Below, in pieces: positions 1-64,000 of a stretch of DNA of 64,000 nt; position 1 is the first letter of the stretch, and the number at the start of each line of letters is the position of its first letter. A program made the translations under genes and the position numbers. Location of the stretch: positions 62,001-126,000 of the forward strand of contig JABVXU010000017.1 of assembly GCA_013365365.1 (NCBI GenBank), read 5' to 3'. This DNA is from Cruorifilaria tuberocauda. Taxonomy: Eukaryota; Nematoda; Chromadorea; Rhabditida; Onchocercidae. Below the pieces are notes generated by a model. It made no database searches and was not told where the DNA came from. It saw only the letters and a program-made list of their open reading frames with translations.

Positions 1-3000
1 ACACATGAAAGATGATACATTCGTACTGAAATTATGCAATGATTTATCATAACTTGCTACACAAAATAAACAACTTGCCTCGAAGATAAGAACAAATGCT
101 AAACGAAAAGTAAAAACAATCCACCACTGTATAGTAAAGCCATAGTTATTATCACAATCCGCAGACGGATCAATATTACAAGGTGGCTTTCTGTAGTCAC
201 GGAACCTGATATCATAAAATTTTATAGCTTACAGTAGCAAAATAAAATCCTAATATTAGTGAGTATTATTATCTTACTTATGTACATATTTATAGGTCTT
301 ACAGCAGAAATGATTCTTGTACTGTATAAAAAATAATTACCTTTCACCTTTTTCAGAAATCGTATAAGTAAAAAGTTGTTACTTTATTTTTTACTGTTCA
401 AGAGTAATGCAATCTCGTATCTTTTAAAATTAATAGAAAGCTTGTCATATAAAGAAATGTTATAGCAATTTTAAAAACTAACCTACAAACAGTAATGTTA
501 TCATTCTTGAATTCGCTCCATTTCACGAAAATTCCAGATGAATCATAAAAAGAGAGTGAGTTGTTCACGTATCCGTATAATTCATCATGCATATATACAA
601 ACCGATAAACAAAACGGGGTATAAAATCGCTCGTAAACGCTATGATACAAGCCTTCAGTAGAAAATTATATTGTAAAACAGTGAAGAATTTTTAATGCAT
701 GTATACTTTTTCTTTTAAATATGTCTTTGCAGACCACCCCAACTGGATGCGAACTAACAACGTCTTTTCGATAGAATCCTTTAGATTTCACGTTGATCTC
801 AACATTTATTGACGATGAAGATAAAATTTACGTTAATCAGAACCGCTGCTCTGCTAATCATACTTAAAATAGGCAACCAGATACCAATATCACGTGCTCG
901 CTCCGGCATCGGACGTCGAGTGGCAATTATGTATTTGTATGCATCTACCCGAATTTCAAAGATATTATTTAGCAAAGCGAAAACTGGTGCAAGTGGAAAC
1001 GCTGACACAAAAAGTGTCACAAAACCAAACTGTATCACTAAAAAAAATTTTTTCTTCGGCAAAAAGTAACCAGAGAGGTTCTAATTCCTTTGTTCCAATA
1101 AATTGTGAGTAATAAAAAAGTATGTCAATAAATCAGACAAATTTTGCTTACAGCGGAATAATTATAGCGCACTCTGTTTAAAGTCTCCTCAACAGAATTA
1201 TAGACGTTTTTTTTGTAAAGAGTATCAGCTTATATATCAAGATCATTTGAATCTAAAAATAAAAACCAACCCATTTCCAAATATTCGTCAAATAAGAATT
1301 GTTCATATGCAGGATTGAGTATGTAATCTTGCTCCCATCTAGCTATTCCACTCCTTCCACTTATTCCATCGACCAATTCATACTTTGTGCTGTTTCGTTG
1401 CTTTCTAGCTCCCAAAAATTGCAGCGAACGTAACCAAGTCATAAGCACTCTGAAAGAAAATTGATTTCCAAAATGAATGATGAAACCGTTCGCTAATTTA
1501 TGCAAGTCCGTAATATTCTAATTGGATCAAATATTGCTTACGGCCATGCAAATTCCATAAAGCCATTCCAGAATTGTTTACCACACATAATGATTGCCAA
1601 TTGTATTACAAGCTCGACCATACAACCAGCTGGATCACATTCTTCTGGCCGAAGACCGAAATAATGTCGCCCAGGTACGCTTGACAAACTACAAAATCCC
1701 TTTTAAAACAATGAAATTAATCAAAATATTAATTTATTGATGTTACATTACATGTAAATATGAGTATCAAGATGATCTCAAAATAACAAATGCAAAAAAA
1801 ATTTACTCAAAAATTGAGATAATTTGTTCCTTAAATAAATTAAATAGTCAGGTTAGGTGCAGAGTAGATGAAATGAAAAAAATTCAAGATAAAGGAGATG
1901 CAAAGATAGTCAGCACGAAATCAATCAAAAAAGTTAACAGCAAATAATTATTTCTAATAATTATATACTTCAACAAAAACGATTTTATATTCAATATAAA
2001 GCATTGGCATATGGGAATGAATGGACGAGCAAATCATTACGAAACTAGAAATAAGAAAACAGTGACATCAAATCAACATGGCGTAATTTTGATTTAGTTA
2101 TATTTTTTCATTGAAATCTTTTTTATTCAGTATAAATCAAAATTTTTCAATACATACTTGCCCTTTACGAAGGCGATGTAGAAGATAGACGAGTAGTAGT
2201 TGATAAACTGGAATAAATAAACTTTAAATGTATAGCTGTTATCGAATTCCAGTTGTGTCCTTGGACATTCCCAATCTGTTAATTTCAACGCCAGATATGA
2301 GTAAAACTAAAAGCAAATGAAATCTCAGGAGGAATAATAGAAGTAAGTAGCCGAAAGTTTCATTTGTCTCTAATAAGTGGCTTGTAAGTGATAAGTCTCC
2401 TTCGCAGTCCTGTTTCCCCTGTAACAATTTAAGGGTTTGGAAAAGATTTAGGAATGTTATCTGAAAATTTGAAGACATTTTAACGTGTCTTCAAAAGATC
2501 TTTCCGTCATTACAATATTTTTTAGCTTAAATCAAAAATTCTAAATAGAAACATCTGTGTATTGCTAGGAAAGACCGTTAAGAGCAGGTTATTTTCCAAC
2601 ATCTTCTATAAATCAACAAGGTTTCAAACATACATAGCTCATTGCTAAAATAACTGCTAAATTCAGTGTAGCAGCGGTAGTGAATGTGAGAAGATTTGCA
2701 TATGGTTTCATTTTATCCATCCGATAAAGCACTTGAGAAAATACGATTCGATAAATTATAATGCCAATAACGAATGCTATTACGAGACAGAGCTGTAAAT
2801 CAGATAAATCGTTAAAGCATTCTTGGAAGGAACTAGAAAAATAAGAAATTTTGTCACATAAAACGTTAGTTCATCGATAGGAGCAACAACTACATGCTAA
2901 ACAGACTGAAATAAAGAACCTAGCTCCTAATTCAGCTTTTAACAAGTTTTTGCCAGATTTTAATATTCCTTAAAACAGGAAAAAGTCAAAAGAAATAAGT

Positions 3001-6000
3001 TAAGCATATCACCACAATTATTGAAGAAACTTACGAAGAACACAACAGTTACCCCTGATCCAATTAAACGTAGAAACCTATGACGAAACGTCAAATAAGG
3101 CTCCAACTGCTGCGTAACCGGATTGATTCGCATTGTTTTTGCTTTTTTAACACGTAACTGATATTCAGGCCTAACTGTTTCCTGAATTAAATAACATGAT
3201 CACAAAAAGTTTATATTAAAAATGAAAAAAATTTTTTTTCAAAGAGAATTTCAAATTATGATATTTATAAACATTGTGGATGCATTAAATATAATGAAAG
3301 AAAAAGGGAAAACAGATTTTGATAAATAGAAATTATGTAAGAACATAGCATTTATTGGAATAGTTAAATAGACGATATCTATTATTGTTAATAAAAGCTG
3401 ATGAATTGTCGACACATTCCAGACTTAGTGGGAGTGGGTTTATGTCCCGCAGTAATAATACTTTGTCTCAACAATCTACAGAGAATTTGAATCTGCAATT
3501 TTCCTACAGCATCACTATAATTTTCAAAAAAAATATACAGAGAACCTCGTCAACTTCAAAATCAAGCAAGCCCCATTTCCAAGCTACTTCAGCGTGATAT
3601 CTTTTCCATCCTTCTAAAAAGAGCGTTGCAAATATACTCATCATGGCGGCAAATATAACGGTCGACGTATTATCAAACACGTATGACAGCTGCAACTTAA
3701 TAATAAGTTCTTTACTAAATATTCATTGCAAAATAAACTGTAAGATAAAGTAAATAAAAATAAGTATGTAAATAAAACATATTTCTAATAAACGTGAATT
3801 AAAAGTAACAAAAATATCCTGCTTGATTAACTGATCACTTCAGAAAACTTTTTGAACTTTGCTTTTTAAAACAATAACAAGTACAGAGGCAATACCTTTG
3901 AATATATACAACTGGAATTAAGCCGAGTGTAATCACAGTACTTATCACATGTCGGACATAATATCACGTCAGCACCAATTCCATCACTGCCGCAAATGTC
4001 GTTACTAAAATACCAAAAAAAATTCGAATTGATAAAGGACCAATGTTTTACGTAAACGCAAACTATTATGAAGGCAAAAACTGGATAAAAATTAATCGCT
4101 ATTTACAGAGAAACAAAAGTAGACCTCGGTATATCTTGTGAAATTGTTGATATTCCATAAGCAAAACACAGAATGCCGATAACAGAAGCAAGAAGTAAAA
4201 TTTTCGTGTAGTAACCTAACCAAGCAAAATACCATCCAACTTTTGAGCCAAAATATTTCCTATAGAAGTGAAATTAACAAATTTCCCTGTTGTCAAAACT
4301 TCCGAAGTAATCCAAGAACCGCCATGAAAATCTTTTTAGTCAGTTTATTACAAATTCTCTATTGATAGTATTTATTATAAATTTGATTTCAAGCGAATGC
4401 ATAAAATATTGCGCATAAAATTCATCCTAACGCTAACAGCAATTAAAAATAGTGAATTTGACTTAAAATAATGTCAATTCATAAAATTTATTAATCAAAT
4501 CTGCGTTTTTGAGTTAAGATAACAATAATAGACATGTAAACTCGGTTTTTCCGCTATGAAGAACTTAGGAATGAATATAGATAACACTTGAAATTTCTCA
4601 ATAAATGGAAAAAAGAGAACGTGACAAGACAAAGAATGTTGACATACTTTATTAGCCAAAGTGGTTGATACTTGTAAATGTTTGTAATACGCGCCCAGTT
4701 CCAGTATAAAAATTCACGGTCGGTACTTCTATCAGCATTATACTTGCTCCAGTTGCAATCCTATGAATAAAAAATACAAGAAATAACAAATATTGTCGTA
4801 CGAAGTATATATCGATCGTCAACAAAAGGAACCGATTAAAAACAACAATCATCTAAGCATTTCTATTAAGATGATGAATGATGAAACTTGCATCAGAACA
4901 AATTACAAAGGCTAAATAAATGATCCCATAATCTAGAATGTCCAAAATTTATAAAAATATCTCGATTTGATATTTCGATGTTACCTCATGCAATGGAAAA
5001 GCTGACGTATATGTACCATTTTTGATCAAACGTTGTATGCCAACGCGGTATTTTTCAGCTTCATATATATCATACTTGGTTCGAATCAGCAAGTCATATA
5101 CTAATCGACTTCGTTCCGAATCGTCAAAGAATGTATTCGGGTTTTCATGGCCAACGTAACTCAAAACAATATACAAATACGTTCATATACATACAAAACA
5201 AAACTTAATTATTTGGATCATAATAAAACCATTCCTTTATACTGAATCAAACACTTGACGATTCACATACTTAATACAGCGGCTTTGGCCATGTTCTTTC
5301 TATACATCAATGACTAATCGCTGGTCAGGCTTTACTAATATATATTTGGTAATGGAATTTAAAAATAATTAAAAATCATACCATTCTAAATGAGCAGCCA
5401 CAAAGGGAGCTGTAAAATAATTTGGTTCTTTTAATCGTTCATTTGTCTTCTCATCAAATGTTAAAAAACGAAATCTTTTCATAAATTTGTCCAATATTCC
5501 TTCCAAAATAGTTCGCTCCTGAAATAGAGAGGCTAATATTCTGCAGCATTCATTACAAATGAGCTATGAAATTACATTATATTTCGTCATAGATCTGTTC
5601 TTTCTCACATAGATTCATATGCTCATATACCCGAAATACTCATACAGACAAAAACTAATTCACATATTTAAAAACTTTTTGATGCTGCTAAATTCCTCAG
5701 TTTTCAAATTATAAAGAAATATCTGCATATTCAATAGTAATTTTCTGACAAAATCATATTTCTCAAAATAAAATTAGATGCCAGTCTAATCAAGGTGATG
5801 CCAATTTTATCACAACAAAAGTAAACTAACTTTCACATCGCTCTGCAATACTGGCATTTTCAAACAAAGACTTTCAGCCTGTTTCATTAGTAACAAGAAT
5901 GGTGCATGAATTAATACAAAGTGAGTTCTTTTGCAATACTGAAAATTATAGGTTTTAAACTGTTTAAATTCTATGAATCGTTTTTTACAATAAATTTTTT

Positions 6001-7117
6001 GTCTATCTGATATCCGAAAATTCTCTCTTTGGATACAAACCTTCATAAGACTACAGAAATGTTACCTTATTTCAACTTCAAACTAAATATCAAAAATTCC
6101 AATCAAGAAAATATGCAGTAAATATCCGAAATTTTAGAACAAGGAATCCATTTATCGTTTCGTTTGATTATTGCGAATAAACTCAGAAACTATGAGGATG
6201 CTTACAGATCAGTTAATTGTTGCTAATATTAGAAAGTTTTAGCGACATTTATAGCTTAACGAAATCCACTTTGGCTACAAATTATATTACGATTATACCT
6301 TCCCTTCAACGTGTTCCAATTCCAATCCCAGCTGTCTCAAATTCTCTTCATATTGCAGACGTTTGTTAACTTTTTTCCCCTCTCTCGATCTTGCATGAGC
6401 GCTCTACAATAATATCATATGATTTTGAAGTTGATTTTTTCGGAATTATTCTGATAGTTTTCGGAAAAATATCTTAATCATCTTTATCCATACGATGTGG
6501 TATTTAGGTTAACACGATATAACTACAACTGTATGCACCCAGAACTGTACTGGAAGTTCGAAAATATATTAATGAGTTGGGCGATTAAAAAAATTCCATA
6601 TAAGGAAATAAAGCAGAAAATGAGTACCAAATAATCAATGACTTACATCTTCTATATCGTTTACACTGCTGGATTCCTCATCATCTATTTCAGCACATTC
6701 ATAGGTTAGAACGTAATCGATTTTTCTTTTGCCATCTTTGAAATATGTAGTCTGGAAACCATATTGCTGAGGTTTCGAAATACAGTAATCTCTCTGAAAA
6801 TAGATATTAATGAAACAAAAAATGACTTGAATTATAAGAGCAGATAGCACCAACTAAAAGAATCATAAACGAATCATGAAGATATATTCTGTCCAACAAT
6901 ATATACGCTATTCACCTCCACTTCCACATAACTGATGAATGAAAATATCGCTCATTAGCTCATGTGTAAATCTATCATTTTATTAACTTAAGAAGCATGA
7001 GGTACAAAATCCTTGCCTGCTTTTCTTCTAATTCTGTGGTATCCATTATCAATGTTTCCCGCTCAAAACAATCACTACGCTTCGGACAATGCCTTTGATT
7101 ACTCCCAATCGACCTTC
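1..7117 (-). CDS. Anoctamin (TMEM16) calcium-activated channel/scramblase, 3' end outside window
   Basis: This is a multi-pass membrane protein of the anoctamin family, whose members are Ca2+-activated chloride channels or phospholipid scramblases. I trace 18 exons (5' to 3'): 7117-7017, 6793-6647, 6403-6299, 5938-5831, 5518-5382, 5159-4985, 4760-4648, 4259-4125, 4004-3896, 3695-3546, 3181-3035, 2792-2634, 2306-2158, 1688-1542, 1449-1271, 1037-832, 652-483 and 205-79. All phases match, giving about 855 codons. The cytosolic dimerisation region has [15 protein letters not shown]; later come [28 protein letters not shown] and [11 protein letters not shown]. All six family Ca2+ ligands are present: N and E in WNGFMEF, both E in EYLEM, and E and D in FEIRVDA. 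The ATG at 7046 is a possible start, but the frame is open up to an acceptor at 7118, so the true start may lie further upstream. The introns after the exons ending at 7017 and 79 begin with GC. The C-terminal exon(s) lie beyond position 1. Confidence 0.95.
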
Positions 7118-10100
7118 CTAGAAAATGAACCTTAATTTACACAGCTGATGATCGAAATAAATGATGTGCTGTAGCATAGCTTTATGAATACGGCTATAAT
7201 TATAGCATATATTATCTTTACTCTATGTTTTGTAATTAAGGGACTAATTTACCTTTTTGTTTTGTTGCCTACTTGTCTCTTTTTTGTTTTTCATTATTTA
7301 TTTCGTTTCATTATTTTTACGTGCTCTTTCAAGTTCTCTAAATTTTTTTTGTCTTCTATGAGTATTTTCGCTTTAGATTTTTTATGTGCTCTGAGTTTCT
7401 GAAGGCTAATTTTTATATGTATGTTCCTTTAATTTAAGGAGATTGCTGATACTTTATGCTGTTTATGAACTGAATATGGTTCTTGCTTCATTTTATTGCT
7501 TAGTTATAGTCCTCACTTTGGTACTTGTTATTACTTGATTTCTTTATGCTTTTTTTTTGAATGCCCTATTTGTTCTTGTATAAACTCTTTTTTTGCTTTT
7601 TGAGTTCTAAGTTTACTTGTTTAATGAATTTGCTTTTTGATCAAATTTCCGTATATTTAATTCATGTTTGGTTACCTAAAATTCATGTGGAGACTTTTTC
7701 ACCAGTATGATTCTCTTAGCATTATGCTGAAGTAGGGTGGATTTGGTATCTATTGTATTAATAAACCTTCAAGATTTTTTGGTTTTTTTTCTTTTGTTAG
7801 GACAAGTTTTTGCTTTTTATTTTTTATAGTGTAGAGTGCTTAAACGGCTTATTCTTCTATATGTCACATAGCTGAATTGATTATGATTTATTATATTAAG
7901 TCTATGGTTTTCACATTTATAATTGTTTTGATATTTCATTCTATTCGGGAATTTCGTCATATTCTAATAGTCTTCATTTAATTACTTGAGTGGATATTTC
8001 AATGTTAGCATGTAATTTTGCTTAATATTTCCTTGTTTACTTGAACAGTAAACTATGGTTGTTTGATTACTTGAACAGTAAAATTATGAAAAAATTAAGC
8101 GAAGAGAAAAAATAATGGGCCATTAATGAACAGAAATGTGCAGGAGCTCGGAAATTTCAAACTACTAACGAAACAAAAAGAAAATAGCAAAAAGAAATAT
8201 ATAAGAAAAAAATTATTATTAGCAGATGTCTAACACTTCTATCAACATTTCAATCTCTTGTTCAAAGTAATAAATATACATATCGGCTGCTATAAGTTAT
8301 CATATTTCCAGGTGGAAAAATACCTACTTGCAAATAAAAAAAATATTTATCCTGAATTCGCATGACCGGGATTAAACTTCCACAAATAAAGGAAACTAGA
8401 ACTTATTTTCTTAATCTTTGCTCGATAATTATATTTCACGCAAAACTGCACTGAACCGCTTGTTTACAATTAAAGTAGTAAATATATGCAGAAGTTCCTG
8501 AATTGTTATATTATCTTTTATCAGCATTGTGTCATTTATGTTTTATCGATATTCGGTAACTCAGTAGTTACGGATAATTAAATGATTATGCGAAGACAAT
8601 TTTAACTTTGCATTTGTTTGTTATCATTTTAACAGAAGATAGGGGTGAGGGGAGCAGAAAGGTCGTTATATGTGACAACATAAACAAATGAAATTAAAGG
8701 TGCTCCTATCAGAAAATATCGTGAATTTAGAGCAGAAAGCAGAACTAAATGATACAGAAAAACTAGGGAGTAATGACAAAATTAAAAAGAAAAAACATTT
8801 TAAATGATGAAAGAAAATGAACTATCAAACCGTATGATCATTTCAAACAACATATATCAGTCAATTTCTAGGCAATGCATGCATAAAAATAGATTATGAA
8901 AAATTCATTGCTGATACAAATGAATCATTATTTTCATAGTAATTAAATTTTGGTGAGGATGTGAATCAGAACGAATGATTTAACTCATTCGAATAAGCTT
9001 TCGCTTACGAAAGGCATATTGGCACTTCGTTCTTGGTAGCTGTTCCAACTACTTTCAAATTTTTTTTTACTGTTTTATATCTTGCATTCATGTTCTGTTT
9101 TTACTTCTAATTAATCAATGACCTATCCAAAAATCTAAACCTAATAAGCACATACCACTTCATAAAAATCACTTTTTAAAAAATTGCTACTAATGCCAAA
9201 CAATCAACAATGAATTCATTCAAGCCATTGTTAATCCGATAATTCATCTACTTTAGCAGTTTAAACAGAGAATAACGAATGTTTTCATTCTACGAAATCT
9301 TTTTGATATACACCGGTAATAAATACAGTGATGTGACTCCTATCAAATACCTGATTCCATGACGAGTCGTGCCGTTGATGTTAGTTACATTGTCATGGGT
9401 CCATTATGGTTCATACCTGCAACTGGATACAGATAGAAGTTTAATCAAAAGATTGAAAAAGTGTAAAGTACTCACCAAAGATAAGATAAAAGATAGAAAA
9501 TTTAATCCTACGATGAGGATTGCAAATCATGAAGATATTTCAAATGGACAAAATGCATTTATCTAGTCCAACAAAAAATAACTGGAAGAAGTCATTCAAA
9601 CTAGAAATTAATAACGAAATTATATAAATCAGGTAAGACCGTGAGCGCAGGCGTTTCAGAATTATTCCACTTGTCTTATCTTATAAATAATAAACATGAA
9701 TAATATAGATAAAATATATGAATTATGAGAATGAGTCTCTGAATAAATTACAAAAGATATATTTCCAAACGCTACTATTCTACTTCAACCCCATTTCATT
9801 CATTCTAACTGTATGCTTTGCTTCCTTCATTAGCACCTTAACTTGTTTAAAAAATCAGCAGGCAGATAATAGAGGAAATTTTCAATTTCCGATGAATTGC
9901 AAGGAATAATTGTTGATATTTATTATTACTCTGTACATATAAATCATAACAAGAATTACTGACTTCCAACCATCTCTTGCAATATTCTGCCACACAAGTT
10001 ACCTAAGTTATTCAAATGTTGTTAAGAAGACCTCAGCTCAATGCAAATCTTTTCATCTACATGCCTAAGTGTATTTGAATACATTATCATAAGAATGATC

Positions 10101-10960
10101 TCTCCGTCCAGCCTCCTCCCCTTCAACTACCCATAAGCTTCACGTGACCTCCTAAATTTTCATTCTGCGCAATAGAATCTGTACATTGAAGAGTGAGTGA
10201 TCGACCAGTGAGAGCCATTGTGCAAAACGGGCGACTCAGGACTGTTATGGTATGCATAGATGTAATAGATTTTGTAAAATCCAAAAATACGAAACTTTTG
10301 AAAACTATTTCAAATTACAATATTCATCACATAGCTAAAACAAATAATAAACTTGCAAATCCTTTGATTAAAAAATTTTTACACGGACTCATCATTTATT
10401 ATAAATGCACGAAAGTTTGTTCGTAGTTAGCACATTCTCATTATGAAACAGTTTTATAGAATTTATTCTATTTTATCATTTATTCATCCCCAATTCGTAT
10501 GTAAATTCCTCTCACTTAAATCCTTGATACTTAGCTCACCCATAACAGATATCCTCATTTTTCTTACATTTATTTTTCTTAATTTATTTCCGATTCAATT
10601 ACGTCCCTTATGATATCTTGTGATCTCATCACAGGTTTACGCTTTGTTTATCCTTCTTTACACCTTATTAACAATATATTTTACGCTATATGTACCCCGA
10701 TTGCTGTTATATCAAGTTACTAAGTCATAAGTGATAAATCATAAGTCATATTTCACAATTCAACAATGCTTCTCGACTGGTTTGTGATCACATCTTCTAT
10801 TAATAAAGTTTAAAATCGACTTATACTACCTGTAACAAGGAAACTCAACCTTTGCCTAACTGTATTACAATTGTCGGTGGCCGATCAAAGTCAAATTTCA
10901 ACAATAAAAACTTGTAACAATTTCATACCTGAAGAACAAACCCTCACAAATAATCTGTCT
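7118..10960. other. Gene-free stretch with strand asymmetry
   Basis: I find no supportable exon here. Short open frames at 9369-9566, 9718-9909 and 10193-10426 (plus) have no family signature or splice context that I trust. About 7180-8090 is unusually T-rich on the plus strand, and about 8090-8830 is A/G-rich. At the switch, a 16-base direct repeat (TTACTTGAACAGTAAA) occurs at 8037-8052 and 8067-8082. Further 5' exons or untranslated sequence of the anoctamin gene could lie in the left part. Confidence 0.5.
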
Positions 10961-13900
10961 CTAACCAAACCGCAAAATCCAAGAATCTTTCACTACAACA
11001 AGTGAGATATAGGAACTAAGTGCTGAATTCCTTGATGAACGGAAGTGAATATGTTCGCTTTTGATGGTGACTAGAAGAATGATTTAAAGGGATGTAAGTT
11101 TTATTCAGTCATTTAATTACAGGTGAATATGAAGAGAAAGAGACACTCGTCCAGATTTCAAATTGATTCGAAAGTGGCTGAAAATATAATGCTTATATGA
11201 TTATTAAAAAGTGATTTTATTATCAGTGATAGCAATAATATTCCGTAGGGACCATCACAGGCAGTGATGCTTTGTAATGGTCATTTAAAGTGATGCATGA
11301 AATATCGAAGTGGCATTAAAATTTATGATACAACAGCATGTATGCATTGCTCTTTCATAATCTTTTTTGGTTTTGGATTAAAGCTAATATGATAGATAGT
11401 AGTTAACCGGTGTTCAAGGAAGCATTGTGATCCATGGAAAATGTATTTCCCAGTGCTGTATCGCATCCTGACGAAATTGCTGATATCATCGATGAATTAC
11501 TCTTTGCTGCAAATAGTCATTAGCCGGATTACTCCAAATCTTACATGTTATCAATTATCGTTTCATGCAATACTATAAACTCTGCTTCGAAGAATTGATG
11601 AAATCGAATTTATTACACGTGTACTCTTTACCATAATAATGTTAATTTTGAAACAGTTTGTTAACTGAAATTTTCTAGAATTAATTCTATTATTTTATTA
11701 ATTTTATTCATTTAATATTAATTAATAATTGTATTCAGAGCAGTCGATTCTGCAAAGAATACCTGTGTTCAGTTCCTGACCTTCAAGAGATTCAAGAACG
11801 GAATTCTCGTTAACACCTAAAGCATGCAGCAAGTAAATAAATGGTAAATTAATAGTTTGGGCGGACGATAACTCTCATAATATCATCATATCTTCAACTT
11901 ATCTTCAAGAAAATAGACTGATTGGTCAAGTTTATCAAATATAGGTCATAACCAAACTCACTGTTATCAGTAAATGCAAGCAGCTGTTCCATATTATCGA
12001 GGTGCTGGACCGCCATCACAGATTTTTCCACAGGAACCGAGCCTTAAATCATTTGTTGCATGTATATATATATATATATTATTATCAGATATACATTATA
12101 TATATATATGTATATATACATAGTTGCTTTATATGTATAGGTAAGTAAATTTAAGAGATGTTTTGGAATATTTTTGGAAAATTGTTGCAAAAATGCTTCT
12201 AATTTATTACCGATTTCTTACTTCTCTTCTATTATTATACAGTCAAGCGAATGGGAACTATGATTTACCTTTACCATTATCAGATGATGAAAATAGCTCC
12301 AATTCATCGTTGATCGCTTCATTTACTCCAATTTCATTATTTAACAAGATGATGATAGATGTTTTCAACAAAGGAGAAATTATTATTTAATTAAGTAATC
12401 CTAGAAATTTTGAGAGTAATTTTGAAAGCTAATTTTTTAAAAAATTTGAAGAATCAATGAAGGAAAGAATAGATCGAATATTGAAAAAAGCTTACTTTGT
12501 CCAATAAACTCTAACGAATCTCTGACATACATGGGATGAAATTTCGGTGGACGTCCTAAATTTAATATTATCTTATCTTTTTTAATTGATCAACATTATT
12601 TATATAATAATACGAAATTGCGGAATTTATCATACGTGTATAAATATCGCTCGAGATGAGGCTATGCGTATCAGTATTGGAAATATCGCTGCTCCAAGAT
12701 ATTTGTCGTGCTGTATAATATAGGATCGCTTTTAATTATATGAAAATATCCTATTCCGCTTTACATTTTATTTTCTAAGAAATCTTTTTATATAATTCTA
12801 TGATAATGGCTACTACTTTTTTATCCTATCTAATCTTGTACTTGTTGCAAAAATTTAGGCAGGAAGAACAGAATCCTTCGAAATACATTACCAAAATAAA
12901 AAAGTACATGATTTATTATTTAACATCAAATATCTTAAATAGTTGTTAACTTTACTCAGATAATTACTCAATGTTAATGCCTTAAAATTTATTTCTTACA
13001 TGAAGTTAATGAGCGAAAGTTTATTGGCTACGTAAACCAAGTGCTTGAAAAATCTTATCATCAACCTGTCGTCGTTTTCAAATCATAATGAGCCTTGTTT
13101 CTGATTATGTGGTTGAAAAATAAAACACGTAAAAACTATTTCGAGGGCATAAAGCTTATGAATTACTTCACTCTTGACTGCTTTTGAATTGCTTCTCATA
13201 CGCTTTCAATTTAGCATTTTAACCAGGAAAAATATTCTCTACGCCAGTTTAAACATTTTTTTCCCTTTTTTCTCATTCTTCGAAAAAATTTTAAATACAT
13301 AATTCGGATTTCTGACAACAGCAAAGAAATCCATCTGATTGATAAAATAATCTTACCTGTATTCAGCCCTTCATGGGAAGTTTCCAAGTCACCTGCAATG
13401 ACCATATTTTGTCAACTCATATTAGAATTTCTCATTTTATTTTAGCTCCACATGTTTTTCTTTGAATTCTTCATAATATTCACAATATTTTGTTAAACAA
13501 AACAGCAAGTTGATCATAATAAACTGGTAATTTTAATAATTTTGGACTAACTGTCACATTCAATTTCAATAGCTGCTTCAGATTTCGGTTCAGTATATTC
13601 AGAATAGATTAAATGCGTTTCATGACCTGGAATTATATCTTTGCAGTCTTCATATATATTATTTTTAGAACTTGCATTTTTTATATAACATTTTACTCAT
13701 TGTGAATCAAAGAGACCTCAAAAGGAATTTGGTTTTATACATTGAAGGTAAAATCTTCATTTTCATTATTAACATATGTTAAATAGGTTGTATAATTACA
13801 ATATTTTTGATATTAGAAAACCAATAAAAACAAACCACAATAATACAGTACATTTGATAAATATTTAATAAAAATTCTATGAATGGGAAGCGGAAAATAA

Positions 13901-15004
13901 CCGAAGCATACCTTCGTCTCGAATTTTCCAAAGTGCAGGATTACCTGAAAACAGACTAAAATTATTTTTATTAGCGTAAATTTAATTCAAATAAATTCAA
14001 AAGCATGAAAGTTGAATGAACTTTGATAGTATGACAGCAAGACAGAAATGTTCACCAAAAATGGAGCACCATGGATGTCCATCGTATTCAATATCTGTCT
14101 CTGATGGAGGCTCATCGTAGTCAGAATAAATTAAACGAACTTCACGGCCTAAAAAGTTTAATTTTGTTCAAGAAAATTCCTACAAATCTCTTCTGATCTT
14201 CTTTGAGATAACAATATGACAAATTCGAGTGTTATTCACCAAGCATTTTTCTCCATGAATTGATTTATTGAAATACATTTTGCAATAGAACTTGCTCAGT
14301 TCGTTCATTTGGATAGTTAAATAGTCATCTAATATATTAGTGTAACCTTCAATTTTGTAATTGTGAAACAATTGGCTCATTTCAACGCTCGTCTCGGAAG
14401 GCGGTTCGTCGTACTCGGAGTAAACGAGACATACTTCTCTTCCGCCTTAAAATTTGCTGATACTAATCGTTTCTATCCAAGAAAATTACTAAGTTATTTG
14501 GCATCACGGTAGATAATGCCGGTTGTCGAATCTTCTGAATATCTCGGTATTTTATTTATTTTTCTTAAAGTAAACTACAACTAAATTGAAATGTTCATTT
14601 AAAAGCTGATTACATCGTGGTGAGCAGTAATTATTAGTTCCATGTGGCGCATGATTGTAGTAGGAATTAATTTCATCAACTGCTGCAAATCATTATAATG
14701 AAATGTAGGAAATTATCAAAAATAATATATTATAGGTGATTATGGGTAAGTGCCACACTCACTCGACTTTGAACTTTGCCACCAAAAATATTGAGGTCCT
14801 TCTATTACTTCAACATCAGTTTCCGACGGAGTGCAATCGTACTCCGAAAATATAAGATGAACGCCTCGACCTAAAAAGTTCTCGACAGTATATCTATCAA
14901 AAATTAATTCCTCCTAATAAAGAAAAATATGTGTACCGACCATCATTATTGTTATCCACACTTTCTTTGCTTTCGTCATTTATCGGTGATGGTGGAGAAT
15001 GCAT
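10961..15004 (-). CDS. Unrecognised gene of symmetric phase-1 micro-exons with repeated YSEYD-PPSET module
   Basis: I do not recognise the family. I trace exons (5' to 3') at 15004-14941, 14870-14763, 14682-14614, 14445-14347, 14148-14056, 13944-13912, 13626-13558, 13392-13357, 12555-12496, 12042-11962, 11816-11763 and 11506-11408, plus a possible last exon at 11070-10961 (stop TAG). Every junction is phase 1, so each internal exon (33-108 bases) is a symmetric cassette. Four exons carry one module: GRGVHLIFSEYD-CTPSET, GREVCLVYSEYDEPPSET, GREVRLIYSDYDEPPSET and GHETHLIYSEYTEPKSEA. Three carry another ending before the donor: HEGLNTG, GQELNTG and NASLNTG. The full chain gives about 324 residues. 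The first exon reads MHSPPSPINDESKES; no signal peptide is seen, but the frame is open upstream to an acceptor-like CAAG, so an earlier exon is possible. The donors of exons 1, 4 and 7 are weak. The last exon and the exact number of cassettes are uncertain. The gene lies tail-side of the Cys-rich gene on the same strand. Confidence 0.6.
12063..12122. repeat. TA-rich microsatellite
   Basis: Runs of alternating TA, interrupted by TTATTATCAGATATACAT, lie in an intron of the micro-exon gene. The two TA blocks can pair with each other. This is simple-sequence DNA with no further function visible. Confidence 0.8.
12193..12390 (+). CDS. Possible small secreted protein, antisense inside an intron
   Basis: This single open frame encodes 65 residues. 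It starts MLLIYYRFLTSLLLLYSQ, which resembles a signal peptide, and continues as a short D/S/N-rich tail (PLSDDENSSNSS). It lies on the plus strand within an intron (12043-12495) of the minus-strand micro-exon gene. There is no homologue that I recognise and no clear trans-splice site, so it may be a chance frame. Confidence 0.25.
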   Translation: MLLIYYRFLTSLLLLYSQANGNYDLPLPLSDDENSSNSSLIASFTPISLFNKMMIDVFNKGEIII

Positions 15005-15198
15005 TATAATGGGATTATGAAACAACCGTCTTGAATAAGTACAAAAGTGCACAGTGAAGAAAAGAAAATAATTCATTTATTTTATAATTATTTGGAAAGT
15101 TTCCGGAAATTCAATGTGGAAATTTTCGGATGACAGCTTATATCAGAATGATTTAATTGCATTTCTTGCAGTCATCAAAAGTGAACAGTTTGGTGAAG

Positions 15199-15354
15199 AT
15201 GGGCACTATAACAATTATTATAATTATTGCTGCTGCCGTTATTTTATACTTTTTTTGCTATTATAGAAAGCAGGTTATCGTCATATCTAAATTGGGAAAC
15301 TTAAACTCACTCCTTTTTCCTGAGACTGATTTCAGCAAAGATTTATTGCAATGA
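15199..15354 (+). CDS. Possible 51-residue single-pass membrane micropeptide
   Basis: The ATG at 15199 follows a good acceptor (TTTCTTGCAG, ending at 15170) that could accept a spliced leader. The frame reads MGTITIIIIIAAAVILYFF followed by CYYRKQ: a strong hydrophobic helix then a basic stop-transfer segment. A stop follows after 51 codons. A donor-like GT after RKQ would make it a first exon instead. It is head-to-head with the micro-exon gene, whose first ATG is 195 bases away on the other strand. I know of no homologue. Confidence 0.3.
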   Translation: MGTITIIIIIAAAVILYFFCYYRKQVIVISKLGNLNSLLFPETDFSKDLLQ

Positions 15355-15868
15355 AATAAAAATAGCAAAGCTATGAAACCTGAAACTGATTTGAGATAGG
15401 AAAAAAAAGAAATCCGTACGGACTATCACTGATCATATCAAAAAGAATATGAGAGGTAATTATTTTCAATTTGACGCCTTTTTCAGAGAAGGATATATGA
15501 AAGAAAGACCCAAGAGGAAAGGTCATCAAGTGGATATAGGCCAGGTTCCAGAACTGCAATTGGAGAGGTCGATTTCATACTGATTATAAAATTCAATTTT
15601 AATTTAACTTAGAAATGAAATAGCAAGCAAGATTGAAAATAATCATCATACTAACTTTTCACCTGCTCAATTCAATTTTATTTAAGCAAAACTTTTCCAT
15701 CCAAAACTTATTAGGTGCGTGCTTACCTATACATTATTTTCAGAGCTCAAATTACTTAACTCCGACAATGACACGAGGCCGCTCCATTCATATTGAACCA
15801 GCTTAACGTTTATTCTAATTTCAATTTCCATGTAAAAAATTAACAATGTGCGAAGTATCGATGATTGA

Positions 15869-18800
15869 TTATGAAGAGAATAATGTAAAATTTTCAAGAA
15901 ATTGATTCAAAAACATTGAAGCCCATATTGCTATTCGTTGGTGATTGAGCCTGATTGCTAAAAAATTCATTTTTCAAATAATTTTAAAGATTTTCATTTA
16001 TTAAATGATTCTGGAAGAATTTTTCATAAATTTTATCATACTGAAATTAAATTTAGTCAAGCTTTACTGCATAACTATTTGATCTAAATTTTCTAGAAAC
16101 TATATGCACTTTTAATAAATGTATAAACTTTGTAAAACGTTTTTTGAACAGTAACAGTTATTTTTCCAAATTTGTTAAGACAAAAATTACTTAATTTACT
16201 CATTACCTTAGTGGACAAATTCTTTTGCAACAACATAGTACGCCATCGAGAGCTTTTACGTAAGAATGTGTAATATTATGTACACCTCTACATATATATG
16301 ATCGAGTTTCCCATAGTTTCGCGTATTTGCAGTAATTTAGCACCGTTAATTCCGGTTTTTCATTTACTAATTTTGGTATATTATCGATGCATCCACGCTT
16401 AAAAGTATTTGACGCATGAAAAAGGATTGAGATTGAATATAAATAATTTAATTTAATCGGTCTCTTCAATTTAAAAACAAAGCCGAATGAAATTAAAAAA
16501 AATTATCAATAACTTTTTTCGTCTGAAAAATAATTGTCTTAAATTTTGTTTCACGTCAATTTTTGGTAAAATATAATTTACTGAAAATTTTTAACTGTGA
16601 TTTATGAAGTTAAGCCTTAGCAATTTATTTTTCATGAGAGCTACTCTGATAATGGAACTCTTTTAATACTATCGATTTACAAAAAATTAACTCAACCATT
16701 TCTCTCTAGATAAGTTTTCATTGATAAAATCCAAACTTACTTGCCTCTGACCGTTGAAAGAATGAAAATCGAAGCAACCCAAATTTGTTTTACAATCTAT
16801 GCGCTTTAAATCATCCGTAATATAACATTTAGAGTAACCAGACGGTTCTCTGTCTTCTGCATAGAGACGTAACGCTGATGGCAGCAAATGCTCGATCAAA
16901 TTCTTGAAATCTGAAGAAGGAAATAATTAATCACAAAATTACTGGGAATATCTTTAACTTTACATTTACTCTAATTTTGACTTAATACCCCCAATTCGCC
17001 GTCGATAGAACGCTTATATTCATTGACTCTTTAATTATTTCTTATAATAAAATTGAAGTTATAAAGAAAGGGAGAGTTTAAATTATTGCTAACCGTTGCA
17101 TGGTTTTGTTGAATTCGATTGACATCGTTGTACAAATGTTTTACTTTGATACCGTCTGAGTACTGCAAAACGTTTCGAATTTTCAACTTCAGCTTTTCTT
17201 TTTGCTGGACGTAATGTATAAATACCAAATGAAATACTTGTACTTTTAATCTTGACAAAAGTAACACAAATTGGTGTACTATTTGTTACCTGAAATTGAA
17301 CTTAGAAAGAAAATGAATGAGGTTAAAGTATTAAAGAGATTTTCAGTTTCATTCTTTGCAAAATTCTACTCAGATATGTTGAGCATATGATAAAGTTAAT
17401 AATAATTATGTGTGCACATACTGAAAGACATTTATCTCATCAAAAAAATTTCTTTATTTCTCGACTGATTTTTGAAAAATTTGAGGATTGGTATGATTGC
17501 TTGTAATAATAATTATTGCCTAATGCTTGATGAATTCATAATGTCGTTTCCATTAAAATTCAATGGAAGACTTATGCTTGCTTAGGAAATTCTGCGCTCA
17601 AATGAAATTAATACTTACCACTTTTCTAATGAAAATACCCGTAAAATCAATTTTTCGACTAAATGAGTATAAATCAATTGTTAATGGTCCACTTTCAGTA
17701 TATGATTCGTAACAAGCTGGCCTTAGCAGAGTTTTTTTGTATTGCTCGAAATAATCAGTCATGTTTTCATCACAAGTTTTCTGTAGAATAATAAGAAATG
17801 GTTGAAAACCAGGAATAGACTTAAATTTATTAATTATCGGGGATTTAAAATTTTAGAAATTTTTCTTCAAGTAAAAAGAATGAATTTACTGTGAAAAATG
17901 ACAAAATTCTCCGTTGCAATGAAGTGATCTTTATTGATTGGAAAATGAATTATGCTTAAATTTTCAAAAACTTCAAGGCTGTCCAAGAGAGACGATTATC
18001 GTCATCAGATATACTCAGAATGACTCATCCGATGCATATCCGGAAATACTTCTCTATTTTCTCAAACGTTTTTTAATTCAAAAGCTATCAGATTGGAAAT
18101 TTTGTGATTTTCACTTAAATTTTAAGTAAAAAACATACAGTTTGCTTCTGATAAGGGAAAAATAAATCCATTAAAAGATCTAAATAGCTCATTTGTTGTT
18201 TGCATTCACATTTGAAAAACTGATAAGTGATGTGCTGATGTACATAATCTTTACGATGGCAGTTCTGTGGTCGCAATGGGTATACATTTAGTACTTCACA
18301 AACCAAGTGCCTGCAAGGAAGAGAAACTTGAAATGATGAAAAAACCGTAAAAATCATTTCGAAGTCGTTGGCGTATTTTGGCAATAAGTGAGATTTTTGT
18401 CCGATCATGCAATTACGCCATCTTAACATGCATAGTTTCAATAACTAAGAAGGCTGATTTTCAAGTTTCATAAAATTATCCAACGAAATTTTGAAAGGAA
18501 TGGTGGCGTTCGCACGAGTTTTCAAAAAATTAAACTTACTGATCGGGGAATTCCTTACGTGCTACTCGATAAATCATCTCGATCTGATAAGATACTCCAC
18601 CAATCATGAGAATTTCTTGCTCGAAATGAAAATCAAATGATCGCCAACATACTGCAAGATAAAATTTACTGATGCCAAAAGTTACCTTTTACTCGTTTTG
18701 TCTTTATTTGTCCTTTTAAATGATTGAACTTACTTTCCGACAAATCATTCTTAATGCGCTTCATAAAAACTTGAGTCAAATATGCTACGGCTTTGATATG

Positions 18801-21800
18801 ACATCGAAATGCAACACTAAAATGGATTCTTCACATAATTTTTATTTCAGTAAAAATCACTGCAACATTGTTTGAATTTCTTATTGAAACTGTCGAAATT
18901 AAAAAAATTGAAATTCTATTGGAGTTTAAAATTTAAAACTTCAATGAGTTTTAGAGCTCAAACTATAAGTGTAACTAATTAAATCTTGAAATAATAATCA
19001 GAATTTTGCCGATTTGAAAGAGAACCATAATTAAATTCAGTAAATTCATTTTATAAATATTTTCAGATGAACTTATATTTAATTTTATTATAAAGAACTT
19101 GAATTTAAAATTCCAAATTCAATATCAAGTAGTTTTCAAAAAAATACAACATATGAAACAAAATAATCCAACTTTCGCAAATCTCTTGGTTTTAGACCAA
19201 TTTGATATTTGCTTTTTGCAAGATTATTATTGCCCCAATGATTGCACAAATTTCCGCGATTACAACAGCACTGATATTTTGCTTGAACGTGAGAGACGTA
19301 TAATAAGTCATTGAGACATTGCGGTCCAATCAACTGACAGAAAACACTTTCAATTGAATTGCATTTCTTGTCCGTGTCTGCTTTTGCTTCCAAAAGTATA
19401 CTGAAATATTTGTAGACTTTTCGCTATATGCGTATTTTTGAATTGTTGCTTAATTATAATATAAAAGATTGAACTTTGCAAATCAGAAAAAAGATTGCTG
19501 TTATTCCAACTGAGCTATATGAAACCATCCATAATAAACCTAATTGTATTATAACTTGCTAGAAGAACGAAATTTCCGACTTATCGAAAATTATTTCTAC
19601 ATTTCATCTGCAATATATTCCTCAATGAAATTTATCTTCTAAATGTTATTTATCCCACAAAATTCGATATGACTTTTTAGAAAAATGAAATATATCACAG
19701 AATTTCACGGAAATCAGAAGGTCGCTTTCATTTATCACATCTATTTCGTATAAATATAATAAATATATGTCAAAATCACTATCAATCTGAGGTTTAGGTT
19801 AACATCCACTTGTTCAATGGCGTGAAAAGTTTTTTCGTAATACTCTTTTACAGATATTTTACAGACAGGATCTTATCAATGTACAAGGATGACTGGTGAA
19901 GATAATCTGGATCATAATCATCGATAGGAAGAAGAAAAATGTGGAAGTGCAAACTGAAATTATTACCTTTCTGTTTCACCTCCTTTAAATTCAATCCAAA
20001 AGTCAGCAATGCAATACGGAGTACGAAATGGCAAATCTTTCCGCTTTAACCTGTCCAGTTCAATCGGATTAATGATAGTTTGCGGGCCGTATACTATGAA
20101 TTGACCCACAGCACAGTGCCAAAGTGGGACATTACGAATGGTCGAAATTTCTTCTTGATCATCTTGAGAATTATATGGCTTTTAGTCATATTTTAATTTT
20201 AATCAATTTCTCTAACTAATTACTTGCATTCTTACATTTAATTATTTTCATTCAAACTCAAATTGATTTTAAGTAACTTTGATAATTTTATAATCATAAT
20301 TTTGTTCAACTTTTTCGGTCTTTTCGTAGAATATCATTTTCCAATACGAAGATGAAAACGATTGCTTGTGAAAGTAAGCGGAATAAAATTATAGAAAATT
20401 TTATGGAAATGATGAATATATCAATAAAATCATTCCAATCAATATTGAATCTTAAGGATGATTTTATTCTAGTAATTAATTGAACACTTCAATAATTTCT
20501 AACTCATGATTTCCTGAAATCAATGTTCTATCACTCACAATTATCATCATTAATAGAGCTTACCAGTTATTGTGAGCTTGCTGTAGATGAAATCTCGGTA
20601 TATCCAAGAGTTTGCTAGCGTACCATATACATTTGTACGCAATTTATTAGCTAAATGGAAATTTCGCACTTCGATGTTTGTTTTCCATGTCTCACGATTC
20701 ACTTCCACATTATTTACTGTTTTATCATATATCGTGTATGCACAAAGTTCCGGTCTCTTATAACAACAACAAAGTACAAAATATTCCCTTATTGAGGCAT
20801 ATTTGATGCATTCACCATCCGGAATTTGTGCAACACTATATTCTGAACAAAAGTGGCCTCGCAAAGCTAAGGCTACAAGTGAATTCTGAAATACGTTTTC
20901 TGAAAAATGTTTAAGATTATATTTAAAAATATTAAAAACTAAAAAAGTTAGAAGAAAAAGACTAGAGCGAAAAGTGCAAATTCCTTAAAGTTGCATCGTT
21001 TTTCTAAAAATAAATTGTATGGATTGAAATCTTATCGAGAGAAATCGGTCTATTTATTCATTAATCTAAATCAAATGAATTTTTTAGAAGAAATAAGATC
21101 GCACGCATTCGATTGTTTTGTTCTTATTACGGCAACGAACATACATTTTCACGTTCCGATGATTGCTTCATCAAGTCGATCATATTCCAGTGCATTCTTC
21201 CCAAATGTACTTTAGCTGGGATATTTACGTCGAGCATAAACATGCACGGCATATCACTCATCTGGAACACGAATTCGAAATACTGATATCCAGTTTTAAA
21301 TCAATTTCTCATGCAATAATGATATTTGAGGATATTAATTTCTCTTTTCATTTCCTGTCAAAATTACGTGGAGGACTGAATCAAAAAATCCATTTACTTC
21401 TTTTTCACCTTCATCATTGATGCAGTAACCGGAATTATTCCGAAATGTTGCTACCGCAGTGATATCTGGATCCGTAAGACGACGCTTGTAGAATTCCGTA
21501 GCAAGATCTTCGATTATTTCGCTATCTGTTTTATTCTGCAGCATTCAAAACTATTGACAGATAAGATTACGCATTTCAAATCCTTTAAAGAAAACATATG
21601 TTTCCGTGAATGAATATCACATAGATATGCACATAAATATATTCACGCAAACACAAACATGCAAATATACCTACTCAAAAACATTCACGTAACATATCGG
21701 CCTAAACTATTCTGTAAGAAAAATTAGGAAATTTGTAATGATATGAAACATAATAAGACATGTAATGCCCGTTCTGAACTACCTCATAGTGTTCACATGA

Positions 21801-22883
21801 TTTGCAGCAATAATATATAACTTCGATGAGAATTTTCTGCCGTTCTTCATTTCTAAGTTCTTTATCACTCACTTTTAAATCACTGAAATACTTTATATGC
21901 AACTTCCATGATTCACTGAACGCTTCTTTATTTTATAAAGTATAGTCAAGCGACGACTACTTTCAATTATTATTAGGAATTGAAGAACAGTTCATTATTA
22001 TGTATTTTCAAATCTTGAAATTAATATCCACTTTCTTTGCTATTTTTTCAAGAGAAATATTTACGGCAGAAAAAAGCAAAATCCAAATTTATAGAAAAAT
22101 GTAAGAAGATACCAACATATAAGAAACATTAGTGGTTAGATTCATAAATGAGAAACCATAAATTCCGGAAACAGCTCCAGTGCATCTCAAATGTATATTA
22201 TGTTCCAACAAAGATGACATTCCATTCCGATAAAGATGAAATTTTATTGCCGTTATCAAATCAATCGCCCACCAACAGAATGGTTTCTCGATCTTTTAAA
22301 ATTAATTTAAAAATTTGGAACCGATAAATTAAATCATATAGTAAGTCAAAATTTAAATGTTTAAAACTGACGGTAGAAGGCTGGGAAGTTTTACTAAGAA
22401 GCTGCAATATAAGTGTTATTAGACAAATATAACTGAATTATATGGATTACTGCTTAAAGAAAAAATCTTTATTTAATAATATAGACCTGTTTATTGATGG
22501 GTGAAAGTTTCTGCTGAAACTAATTCTCAAATTCAGCAAGACGAATATGAACATTTTAATGAAATACGATTTAAATAAAACTTACAGTAGGAGTGCATCG
22601 TGCTACACTAACATTATTCCCCTTTCTAACTGTTATAAAACCTGTAAATACTCTTTTTAACTTTTTAGCAATTTACTTTCAATGTTCAGTTAATATTTGG
22701 AGACGAAATAAAAAACTCATTTCAAGTTCATACTGCAGAAACATACACTAATCATTGAAGAGTATCACTACTGGTTTTCTTTATTTCGGTTATTAGATGT
22801 CTTAGATAACGATAATTTGATGAAAATTCAATACCTAAAATTATTAACGTGAAGAGTTTAGGAAACAGTGAATTAACAACCAT
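15869..22883 (-). CDS. Unrecognised large secreted protein with repeated Cys modules (CCC-x4-LC type)
   Basis: I do not recognise a named family. Nineteen exons with matching phases are traced (5' to 3'): 22883-22835, 22641-22586, 22292-22117, 21915-21783, 21535-21398, 21261-21145, 20885-20564, 20162-19980, 19871-19804, 19423-19198, 18889-18835, 18816-18734, 18651-18540, 18310-18139, 17780-17619, 17289-17094, 16910-16741, 16397-16207 and 15950-15869, giving about 896 residues. The first exon reads MVVNSLFPKLFTLIIL, a signal peptide, directly behind a TTTTAG acceptor. Modules repeat a pattern of spaced cysteines ending in a cluster: CCKSCEHY, CCCYKRPELC, CCCNRGNLCN, CECKQQ and CCCKRIC. A shared lead-in recurs: GFITVRKGNNVSVARC, VSIRNSNNVAVIFTEIK and VTNSTPICVTFVKIK. 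The spacing recalls three-finger (Ly6/activin-receptor) folds, but that is inference. There is no transmembrane segment in the traced part. An alternative last exon, 15801-15756, keeps frame as well. Small exons could still be missing. Confidence 0.7.
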
Positions 22884-22884
22884 T

Positions 22885-22895
22885 CTAAAATAGAA
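22885..22895 (-). promoter_or_regulatory. Likely trans-splice acceptor
   Basis: Reading the minus strand, TTCTATTTTAG ends one base before the start codon of the Cys-rich secreted protein, and no upstream coding exon is apparent. This is the layout expected for spliced-leader addition in nematodes. It could instead be an ordinary intron acceptor behind a non-coding first exon. Confidence 0.4.
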
Positions 22896-23971
22896 TTTAA
22901 CTACGCAATAAGCTTTTTTTAGATTAAGGTAAGTTATTTAAAATTATGTCGTTTCCGGGCAACATTTATTATGCGTTTATCATTTTATTCATCTTTAAAT
23001 ATTTAAAGTCCAAACGTATTTATCTTTTTTCCTTCCATTACATTTCACTTCAATCACCAGCTGTAATAAATTATATTTTCTGGATTAATAATAACTGATT
23101 TTTGAATAATGATAGGATGCATAAATCATTTCACATTTCATCTATCATACTGCAACTGAGAACTTCTTTAAATCTGATAACATTATCGCAATCATTTATG
23201 AGTAATGTATCCATATGAAAATTAAACGATACTATCCGTTGAGATGTATGATTTATAAGAGATTGAGAAGATCATTTCTCGCTGTATAATAAAAAGAGAA
23301 ATTATGTAATTTGAAATGATATCAATCTTGAGAAATGATATTTCGCTGTCCGGTGAGTAATAGCTTTGTCCTCTCTTCTCCTTTCCTCTTTTTTCTCCTC
23401 TACAGTTTTGCTTATAAATCGCTCTGTCCATTGGAATTTATTTTCACAATCGCTAACAGAATAGGAAAAAAACATTCTTCATTTTTTCGCGGTGCTGTAT
23501 ACAAATATATAAATATTGTTCCGAAGTGAAGCAATACATTTCTACAAATGTTTAATCACTATCTCCTATCTCCTATCACTACTATAGTAATTACTGTTAT
23601 TAGCAATGAAGCATTTATCCTACAGGTATTTCAACTCGTCTATTATCACCGATAAAAATCATTATTTTATCAGAAAGTTATGGTTTGATGAACTTTGTGA
23701 AAATGATTTCTGTTTGCTTCACCAAGTAATATTTCCTTGGATAATTCAGACAAAATTCCTAGCTTATAATTAAGTAGTCGTTATAATGATTTAAATTACT
23801 GTAAAATGCATGGTATTGAATTTGTAGAAATTATTTGATAAAAAACTTTGATTGACTACAAAGGTCCTGTTTGTATTAGCTTGTAAAAGGAAATGCTATC
23901 AAAATTGAAATATTTTGGGAAATATTATAGATGTGATCAAATCATTTCTCAGTAATTGCTAATTTAGTAAC
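22896..23971. other. Intergenic region between divergent genes
   Basis: This stretch separates the minus-strand Cys-rich gene from the plus-strand Cys/Gln-rich gene, so it probably carries both promoters. Open frames on both strands (23222-23431 minus, 23335-23529 plus) overlap each other in CT/GA-rich sequence and look like chance. A missing signal-peptide exon of the plus-strand gene may lie here, but I could not identify one with the right phase. Confidence 0.4.
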
Positions 23972-25112
23972 ATGTTTATTCTTGAAACAAAACTGGAAAT
24001 TACAGTTTTTCAGTGTCAAAATTGTCGGTGCATACCGGATTACTGTCCACAAACAGTACCTCGATCATTATGCCCTTGTGATGGAATACAAGCAGCATGC
24101 AGTCATACAACCGCTGATATGCAAGCTGTTATCACTAATGCAAGAAATGTGCAACAACAGCAACTTGTGATACCACAAACACCGGCTGTGAAATATTTCC
24201 TAATTCAACAGCCAATTCAATCAGTGCCTGTACAAATACCTAGTCAGATTGTGGTAGAGAATCAACAACAGCAGCAGCAGCAGTTAGTGCAAACGTTGGC
24301 ATCACTGCAGCAACAGATTTTATCTCAACAAATAAGAGTAAGTGGGATACAGCACCCGAGTACATCACCTGTTTATGTTATACGAACTATTGAGCAACCG
24401 GGTCAGGTGTTACGACAAGTACAGCAGATATCAGAACCAGCGATACCATCACAATATGTTCCTGCGATTCCAATACAGCAAACACAAATGATATTCGTAC
24501 CTTCGGTGCAACAACTGATACCGCAAACACAATCGTTTATTTTACCTCTTCAAATTCCTCTGCAAACAGTTACTTTGCAAGTTCCAGGTAATTTTAATTC
24601 AGATTTAAATATTAATAATAGGCTTTTTTCAAAAAAAAACTGCATCTAATTCAAGATAAAATCGATTTGATAGAATAGAATTGAATTTCAATAGAAGAAC
24701 CAATGATAATTTTGAAATTCATGACTGTTTGTTTACTGAAAATTAAAAGAAAAACCTGACAAAAAATTTAGTGACAATGGCAGAACATTGCACTCCTCGA
24801 ATAAATGCTTGTCCAGTTGGATTACCGTCTATCCATGCTGTCACAGAATGTGATAATATCACCAATACTGCAGGTTAATTCTTCCACCACTACCAAAATA
24901 TTTATATCGTTAAAATTAACATTAAATATTACAACGACTATATTATTTTGGTTTTATCAAACTTTTTTACATTTTTAAAGCTATTTTATTTTCTTGTTAC
25001 CATGTTTTATCATATAGAATTTTTAGCCACACGTTGTATCACGGCAGAAGAAGCACGAAAATTGTACACTTGTCTTCCACATTTTAATTTCAATAAATTG
25101 TGGGATAATTAA
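23972..25112 (+). CDS. Unrecognised Cys-rich and Gln-rich protein, probably secreted, 5' end unsure
   Basis: Three exons join in phase: 24014-24587, 24772-24873 and 25027-25112 (stop TAA). The first begins with dense cysteines (CQNCRC, DYCPQ, LCPCDG), then about 140 residues rich in Gln, Pro, Val and Ile with a seven-Gln run, periodic IPxQ/VPxQ motifs and no cysteine. The last two exons return to spaced cysteines (EHCTPRINACPVG, TECDNI, TRCITAEEARKLYTC). The ATG at 23972 is in frame, but the sequence between it and 24014 ends in TTTTTCAG, a strong acceptor. The true start, perhaps a signal-peptide exon, is therefore probably further upstream. If 23972 is used, the protein is 267 residues. Cys-flanked Gln-rich proteins are common among nematode extracellular matrix, eggshell or cuticle components, but the role here is inference. 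Confidence 0.6.
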
Positions 25113-26429
25113 TTTCTCACAATTATTCACTTCATGAATAGTCCATTAAATTATTGTTGCATTGGACAGATCCAAATGATCAATTACGATGATTTTTTTA
25201 TTTCGAGCCATTTGAAATCAAAATGAAACTTTCGGAACAATTAGTGCTTGTTTTTAAAAAAGATAAACAAGAAATGATATCAATTGACAGAATTTTTGAC
25301 GTTCTTTAATAATGCTTTGTTTTATCAACAATTAATGAACTCTCGTAATTCTCATGTTTTATTCTTACTGAATATAATAAAAATTGTTGCCGTTAACAAT
25401 GTATCGTTGGAATCAAATTTCAGTGAAGAAATGTGTATAGTTGATGGCGATGACTAAGTTCAATTTTTGAAATGAAGGGCAAGAAAAGTGATGATTCCTT
25501 TCTTCATTCTGTGAATCTCACAGTCTTCTTCCTTTATTTCAAATTCAAAATCTGCATGAAAGAAATTTAGAGAATTCTATAAAAGAATAATACTCGACAA
25601 CAACAAAAATAATTTTGAATGTTTCGATGAAACGTCAAAGAGAGCAAACATAATTTTACTGTAATATAAAATAAAATTTGGAAGTAGAAAGAAAAAAAAT
25701 TAGAAATGAGGAGAATTCAAAAGTAAATAGCTGTTTAATTGCTGAAAAAATAGACGACATGTCTTTTTTTTAAATAGTAAATTATGTTTGAAATTCAGAT
25801 TTTAACTTAGAGATATTTATTGTTTTTTAGAGATTCATTAATTCTCCTGACCACAAACAATTATTATAAAATAAAAAGCAATGAATTAGCTTTGCTATCA
25901 TTGCTGTTCAATAACACAGGTAATATTTCAAGTTCAAGAAGCATACGGATAATTTTGCCGTGCAGAAGTAATTTCAATCGCTCAAAACTAACCATGTGGA
26001 CATCCAGAATTGGATAGTTTTCTAATAGCAGAATCTCATTAGTTCAGTATTCTCTTCTCATGTCGTGCTTGTCTTTTGATCAATTCCACATGTGTTTTAA
26101 TAATTTTAAAAATAGCTTCGTTTCCACTCATTCTTTTCATGTTTTCCAAAGTAGCTTGATGAATTAAAAAATAAAGAGAAAATGTAAAGTATCGATTTAA
26201 TTCTTCAAAAAATAAATTTAAATCTGATTTATATAAATTTTTTAAAATGCGATTCAGAGAAGATATAATTTCGAATAAGAACGAAAGAAATTTTGTCGTT
26301 TTCAACATTTTCATTCAATATAGAAATTACTTTCGTGGAAGATTAAATTAAGCAATGTGAGATTCTGAGTTGCTGCTTACAAGATTTCAGGAATAGAATT
26401 ACTTCTCTGATCTAATTAACATTAATTTA

Positions 26430-28375
26430 TTTGCTTCAAAAAGTTTTACCCTCTATTTTCTTCAGTAGAAAAGGAGGATCTTTTCCCATCAAATTCACTT
26501 TTCTTGAACAAGTACCAAATTTGATAATATCTCGTATTTTTTACCATATGATCCCAAAGACATCGGACCTTTCAGGATTATCAACATAACATTTGATATT
26601 CGCGAAACTGTTTATATCGATAACTGATGATTTGTTTTTAACTTTACATGATCTTCTATCCAGAATATAGAATACTCCCGAGAACTTTGACTATTCCCAC
26701 TACAAATGCTTTTCGATTGTTTTTCTGGATGTTTCTCGAATTCAGTTTATTGAATCCAATATTAATGTTGTTCTTATGCCTCCAGTGTCTTTTTTCTTTT
26801 TCACCTTATAATTATAGGATTTATCACTTTCACTCGTTCTCGCTGTAAACGAAGAGAACGTTTTCACTGTTGACTTCACTGGTATTTGTACACTCATACA
26901 CATTTTCCTGAACCACTGATCTCGGCATATTTTGTCTCGCTTGCGTCAATTGTTTAACAGATATTGATGTATTGACCGTCGATTAGTTACCGTTGCTGCT
27001 ATTTACTTGTATAGCTTTCATTTCAAGACTTATCGATCTTATTTTCGCAGAATTACATTTCGTAAGTATCCTCGAGAACTTCTTTAAGATGAAGAATCCT
27101 TCATTACTCCTTCATCCATATTGTAATCTTCCTCGATTATTTCTGATATTTCTCAGTAATGGAATCAGTGGAATTTATGATATTTGGAGATGACGATTCA
27201 CTATTAAAAGTGTTCGTTTCAAAAGGTGATCGTTTCATGATATCGAATATTGTTTTTAATACCGTGTCATGATATCTTTCGGAATGCCATTATCATCAAA
27301 CTAGAAAAATTAACTCCTTAAAAAAAAGTAACAGCGAAAGTATGTTTTTTGAGAATTATGATAGAGTAGTTAGTTCGCTCGGCCAAATTACAAGGAAATT
27401 AGAAGAAGAGCTATAAGGCATCAAAAATTGAAGGGATACGTATTTAAATTTGCTTCAAAAGCAGTTGTAAGACACTTGGAATTCTAATAGTTCTACGAAA
27501 TCCAAATTACTAATGACCTGAAGTTTTCCAGAATATGTTTTTACTAACTCAGATTGAGGATAACTCACGTACTGAGTATTATTTTGTCCTGAAGTATTTC
27601 TTTTTTATTTCATAGTGTACAAAATTGAAAATTAAAAAAAATTCTTTCTACATTATCCAACAAAAAGCTTTAAAAAAATCAGATGATACGAAAACGACGA
27701 TCTTAAGAGTTTGGGTATCGCTCGATATGCGCTTGAGGGAAAAGACATACCGATATGGATTTTTGTTTTTTGTTTGAACCATCTAGTGATTTCCGTTCAA
27801 AACTATCCAATTCAGGATATCCACATAGAAGCCTATCAGCAGTTATCGCAGAGTTCCTTTTTTTCATAGAAATTTGTCCATGTTCTATATATGCCGTAAG
27901 CGCTTCTGGAATTCGGAATTCGGTCGGAGTTTACGGTTGACATGATCCCATACCTATTAAGCCAATTTGATTAGAATTGAGTTCGATTCATCAGTGAATA
28001 TAAATGACTAAATGAATTCAGTAAAATCCTTTTGCTTATTTGCTTTCAAGAGTAGACATGATTTATGCTGAAAACTGAACAGATTTTTGTCCACTGGTTT
28101 CTATCAAAAATACAATTAAACAAATTGTTTGGATTTCATGAATATCAACATAATTCTAATCTTTCGTAGCTAAGAAAGTTAGTTCGGATTAGAATCGGAA
28201 ATGATGGAAGAAAATCTCTTCTTAAATAATTTTAAATCACCGAAGATCAAATTTAAAAAAAAAAAATAAAACTTCTTAATAGCCTCCTTTTAATATATCT
28301 GCAACAACTAAAGATAGTAACCGCTGGAATTTCCGATCCATCAGTTTCCTTTCCACTCACAAATGGTCATACCCA
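26430..28375 (-). pseudogene. Possible decayed gene, unrecognised
   Basis: Several minus-strand pieces read like protein but do not join. Near 28360-28290 is SGKETDGSEIPAVTI; 27912-27750 has ITADRLLCGYPELDSFERK followed by a GTATGT donor; 27584-27517 has YVSYPQSELVKTYSGKLQ; 27300-27260 has FDDNGIPKDIMTR. Around 26920-26790 is ISVKQLTQARQNMPRSV, and 26545-26450 has FGTCSRKVNLMGKDPPF. Neighbouring pieces change frame or are separated by stops without convincing splice sites. A related fragment (CGHPELDSF, matching CGYPELDSF) lies at about 25990-26015 on the plus strand, as an inverted copy. I do not know the parent family. AT-rich DNA can mimic this, so the call is weak. Confidence 0.22.
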
Positions 28376-28912
28376 TTTTGAATAATTATAAGGGAACAAG
28401 ATACAACATATCATTACCAAAGTGGTAATATTCAATTAAAGAATTTTTGTCACCATTAGTATTCCTGAATAGAATTGACAATGGCTAACAAAGTGTATGA
28501 CACAGTAACCATAGTCACTACATACACACCCTAGCACCTGAGAACGGATCATTTTGAAGTAAACCAATCATCATTGTTATTGCTAAAGTTGTAGAGTTAA
28601 TTCACAACCACACGTATCAAAAAAAGCCATCGATCATGAAATCTTTCAGTACCGAATTTTTTTTGCAAGTTTGACAGTTAATACATGACACTACAGATGA
28701 TTTAGGACATGTTTTATCATTAATAGATATTTGAATACGAAGAAATTTCCGTCCTTGTAATGATTAGAAACAGCAATAATGGATTTCTTATATCAGCAAA
28801 CTATGATAATTTGATAAGTTGTATGTCTTGTAGCAAAACAATGAAACATTTATTCTATCAAAAATTTCAACAGAAAACAAACATATTTCAAAATAAAAAT
28901 AATTCCGGCGAT

Positions 28913-28935
28913 ACTATATATATATATATATATAG
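28913..28935. repeat. TA microsatellite
   Basis: This is an uninterrupted run of alternating TA in non-coding sequence. No other feature is visible. Confidence 0.8.
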
Positions 28936-29039
28936 AATACTATATTTATAGACAACAGAACTCCAAGAGTATTTTCTCCATTTCAATAAAATATTGCATA
29001 AATTAATTTAATGATAAGTCAGATATCTTTAAAGGAAAA

Positions 29040-31366
29040 TCAAAACTTTCCTGCTGAACTAACAAGTTCAACGTACCGACAAAATGTGTTACTATCAAGT
29101 AAACAAACACGCCTATAAGGTCGATAAGTAACACCTTTCAATATAACGGAACTAAATTTAGAGTCTTTTTCTACATCTGATTGAACCGGATATTGGAAAT
29201 AGTCAAATTGCAAATCACCCTGAAAACATTAAATTAAAAAAGTGAAATAAACTAATAAACACCACGAAATTTCCGTTTCTGAATCTATATTTTCCTGAAG
29301 AAGTAATGAGTGAATGTTGAACCCAAAACATTTGACGATCAAAAGGAAAAAAGAACTGAATTAATAGAAACCAGAAATCCATCAATTACAAATTAGAATT
29401 TAGGCATCGAAAAAATAAACTAAATTATACTACAATCCATACCTCAAACAAAAGCTTCTCTTCACAATTGTCATAAATAACTTCAGCACCGGCAATCGCA
29501 CTCGCTGCAGTATGCTTTTTTTGAGCCTTGGTTAATTTTTTCTTGCTGCTGGACGTACTTTTTCCATTTTGCTTTTTGTTACTGCAGCTGTCAGCTATTC
29601 GAATTTTCAAAATCAAAATAATATGTGAAAAGCGATATTGTGTACCAGATTTCTTCAAGTCATCCCTAAAAGGAAAATTTTCGAAAAATGTGTCATTGCT
29701 GAAACCGTTTAATATGTTTTTCCACTTGCAATACTGATTGAAAAATTCAATTCAACAATCCAATGGTTTCTGAAATCTCGCTGACATGAAATTATTTTTT
29801 GAGTAAATCCTTTACAATTAGCAGTATTAATCACACCAGTGTATAGAAGGAAAGGAAAGTTCAGGTAAGCAATCGCGAAAACTCATTTAAATATTTTCTG
29901 ATTTAATATGATTTATTTTTAAGAGTTTAAGAATTTAGAAAGGCGATAAATTATCATGAGTTTGGGATTCAGCAACTGAAAAGTACGCGGTTTCGATAAA
30001 TCGAAAGAGATTTTTTGATTAAGCGAAGATAAAAATCGAAAGAGAGAGAAAAGTGCTTGGAAAAGTTTCTAGAAATGAAAAAAAAAAACAATATACCGCA
30101 ATGATTTGAAAGCAGGGGTAGCAATATCTGCAGGAAAGTGAAGCAATCTCTCATTTATCAGCAAGCCAACGCGAATGTCCGACTTTGCAGTTGATAAATT
30201 ATCCAAAATCGACAATATTTTTTTATCAATAGAATATTTTCGTGCTTTTGCTTTCAGGAGATTCCAAATATCAGTTTGAAATTTCTGCAATAAAACATGC
30301 TAATAATTTTCAAGAACCTGATGTACAATTTGAACAAAAAAAGGGAAATAAGTAAAGTGTTAAACAGATCGGAATATTTCAGAATATTTAGAGATGAGTA
30401 AGTGACGGTTACAAAAAATTGTGATTTTTTATTAGCATCCAACATGGCTGCCCAATTAAAAAAGGAAAAATTAAAACCTGATTTGTACCCAATTCCAACA
30501 TGGATAGCACACCATAGACGATACCTTCATCATCTTCATCCCTAAATTCTTCCGCAGGCTGAAAACTTTCAATAATTTGGGTCAGAAAAGTCCCACTTCT
30601 TGAATGTCTCCATTCAAAAACAACTGATAGAAGAGGATCAAATGATTTGACGCTTTCAAAGAAATTGTGTTTATAAAATAGGATGAGAAAATGAACTGAA
30701 ATAATTACAGCTTTTGCTAATAATAAAAAACTTACTCGGTAAACGCAACCGAATGGTGACTGTTCCACTAAAATATTAGCCATTTGTTTTATATTAACAT
30801 CGGCACGAAGAAAGATCTGAAAAAAGGATAGCAGTATTGATATTCATGTTACGACCATTATTTAAACCTGTAAATGATTCATTGTTAGTTTAAATTACTT
30901 TTTGAGAAGAACTTAACTTTCAATTCTATCTGTGAATTGGTGTTATTATGTGAATGAATATAAAAACGAACACAACACATTATTTCCCTTAAAATTAACA
31001 GTACTACTATATAATACTTGACTACTATGACTTGATTTGTAACTAAAAGTTCATAGTTAGATTATGCAAGAGAAAAAAAAACATTAAATAATACCTGTGT
31101 TAACAGATTGACAAGGCCTTCCTTATCATAATCAGATACTGGATAAGCTTCAAAATCGAAAATCAATTCCTCAACATCCTCCAAATCATCTCCCATCAGT
31201 TTATTCTCATCCGATGATTCATCCTGCAACAAGCTGCAAATCAGTGAAAAATTCGCCTACACTCTATTTTTGAAGAAAGCAGTAGTGAAAAAAGTTCTCT
31301 GACGAACTATCCGGAAGAACTAACCGAATCACTGAACTTTTCCGTAGTGAAGACTTTTTTCATCAT
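29040..31366 (-). CDS. BCCIP: BCCIP/Bcp1 family protein (ribosome biogenesis and nuclear chaperone factor)
   Basis: BCCIP family proteins bind BRCA2 and p21 in animals; yeast Bcp1 is a nuclear chaperone needed for 60S ribosomal protein uL14. Seven exons join in frame: 31366-31325, 31223-31095, 30816-30736, 30558-30478, 30284-30097, 29665-29443 and 29219-29040 (stop TGA), giving 307 residues, close to the human length of about 314. Family landmarks in order are an acidic N-terminus then DFEAYPVSDYD, VNLLTQ, ILVEQSPFGCVYR, EGIVYGVLSMLEL, VGLLINERLLHFP, a Lys/Ser-rich linker (SSSKKKLTKAQKKH), YDNCEEKLLFE and FDYFQYPVQSD. The start is the first ATG after a TTGCAG acceptor at 31376-31378, probably a trans-splice site; a second ATG follows at once. 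The long frames at 30409-30783 and 31307-31567 run on into introns and the 5' region. Confidence 0.93.
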
Positions 31367-31378
31367 CCACGACTTCTG

Positions 31379-34146
31379 CAAGCTAAAAATGAAAGTGAAA
31401 CTGAGAAATACAACTAGACAATCCCTGATTATACGAGCCCGTGATAGCGTGTGGGAGGTACACGAGAACGTGTAGTGGAACCGGGATTTCTCTCTCCTTC
31501 TCTCCGCTATATCTCGGAGAGTATCATCTGGGGTGATGAGAAAATAGTGTATGGTTGGAGAGTGCAACGGGGAAGTAAGACGGCATGATTGAATTAAAGT
31601 TGTGCTTTGTGATTGTTAAACATCGCGTATGAACAGGATAAAATTGAATTGACTTACGCAGGCTTCTTTCAATTACTCCCGCACTTGTCAACTGTTTATA
31701 CCATTAATTCATTACGCCTCCAACACGTAGATCTACTACTACTAGATTATTCGCATTAAATTATCAGACCTACGATTAGATCTCTTACACCACATCTATT
31801 AGTTGTACTACGGATTCTGATTAGAAATCGAATAAATAATTCATTGTGTGAATACTGACTGATTGATTGATTCAATAATGTTTGAAGCAATCTGGAATAA
31901 AACGAGAATTATCGTTCTTGGAAAATCGTATGATCAAAAATTCAATGAGCGATAAATTTAAAAATGCAGAAGCTTTGTTCTCCGGGAAGGAGTCATGATA
32001 CTATATTACTTGCAACATTTCACAGTAGATAAAGATATTTGATTGCGGAATCTTGGGCGATTATTGTTGATTGTCGACTTATTGCATATTTCATAAACTG
32101 CAAATTTGTTTTATTTATTATTAAATGTTCCCAAGGCAAAAATTAGCATTATATTGCTAATTTTTAAATAAATATTTAACATAAATATATTTTTAAACAT
32201 ATATTTAACGACAAATTATATTTGAATTTGTGATTTAACATTAAAGTTTTTTTTAGCTATCATTTTCTTTTATATTTTATAAAATGTGCACGTGAAAACA
32301 AATGTATTGTGAAGCAGCAAAGCTATTGTAAGTTTTTACTAGGACAGGCAAAACTTCAATTCTCCACTGTAAATTTTCTCGACAATTGTAACGGATTTGA
32401 TGATAGAATCGATTGTATTTCTTGTTCGTACTTCCGAATTAATGAATTAAACATAATGTGAAGAAACAAAAGGTGGAAACGAAAAGACAGCTGCAGAAGA
32501 TTGAATAGAGACATCGTCAGAAAAGTCGTACAAGACCTCAGCGATTGATTGCTATCATTAAAATATTGTTATTGTCAAAAGCTTTCCGACATCGCTACAG
32601 CTACAAGCTAAAGCGCTAAGTGTGCAGAAGATATCTTTGGAAAAGGGTGTAGTTGTGTTGGATGAACTTGAGGATGAATGGTATATTGGAAAAATTAGAG
32701 TTAATTTGTTTCTCCCAATTTTGCTTATCATGGATTTATTTTAGCCATTAATTATATTTTTATATTGCGATCAATTATATCTTTTTATTACTGATAAGTA
32801 CTTATTGAGCATTTATCTCTTTGTAATTTTCATTCAAAATTTTCTTCTTTCCGTTGTGATTTCTATTTAACTTAGTCAAAACTTAGTGATCACGATGTTT
32901 CTTTTTTTGCAATGTTGCTTTCTTAGGCTTTTTTAGGCTGTAGATGAAATGTTTCTCTGCCATTCCTTTGCATATGTTTTCTCGACTGAGCAAAAATTTT
33001 TTCAAAACCTTTACACATTATTTAAATTCTTTTTCATTATGTTAGTTTTCAAAAGAATATCAGCGCCTTAAGATTCTGTCTATTCCTAAATGCTAGATTT
33101 TATGATTCTTCTGAGAAGGCTAATTCTTATAAACAGCGATTTCTTTATTGGTTAAAATAAGTAACCAGGAAAAGATTTAAAATTTTCCAGCATAAACAAC
33201 TAGATTAAACTAGACATTTGCCACTTTTCTGGCAATTTTTTTTCAAAAAGTTTGTTCATACACCAATTGATTTTAACAAAATGAGAAGCTGACTGGACTG
33301 AAATCTTCCTAAAATTTTAATTTAAAAATATAGAAAAAGATGGTTGTCGGCCTCCAGCATTGTTACAACGAGAATATCCTCGAGCATTCCATAACTCACT
33401 CTAACATTTTCAAAGAACACATGTTTTAGTCAGTTTTGCATCATTCATTTCATTAATTGTTACTTCCAATTCATTATTTAATTCAAAACTTCCATTGCAA
33501 AAAAAAAATTTTTATCTACTTTTTGCAATAACAAATGCAAAAATGATGCTTTTATTAAGAGACGGAATCGCTATTCTTTGTTGTAGAAGTTGAGAAAATT
33601 GAGATTGATTTGAGTTGAGTTGTTGCTCGGGCGTTGATAATTTGAGTTGTTGATGAGTTGGGATTTTTGGATTTAGCACGAACCAACGTAATGTCTTTAT
33701 TCAGTAGAAGATTTGATTACAGCAACCAGTCAAAGGGTGATTTTACTTGAAGAATGATTTAAGTAATTTTTGGATGATTTTTGATAAGAACCGCCCATCA
33801 TAAAATGATGGAGCAGGGAATTACTTGTACAATGGTGAGCCAATATGGGATAAAGAGTAAAGGTTATATGACTTAATTGAAATATGATTTGTGTGAAAGT
33901 AAGTCCCCATCATCCCTTAAAGATGATGAAACTGTGGTTAAGACAGTGGTTAATTAACCATCCGTCATACCTCAAGAATAATGATGAAATCCGATAAATT
34001 CTATAAGACGAATTTTATGATGAAATCTATTAAACCTATTAAAAAGACAACATTGAATTTTCTTAATCTTATAATTTACTCGGGTTTTCCGACATTCCTT
34101 GTCCTCTTATACATTCTTATTCATTTCTAATTACGACATACTGCTT
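31379..34146. other. Intergenic region, one possible orphan exon
   Basis: This lies between the divergent BCCIP and aquaporin genes. A plus-strand piece at 32628-32699 follows a GCAG acceptor and precedes a GTTAAT donor; it reads LEKGVVVLDELEDEWYIGKI and looks like coding sequence. I cannot join it to another exon, and it does not obviously belong to the aquaporin. The remaining sequence has T-rich tracts and no gene that I can support. Confidence 0.35.
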
Positions 34147-37058
34147 ATGGACTCTCTGTTTTACGATGATTTGGAATATGGTTCTTCTCTGCTTCAACCA
34201 CCAATCACTAAAAATGATCTTAATGCAACACTGAATGGAAAACTGCATGGAATAAAGAAAGACGACAAGAAGAGAAATATGAATGGAAATGGAAGGAACA
34301 GTAATTTCGAGATGAGAAGTATCTTGAAGAACAATAATCACGAATATGATGGCTATTATACATCAACTGCTGCACAACATCAGTGTAATCAGATGGATCA
34401 TAAGGTTTTCCAGTTCTTTTATAGGTGCATAGGATGGTGCAGTTATCCTATTGAAAGGTTTTGAAGGAAGCAACGGAAAGTTAATTATTGAAGAGAATTG
34501 AGTTAATAAAACAATGAATTTGAATATGATACAGAAAATTGAAAAAATTATTGGTAGAAATTGAAATGATTTTCGAATTGCAATATAACAAACTTATCGT
34601 ATCATTTTCATCTCTTGAATCTTTTTATTTTCAAAAAATCATTGTCACTATTAACAGTAAATTATAATTACAATCTATCAATAATAATTTTAATTTCGCA
34701 TAATTAATATAGATTTTCAGCTAAATTGTCTCAATCGTATAATTCGTCCATGTGCAGCAGAGTTCATTGCGGTCTTCTTTTGCATTTTCATCGGAAAAGT
34801 GATGGAAAATGAGTTATCAGTTCATATCTTATCATCCAGCACTGAACGAATTATTCTACAGGCGCTTACTGATTCAGTAGTTGTGCTGGCAATGATTATG
34901 GCCTTTCAAACGTGAATTTTTTCAGTAATTTGAATTTTCCCCAGCTTAAGAACTGGTCTAAGAAAAGCTCTTTGCAGAAAAAAAATTTCCTTTTTCTTTT
35001 CGATTTGTTTTTTATTATCTCTGAAAAATTCCTTATTGAGACATACTATTTAAGCACAATATTAAATAATCGGAAGTGAAATAAGAGACGCAGATATATA
35101 AGAATCTTCATGTACTTTTCACCTTTTTGTTTTTCTTGCGCAATTAAACCTTTTTTTAGCGAAAGTTAAAAATTGTTCTTTAAGAATTTCAAACTTTCTC
35201 TTATTTTCAAAACTTCTTGATAGAGTGACTCAAGCCGTTGTATATCAATTTTCTCAACAGTTAGATCAAAATCCCATAAGCTTAGATAGACAGGATTAAG
35301 AGATTTTTTCGGACGAGTTGAAATTTCATTGATTAAATAAGTTGGTCTTAATGAAGCCGTAAAAGCTATATAAGGTACCAATCCGGATACAACTGTTTGA
35401 AAAAACAAAAAATTTTCGCCCGTTGTTTAAATAATATTTAAGTTTCAATGCTATCAAGTTTAAATGGATCAGATGGAAGTATCCCAAAATTGACTTTTTC
35501 TCCAACTCTTTTTCTTTAAATATTTATTTTTAGGAGGAATTGTTATACATGAAGATAGAAAACAAAATAGTTCAATAGCTTTTGATAGGAAATTAAATGA
35601 AATTATTGCGTATAAATAAACTTCTTATTAAGCAGTAATCATTCATTTGCAGTGTACATCTGAATCCGATGATTACCTTGGCTGAATTCTTTGCTCTTAC
35701 TACTGCTTGGCCAATGTGTTGTGCGATGATTATCATGCAGATGCTTGCATCTGTAATTGCTATCGCTTGTTTTGCGGTAATTAATAATCACGGATTTTAT
35801 TCTATTATTAATTACAAGAGTTTGATCAACTTGTTCAGACTGATTGGTACATTTTCTTCTAGATACTTCAAACTGGTGGCAAAGAATTGCAAATGCCTAC
35901 AATCATACCCGATATTACTGTTGATCGCACCGGTGCTATATATCACTTAGTAAACATTATACTTAAGTTATTGATTACTATAGATTATTTAAAATTAACA
36001 GTTATTGAATGTTATAGTAGCTAACTTTTCTACTTTTACTTCGCAACTTGTAATAAATTCAAATTTGATTAAATTCGTTATTTCTAAATTAGTAAGCTAA
36101 ATCGATTGGGTTCTATTGTTATGTTCTCACTCTGATTCCCTGGCAGACATGAAAGCAGATGTAAAAGAAAATTTGAGTATTATTAAAATAATTAATTCTC
36201 TCAGAAAAGTCCATATGAAAAGGTATCTTTTCTTAATATCTAGAAATTATGAAGCAACGTGGATAACTCTATGGATGTAGTTATTGCTGTAGCTATTTGC
36301 ATGAGTGGTAGTTTGCAGGTTCTTTCTCAATTTACTGGTACTTTGCTAGTTGTCATTACGCATCTTCTCGTAACTACACGGATAGGTTCCGGCTTGACAG
36401 CTTTGGCACGTCCTGATGACACTCCTCTCTCTGTTGTTGCTGCTGTGTTTGTTTCATCACTGTTATGGTTGGTAAAAAAGAACTATACTAATTTTGCTAA
36501 AGCAGCTCGTATTTTATCTCTTTTCCGGAAGAGCAAATGGAAGACATTAATGGGACTTCTCGGGAAGTAAAATATTCCTGCCTTACTCCACAATTCATTC
36601 ATTTATAGTCTGCTGAATTCAACCATTGGATGGAATCCTTTACTTGCATTTGCATTAGCAAGTTATGGAAGCATTGACTACAACTTCGGACCTCTGCAAA
36701 TGCAAGGCATTTTCTGGATTGGACCTTGTTTGGCTTCTCTTTCTGCATGTTTCATCTATAGGTTTCTTAACATTCTTCGTTGTTCAGTTTATCATAAATA
36801 AATTCATGATAAAATTTAAAACGCTCATCATTCTAATTATTTATCATTTGATTTCAAAAATTACTCTTTGCGGAGCGTTTGTTTTAAAAGGAAAAATTCT
36901 ATAAGTCTATCTAAAAATTAATTTTAATTGATGTATAAGAGATCATATGAGGTCAGGATGGAGCAAGCGCCGTTTCATTTGAAATATCCATTTCTTTAAC
37001 CTATTTCAGATTACTGTTCGCAACTAAAGAATCGCGTTTAATAAAATGCACCGCGTGA
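34147..37058 (+). CDS. Unorthodox aquaporin (AQP11/12-like) with NPM and NPL boxes
   Basis: This is a channel-family membrane protein that would pass water or small solutes. Seven exons join in frame: 34147-34404, 34721-34911, 35653-35776, 35863-35949, 36319-36467, 36609-36761 and 37010-37058 (stop TGA), giving 336 residues. A polar N-terminus of about 90 residues precedes the first membrane helix (RPCAAEFIAVFFCIFIGK). The first pore box reads HLNPMITLAEF (about residue 155) and the second TIGWNPLLAFALASYG (about residue 279). The last helix has IFWIGPCLASLSACFIYR. Standard aquaporins have NPA in both places; changed boxes typify the AQP11/12 subfamily and some nematode aquaporins. The donor of exon 5 is uncertain: 36467 gives the correct phase, while the stronger GTAAAA at 36472 does not. 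An alternative donor, exon end 36551 just before GTAAAA, adds a basic insert and is also in phase. Confidence 0.86.
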
Positions 37059-38625
37059 AGTGGAAGTGATCATTTATAGCCATTGCTTTGGAAACAATTA
37101 ATTTATTTTTATTGATATTTATTGTTAAATTTTTATGTTAATTTATTTTTATGTTTTTTATTCGCTATGTTTATTTATTACTTTAACTATAAATTTCGGA
37201 ATTTCTATTCATTCCGAATATGGGTAAAAAATGAAAAGCAAAATAAATTGTTCCATTGTCTCATCATTTGTTTTCAGTTTAGTTTATAAAATTGATATCA
37301 AATTCACCAGATGAGCAGAGTTCACTTCAATTAACACAGTTCAATAAAACCATACAGTGCTTGACCGTTGCTACTGCAACTGCCAACGCTTGCTTGTATA
37401 TTCTGGCAATAATATAATCAATCATTTCCATAGAAAAACATGAAAAGGATGCATAAGCTTGTCGTTCTTGAGTTCCGAAAATTAGCCTTATTACGTCCAC
37501 AAATGGTACCCCTAGATGGTATGACAAATCCAAATCTAAAATATGAAACTTCAAGAAGACAGACAATCCAATCTCACAGAAAATGGTCATCCACTACTTG
37601 TTACCACTGCATATTCGCTTATCTTCTCAGTCTCTAAAAGCACTCAGTCTCCATTAACTTCCGAATTTGGCTCTTTCTTAAATATCACACTATTTCGAGT
37701 AATGATGTTGTAACAGTCGTACAAAGCTGCAATTGATATGATGGGTATCGTCACGATACTATATATGTTGTAGTTGTTTGACATTGGTAATACATCATTC
37801 TAGGGTTTTCCTTTAAGGTATGTATTGGAGGTGTTTGTTGCTCACATAAGATATCTCCGTAGTCCATTTCAGCGCCACTTTAGTGCTGTTTTGTAACTAA
37901 GCATGTAACGGTCAGTTCTCGCCTCTATTGACTTTAGTTTCTGGTCCAAAGTTTAGACTTAGTGACTACGAGCACTTCTAACAAACCCAAGTTTAGTTGG
38001 GATTGTTAGAAGTGTCTGTAATCGCTAAATCGTAATAGTTATTGAAATCCATTTATTGTAAACAAAGATCGAATCATGCGTTCAACTAGTTAATATTATT
38101 AGTATCTACATAAATACTCAGAAGACGAAAAGGATTATATGTATGGCATGCGTAGGAATTATTCGGATTTGCTGAAGAATCAATGCACCTGAATTGTAGC
38201 ATCACTTCATAGTTAAAGTGCAGTAGAAAGGAATCTCATAATACTAAAAAGAAACCGTCGCAACGTTTTTTCTGTACATTTCTGTGTGAATAGAGTTTGA
38301 AAGTCCATATTACTTCTCAGTAAGCACACGACGGTTTGAGGATTTTCTAAAGTTTCAAATAATATTATAAGGTATTATATTTATGGATTGTTTGCCGATG
38401 ATATCCCACAAGGTATATTTTGTTGGTTATTTTCATATACTGACGGCAGAAGTAGATCTTTCTCGTGCATAGTTCTGAATAGAGATCGATAGATTTTTTA
38501 CTGTGCATATTTAAGCTGAAAATTTTGATCTTTATCAGTCTATGACAATTTATAGATTATTGTTTTCCTTCAAACATTAGTAGTATCTTCGCTCTCATAT
38601 CCTGAGCCTCATTTACGGAAATATA
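37059..38625. other. Intergenic region with two overlapping antisense open frames
   Basis: A minus-strand frame at 37590-37327 (87 codons) and a plus-strand frame at 37440-37637 (65 codons) overlap. Either could be a small gene; neither has a family signature. A 15-base palindrome (GTATCGTCACGATAC) sits at 37745-37759. The long hairpin at 37956-38031 is listed separately. The sequence at 37660-38330 is less AT-rich than the surrounding intergenic DNA. Confidence 0.35.
37956..38031. ncRNA. Long imperfect hairpin, possible microRNA precursor
   Basis: Two arms of about 35 bases (37956-37990 and 37997-38031) pair around a six-base loop, GTTTAG. The inner 18 pairs (CACTTCTAACAAACCCAA with TTGGGATTGTTAGAAGTG) have one mismatch, and the outer part has several wobble or mismatch pairs. 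The length and shape fit a microRNA precursor on either strand. It could instead be a miniature inverted-repeat remnant. I do not recognise the arm sequences as a known microRNA. Confidence 0.35.
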
Positions 38626-40228
38626 ATGTCTGTGAATGATTTGATTGGTCTTTCACTCGACGAAATTATTGCACGCGGTGGCCCGAAATTTCGCACAAAT
38701 CGACGTCCGGGTAATATTAGACGGGGGGATTTTCGTGGTGGCGTCCGTCGAATTCCAATAGTTACTAGTCGGGTAATGTTTTATGGTTTTATTTGCTATA
38801 TTTATTTTAGAAAATTTAGTTGCTTCATGTGTAAGTATTTCAGTACAGATTTTAAAAATGACCTTTGCATGCTTATTTTTTTTCGGATCAAGAGCTTTTG
38901 TATTTTCAGCGTCCAAAAGGAAATTTCCGTTTGAATAATCTCAAACGTGATGTCAACATGTGCATCGTGAATATTTCAAATCTCGGACCAATGGTAACCA
39001 CGACAGATTTACAGGTGCTTTGAAGAGTTTTAACTGAATCTTTACTTTTAGTAAAGCCAGGTATTTCCTTCTTTTCCGCAAGTATCTTGTATTACTTTAA
39101 TATAATAAATTTATTTTTAAAAATCTTTTGCATTTTATTTTAGGAATTATTTGCACAGCATCCATACGAGGATGTCGCCGTGCAATATGAACCAGATGGT
39201 AGCCCATCTGGTACTGCTGTTGTGATATTTAAGAGATTCGAGGATGGTATGAAATTGAAGAGGCAATTCACGGGAGTGAGACTAGATGGTAAGTGATAGT
39301 TTAATTTTTCCTGAGACTAGAAAGATTGTTTCAATAATATTCTGTACTCATATTATGATAGTATTGCACTCATTATGATTACAAGTTATTGTATTTTGAA
39401 ATGCTATAATTAGAGTTTGGCAGGTTTTTGATCTTGTGATGATGAACCTGTTACTCATCTTTATTTAACTAACTTTTTAAAATAGTATTGACAGGATTCT
39501 GACATTCTGAATTTAGGAGCGCATATATTACAAGTTATTGTATTTTGAGAGTTTGGCAGGTTCTTGATCCTGTCAGTCCATTAAAGAGATAATGTAACTA
39601 ATAGTTATTGCTATATCCTGACTGACATCTTAGCAATGGTGCTCTTTGGTGCGGAGTATTTTAGTTTTTAATTTGCAACAGATTATAAAATTCGTTGGAA
39701 ATTGAATTGAAAAATCATTTTTTTTAATATTTTTTAATTTTTTAATAGAATTCATTTAAGATTGTTAATTATTTATGTTTTATTTGTGTAATGACCTGAG
39801 TTATTCAGGGAAGGCCATGGATTTATTCGTATTAACAAAGAATGATTTCATGAGAGGTGTCTCACAGGTTAGTTTCTTTTCAAGTTGATTGTCTTATTAT
39901 TTGAATTCGGACCTGGCCAAATTATCTTGTCAAAATCGATTTAATTTAACAAGCTATAACAATTTTACCTGTAGCGTTCATTTTGGAGATGAGGAAGGAA
40001 TTTAATATAGTTTTGTAAAGGTGCTAATTTGAGGGTCGGATAACAAAAAGAGGAGCAAGAGGTAGTATCCGATTCGGTAATAATAATTTGCTAACGAAAA
40101 GAAGAAGTGGCGGGTTTGGTCGACTGAGGAATACATCGCGGAAACCACAAGTGACGAGCGAAGAATTGGATCGAGAACTGGATGCTTACATGCGTGGTTC
40201 TAAACACCCGAAAGTTTCGGCTCCATAA
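38626..40228 (+). CDS. ALYREF: ALY/REF mRNA export adaptor (THOC4-like)
   Basis: ALY/REF proteins join the TREX complex, bind the helicase UAP56 and hand mRNA to the NXF1 export receptor. Five exons join in frame: 38626-38772, 38910-39014, 39144-39288, 39809-39867 and 40034-40228 (stop TAA), giving 216 residues. The N-terminal helix DLIGLSLDEII is the UAP56-binding motif, followed by an Arg/Gly-rich stretch (RRPGNIRRGDFRGGVRR). A diverged RRM spans about residues 63-150 (VNISNLGPMVTTTDL, GTAVVIFKRFEDG, AMDLFVL). A second basic region follows, and the family C-terminal motif EELDRELDAYM lies near the end. The gene is shorter than human ALYREF (257 residues), as is common in nematodes, which have several copies. 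Intron 3 contains a short tandem duplication. Confidence 0.94.
39378..39575. repeat. Diverged direct duplication in an intron
   Basis: A block starting ATTACAAGTTATTGTATTTTG and continuing through GTTTGGCAGG and TTGATC is present at 39378-39438 and again, shortened by an internal deletion, at 39527-39575. Both copies are in intron 3 of the ALY/REF gene. It appears to be a local duplication without function. Confidence 0.65.
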
Positions 40229-41674
40229 ACGGGCAAAGCGTGTATGCATGTTCTTTTTTTTGGTTGATGGTTGTTTCTGTTCGCTTAAGCATATTTTGAT
40301 TTTAGATTTAACATTGTTAAGCAGCATACGTGAGCATCATAAAATCATTAACGGAAATAGTAAGATCTCGTTTGTTTACTTGGTTATTGTATCATCCTAT
40401 TTCAATTACCAAATTTCTAAAAGTACACGATTAATAATAACATTTTTGAATAACATTACATTATATTTTTTGCTTAATTCTTCGAGAATTATAAAAGATG
40501 GAAGATTTTATTTCTTTTAATATTGAGAGAAAAGGAAATCCTCAAAATTCATGCAAAAAATAAGGACGTGTTTGGGTGATTATCTTGTATTGTTGATACA
40601 GTGATGATGAGATTTTATTTAATAAAATTCTGAATCTTCGTATCGCTTCTGATTCGGCTTGTGGGTTCGTGGATTTTATGATTGGTTTGTCTTTCAAGAG
40701 TTTTCCGATTTGAATAATGTATTGGTGAATATAAGAGAAAAGCTGCCGAAAATGCTGAAATCAGTCAGACTAACTTTTCTTTACTTCTTTGTTTTAGGAT
40801 ACTTTCATTTTAGGTTAAAACTATATGGGGTAATGAATCCTTCATTTTCAAATAGGACAAAATCGCTTGTAAAGTATACATACCACGATTAGAAACAGTG
40901 CCAGAAATGCAAACTTCATTATCCAGATAAATGACTCTCCTGATGGATATTAATGCACGTTAATACAAAATCATAGATTCATCAGTAAAGATCAATTTGA
41001 TGGAATATAAATCAAACGGAGGAGATAATCATTAGCAGCTTGAATACTGATCAGCGATCGTGTAGTTAACAGCATCTAATCTGTATAACAGATTGAAACG
41101 GATAGCATGATAGAATGAATTCGTGGATCAATAAAAGTCAGGCCTACACATCCGAGCAATAGCGATAATTCGCCTTGCACTGTAATTGGTGCATTAGAAT
41201 TGAAATCAATTTAAGTTGTTTTAGCGCCTATTGCACTGCAGATTATTATTATTCATCACAATTTCATCAGTCTGAATCTCTCTTCAACCGATTTCTGATT
41301 CATACTCAATCAATAGCAACACATAAGAATATCTTATGTCGCCTAATCTCTCTATTTCTTCCTTTTTATTTTTTGAAAAAGAAATTTAAATTCGAATTTT
41401 ATTAATTTTCAGATTTTTTACATTGAATTAAATAATTTGATATACTGTTGCATTTCTTTATCAATAACTATAAGCACGAAGGAATAATCTGAAAAATCAC
41501 AGAAAATTTTAGGACAGTATTGCAATCAAGAAAAAGAACAAAAGAAAGCAATATAGGATTGCCACAATCATTAGTAATGGCAATCTACAATTACTTAATT
41601 TTGGTTTGTTTTAAAATTGATAAGCTAAATTTTTTTATGATGCTTAGGGAAAGACAAATTTTAATCTGACATAG
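40229..41674. other. Intergenic region between convergent genes
   Basis: This holds the 3' ends of the plus-strand ALY/REF gene and the minus-strand tail-anchored protein gene. Plus-strand open frames at 40182-40520, 40659-40892 and 41175-41405 are AT-rich and lack any family signature. I see nothing else. Confidence 0.5.
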
Positions 41675-42618
41675 TCAACGTGACTTCCATACTTTACCAA
41701 GTCCAGCTCCAGCGGCAAAAAAGAATACAATCATTAAGAGCATGAATATGCACATCAGAGAAATTGCTGGAACTGACCATCCATATATACCTGTTTATTT
41801 TAGAAGTTAAAAAGCAATTTAATTAGTTATCTATAATTCAAAAAAGTCCTCTTGCTATTCATTTTCTTCAGAAAATCTTCACTCACAATACAAGTTATAA
41901 TAAGAAGAAAAGAATTATTCGTTTCATACTTCGGAATGAGTGCTACTATATATGTGAAATGAATTACTTTTTGGAGTTACTTCTACCTTGTGCACGAATT
42001 AATTATTCAGAAAACGGTCACATGAGAAACGAAAACGTTAAATGGTTGTATTCACATCTTTAACCAGTATTCATTAATAGTGAATAAATTAAAATGTATT
42101 CACCTGAACGGCTCTCTTTTTTAACTTCTTGTTTTTGTGTTTTCTGTTCTTTTGGAGTTGCTTGTTCAACTGTGAAATAATTAATTCATTCACATTGCTG
42201 TTGCAGAAAAAACAAAAAACCTGGGTTTTTCCATAGTTATTTAACATCGATACTTCTTAATCAAACAAAATGATAACAGAAATATTGGAATAATTTTTAA
42301 TATAAATTGAATCAAATGATTGATTAAAGTTTATTTCATATGATTCTATAGAAATAGCTATTTCAAATAAAAATAGTAAGGGTTGCAAATTACTATAAAG
42401 GTTTTCAACTCTTTTAAGGTCGAATGATATTTTGCGAGACTGAAAGATCTTATTAATAGCATATATTTACTGTATTATCATTTATGACAATTCAAGCTTA
42501 TCCATGTTTCAGGATAAATATAGCAGCCAATCAAATTCCTACCACTATTCTCCATTTTTTTTTCTTCAGGCAGTAGCGCAATGTTTTCCGCCGGTCCAAT
42601 TGCTTCATATGAACCCAT
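41675..42618 (-). CDS. Small tail-anchored membrane protein, 85 residues
   Basis: Three exons join in frame: 42618-42543, 42169-42104 and 41790-41675 (stop TGA). The protein starts MGSYEAIGPAENIALLPEE, has a Lys/Glu/Gln-rich middle (EQKTQKQEVKKESRS), and ends with one hydrophobic helix (VPAISLMCIFMLLMIVFFF) followed by AAGAGLGKVWKSR. The layout is that of a single-pass, C-terminally anchored protein, probably of the endoplasmic reticulum. The position of the helix near the end recalls SERP/RAMP4-type or other small integral membrane proteins, but I do not recognise the sequence. The first exon was chosen because its frame and phase fit; another reading frame there is also open. Confidence 0.6.
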
Positions 42619-43350
42619 CTTTTTTTGTTTTTCTGTTTTAATCTATTTTGAACTAAAAACCTTAGAAGCTCAAAAAGTTGATTTCTCTTTTTTAACAAAA
42701 GTTTGAAAGAATTCAAAAGCAAAGTATCGGGCGAATTCAGTCGATTCTGAATTATCTGCTTTTTTTCCTTGTCTCTATTAAATTTACTAAAATATGAAAG
42801 CTGCTACTGTCATTTGAATGATATATTCGGGTTTAAAAAAGATTTTTTTGAATGGAATTAAATTGAAAAAACTAACTCCCAAATGTATATTTAAATTAAA
42901 AATAATGAATGTTAGGCCGAACTGGAAATGATACAAAAGCAAAAATGTTTTGCGCACAGAAATTCGCCATTTTATATTCTTATTGTCAATAAGAAAATTT
43001 ATACTTCATTGTACTTCATTATAAAATAGTTATTAATCATGAACTGTTATGCAGGCCTAACGGAAAGTTCTAAGAATAAAAGCAAAAAAGACAATTGTTC
43101 GACAACTTGGACTAAAGAATAAAATATTTTTAATTCTTAAAATTTTATATTATAAACGGAAGTGAAAATAAATGTGTGATTTGTATGATTATTAACTAGC
43201 AATGACTAAAGTGTTCAATTATGATTCAGATGTTGAATTTAATTGATTTTTAATTAATGCAGCAATATCGTTTCTGCATTTTTTGCATTAGGGTTTTGTT
43301 TTTTTTTTTGAATTAAGGCAAATTAATTGGTTAGTTATTAGTACTTATAT

Positions 43351-43422
43351 AGCAAATACCTGATAAGCGGATTAAATTAAACTTTTGTCAGATTTATTGA
43401 TCATAAATCTAGAAAAATTATC
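43351..43422. repeat. Direct repeat, copy 1
   Basis: About 70 bases starting AGCAAATACCTGATAAGC and including CAGATTTATTGATCATAAAT recur in the same orientation at 43945-44014, roughly 85-90% identical by eye. The flanks do not match. It may be a short dispersed repeat family. Confidence 0.65.
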
Positions 43423-43944
43423 CTTCTCGTAAATTTTGTGCTATCAATAAATTCTCACTTGGGATTATTTTCGAAGTTTTAATGAATTCAAATAAGTTAC
43501 CATCAAAGGTAAACCTTGTTTTACATAAGGTGCATTGTTTTAGGCACTGAATCAAAGTATACAATCAGTTCAATCGTCAATTTAAATTCAGGTTAACCTC
43601 AGAGTATTCATTAACAAACGGGGGAAATTTCATGCTTTCATCAATTTGAACATTTTATACGATTGTAAGAAAAAATTTCAATCGAGAATAAATATTGTGA
43701 AGAGAATGATTCCAGAAGAAAGAGAAATTGGACTGCAATTGCGAAGAAATATTCCATTTCAAAGATGAAATGTGGAAATCCCAAGGAGGAAGTGTGGAAT
43801 GACACATTAATATATGATTGATGTTGAATCGGAAGAATAGTTTTATAGATTTCCATCCTCAATAATTCCAGAATTTCAATTGGAAATGCTTCAAAGATAT
43901 TGCTGTTTCCATTTCGATATTACAATTTTGCAGCGAACTCATGC

Positions 43945-44014
43945 AGCAAATATCTGATAAGCAGATTGAATTAAACTTTTTCAGATTTATTGATCATAAA
44001 TATAGCAAAATTAT
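43945..44014. repeat. Direct repeat, copy 2
   Basis: This is the second copy of the repeat at 43351-43422, starting AGCAAATATCTGATAAGC. The spacing is about 590 bases. Confidence 0.65.
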
Positions 44015-44981
44015 ACTATAACAAATTTTATATTATCAAAAAATAAATTTGAAGTCAATTGTATCTCAGAAATGAACAATGTAGATATTTTAATTTTCCT
44101 TTCCAAATATTTGATTATATACTATCTTTTGATAAGTTATTATTTGAACTCATTTAATTAGAAAAGTTTTATAAGATATTTAAAAGCGTCTGTAAATTTC
44201 ATTAAATTTGATTATAAGTTTATAGCTTTCGTCATTTCGATAGAAATTGTTCTTAATATGTCCATCACTAGTTCTTATCAGTGGTTTAACCTGTTTTTTT
44301 CTCTCTTCAAATTACCTCCATCAGTTTTGCTAATATTCTTCTTCATAAATAACGCTACTTTCTTATTATTTTTCTCCATTAAATACTTCCTTTCGTTCCA
44401 TCTGAATAACTGAAAATTGAAAGAATTTTACAAAATTGTTTAAAATGTCAAATAGTGATTGAATGAAAATTTTAAGTGTCATTAAACAAAATCTGTTGAA
44501 AAGTGGCTCCGCAAGTGAAGCAAATTTAAAATGGAGGAGTTTGGGTGAAGTAAAGTGATTTGAGAAATTCAATGAGCAACCTGCTATAATTGACAATGTA
44601 TGAGAACGCTAACACGTAGCATTGATCATTTGAAGATATTTTATCAAAATTGAGCTAATCATTTATCGCAGAACGCATGATGCAATCAGCACTTTCCAAC
44701 CTTTAATAATAGAAGTTTTTTGTAGAGAAATACTGAAGATTACCGAATAATTCACTTACTTTTTGTTGATTAAGCGGAAATGAAATTTTTAATGGAAATT
44801 ATCATTGAAAAGTTTGATTGCTAATTTGAAAATATTTCAAAATTCGAAAAATTTTTCATTAAATAAAATTTTGTTGCTATAAAGAATAGTCAACTTTGCT
44901 AAAAAATGAAAGAATGAAAGAATTTTTCTTTCCAAAATTTTCAATTCTTTATTATTTTTTGATAACAAACATTTGGAAGAA

Positions 44982-45026
44982 GCGAGAGAGAGAAAGGAGG
45001 GAGAGAGAGAGAGAGAGAGAGAAAGA
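44982..45026. repeat. GA microsatellite
   Basis: This is a run of GA dinucleotides with one AAAGGAG interruption, about 360 bases upstream of the cuticlin start codon. GA tracts can act as promoter elements, but nothing here proves that. Confidence 0.85.
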
Positions 45027-45312
45027 TGTATACACAATATCCGAGAAAGTAGTATTGCTGCAATGGGAATCATCCTGACCGAAATGGCACCAATTGAGGA
45101 AATCATATTTGAGAAAGTGAAAGTTGCATTGTTTTGGGATAGTATCATCATTTCTATCCAAAAGAAAGTATCAGAATCATAAACAGGCCGAGATGAGCGG
45201 GGGAAAAGAAAACGTCGGGTCAATTACCCCGGGGCGACCTTATCCCTCTTCGTCCACAATCCAACCCCGCTGAAGTTCCGCGGTCAGCATCCCACTGACA
45301 CTAAAGTTTTCA

Positions 45313-45320
45313 TATAAAAA
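45313..45320 (+). promoter_or_regulatory. TATA box of the cuticlin gene
   Basis: TATAAAAA lies 66 bases before the cuticlin start codon, which places initiation at about 45340-45350 with a short leader. The block before it is GC-richer than its surroundings. Strong TATA boxes are usual for cuticle genes that are expressed in pulses at moults. Confidence 0.55.
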
Positions 45321-45385
45321 GAGCTATCCATAGTGAGATATCTTTGAAGCAGTGGCAATATCCATCTGTTTGTTCTCTTTCAATA

Positions 45386-48300
45386 ATGGCACAATATCTA
45401 TTCTCATATTATCTATTTTTACTCCTACTGATATTACTGTTTCTTGGTCCGATAAGTTCTATTCCAATCGATAACGGTGTTGAGGGTGAACCTGAAATCG
45501 AATGTGGCCCAACATCAATTACTGTTAATTTCAACACAAGAAATTCATTCGAAGGTTTATTTGTGAATAACAAAATTTGTTGCAATTCGATTTTCAAAAT
45601 TGTAGCATGTGTTCAATTACTTTATATTTCTTTTTTCTACTCGTACTTTCTCCAGCAATCACTTTCCGATTTGCCTTTCCTGATTTGCTTAAAACAATAT
45701 TTTTAACTAAATACTCAAATTAGTCAATTAGTTAAACTAATCGAATTTTGATATTTCATTCAACCAGTTGGTTAAAGAAGAATGCAAATATGATTGAATG
45801 AAATATTTAAATTTGAATAATTTGACTTAATTGATTATTATTCGAATAGAAGTTATCACTTAAAAAATTGATCGAAGTATTTTCAACTATTTTATTCAAA
45901 TTAAACAAAAATGACAATATATTTAGTGACTGAGCTTTTATTAAATAAAATTGATATTAAAACTTCAAGAAATATAAAAATAATAAACATCCGCCAATTT
46001 CTGTTTTCATGATACAGACTTTTCTCTGAAAAAGGCAATTCGGAACCCTTTTTAATAATTGCATAAATTCTGAGAAAAAAAGAAAATTTTTTAATGACTG
46101 TTAAATTCCGTCATTCAGGGCATGTTTACGTGAAAGGCCTGTATGATCAGGAAGAATGTCGATCAGGTGAAGGTGGTCGTCAAGTAGCAGGAATTGAGGT
46201 TTCATTCGATACGTGTAACATAGCAAGGACAAGATCGTTGAATCCACGTGGTGTCTTCGTTACAACCACTATTGTCGTCTCATTTCATCCGATCTTCATG
46301 ACTAAAATCGATCGCGTCTATCGTGTACAGTGCTTCTATATGGAATCTGATAAATCAGTGAGCACGCAAGTTGAAGTCTCGGAAATAATTAATACTTACT
46401 TTCAGACTCAAGTGGTTGCAATGCCAGTTTGTCGATATGAGGTCATTTGTCGATTTATTTTCATTTCCAACTAATACAATTATAGGCTAAAGGAGCAAAG
46501 AAGATAGAAATAGATAGAGCTTCATCTTAGGTAATCGATTGAAATGCGGGAGTTTTCCTTCAAAAAATACAAAATCTGTTCTCAACTTTTCGATTTTCGC
46601 TTCTTCTCAAGAAATTGTTTTAACATGTTATGATTCATATCCAAAATTCGTTAATTTTCACTTTTAGTAAATTTAATAATATGACTTCGTTAAAAATTAA
46701 TAATTTATTTAAATTGGCTCACTTCATCGTTTAGAATTTGCACCGTAATCACATCCTGTACCCCTAAATTTCAGCTATTGGATAGCGGCCCGGCTGGACA
46801 ACCGGTTCAATATGCAATGGTTGGTCAGCCAGTATATCATAGTTGGATATGTGATTCAGAAACGGTAGATACCTTTTGCGCTTTGGTACATTCGTGTTTC
46901 GTCGATGATGGTAACGGTGATACGGTGCAAATTCTAAATGATGAAGGATGTGCTTTGGACAAATACCTCCTAAATAACTTGGAATATCCAACCGATTTAA
47001 TGGCTGGGCAAGAAGCTCACGTATATAAATTTGCTGATCGATCGCAACTTATTTATCAATGTCAAATAACAATTTCAATCAAAGAGCCAAATGGAGAATG
47101 TGAACGACCGAAATGTCCGGAGCCGGAAGGATTTGGTTCAATTAAGGAAAGTAGTAGGATAAACCGTGAAAGAGAAACTGAATTAGTGACGCCTGTATCA
47201 CAAATGAGATTATTGAGGAAGAGGGCTGCTGATTACGATTCAACAGTGGATGTTAGAACTGATATTAATACATTGGATATCATCGATGAGGTTTGAAATA
47301 ATTTTTTGAATTGAAATAAAGAAATGTCTTGTTATAGATGTTAATTTGGAATAAGCTGATTTTTGACAGCTAACACATATTTCGCTATCTATGGAGTGCA
47401 GCATTTTGAAGCCAAAAAGAAAATGTACCATATTGCAAAATGCATTTGCATATTCATACAATGTTTGCAGTCAGTAGAAAATTTTTAGTGAAAGCTCTCG
47501 AACTGAAATTACTCACTCTGATTATCGATCGTTTATAAAAACATTTGAAATCTTTTCTAATCATATTTAAAGGGCAGTAAATGAACAAATTCCATTTTCT
47601 CGATTTAATTTCGTTTAATTAATTTCATTTAATTACATGCCAATCTTCTGTCCGAAGTAATTTTGAAAAAACAATATGAAATTATATAAAATACTTGTGC
47701 TAATAAGTCGAAATTTTCTGTTTGTTAAGAGTTTTATTAATAATATTAAATGAAATGAGGCTTAAGCTACCTACGCCTCTTAAACGTGTGGGATTTAGAA
47801 CGAGCTACCATATGCTATGCATAGTTTCGACCGATTGTTAGGTATAGTATTTTTCAGCCAAAACATCATGTGATAATGAATAAGATCTTCAATTTGCTTT
47901 TTGTTAGTAATTGAGATTATAAAGAAAAAATGGAATGATTTTTTCCCAACAATTAGTATTCTTGTAAATATGAATTATTCACGAATAAAAAAACATCGAG
48001 CTTAATTTAAATCAAAAAGTTCAAGAAACTTGTTTTTTACTGCAATAAAAAATAAGCCTAATTGCTAGGTAAGAATATAGTGATGCTATTGAAAGAAAAT
48101 TTTATTTCATAGTGAATTCCTGATTCCTTAGCAAAGTTATAATTCGAGAATGTATGATGCGCATAACAAATGTTCCAATGTGCGAATGTAAATGTAATGC
48201 CATCATTGTGAATGATGCATTTCCAAATTTTACATTTTGCGTTAATTTGCAGGAGGCAATAATGCCAGAAGAGTTACGGTATGGGGCAGGATTACATCAT

Positions 48301-48435
48301 GGATATCCTGTGATCGATAATAGCAATATTGTATGCATCTCACCTGTAATCTTCTACCTATTCATTGCATTTACTGCACTATTAATAGCTGCATTTATTG
48401 TTTATGCTTTTTATTCATGTGAACGAAAATTATGA
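45386..48435 (+). CDS. CUT-1-like cuticlin (ZP domain, furin site, membrane anchor)
   Basis: Cuticlins are secreted zona-pellucida-domain proteins that polymerise into the insoluble cortical layer or alae ribbons of the nematode cuticle. Four exons join in frame: 45386-45554, 46119-46441, 46775-47290 and 48253-48435 (stop TGA), giving 396 residues. A signal peptide (MAQYLFSYYLFLLLLILLFL) is followed by the ZP domain from about residue 38 (IECGPTSITVNFNTRNSFEG) to about residue 285, with typical stretches VYVKGLYDQEECRS, GRQVAGIEVSFDTCN, DDGNGDTVQILNDEGCALDK and YPTDLMAGQEAHVYKFADRS. A furin-type site LRKR follows near residue 311. A transmembrane helix (FYLFIAFTALLIAAFIVYAF) and a short tail (ERKL) end the protein. 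It resembles C. elegans CUT-1 closely, but the exact orthologue among the CUT proteins is not certain, so I give no symbol. Confidence 0.95.
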
Positions 48436-50747
48436 ACATTCTTTTTGGAGAAATGATAGAAAATTAATAATGGATAGGTAGTGATAACTGTGATCGCATC
48501 CATGGCAGAATGAGGCGCTGTTTGTCTGTTCGAGCGGCAGAAATGGTGAATTGCGCTTCCTCTGCTTTGCTACTTTGGTAAAAATTTATTTGTTCACTTA
48601 TTTTTCCAGAGCCTTAAAAATTATATTACTATCTTATAACTGTGCAATAATGCGATCTATTTGTGTAACACATGGAAAACGTCTTGATGACGATGTCATC
48701 ATCCATTTTAGACATGTTTTACTTTCTCTCTCTCTCTTTTTCTTCTTCCTTTCCCCTCTCTCTCTGTTGCTGAGGAAGTAATTAATAAATTAATGCATAT
48801 TTCGAAAAGTATCATTAATGCAAAAATTTAGCCGAAAATAGGATTGTCTTATGTTCCGTATCTTATCAGTCAAATCGGCTCCATTATTTTTATTCCTTCA
48901 AACAGATTTGGAATGAAGATTTTTGCTGAACATGAAAATTTGAAAATCCTCAAACTTTTTAAAAAAAAATTTGCTCAGTTAATTGAGAATGCCGAATACT
49001 GTATATATTTTTAAATAATAAAAGATTTGTTTGAATGCAAAGAATGATTTCGTCAATTTCAACGGTATGCGGAGTTGAAACGGAGCTGCGGGTCGGATAA
49101 AGATGATAAATAATGGTGAAACTGAAAAAAGATGATTGAAAATGAAATCGTGCTGATCAGCACCAATCGGTTTTGACACAACAATGGACCAAACCGAAAT
49201 GAACTCTTGTGTGAAGACTGGCTGCCGTTGCTGCTGTTGTTGTTATTGTTGTTCAATTACAAATCAGTAGTTTCATTGTTTCGAAATGAGATTTAAATCG
49301 GTATCGTATGGATATCACCAATTATTGTATTCTTCCATAGAAGAGATCCATCTTTGAACTTTCTCCGCTCTTTTCTTTCATCATTCGTCGTAATTAAACT
49401 CTATAAATGAATTAACGGTGAAAATATATGTCATTGAAAATAGCATTTTAAAACTCTCGTTTTCAATTGCCCAACTTCCGAAAACGAACAGGTTTGTGAA
49501 GTTCCTATAACATGAAGTGGTGAAAGTTTGTTAAATGTCACGAAGAGTACTGTTGCTACCATTATGCATGCTAATCAATTAATGGCAAACAAATTTAAAT
49601 TTTCACAGATAGAATCGATCAATTCATTCCCCAATGGTACTCGGTTTCCGCAATTATTAAACTAATTTTGTTAAATGATTGAGAAATGAAGTCATGGAAA
49701 AAAAAATCAATAAGCGGAGAAATGAATGAGGTCACAGAAAATAGTTGAATTGTTTGCAAAAAGATTTAAAGCTTGAAGTTGCATTGAAAAATTAACATTT
49801 TATCCTTTTCTGGAAGAGTTATAAAGTATATTTTCCAATTTTATTTTTATCGATTATTCATGATTTGAAGTTTAAATTTATATTTCCAATCATGCAACAA
49901 GATCGATGTTAATTCTTTTTTTGAATTTTCGTCAAAACTTTTATTAGTGTGATAATTATTGTTGCATAGTAGAATTTGTAAACTGTTTGACGAAATATTT
50001 TCTCGTATTTCATACCTCAAAAATTTATCTTGATAATCATTATTAGATAGCTATCCAAATCAAGAATTGCAACGAATAATTAACTTGTGCTAAAAATTTG
50101 CATCAAAATAAGCAATGAATTATTCGAAATGTTTGAAATAGCCTATTTTTCGGCAGTTTTTGAAAACTTTTCGCATTTTAAATTCGAAATTACTAATTCG
50201 ATAAGATAATTTAATTCTTAAGTACTTATTTCAACATATCTTTATAAATGTGTTTCAACCTATATTTATTGTAGAAACACGTCAGTACAACAGAGCATAT
50301 TTCAAAATATTGCGCACAAGTTCAAATTTTCATTAGAAATCGTATTACTTTAAAAAGAAGCTGACAAATATCTCTCCAAAGGAAAACTCATTATCCACAA
50401 ATGAAATGTTAAGCGTTTAAAAGTAAATAGCTTACCTCTCGTTTAATAATTATAACACATGAAAATAATAGTAAATGAAAACAATTTCAATGAAAATCCA
50501 AAAAATTCTGGCGATAGTAAAATCGTCCGAATAACAGTGAAACCATTCTTTCCTTCTTTAAGTGAAAAATAAATTATGCAAATATGAGGATATGTACAAA
50601 TTGGAAGATAATAATTTATTATTCTGAAAATGGCGGAAGAAGAAACAGTTGATAAAGTAAAATTAAAGCCTGAATTTGGTTCTGATACGAGATTTCAGCA
50701 AAGTATTTGCGGATACTGCACAGCTCAGAATTTTTTCCCTATTTTTT
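48436..50747. other. Intergenic region between convergent genes
   Basis: I see no supportable gene. A CT-rich tract lies at about 48725-48770 and a degenerate CTG/TTG tract at 49217-49255, whose reverse strand encodes a poly-Asn run in a chance frame (49059-49256). The plus-strand frame starting at 50630 is antisense to the last exon of the EF-hand gene. Confidence 0.5.
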
Positions 50748-53504
50748 TCAGATTTTGGCCAATGGTTTTGATTTCTGCATCGATAACTTTTCACCGGCAA
50801 TTTTTCCCGCTGATGACGGATCATCACTCAATGGATTCATTTCCTCAAACGGCATCTCACTGTCGAATTTTATATATTCTAAAACTTTGAATAATTAAAT
50901 ATTTTCAGTATAAGCTTTGATTTTTATGAAAAAATCTAATAGCAACGGATTGCTGTTGTCCAGTAGAATTAAATTTTTAATGGCAAACTTAATTTTTATC
51001 ATTAAAAATATGCCAACAGTTTTTTCTTAAATATCCATCGTCAATTTGTCCTATTGGGATAACTAATTTAAGACATTAAAATGAAGCATCAAAATTTAAG
51101 TAAGAAAATTGATTATCTGTGCGTTTTAATTGCTTTTGTAAGGTTTCGTTGTACTTATAAAGGACCGAATTAGAATAGCAGGAAAAGTAAAATTCATTAG
51201 GTAAACAAAATTATATTGCTGAAAATTGTGTTTTAAAAACTTTTGAAGAGAATTTATTGGATTCCTTCACAATCAGTTTTTCAATATTTTCTCGACAAAA
51301 AACTGCAAGGTAAAAGAGATAATGGGAAAGCGACAAGTATACTCACTAATTTAACTTACTTTAAAATATTGTGATTCATCGGGTAAAAAGCATCAATTTA
51401 AAATGAAATCACAGGGGAATATATTTTTATGTCTTGAAATATGTTTTAATATTATTCAAGCATACTTTCTCTGAATTACTAATTGAGTCAATATTTCCTC
51501 AAAATCTCTAGTTGACGAATTTATGTGAACTGCTCAATTTGCAAATCATACTTCCATTATAGATTTTTTTAAAGCATATAATTTCAAAAAATTTATTAGT
51601 AGTCATTTTGAATGGTGTCTGTTATCAAAATCAAAAAAAACTTAAGCATTTATTGTAATTTGGAAGCGTTTACTGTTCTCATGAAATATTGGTTTGAATT
51701 TTTCATCTCATGAAACTTCCCAGTGAATAATTTTTTACGAAAGCTGAAAAAAAGTAATGGAACTAACCAAGCAAATCAAGTCCACCATCATGATTTTTAT
51801 CGAATGAATCAAATATCGATTGGAAGTTGAAACGAGGTCTTAGGCCATATCGTTGAGCCAATATTTTTTTTACCTCATTAGCATTCAATTTTAAGTCGAA
51901 ATTCTCATCGAATTCCTATAATTCTTATTTTAATTCAATAATTACTATGTTATTGCTTGACGAATTCTTAACTATTAAATAAATTAATGTAACGAATTTC
52001 CTTTTCTGAAATTTTGAGTAAATATGATCTTTCTGGAATACAAAAATAATTTTTGATTATGGTTAGATTTTTTATAAAAATTTGTTTCTAATTCAAGCAG
52101 CATTTTCTAGAATTTTCAGATTAAGCTTTCAAATCTTGTTCAATTTGTTCCTCTAAAATGGCTTATTCTTTATTAATGGTAAGAATCGATCAACAAATCA
52201 ATAATACATAATTTCTTTTTCTCCTATACGTTCGAAATTACAATACAATTACATTAACGAAGTGCAAAACTTATTTCTCAAAATTTCATATATCACACTT
52301 TTACCACAAAAAAAGTTCTTGATTTCCCTTAAAATAAATTTTATATTATTTGAATTAGATGATTGTTCCTCAATTTTTGGTATAATATTCTGAGAATTTT
52401 CAAATTATTACAAGTCCTAATTGTATAAGCAAATATTAAAATAAAATTTAGCTGAATATTACTTCATAAATTTGACCGAAATATTGTGCGCGTCGCTCAT
52501 CACTTTCCTGTTGTTTTATTTCTTCTTCAGTATCATATTCACTACGTGAAATGTATCCGTCATCTGTTATTGTAATAAAAAAAATGACAATGCTCAAATT
52601 TAACTGTACCTTACCTATGTGATACAAAAGTTTGTTACTACTAGAATACAGTAAATTATGAAAGGACATAATGAAAAATTTCGAGAAGATTAAACATTTT
52701 TAGGTCACATCTGTTAACTTTTTTTATTTATAAGTTTTTGCAGTTGGAAAGCTTTAGTATTTTGAAGAAATATTTCTAAACTTCCTAAAGAATTAAGAGC
52801 AAAAATGTTGCAAATAATAAAGAAGTAGCTGAAAGTGATACTAGATACTTAAGAATATATTTAATAACGTTGATATTAAATTGTATTTGATCATAAATAT
52901 CACAAATACACTTTACTTTTATAAATTCTTATTAACTTTTAAAGATGTATTTGGAAAAAGAAAAAAAACTAACGATTTTTGTCAATTTGCTTGAATTCGT
53001 ACTTTTTCATCCTCTCATAGAGTAAATCCAAGTGAAGGTATTCATCGAATGATAACTTATTGTCGCCATTTTGATCTGTTCGTACAAACTGTTCCACTGA
53101 ATTTGAAAGTGATTGAATGACAAGGAGAAAATCATAAAAAAGTTTATTTGGAGAGTGATAGATGTCGAAAGTATAAATTTTGTTTAAAAAATTTGAAATA
53201 TCATTTTTAGAAAGAATGATTTTTTAATTTCAAATAGAAACTTTATACTCTATATTAGAAAATATTTATAAGTTTTCAGCATGCAACACAAGAATTCCAA
53301 TTCTGAGGAAAAAATTATAAATACTCTACTTGCGTATTTTAAGTAATATTGTTACTCGAAAATTTGAATTAGTGCATACTGAAACCAACCGGCAGTTTCA
53401 TATGGAAATTCCGGACTGATATTATCAGGAACTGTAAGTATAATTGTCCTCGAGTTGACCAAATAAATGGAACAAAGTAATGAATGAAATAATAAATTAA
53501 ACAT
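50748..53504 (-). CDS. Secretory-pathway protein with four EF-hands (calumenin/reticulocalbin-like)
   Basis: This is a predicted Ca2+-binding protein of the ER lumen or extracellular space. Five exons join in frame: 53504-53390, 53096-52974, 52563-52463, 51915-51768 and 50878-50748 (stop TGA), giving 205 residues. The signal peptide is [18 protein letters not shown]. Four canonical 12-residue loops are seen: [12 protein letters not shown] (46-57), [12 protein letters not shown] (77-88), [12 protein letters not shown] (116-127) and [12 protein letters not shown] (152-163). Two loops are split by introns, and the joins restore the D and E positions exactly, which supports the model. The C-terminus ends PLAKI and lacks an HDEL/KDEL-type retrieval signal, and the protein is shorter than calumenin (about 315 residues, six EF-hands). 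Secretion is therefore plausible. The subfamily assignment is inference. Confidence 0.92.
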
Positions 53505-56500
53505 CCTTTCTTTCTTAAACACAATCTGAAGCTACTCTTCTAATGTTGCTGATTTGAATGATATCAGGTTTTTACAGGTACCTATTTATAGAATCTGTCG
53601 CCCCTCTCATTTTATCACTACTTCACTTTTTCTCATTCTTTGATTCAGGTTTCTCTGTAATCATCTTTTGTATTACTGTTCTCGAAATGACATCTTTAGA
53701 GGGGCGGGGAATTGATCAAAAAACTAGAAGAGAAAGGATATCTCGCAAAAACGGTTGTTTTATTAATTTGACTTTTTCTTTGTGAATCGATTGGTTAAAT
53801 ATTAAACACTATTTCATACAAATACTATTTCAAATTTCCATTCGATTGACTGATCGACCAATTAATAATTCATGATATCAGCAATCAGCAACTCATTCGA
53901 TCTAAAGATTGTACAATATATGTTTGATATTTGACAATGCATGCATCAGTTTTAAACATTTTATAATATCATATTTTTGTAACAAAGATTTTTGTTTTGG
54001 AGAGTGACTGCTCCGATAAGCCTGCAAATTGAAATAGCACAACAAAATTAATGCCAAATAAGGTTTTTCATAATATTAAAGTGGATATAGACAGCGTTTG
54101 TTCAATTGAAATTTATTGATAATTCTGAAAATAAAATGAAAAAACTGACCTCTTTAAGTAGATTGATTGTATCGCCGGTGGTCACACTTTGCTTGGCTAC
54201 ACAGGCTCACATAACAATAGCTTTTTAATTTGCTTGAAGCTTTCATCATCTTAGTAGTCATAAGTGGTTATTCGTTTTATTTTTTTCTATAATTCAAAAT
54301 TAGATCGGTAATGTTTTGATCAAAATAAAAACTTGAAATGTTGAAAAAGCGCCTCATCAATTCATCGCAATATCACATCAAAACAAAAATTTTTTCCTTT
54401 TTTCGTGTCAATTTCTTTAAAAAAATTCTTATCGAATGCATTCAAAAGCCATTTCGTTATTATTTCCAACATCATGGAAAATTTAGCACAACCGATTTAC
54501 TAATTACATGTGAAATTCTTGTAGATTTAGTTGTTAATGATTTTAAAAGATTTAAATCCTCTGAGAGATGAAGTTTATGGAGTTCCCCTCTTATATCGAA
54601 TTGTATTAAAACTTAGCTAAAATGTTTTTAAAACTTTTGAAACTAAAATAAGTAAAATATAGACTAAATCAATGATACTAAATTCATCTTGTTTTGTATC
54701 CCTCAAATTTCTTCATTTGACATTCATTCTTTAAATTTTTTTTAGCCAACCAATATTAGCGATAAAATTCGTTGCTGTCAAAGATATTTTATTTTTAACC
54801 AAAAATCTTTCATTTTTGTTTCTGCGAGATAGTAACTGATAAAAGAAAGAATAGAGGATGAATGAGAGAACCATTATTTCCTTTTATTTTTTCTGATGTT
54901 TTTCCAGATCGTTTCTCGAGAATCGATTTAATAGGATTTTGCAATTGAATATTTGGCATATTTACCTTAATTAGAATTTTGTTATTGAAATGCGATTCCG
55001 TGAAATGTTTTATTGAGAATATGTATCACTTATCACAGATGACACATTTAAACTTTCACACATTTTTTCGTCTTATGATCTTTTTTAATGACCTGTGATT
55101 TAATATCTTTTCAGTATTTTGTTCGGGAAAAAACTAAATTTGCACGTAATCTTTGTATTTTCAAGAATTTTCATACACTCTTTGACACTTTATTGTGATA
55201 AAAACGCTCCTTGGTGAGCTCTTCTGTCAAAACACCATGTGTTTATTATAAGGAAATTAATTAATTACTCATTGAAATTTATCAATTAAAACCCTAAGTT
55301 CTTAAGTTAATCAATGTTTATACAACGACAGACAAATTTTTATTAAAAATTTTAGAAAGGACCAAATGGAAATTTTGATCTATTGTATCATTTTTTCTGT
55401 TCTGTAAGAATGCATCATAATGTTGAATTCAAAATGAAATTACTAATGAATGTTCATTATTCACTAGTGATTGTTCTTTAAGGAGACCCGGTTTATCATC
55501 TAAACTTTTTCCCTTCTTTTTTCTCTTATTAGTATTCCTTGTAAACAAAAATAATTTATACCAGTCAGCTGTGCCATCCATAACATTATTTTCAGGAAAT
55601 TTCAGTTCGATAATAAATATTATAAAAATGATGAAAATTTCGGGCATGTGAAAAATTTTTTGATAAATGAATCAATTAGTCGATGACGAAATAAATGATC
55701 AGATTTGCTTTTCAATATTAACATATCTTTTCATTTATTCATTCGTCATTGATCAATTAATTCACCGATCCAATATTTTTGTTTATTGAACATTTTTATT
55801 CGATTCTGTCTTCAGTGAATCCTATCAGCTGCAAAATTGTGTCAGGATAACCCACAACAGAGATATTTGCTGTGCTGAAGGTATTCAAGAAATTAAAAAT
55901 AATGGCTGCTAACAGGTAATCTATCTGAAATTAAGTGTTCATAACTTTATTAGTCAACATTTCAAATTGTTTTCGCCATTAGACCCGATATTATTAATAG
56001 CTTTTCAAAATTCGAAAGTATGAAATTTCTGCAAAAAATTATAAAATTATGAAAAAATCAATGTTGTGTCAAACTGGAATATAAAGCAATGAAAATTTGA
56101 GAAATTTTAAATGAGAACTTATAAACAAGACAGCACAATAAATTCATGAAAATCTCAATAAATTTATTATAAATAATAACGGCCACTTTGATTCATATCC
56201 CATTTGTGTATGATATTTCAGGATATATTTTGAGTCTGAGAAATAAATTGGTTGTCCGGAAGTACTGTGTTTTAAAACTAGAATTTTGTTGATATCAAAG
56301 GCTAAGATTTGTCAATTCATATGACAAAGCAGTTTCATTTTGTTTATAAATTTTAACGTTCCTAGAGAAAATCTCATCTTCCTCACCAGGACATCAAACT
56401 GATAACAGTTAATAACAACCACATCAATTTAATCATTTATTGGTTTATGAAAATAAAAATCGTATAAAATCCGGCAATCGAAATTTGAAATTTAACTAAA

Positions 56501-57261
56501 AATCCAAGTTAAAATTTTGAAAACTCTTTCCATTATCCGAATATAAGAACGAAAGAGGCAAAGATGAAATTTCTACCCGTTAATTTAAATTTTGTAAATA
56601 ACTTCTGTCAAACAGTAAATTTTATTGTTTTTGCTGATTTCGGTTTAACATACTTGTCATGATGCCTAATTAAGACCAATAATTAAATTTATTAATTTAA
56701 GGCGATACAAATAGTTCATGCAAGATTACGTACTATCATTAGTTAAGGGTAATAAATATACATTCTTTACTTAGACTGACACAATTTTTTATTTTCCTCC
56801 CATTATCAATTCATTCACAATATTGAACTAAAATTATATTAAATATTTGGATTTATTTAACATTACAGAAATTTTACGAATTAGTTCAACGTTCAATTCA
56901 TGTGTCATCTATTTCGATGATGAGAGTAATTCAGTGATCGCAAATAAAATAATGTTTGAATAATTAACTTTAATTAATCAGCTTAGCAAGATTACACGGA
57001 AAATGTTACCTTGTTAGTGAAGAAAAAAGACATTTTTATATGTAACTGAAGAAATGAAAATATTTTGTGACCATCCATTGTCACTCAAAATGTTATCAAA
57101 TGAGATAAGCTAAGCCATAATTACAAGAAATTATTTCTTAACAAAAAATAAATTGTACATTTTTAATCCTTAAAATTTCGAAAAAATAATGATTTCAATT
57201 CAGCATATATCCATTTAATAGATGCTATTTGGAGTGGAAATAAAACTTCAAGGGGACGAAC
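53505..57261. other. Intergenic region, no supported gene
   Basis: The sequence is AT-rich and mostly featureless. A minus-strand piece at 55592-55436, reading MDGTADWYKLFLFTRNTNKR and ending at a GTAATT donor, might be an orphan first exon. Plus-strand frames at 53558-53785 and 54338-54571 have no signature. I see no repeats of note. Confidence 0.4.
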
Positions 57262-58721
57262 TCATTTCTCGCTAATTAATTCATCGTTAATTTTCAAGAT
57301 TTTACTTTTATCGCATGACGATAATGGACAATAGCAATGTGAAAATCTTTCTCCAATGTTTTCTCCCAGTTTTTGATGTGAAGAAAGTTTAATTTCGCAT
57401 GAAGCGTGAAATTCTAATTGACAGCGAAGAAAGTGGATTGAAGTGTAATACGTCATTTTAAGACGTTTCATAGTTTTACTTATTAATGGAGAAATATTTA
57501 GCACTTGACTGGTAAAAAAGTGAAAAAAAATATTACAACAAATATGTCTCACTGAAATATTTCTGTTGTTATTCCTACATCTATTTGTTGAAAGTTACAT
57601 TATGGATGAATCAAGAAAATGGTAATGTGAAAAAATTCGCAATTAAATTAACGATTATGGATGCAAATGTCTTCATCCATTTGAACATATAATAACTTCT
57701 CGGCGTAAGATTGACACCGATAAAAGTTAGAAAGGAGTGAAACAATGCTTTACAATCATTGTAGTCATATATTTCCCAAATCAAGAATGCTTCTTTTGAG
57801 ACATTATGTAAAAAAAAATAACTAATGCGCAGAACTTGTTAATCGCCTGTTGATCACTAATTAGGTTGTTTTTCAACAAACTTTTAATATTTTAATAAGT
57901 CTGCTTCTCATAATAGCACTATCATTTTTACAATTTTTGGAAATTTTTGAATCGAAAGGATCTTTTCTGTTATCATTCCGTTCTCTTTTTTGGAAACCAA
58001 ATGAAAAAAAACGAAGTATAAATGAGAAATGAAGATAAAATTGAACGGAACGAGATGATAATGTTGAAAACTTATGGCTTCAATATATCTGCAGTAAACT
58101 TTTCTGAAGAAAGCATCAAGACATTTTGAATGAATTCTGACTTCGGCAGAAACTATAAATGCCGTTTCCTTTCTCGCCAATTTTTGGTCCGAAATAAATC
58201 TTTATTCTCTGTAAAGTAAGCGAAAAACCTTTCTTCGTTTTTCTTATGATGTCGTTCTATTTTTGATTTTTTTTCTAAAATGAAGAACATTTGATTTTAG
58301 CTTCTTTCAAGTTGAAATTTTAGCATTGAAAAAAACATTACAACCAATCCTTTTTTAAATTATTGGAGTTGTAAAGAATACAGACTTCATGTTTCTTATA
58401 TAAACCTATTAACGAAATGGCAATAAGAAAGTTATGGAGTTTATGGAGTTAATCAAAGACTCCCAATGAGATTTTCTCCTAGATAGAACTTTGAAAATAC
58501 ATGCTCTATATGAACGTCAATCGTCTAGAAATTCGCAGTGTACTGAGTGATATTAACCTTTCTCAAAATATTTGTCAACGAAACAAAATCTTCTCTTCGA
58601 TCTGTCCTTCCCTCATTTGATGACGGTTGAGAAAAGAATTCGAAAGAGAAAAAACTCCTAATAATGTGAAATAAATTGCAGATAAAACTTCGAAGAGAAA
58701 ATTCCTTTCTACCTTTTTCAT
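57262..58721 (-). CDS. Possible small secreted Cys-rich protein, GAS1/GDNF-receptor-like spacing
   Basis: Three exons join in phase: 58721-58580, 58152-58072 and 57413-57262 (stop TGA), giving 124 residues. The N-terminus MKKVERNFLFEVLSAIYF continues TLLGVFSLS, a plausible signal peptide. The mature part has HSKCLDAFFRKVYCRYIE, FHASCEIK and a final RFSHCYCPLSSCDK. The pattern C-x8-C-x10-C-x20ish-C-x-C-x4-C, ending in a CYCP-x3-C cluster, resembles one domain of the GDNF receptor alpha/GAS1 family; this is a pattern match only. The donor of exon 1 (GTTGAC) is weak, and longer in-frame starts exist at 58790. Confidence is limited because each exon is short. Confidence 0.42.
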
Positions 58722-59480
58722 GACATTCCAGGATCTTCTGTCATTGAAGTAGTAGTCCTTCAATCTTCTCCGTTCTGTAAAGGAATGCAACGAATGCTGC
58801 TGTAATGGGTGAAAGAATGCGGTGCTGTATCAGTACCTAAACTTCGTGAATGCCACTGTTTTGCACAAAAGTCGATGAATGTGCACTTTTTTCACAAAGA
58901 ATAACAAAAAAGTTATTCAAAAAGTTATTCAGTGACTTATTATAGAGTAAAGGACAGATAAAAGTACAAATTTTTGAAAAGTTTTTCCATCAGCCATTGA
59001 AGGAAAAGCGGCGAAAAGATGCATTTTTTCCAATTAATTTTGAAAGTAATAAATTATTAATTATCGAAAATGAAATGTACAATCAATTCAGAATAAAGAC
59101 TGAATTCAGGGATGGCAAGAATTATTTCAAAAACTTATTCTTTTTTACGAATTTAATGGAAGCTTGTTACCTACTCATGCCACTACTAGCAAAGGAAGTT
59201 ATGATTAAATAAAAAAACTTTATTGTCAATATGGTCAATAAAAAACTAAATCATCCGGCTTTGTTCACTGGAAAAAGTTAGCGCATAGGTTGAATTATAT
59301 TAACTTTGGTATTTTATTAAAAACTAAGGGCATCTTAATCACCTATATTCACGATATGCAGAGTCAAAATGATTTAAATTAAAAACATAATGTAATAGAC
59401 TCTAACAATCATATGTTATTGATAAAAGAAATTGCTAATTGCTCATTTAAAGTAGCAATAATCAAGACATTAACTTCATC
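58722..59480. other. Short intergenic region
   Basis: A plus-strand frame at 58997-59212 (71 codons) has no signature and poor context. Nothing else is visible. Confidence 0.5.
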
Positions 59481-60098
59481 TTAATTATCTTCAGCGTCTT
59501 CTTCGGTTAAAGCTTCTGGAGGCTGCCTTCGTTCAATGGGGTAGGGTATGATTATCGCAATATAACCATGATTTTCAGGAGCAGAGCGCATTAGATTAGG
59601 ATCTTCTAGAAGCCGTTCATTGATTTCAATTAAAAGAGCTTTAACACCAGCACGCAGTATATATTCAGTACCATCTTGACAATGCACAATACAGAGTTTT
59701 GTATCTGGCAACAATGCTAGTCCTCCCTGCATGAAGTTACAAAAAAATTATTTCATACGCTCAGTAATTTTAGACTGCATAAGGTAAGCGATCAAGTCAA
59801 CTTGTTTAGCATATGATTACAGAGGATATTATTTAAAAAAAAATACCTTTTTTGCTTTTCCACTAACTTTCTGCTTACTTCGATCAATTCCCTTACTTTT
59901 TTTCATATGCCAATCAATTTTTCTGATCTGCTTCTCTGCCAATTCATGATTTTTATACAATGTCACGACTACTACTCCACTTGGATGTCGCAAATAACAC
60001 AAACCATTTCCGCCGTTCTTCAAAATATAACGCTTGTAATTTCGATCCACCACTGACCGATAATGCAACAACCCACTATCACAATTTTCGGATGACAT
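59481..60098 (-). CDS. ABITRAM: ABITRAM homologue (Simiate/FAM206A)
   Basis: ABITRAM is a small conserved protein linked in mammals to actin filaments in neuronal processes and to nuclear transcription foci. Two exons join in phase 0: 60098-59847 and 59726-59481 (stop TAA), giving 165 residues, near the usual 180. The order of motifs matches the family: [78 protein letters not shown] and [11 protein letters not shown], ending in an acidic tail (TEEDAEDN). The middle intron is only about 120 bases. The start is the first ATG of the open frame. Confidence 0.92.
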
Positions 60099-61512
60099 TT
60101 AATGTTCAACAGGTTTCTTTACTGAAGAATTTCTAGATTAAATCATTTGGGAAAATATTTAAAATAGAAAGATCCTTAAAGTAAACACAATCATTAATGA
60201 CTCAACATACTTAAATGTTCCACAATAAGCACTGAAACAATAGAGAATTCGCAGAGTCCTAAAATATTAGAATACAAAAGCTGTACTGCCCAAGGCTAAG
60301 CGGAAATGACAGCTAATAATTCCCTTTGAAAATAGAAATATGGTTGTGCCTCGTATACGTTCGCCATGCATTGCGAAGAACACCTCACTTCAAGACTAAC
60401 GATGATAGTTATAATATTGCTAATATCAATATATTTATCTAATTTTTCAAATAGTTCCCAAATTATAGAAATATTTATCAAATATTATTTGGCACAGCTA
60501 ACAACTGAATAATAAATCAGCTAGAACGTAACACTCTCCCATCAGAAATATTTAGCAAAAACAATTCAAAAACAAAAATTAGTTTGGGGATAAATAGAAT
60601 ATCGAAATAACAAACGATTCAACAATATGAAACAGTGCTGTCAGCTTCAACATAGTACAGATAAGAGGTGATGCTTCCTGAATTTCTCATACTATTTCTA
60701 TATATTTCATTAAAATTCTCTATACTACAAGTACCATACTGATGTGTATCATATGAGATGAAGGAAATTTCTAATTTTCAGAAATAATGGAGCAAATACT
60801 TATATTACAAAGATACCTGATATGGCTTTTATATTCTCAAATTTCCAGATTGATATTGAAAAATGAATCAATAACTGATGTAGACAATTCAACATTACGC
60901 AAAATCATATCTCAAATTACAATAAATGTATATATATATAAAGTGATTATAAATTTAAAAATAAAATATTTGAATATAACACTTGATTCATTTATTTCTT
61001 TACATAATTAAAATTATATAAGTTTAGATTCACCACACAATATGCATCATGTTCGACAATATGAGGCGATCAAATCCTGAGCAAACGCAGAAAAGATTGT
61101 AGAAAATGTGCACAAGCACCAATTTTAAACAACAGTAGAATATATGATGCATACAAACTATACTTCTAAGTTCGCTAACTTCGACAACCGTAATCCAAAA
61201 TAATATTAATCTGCTAAATCGTTTACGATTCAATTTTCGAACTTTTTTAAAATATCAAATGAATTAGCAATGACGTCTTCTACTATCCAACTTACTACTT
61301 CTTTATATATAAATAATCCAATTTAATCACAAAAATCGGAAATGGTAAAATGAAAATGACAAAGTACATGGAACAGAGTGCACACAAACAGAAATCTCTG
61401 AATTTTATATGAAATTTATCAGAAACTTTTTTGAATTGTGTAAAGATCAAGAAAAAGAAAACGATCTAACAGATTCCTTAATATTATATGGTTTAAAATT
61501 CAGGCGTCATAA
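60099..61512. other. Intergenic region, no supported gene
   Basis: Open frames at 60296-60481 (minus), 60787-61011 (plus) and 61030-61233 (minus) have no family signature and look like chance frames in AT-rich DNA. It probably holds the promoter of the ABITRAM gene and the 3' untranslated sequence of the ANKRD13 gene. Confidence 0.5.
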
Positions 61513-63825
61513 CTAAAAATCTGGAAAACGACTGGCATCCTCTCGATAAGATTTCGGTATTTTGAACATTTTTGGCGTTAGATCACTGCGGAACATAAAT
61601 TTTTGGAATGTGACTTTGGCTGATATTGTTGGCAGTACAGGAATTTCTGGAATGAAATAACACGTCATAAATTGTTAATAAAATATCCATGGAAAAATAA
61701 CTAACTCTAAACTTTTGTTTTTGAAAAATTCCTTTTTAAAAACTCTATGTGATTCTAAAGTCTAAAATATATTTCTGGAGGTTGAGAAATATTTACCAAC
61801 TCGAATTGGAAAACCAGGTGGAAGCTTCATTTTACAAAAACACCGTAATTTATCGAAGTGCTTAAAGGGTGCAACAATCTCGAGAATATCCAATAAAACG
61901 TCAACTGAAAGGGGGAAATCTTCGGCCTGAAAAATTTGGATGCATTATAGAAGGAAAAAAACTAATCAAAAAAAAAATGAGCAACACTTATTTGAAAATT
62001 ATTATTTTAATCATTAATAATATATAATGCTCAAGTTTTCATCCAATTTTTTACAACTTTGCTAGATCTATTAGGTCGTTTGGAAAGTTTAACTAATATA
62101 GCTGTCAAGTACCTTATTTTTTCCTAGCATGAGAAATGAAAGGAAATTTTCTAAAAAGTTCGATAAAACACGTAAAATAATATATAATGTAGTCCTAAAA
62201 TTATTAGTAGAAAAATTCATACCATTGCAATAAGAGCTTTAAATTTCTTCGTAGTCTGTTTAACAACCTGAACGCGTCCCAGAGAAGGAGCAAAACCAGC
62301 AGCAGCACTAATATATTCTTCCCATGTGGTCGTCATTCTTCGCGGTGGAGGTAGACTTTTCCGGTGTTGAAGGCTCTGAAATTACTAACATTCAAGGGAT
62401 ACAGTAACACGAATAAATTCAGTCATTTTTTCTGTTATTAATGCGCGTTAATCGATTTGCTTAGAATTCGAAAACACAACAAAACCCTTACAAAGAGTTA
62501 TCAAATGAAATACGACTTCAACGTACTATGAACTCATCTTCTGCCATCAATGATCCCATCGTTAAACTTTGCATGAATGCTTTGTTCTTCTTGATATCTT
62601 CTACTGTCAAGTGTTCTCTTCTGCAAAATGCAATCTGTTAAAAAAATAGAACTTCACATAAAGTTAAATTACCAAATATTAAACAATTCGATCTACATCA
62701 TTTTAACCCCTTTTTTTCTATGACTCAACTTCTGAATGCATGCGATATCGCTAGTAAATAGCAGAACAATGAGAGAGGAAGCCTATAACTAAACACAACC
62801 ATTCTGGTTAAGCAATAGTAACTTACATTTTTTCAGAAAATTTAAAACAAATTTTTTCGAAAGGAAAGCTAACCGTTTCCGTGTAATCAGCGATATACCA
62901 TCCATAGTATAATAAACAGCATTATAATCACCAACTTGTTCCTGCAAAATCGATATTACTATTAGAAAAGGATACGGAAAATTCCGAAATGAGATATCTC
63001 AACTTATACCATAAAAGACGAAAATCCCGAAGGAATCGAATTAAACAATCAAAAATAAGGAAAACTTACCAGTTTTTCGTGTTTGAAAATCCAACCACTT
63101 ATTGCTCTTTCAAACGTTATTGGCTTCGTAGACATCTGAGCACTTACAATATCAGAAGACATTAGAACATCAATTTCTTCATCCAATTCAGTTTCTGATT
63201 GCTCATGCCTTATACGTTGGAATACCTCAAGTAATGTAATTTATTGTAAGCGCAAGAAAATTAAATAAAAATAAGATCGGTAAGTTTCTCTGAAAAATTC
63301 TTCGGTATTGGAAAAAACCTTAGCTTCATGATCTAAAATCAGGAGCTGGTCCTTCGAGCGATCCGGATCTGATGCAAAGATGAAGGATATGTCACCACGT
63401 TCCCAGGCTCGATCATTAAAATCAACTAACGTTGTATCCAACCTCACACTTGTCCCACGTTTATATATTCTGCATACATCCGAGGGAAGTATCTTCGTTA
63501 GCAGAGGAACTAAAACTTTAAAGTACGCAGGAGAATTTCTAGACCTTTCAAATGATGTTAATTTTAGAGTCAGAAAGATGAAGAGATGAATTCTACTAAA
63601 TGACGCTCGCGATGTAAAATGAACGGATTTATTAACAAAAATGGATATTTTAAAAATAGTAGAATCATCAGAAGAAAATAAGAGTTAACTTACGCCAGCT
63701 TTGGAAGTCCCATCTCAATTCCAAATAAAAATCACCAAACTCAGATAGCATCTTAAGCAATTGAGGTTTTCGAGCTGCCATATTTTCCCGCGACTGATCC
63801 TTCAATTTGCGTAACATGGCCGTAA
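61513..63825 (-). CDS. ANKRD13: ANKRD13 family protein, 5' (ankyrin) part outside window
   Basis: ANKRD13 proteins have N-terminal ankyrin repeats and a GPCR-chaperone domain; mammalian members bind ubiquitinated receptors during endocytosis and lysosomal sorting. Nine exons are present and in phase: 63825-63694, 63509-63319, 63225-63070, 62941-62874, 62620-62527, 62375-62223, 61926-61797 and 61646-61513 (stop TAG), with earlier exons beyond 64000. Landmarks are YLELRWDFQSWLPLLTKILP, YKRGTSVRLDTTLVDFNDRA, WERGDISFIFAS, STKPITFERAISGW, YYTMDGISLITRKR, the tryptophan motif MTTTWEEYISAAA, and CKMKLPPGFPIRVEIPVLPT near the end. No ubiquitin-interacting motif is visible in the C-terminal 45 residues, which end ASRFPDF, so this matches the shorter type of the family. 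Confidence 0.95.
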
Positions 63826-64000
63826 CTTAAAATGAATAAAAATAAAAAATCTAATCTTTATCAATGATGTACATAAAACATTTCAGTAAAAACCTTTTAA
63901 ATAGAAGAATTATGTTTCTTTTCTATTTTGACAGAGAAAAATATAATCCAATTTTTACTCGCATCTAATGTTTAATCAGTATAATGAGTGATTGTCGTTA

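What the first reader, a model, noticed from the sequence alone, without database searches (positions are those of the whole stretch)
10961..15004. A nematode gene made of symmetric phase-1 micro-exons
Eleven consecutive internal exons of 33-108 bases all start and end in phase 1, and several are visible duplicates: four with the GR-x-V-x-L-I-Y-S-E-Y-D-x-P-P-S-E-T module and three ending LNTG before the donor. Any exon can be skipped or repeated without breaking the frame, so one gene could make many protein variants. This is the architecture of the micro-exon genes known from schistosomes; I know of no described counterpart in nematodes. The exon borders are seen in sequence. The variant-generating role is inference.
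Basis: partly seen in the sequence, partly recalled or inferred. Interest (0 to 1): 0.85.

Follow-up and report, generated by a model that had tools for sequence, protein, structure and literature searches.

The report
Nematode gene of skippable motif exons
This is a real, conserved and apparently undescribed roundworm gene whose protein is built from small frame-preserving exons, four of which each carry one copy of the same short motif, and the gene models of related filarial worms leave out different exons.

Summary
On the minus strand (15004-11158) lies one gene with 12 supported internal exons (33-108 nt) plus a 13th with a weak acceptor, all symmetric in phase 1. It is the orthologue of the uncharacterised Brugia malayi gene Bm10331; orthologues were found in eight named filarial species (Brugia included), Gongylonema and Thelazia, and weaker motif relatives in Toxocara, Panagrellus and two strongylids. 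Motif search finds only this locus in the genome; Pfam gives nothing above cut-off; no confident fold is predicted. Four exons each carry S-x-Y-D-x-P-P-S-E-T-x-V-E. The copies are ancient and kept by protein-level selection. Two B. malayi models, and models of other species, differ by whole exons at the boundaries predicted here. That supports cassette splicing, but no RNA was available. It is not a schistosome-type micro-exon gene: 2 of 13 internal exons are 36 nt or less, no signal peptide is visible, and the modules evolve slowly. Best reading: an intracellular, disordered docking protein whose linker, tail and sometimes motif content is set by splicing. The motif's partner is unknown; YxxP (SH2) docking is one testable guess.

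The parts
14941..15004 (-). E1, start codon at 15004, 64 nt, ends phase 1 (MHSPPSPINDESKESVDNNND)
   Evidence: 8 of 9 filarial models start at the same M; the peptide itself is poorly conserved (passes the shuffle test in 4 of 9)
14763..14870 (-). E2, 108 nt, phase 1-1, motif copy 1 (RGVHLIFSEYDCTPSETDVEV...)
   Evidence: in 9 of 9 filarial models P0001-P0009 and in Gongylonema and Thelazia
14614..14682 (-). E3, 69 nt, phase 1-1, cassette; GCAGCAG tandem acceptor
   Evidence: present in 4 of 9 filarial models (P0001, P0002, P0007, P0008), absent in 5; donor score 2.7
14347..14445 (-). E4, 99 nt, phase 1-1, motif copy 2 (REVCLVYSEYDEPPSETSVEM...)
   Evidence: present in 8 of 9 filarial models; missing in the D. 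immitis model P0005; donor score 2.7
14056..14148 (-). E5, 93 nt, phase 1-1, motif copy 3 (REVRLIYSDYDEPPSETDIEY...PWCSIF)
   Evidence: in 9 of 9 filarial models
13912..13944 (-). E6, 33 nt, phase 1-1 (NPALWKIRDE)
   Evidence: in 9 of 9 filarial models
13552..13626 (-). E7, 75 nt, phase 1-1, motif copy 4 (HETHLIYSEYTEPKSEAAIEI)
   Evidence: in 9 of 9 filarial models; 7 of 9 (P0002, P0003, P0005-P0009) have a longer end to it, which holds an in-frame stop here
13357..13392 (-). E8, 36 nt, phase 1-1, cassette (DLETSHEGLNT)
   Evidence: by eye present in P0001, P0002, P0004, P0007, P0009, absent in P0003, P0005, P0006, unclear in P0008; the shuffle test passes only P0001, P0004, P0007
12636..12710 (-). 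E9, 75 nt, phase 1-1, cassette
   Evidence: absent in the C. johnstoni model, where E8 joins E10 with the predicted junction G
12496..12555 (-). E10, 60 nt, phase 1-1, cassette
   Evidence: absent in the O. ochengi model
12275..12325 (-). E10b, 51 nt, phase 1-1, candidate cassette with weak acceptor
   Evidence: of 12 proteins tested the peptide matches P0001 and P0002 only; acceptor score -2.4, donor 5.1
11962..12042 (-). E11, 81 nt, phase 1-1
   Evidence: in P0001-P0006 and P0012
11763..11816 (-). E12, 54 nt, phase 1-1, cassette (VNENSVLESLEGQELNT)
   Evidence: absent in C. johnstoni, where E11 joins E13 with the predicted junction T
11408..11506 (-). E13, 99 nt, phase 1-1; weak donor
   Evidence: donor score 2.3; P0003, P0004, P0006, P0012 end in NSG right here, as if the next intron were read
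11158..11177 (-). E14, terminal coding exon (ATFESI, stop)
   Evidence: acceptor score 11.0; matches the C-termini of P0001, P0002, P0005
11100..11105 (-). poly(A) signal AATAAA
   Evidence: sequence
15030..15031 (-). AG of a possible trans-splice (or 5' UTR) acceptor upstream of the start codon
   Evidence: inference from a pyrimidine-rich tract and AG in the sequence

Best explanation
A conserved nematode gene (orthologue of B. malayi Bm10331; only this locus found by motif search) codes for an intracellular, mostly disordered docking protein. Four ancient duplicate exons each carry one copy of a short linear motif (S-x-Y-[DST]-x-P-P-S-E-T-x-V-E) that probably binds a partner or is phosphorylated. 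All internal exons are symmetric in phase 1, so splicing can include or leave out linker, tail and sometimes motif exons and thereby set docking sites and spacers. Shown here: gene, exon phases, motif, conservation, differing deposited models. Inferred: that the differing models reflect regulated splicing, that the protein stays in the cell, that it is disordered, and that the motif is a docking or phosphorylation site.
For: Nine filarial proteins at E 1.7e-70 or better; relatives beyond. In the 26 motif copies compared (seven species) the nearest copy in another species sits at the same position in 26 of 26; mean identity 0.83 between orthologous copies against 0.60 within a species. Saturated synonymous change against low pN. 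Partner-specific junction residues fit the phase-1 model: E2-E3 T in 4 of 4, E2-E4 S in 3 of 4, E2-E5 S, E8-E10 G and E11-E13 T in 1 of 1 each. AlphaFold mean pLDDT 37.5 for P0002 and 43.2 for a strongylid relative. The three weakest donors belong to E3, E4 and E13, the places where relatives' models also differ.
Against: No RNA was available, and exon differences between deposited models can be prediction errors. Over all junctions 68 of 89 residues agree, not far above the general identity of 54-73%, so that total carries little weight; 21 disagree, and several assignments in truncated models or where the script took a longer E7 for E8 (P0003, P0005, P0006) are doubtful. Motif exons E2, E5 and E7 are in 9 of 9 filarial models, so variation falls mainly on linkers and tail. 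Low pLDDT also follows from shallow alignments (11 and 4 sequences); short low-confidence helices are predicted in both, and one ten-residue block of the strongylid protein averages 73.
Confidence: 0.6

Rival explanations
1. One constitutive transcript. The gene is ordinary except for exon phase; missing exons in relatives are gene-prediction errors, and the symmetric phases are only a fossil of tandem exon duplication.
For: The deposited models carry no stated evidence, several look truncated (P0007-P0011), and O. ochengi and O. volvulus, close sister species, differ at E3.
Against: Two B. malayi models of the same gene name differ by three whole exons. Exons without the motif are all phase 1 too.
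Confidence: 0.27
2. A nematode counterpart of schistosome micro-exon genes: a secreted protein diversified by exon skipping to face the host.
For: Symmetric exons and exon-level differences between models.
Against: No signal peptide by inspection; only E6 and E8 are 36 nt or less; the modules are strongly conserved; a three-motif relative occurs in Panagrellus, which is free-living (recalled).
Confidence: 0.03
3. A sharper form of the best reading: the motif is a tyrosine-phosphorylation docking site, tandem YxxP (YDEP in E4 and E5) read by Crk- or Nck-type SH2 domains, so the protein works like the p130Cas substrate domain.
For: Y in 46 of 48 copies and YxxP in 36 of 48. The p130Cas substrate domain is disordered with 15 YxxP repeats that, phosphorylated, bind effectors such as Crk and Nck (PMC3983058, passages).
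Against: Motif copy 1 has A or T at the P position in 7 of 8 filariae counted. SH2 binding does not explain the conserved S-E and V-E positions. No phosphorylation data.
Confidence: 0.15
4. A sharper form of the best reading: the motif is a serine/threonine (casein-kinase-2 type) phosphosite or a SUMO-binding patch rather than a tyrosine site.
For: T at the tenth position in 37 of 48 copies with E/D three residues on in 45 of 48; a V-x-L-I-like patch before the motif in 33 of 48. Both consensus patterns are recalled, not looked up.
Against: The patch is missing from the nine Panagrellus and strongylid copies; no binding data.
Confidence: 0.12

Closest known systems
Brugia malayi Bm10331 (uncharacterised; P0002, P0003) and filarial orthologues, e.g. 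Loa loa LOAG_03602
   Same: Orthologous gene: same exon peptides in the same order.
   Different: By protein alignment B. malayi has longer ends to E7 and E11 and a differently placed E10b start. None of Bm10331, LOAG_03602, A0A0J9XX05 or OVOC10331 (the last a guessed name) occurs in the held paper library.
Toxocara canis Tcan_14178, Panagrellus redivivus A0A7E4UVV4, Cylicocyclus nassatus P0015, Heligmosomoides polygyrus P0016
   Same: Two (Toxocara) or three copies of the motif each.
   Different: Little similarity outside the motif; exon structure unknown; first-contact E-values 2.8e-9, 0.21, 0.0097 and 1.1.
Schistosome micro-exon genes (MEGs)
   Same: Chains of symmetric exons.
   Different: Here 11 of 13 internal exons are 51-108 nt; no visible signal peptide; slow evolution; another phylum.
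p130Cas/BCAR1 substrate domain
   Same: Tandem YxxP motifs in a region without predicted fold.
   Different: No SH3 or FAT-like domain found; four motifs, three of them YxxP, instead of 15; extra conserved residues.

Membership tests
Schistosome-type micro-exon gene | About 80% of coding sequence in symmetric exons of 6-36 bp (PMC5825161, passages) | tested here: not met
   E6 (33 nt) and E8 (36 nt) only: 69 of 1017 coding nt
Schistosome-type micro-exon gene | Consecutive symmetric exons | tested here: met
   13 of 13 internal exons, phase 1-1, one of them (E10b) weak
Schistosome-type micro-exon gene | Secreted or membrane-exposed, signal peptide | tested here: not met
   By inspection only: MHSPPSPINDESKESVDNNND has no hydrophobic stretch; no signal-peptide program was run
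Schistosome-type micro-exon gene | Protein variants made by exon skipping | tested here: inconclusive
   Deposited models differ by exons; no RNA or peptides
Bm10331 orthologue group | Same exon peptides in the same order | tested here: met
p130Cas/BCAR1 | N-terminal SH3 and C-terminal FAT-like domain (PMC5043372, passages) | tested here: not met
   This gene: one Pfam hit, below cut-off (DUF3885, provisional model); 11 relatives: no SH3 or FAT, best E 0.061
p130Cas/BCAR1 | Tandem YxxP motifs | tested here: met
   3 of 4 copies in this gene (E4, E5, E7); 36 of 48 across 14 species
p130Cas/BCAR1 | Motif region intrinsically disordered | tested here: inconclusive
   pLDDT 37.5 for P0002 with a shallow alignment
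p130Cas/BCAR1 | Tyrosine phosphorylation and SH2 binding | not testable with these tools
   needs biochemistry

The most novel reading that the evidence does not exclude
A nematode-wide, undescribed family of disordered adaptor proteins defined by a tandem S-x-Y-x-x-P-x-S-E-T-x-V-E docking motif. In filariae each docking site sits on its own symmetric exon, so cells or life stages set the valency and spacing of a signalling scaffold by splicing.
Probability: 0.2. Interest if true: 0.75.

Novelty: new variant of a known kind. Interest (0 to 1): 0.5.

Why it matters
It gives a conserved and testable case of a parasite-lineage gene whose protein is assembled from one-motif-per-exon pieces that can all be skipped in frame, and it points to a nematode motif family that the Pfam copy used here does not match. 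If the motif's partner were found, the link between exon choice and docking valency could be tested directly.

Tried and rejected
Reading E4 through to the stop at 14180 (88-aa open frame): none of the nine filarial models carries that tail. A signal peptide from an upstream in-frame ATG: that stretch looks like an acceptor tract, and 8 of 9 filarial models start at the later M. Pfam: sub-threshold hits only. Solved structures: two hits at E about 1, taken as chance. Text searches for motif letters and gene names: 0 papers. Searches for nematode micro-exon, symmetric-exon or cassette-exon genes: I saw titles and abstract starts of 20 of 30, 20 of 87, 20 of 1330, 12 of 1273 and 6 of 6 papers and no nematode counterpart among them; this is not proof of absence. 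No genomic DNA of relatives was fetched, so their exon boundaries are inferred from proteins. P0017, an 80-aa piece from an unnamed contig with an E7-like stretch, was not used.

Full report
What is there. The window belongs to an unnamed 71.7-Mb assembly; a neighbouring gene is a cuticlin, and the gene's closest proteins are filarial. On the minus strand, from 15004 to 11158, reading frames flanked by splice sites form one gene. The final model has E1 (64 nt), 13 internal exons of 33-108 nt and a 20-nt terminal exon; every internal exon is a multiple of three and joins its neighbours in phase 1. E10b has a poor acceptor (score -2.4) and is a candidate only. The splice scores use a matrix written from general knowledge of nematode introns, not trained on this genome. 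Leaving out any one internal exon keeps the frame; of all 8192 subsets 8160 stay open. Exons are richer in G+C than introns (codon positions 0.49, 0.40, 0.34 against 0.265).

Is it more than chance. Counting candidate phase-1 exons is suggestive but not decisive: 14 here at the lax threshold against a tile median of 2, with top tiles of 11-13 whose overlap with this locus I did not check. The decisive evidence is homology. Four exons encode the same module; between copies 53-93% of synonymous but only 23-39% of non-synonymous sites differ. A search of 5.8 billion proteins found nine filarial proteins at E 1.7e-70 or better: B. malayi (two models), W. bancrofti, L. loa, O. volvulus, O. ochengi, D. 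immitis, L. sigmodontis and C. johnstoni. Profile searches added Gongylonema (4.8e-62), Thelazia (1.7e-50), a second W. bancrofti piece (6.9e-42), Toxocara (2.8e-9) and weakly Panagrellus (0.21), then Cylicocyclus (0.0097), Heligmosomoides (1.1) and an 80-aa unnamed piece (1.1). Panagrellus and the two strongylids each hold three copies of the motif. Database names of some of these proteins (dehydratase, SET, NAC, Agenet, Tudor) find no support in Pfam: of 11 members scanned no family matched more than one, best E 0.061 (the strongylid proteins were not in that scan). Within this genome a motif search gave four matches, all at this locus.

Exon variation among relatives. By alignment E1, E2, E5, E6 and E7 are in 9 of 9; E1 is poorly conserved and passes the shuffle test in 4 of 9. 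E4 is missing only in D. immitis. E3 is present in four and absent in five. E8, E9, E10, E10b and E12 vary; three of these models, and the W. bancrofti piece P0012, stop as if reading into the intron after E13. P0007, P0008 and P0009 end early and say little about the tail. The two B. malayi models differ at E3, E8, E10b, the E1/E2 junction and the C-terminus. The phase-1 model predicts a different junction residue depending on which exon follows, and this fits for E2-E3 (T, 4 of 4), E2-E4 (S, 3 of 4), E2-E5 (S), E8-E10 (G) and E11-E13 (T), one model each for the last three. Over all junctions 68 of 89 residues agree, which is not far above the general identity of 54-73%; the script also took a longer E7 for E8 in three models and made doubtful joins in the truncated ones. 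I could not see what evidence the deposited models rest on, so this supports cassette splicing without proving it.

Age and mode of evolution. I compared 26 motif copies from seven species (this one, L. sigmodontis, B. malayi, C. johnstoni, L. loa, Gongylonema, Thelazia; D. immitis, both Onchocerca species and W. bancrofti were left out). In 26 of 26 the nearest copy in another species sits at the same position (ties not examined). Orthologous copies average 0.83 identity (lowest 0.64), copies within a species 0.60 (highest 0.77). The duplications of E2, E4 and E5 therefore predate the split of filariae from Thelazia and Gongylonema, and each copy is held by selection. This is the opposite of what a fast-changing host-facing protein would show.

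The motif. I collected 48 copies in 14 species with a pattern (P0003, P0008, P0012 and P0017 were not included). The counts are S 48, Y 46, P 38, S-E 47 and 47, T 37, V/I 48, E/D 45. The pattern itself allowed only S or A, Y/C/H/L, S or T, E or V, and V or I at those places, so those counts are partly built in; the P position was free. In the seven filarial species with full modules all four copies were picked up (three in D. immitis), so there the choice removed nothing. Structure prediction gives no confident fold, though shallow alignments also give low confidence, and no solved structure is convincingly related. The motif could be a phosphotyrosine docking site of the YxxP kind (36 of 48; YDEP in E4 and E5), like the disordered p130Cas substrate domain with its 15 YxxP repeats (PMC3983058 passages; PMC5043372 passages). 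It could instead be an acidic serine/threonine phosphosite or a SUMO-binding patch. None of these is tested.

Compared with micro-exon genes. By the description in PMC5825161 (passages) MEGs have about 80% of coding sequence in 6-36 bp symmetric exons and are almost without exception secreted or exposed. Here 69 of 1017 coding nt are in such exons and the N-terminus has no hydrophobic stretch. The gene shares the principle of symmetric exons but is not a member. [quoted passage not shown] mansoni is unusual in how much of the gene they fill; it mentions nematodes once and neither Brugia nor filariae.

Verdict. A real, conserved nematode gene with an unusual one-motif-per-exon layout, for which I found no description in the held library. 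Splice-made diversity is likely on sequence grounds but awaits RNA; the schistosome analogy is loose.

Noticed in passing
13357-13319 (minus strand, start of the intron after E8): The Loa loa model P0009 reads on past E8 as GEIILAIRWTTLL; the window's intron start reads GKIILSIRWISLL in the same frame (9 of 13 identical). This could be a conserved alternative ending or a constrained intron.
   Followed up: partly
15200-15810, plus strand: A small gene that seems to start about 200 bases away in the opposite direction, with a membrane-spanning N-terminus (MGTITIIIIIAAAVILYFFCYYRKQ...); its joined protein is a guess by eye; Pfam hits all below cut-off.
   Followed up: partly
12145-12390, plus strand: An 81-aa open frame, hydrophobic after its ATG, lies antisense to E10b inside an intron; no Pfam hit; probably chance.
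   Followed up: partly
13551-13525, minus strand: The longer end of E7 seen in 7 of 9 filarial models contains an in-frame stop here, so this species seems to lack that variant.
   Followed up: partly
46067-47293, plus strand: Cuticlin gene (CUT_N and CUT_C domains).
   Followed up: partly
3507-3722 and 63244-63684, minus strand: Exons of an anoctamin and of an ANKRD13-like gene.
   Followed up: no
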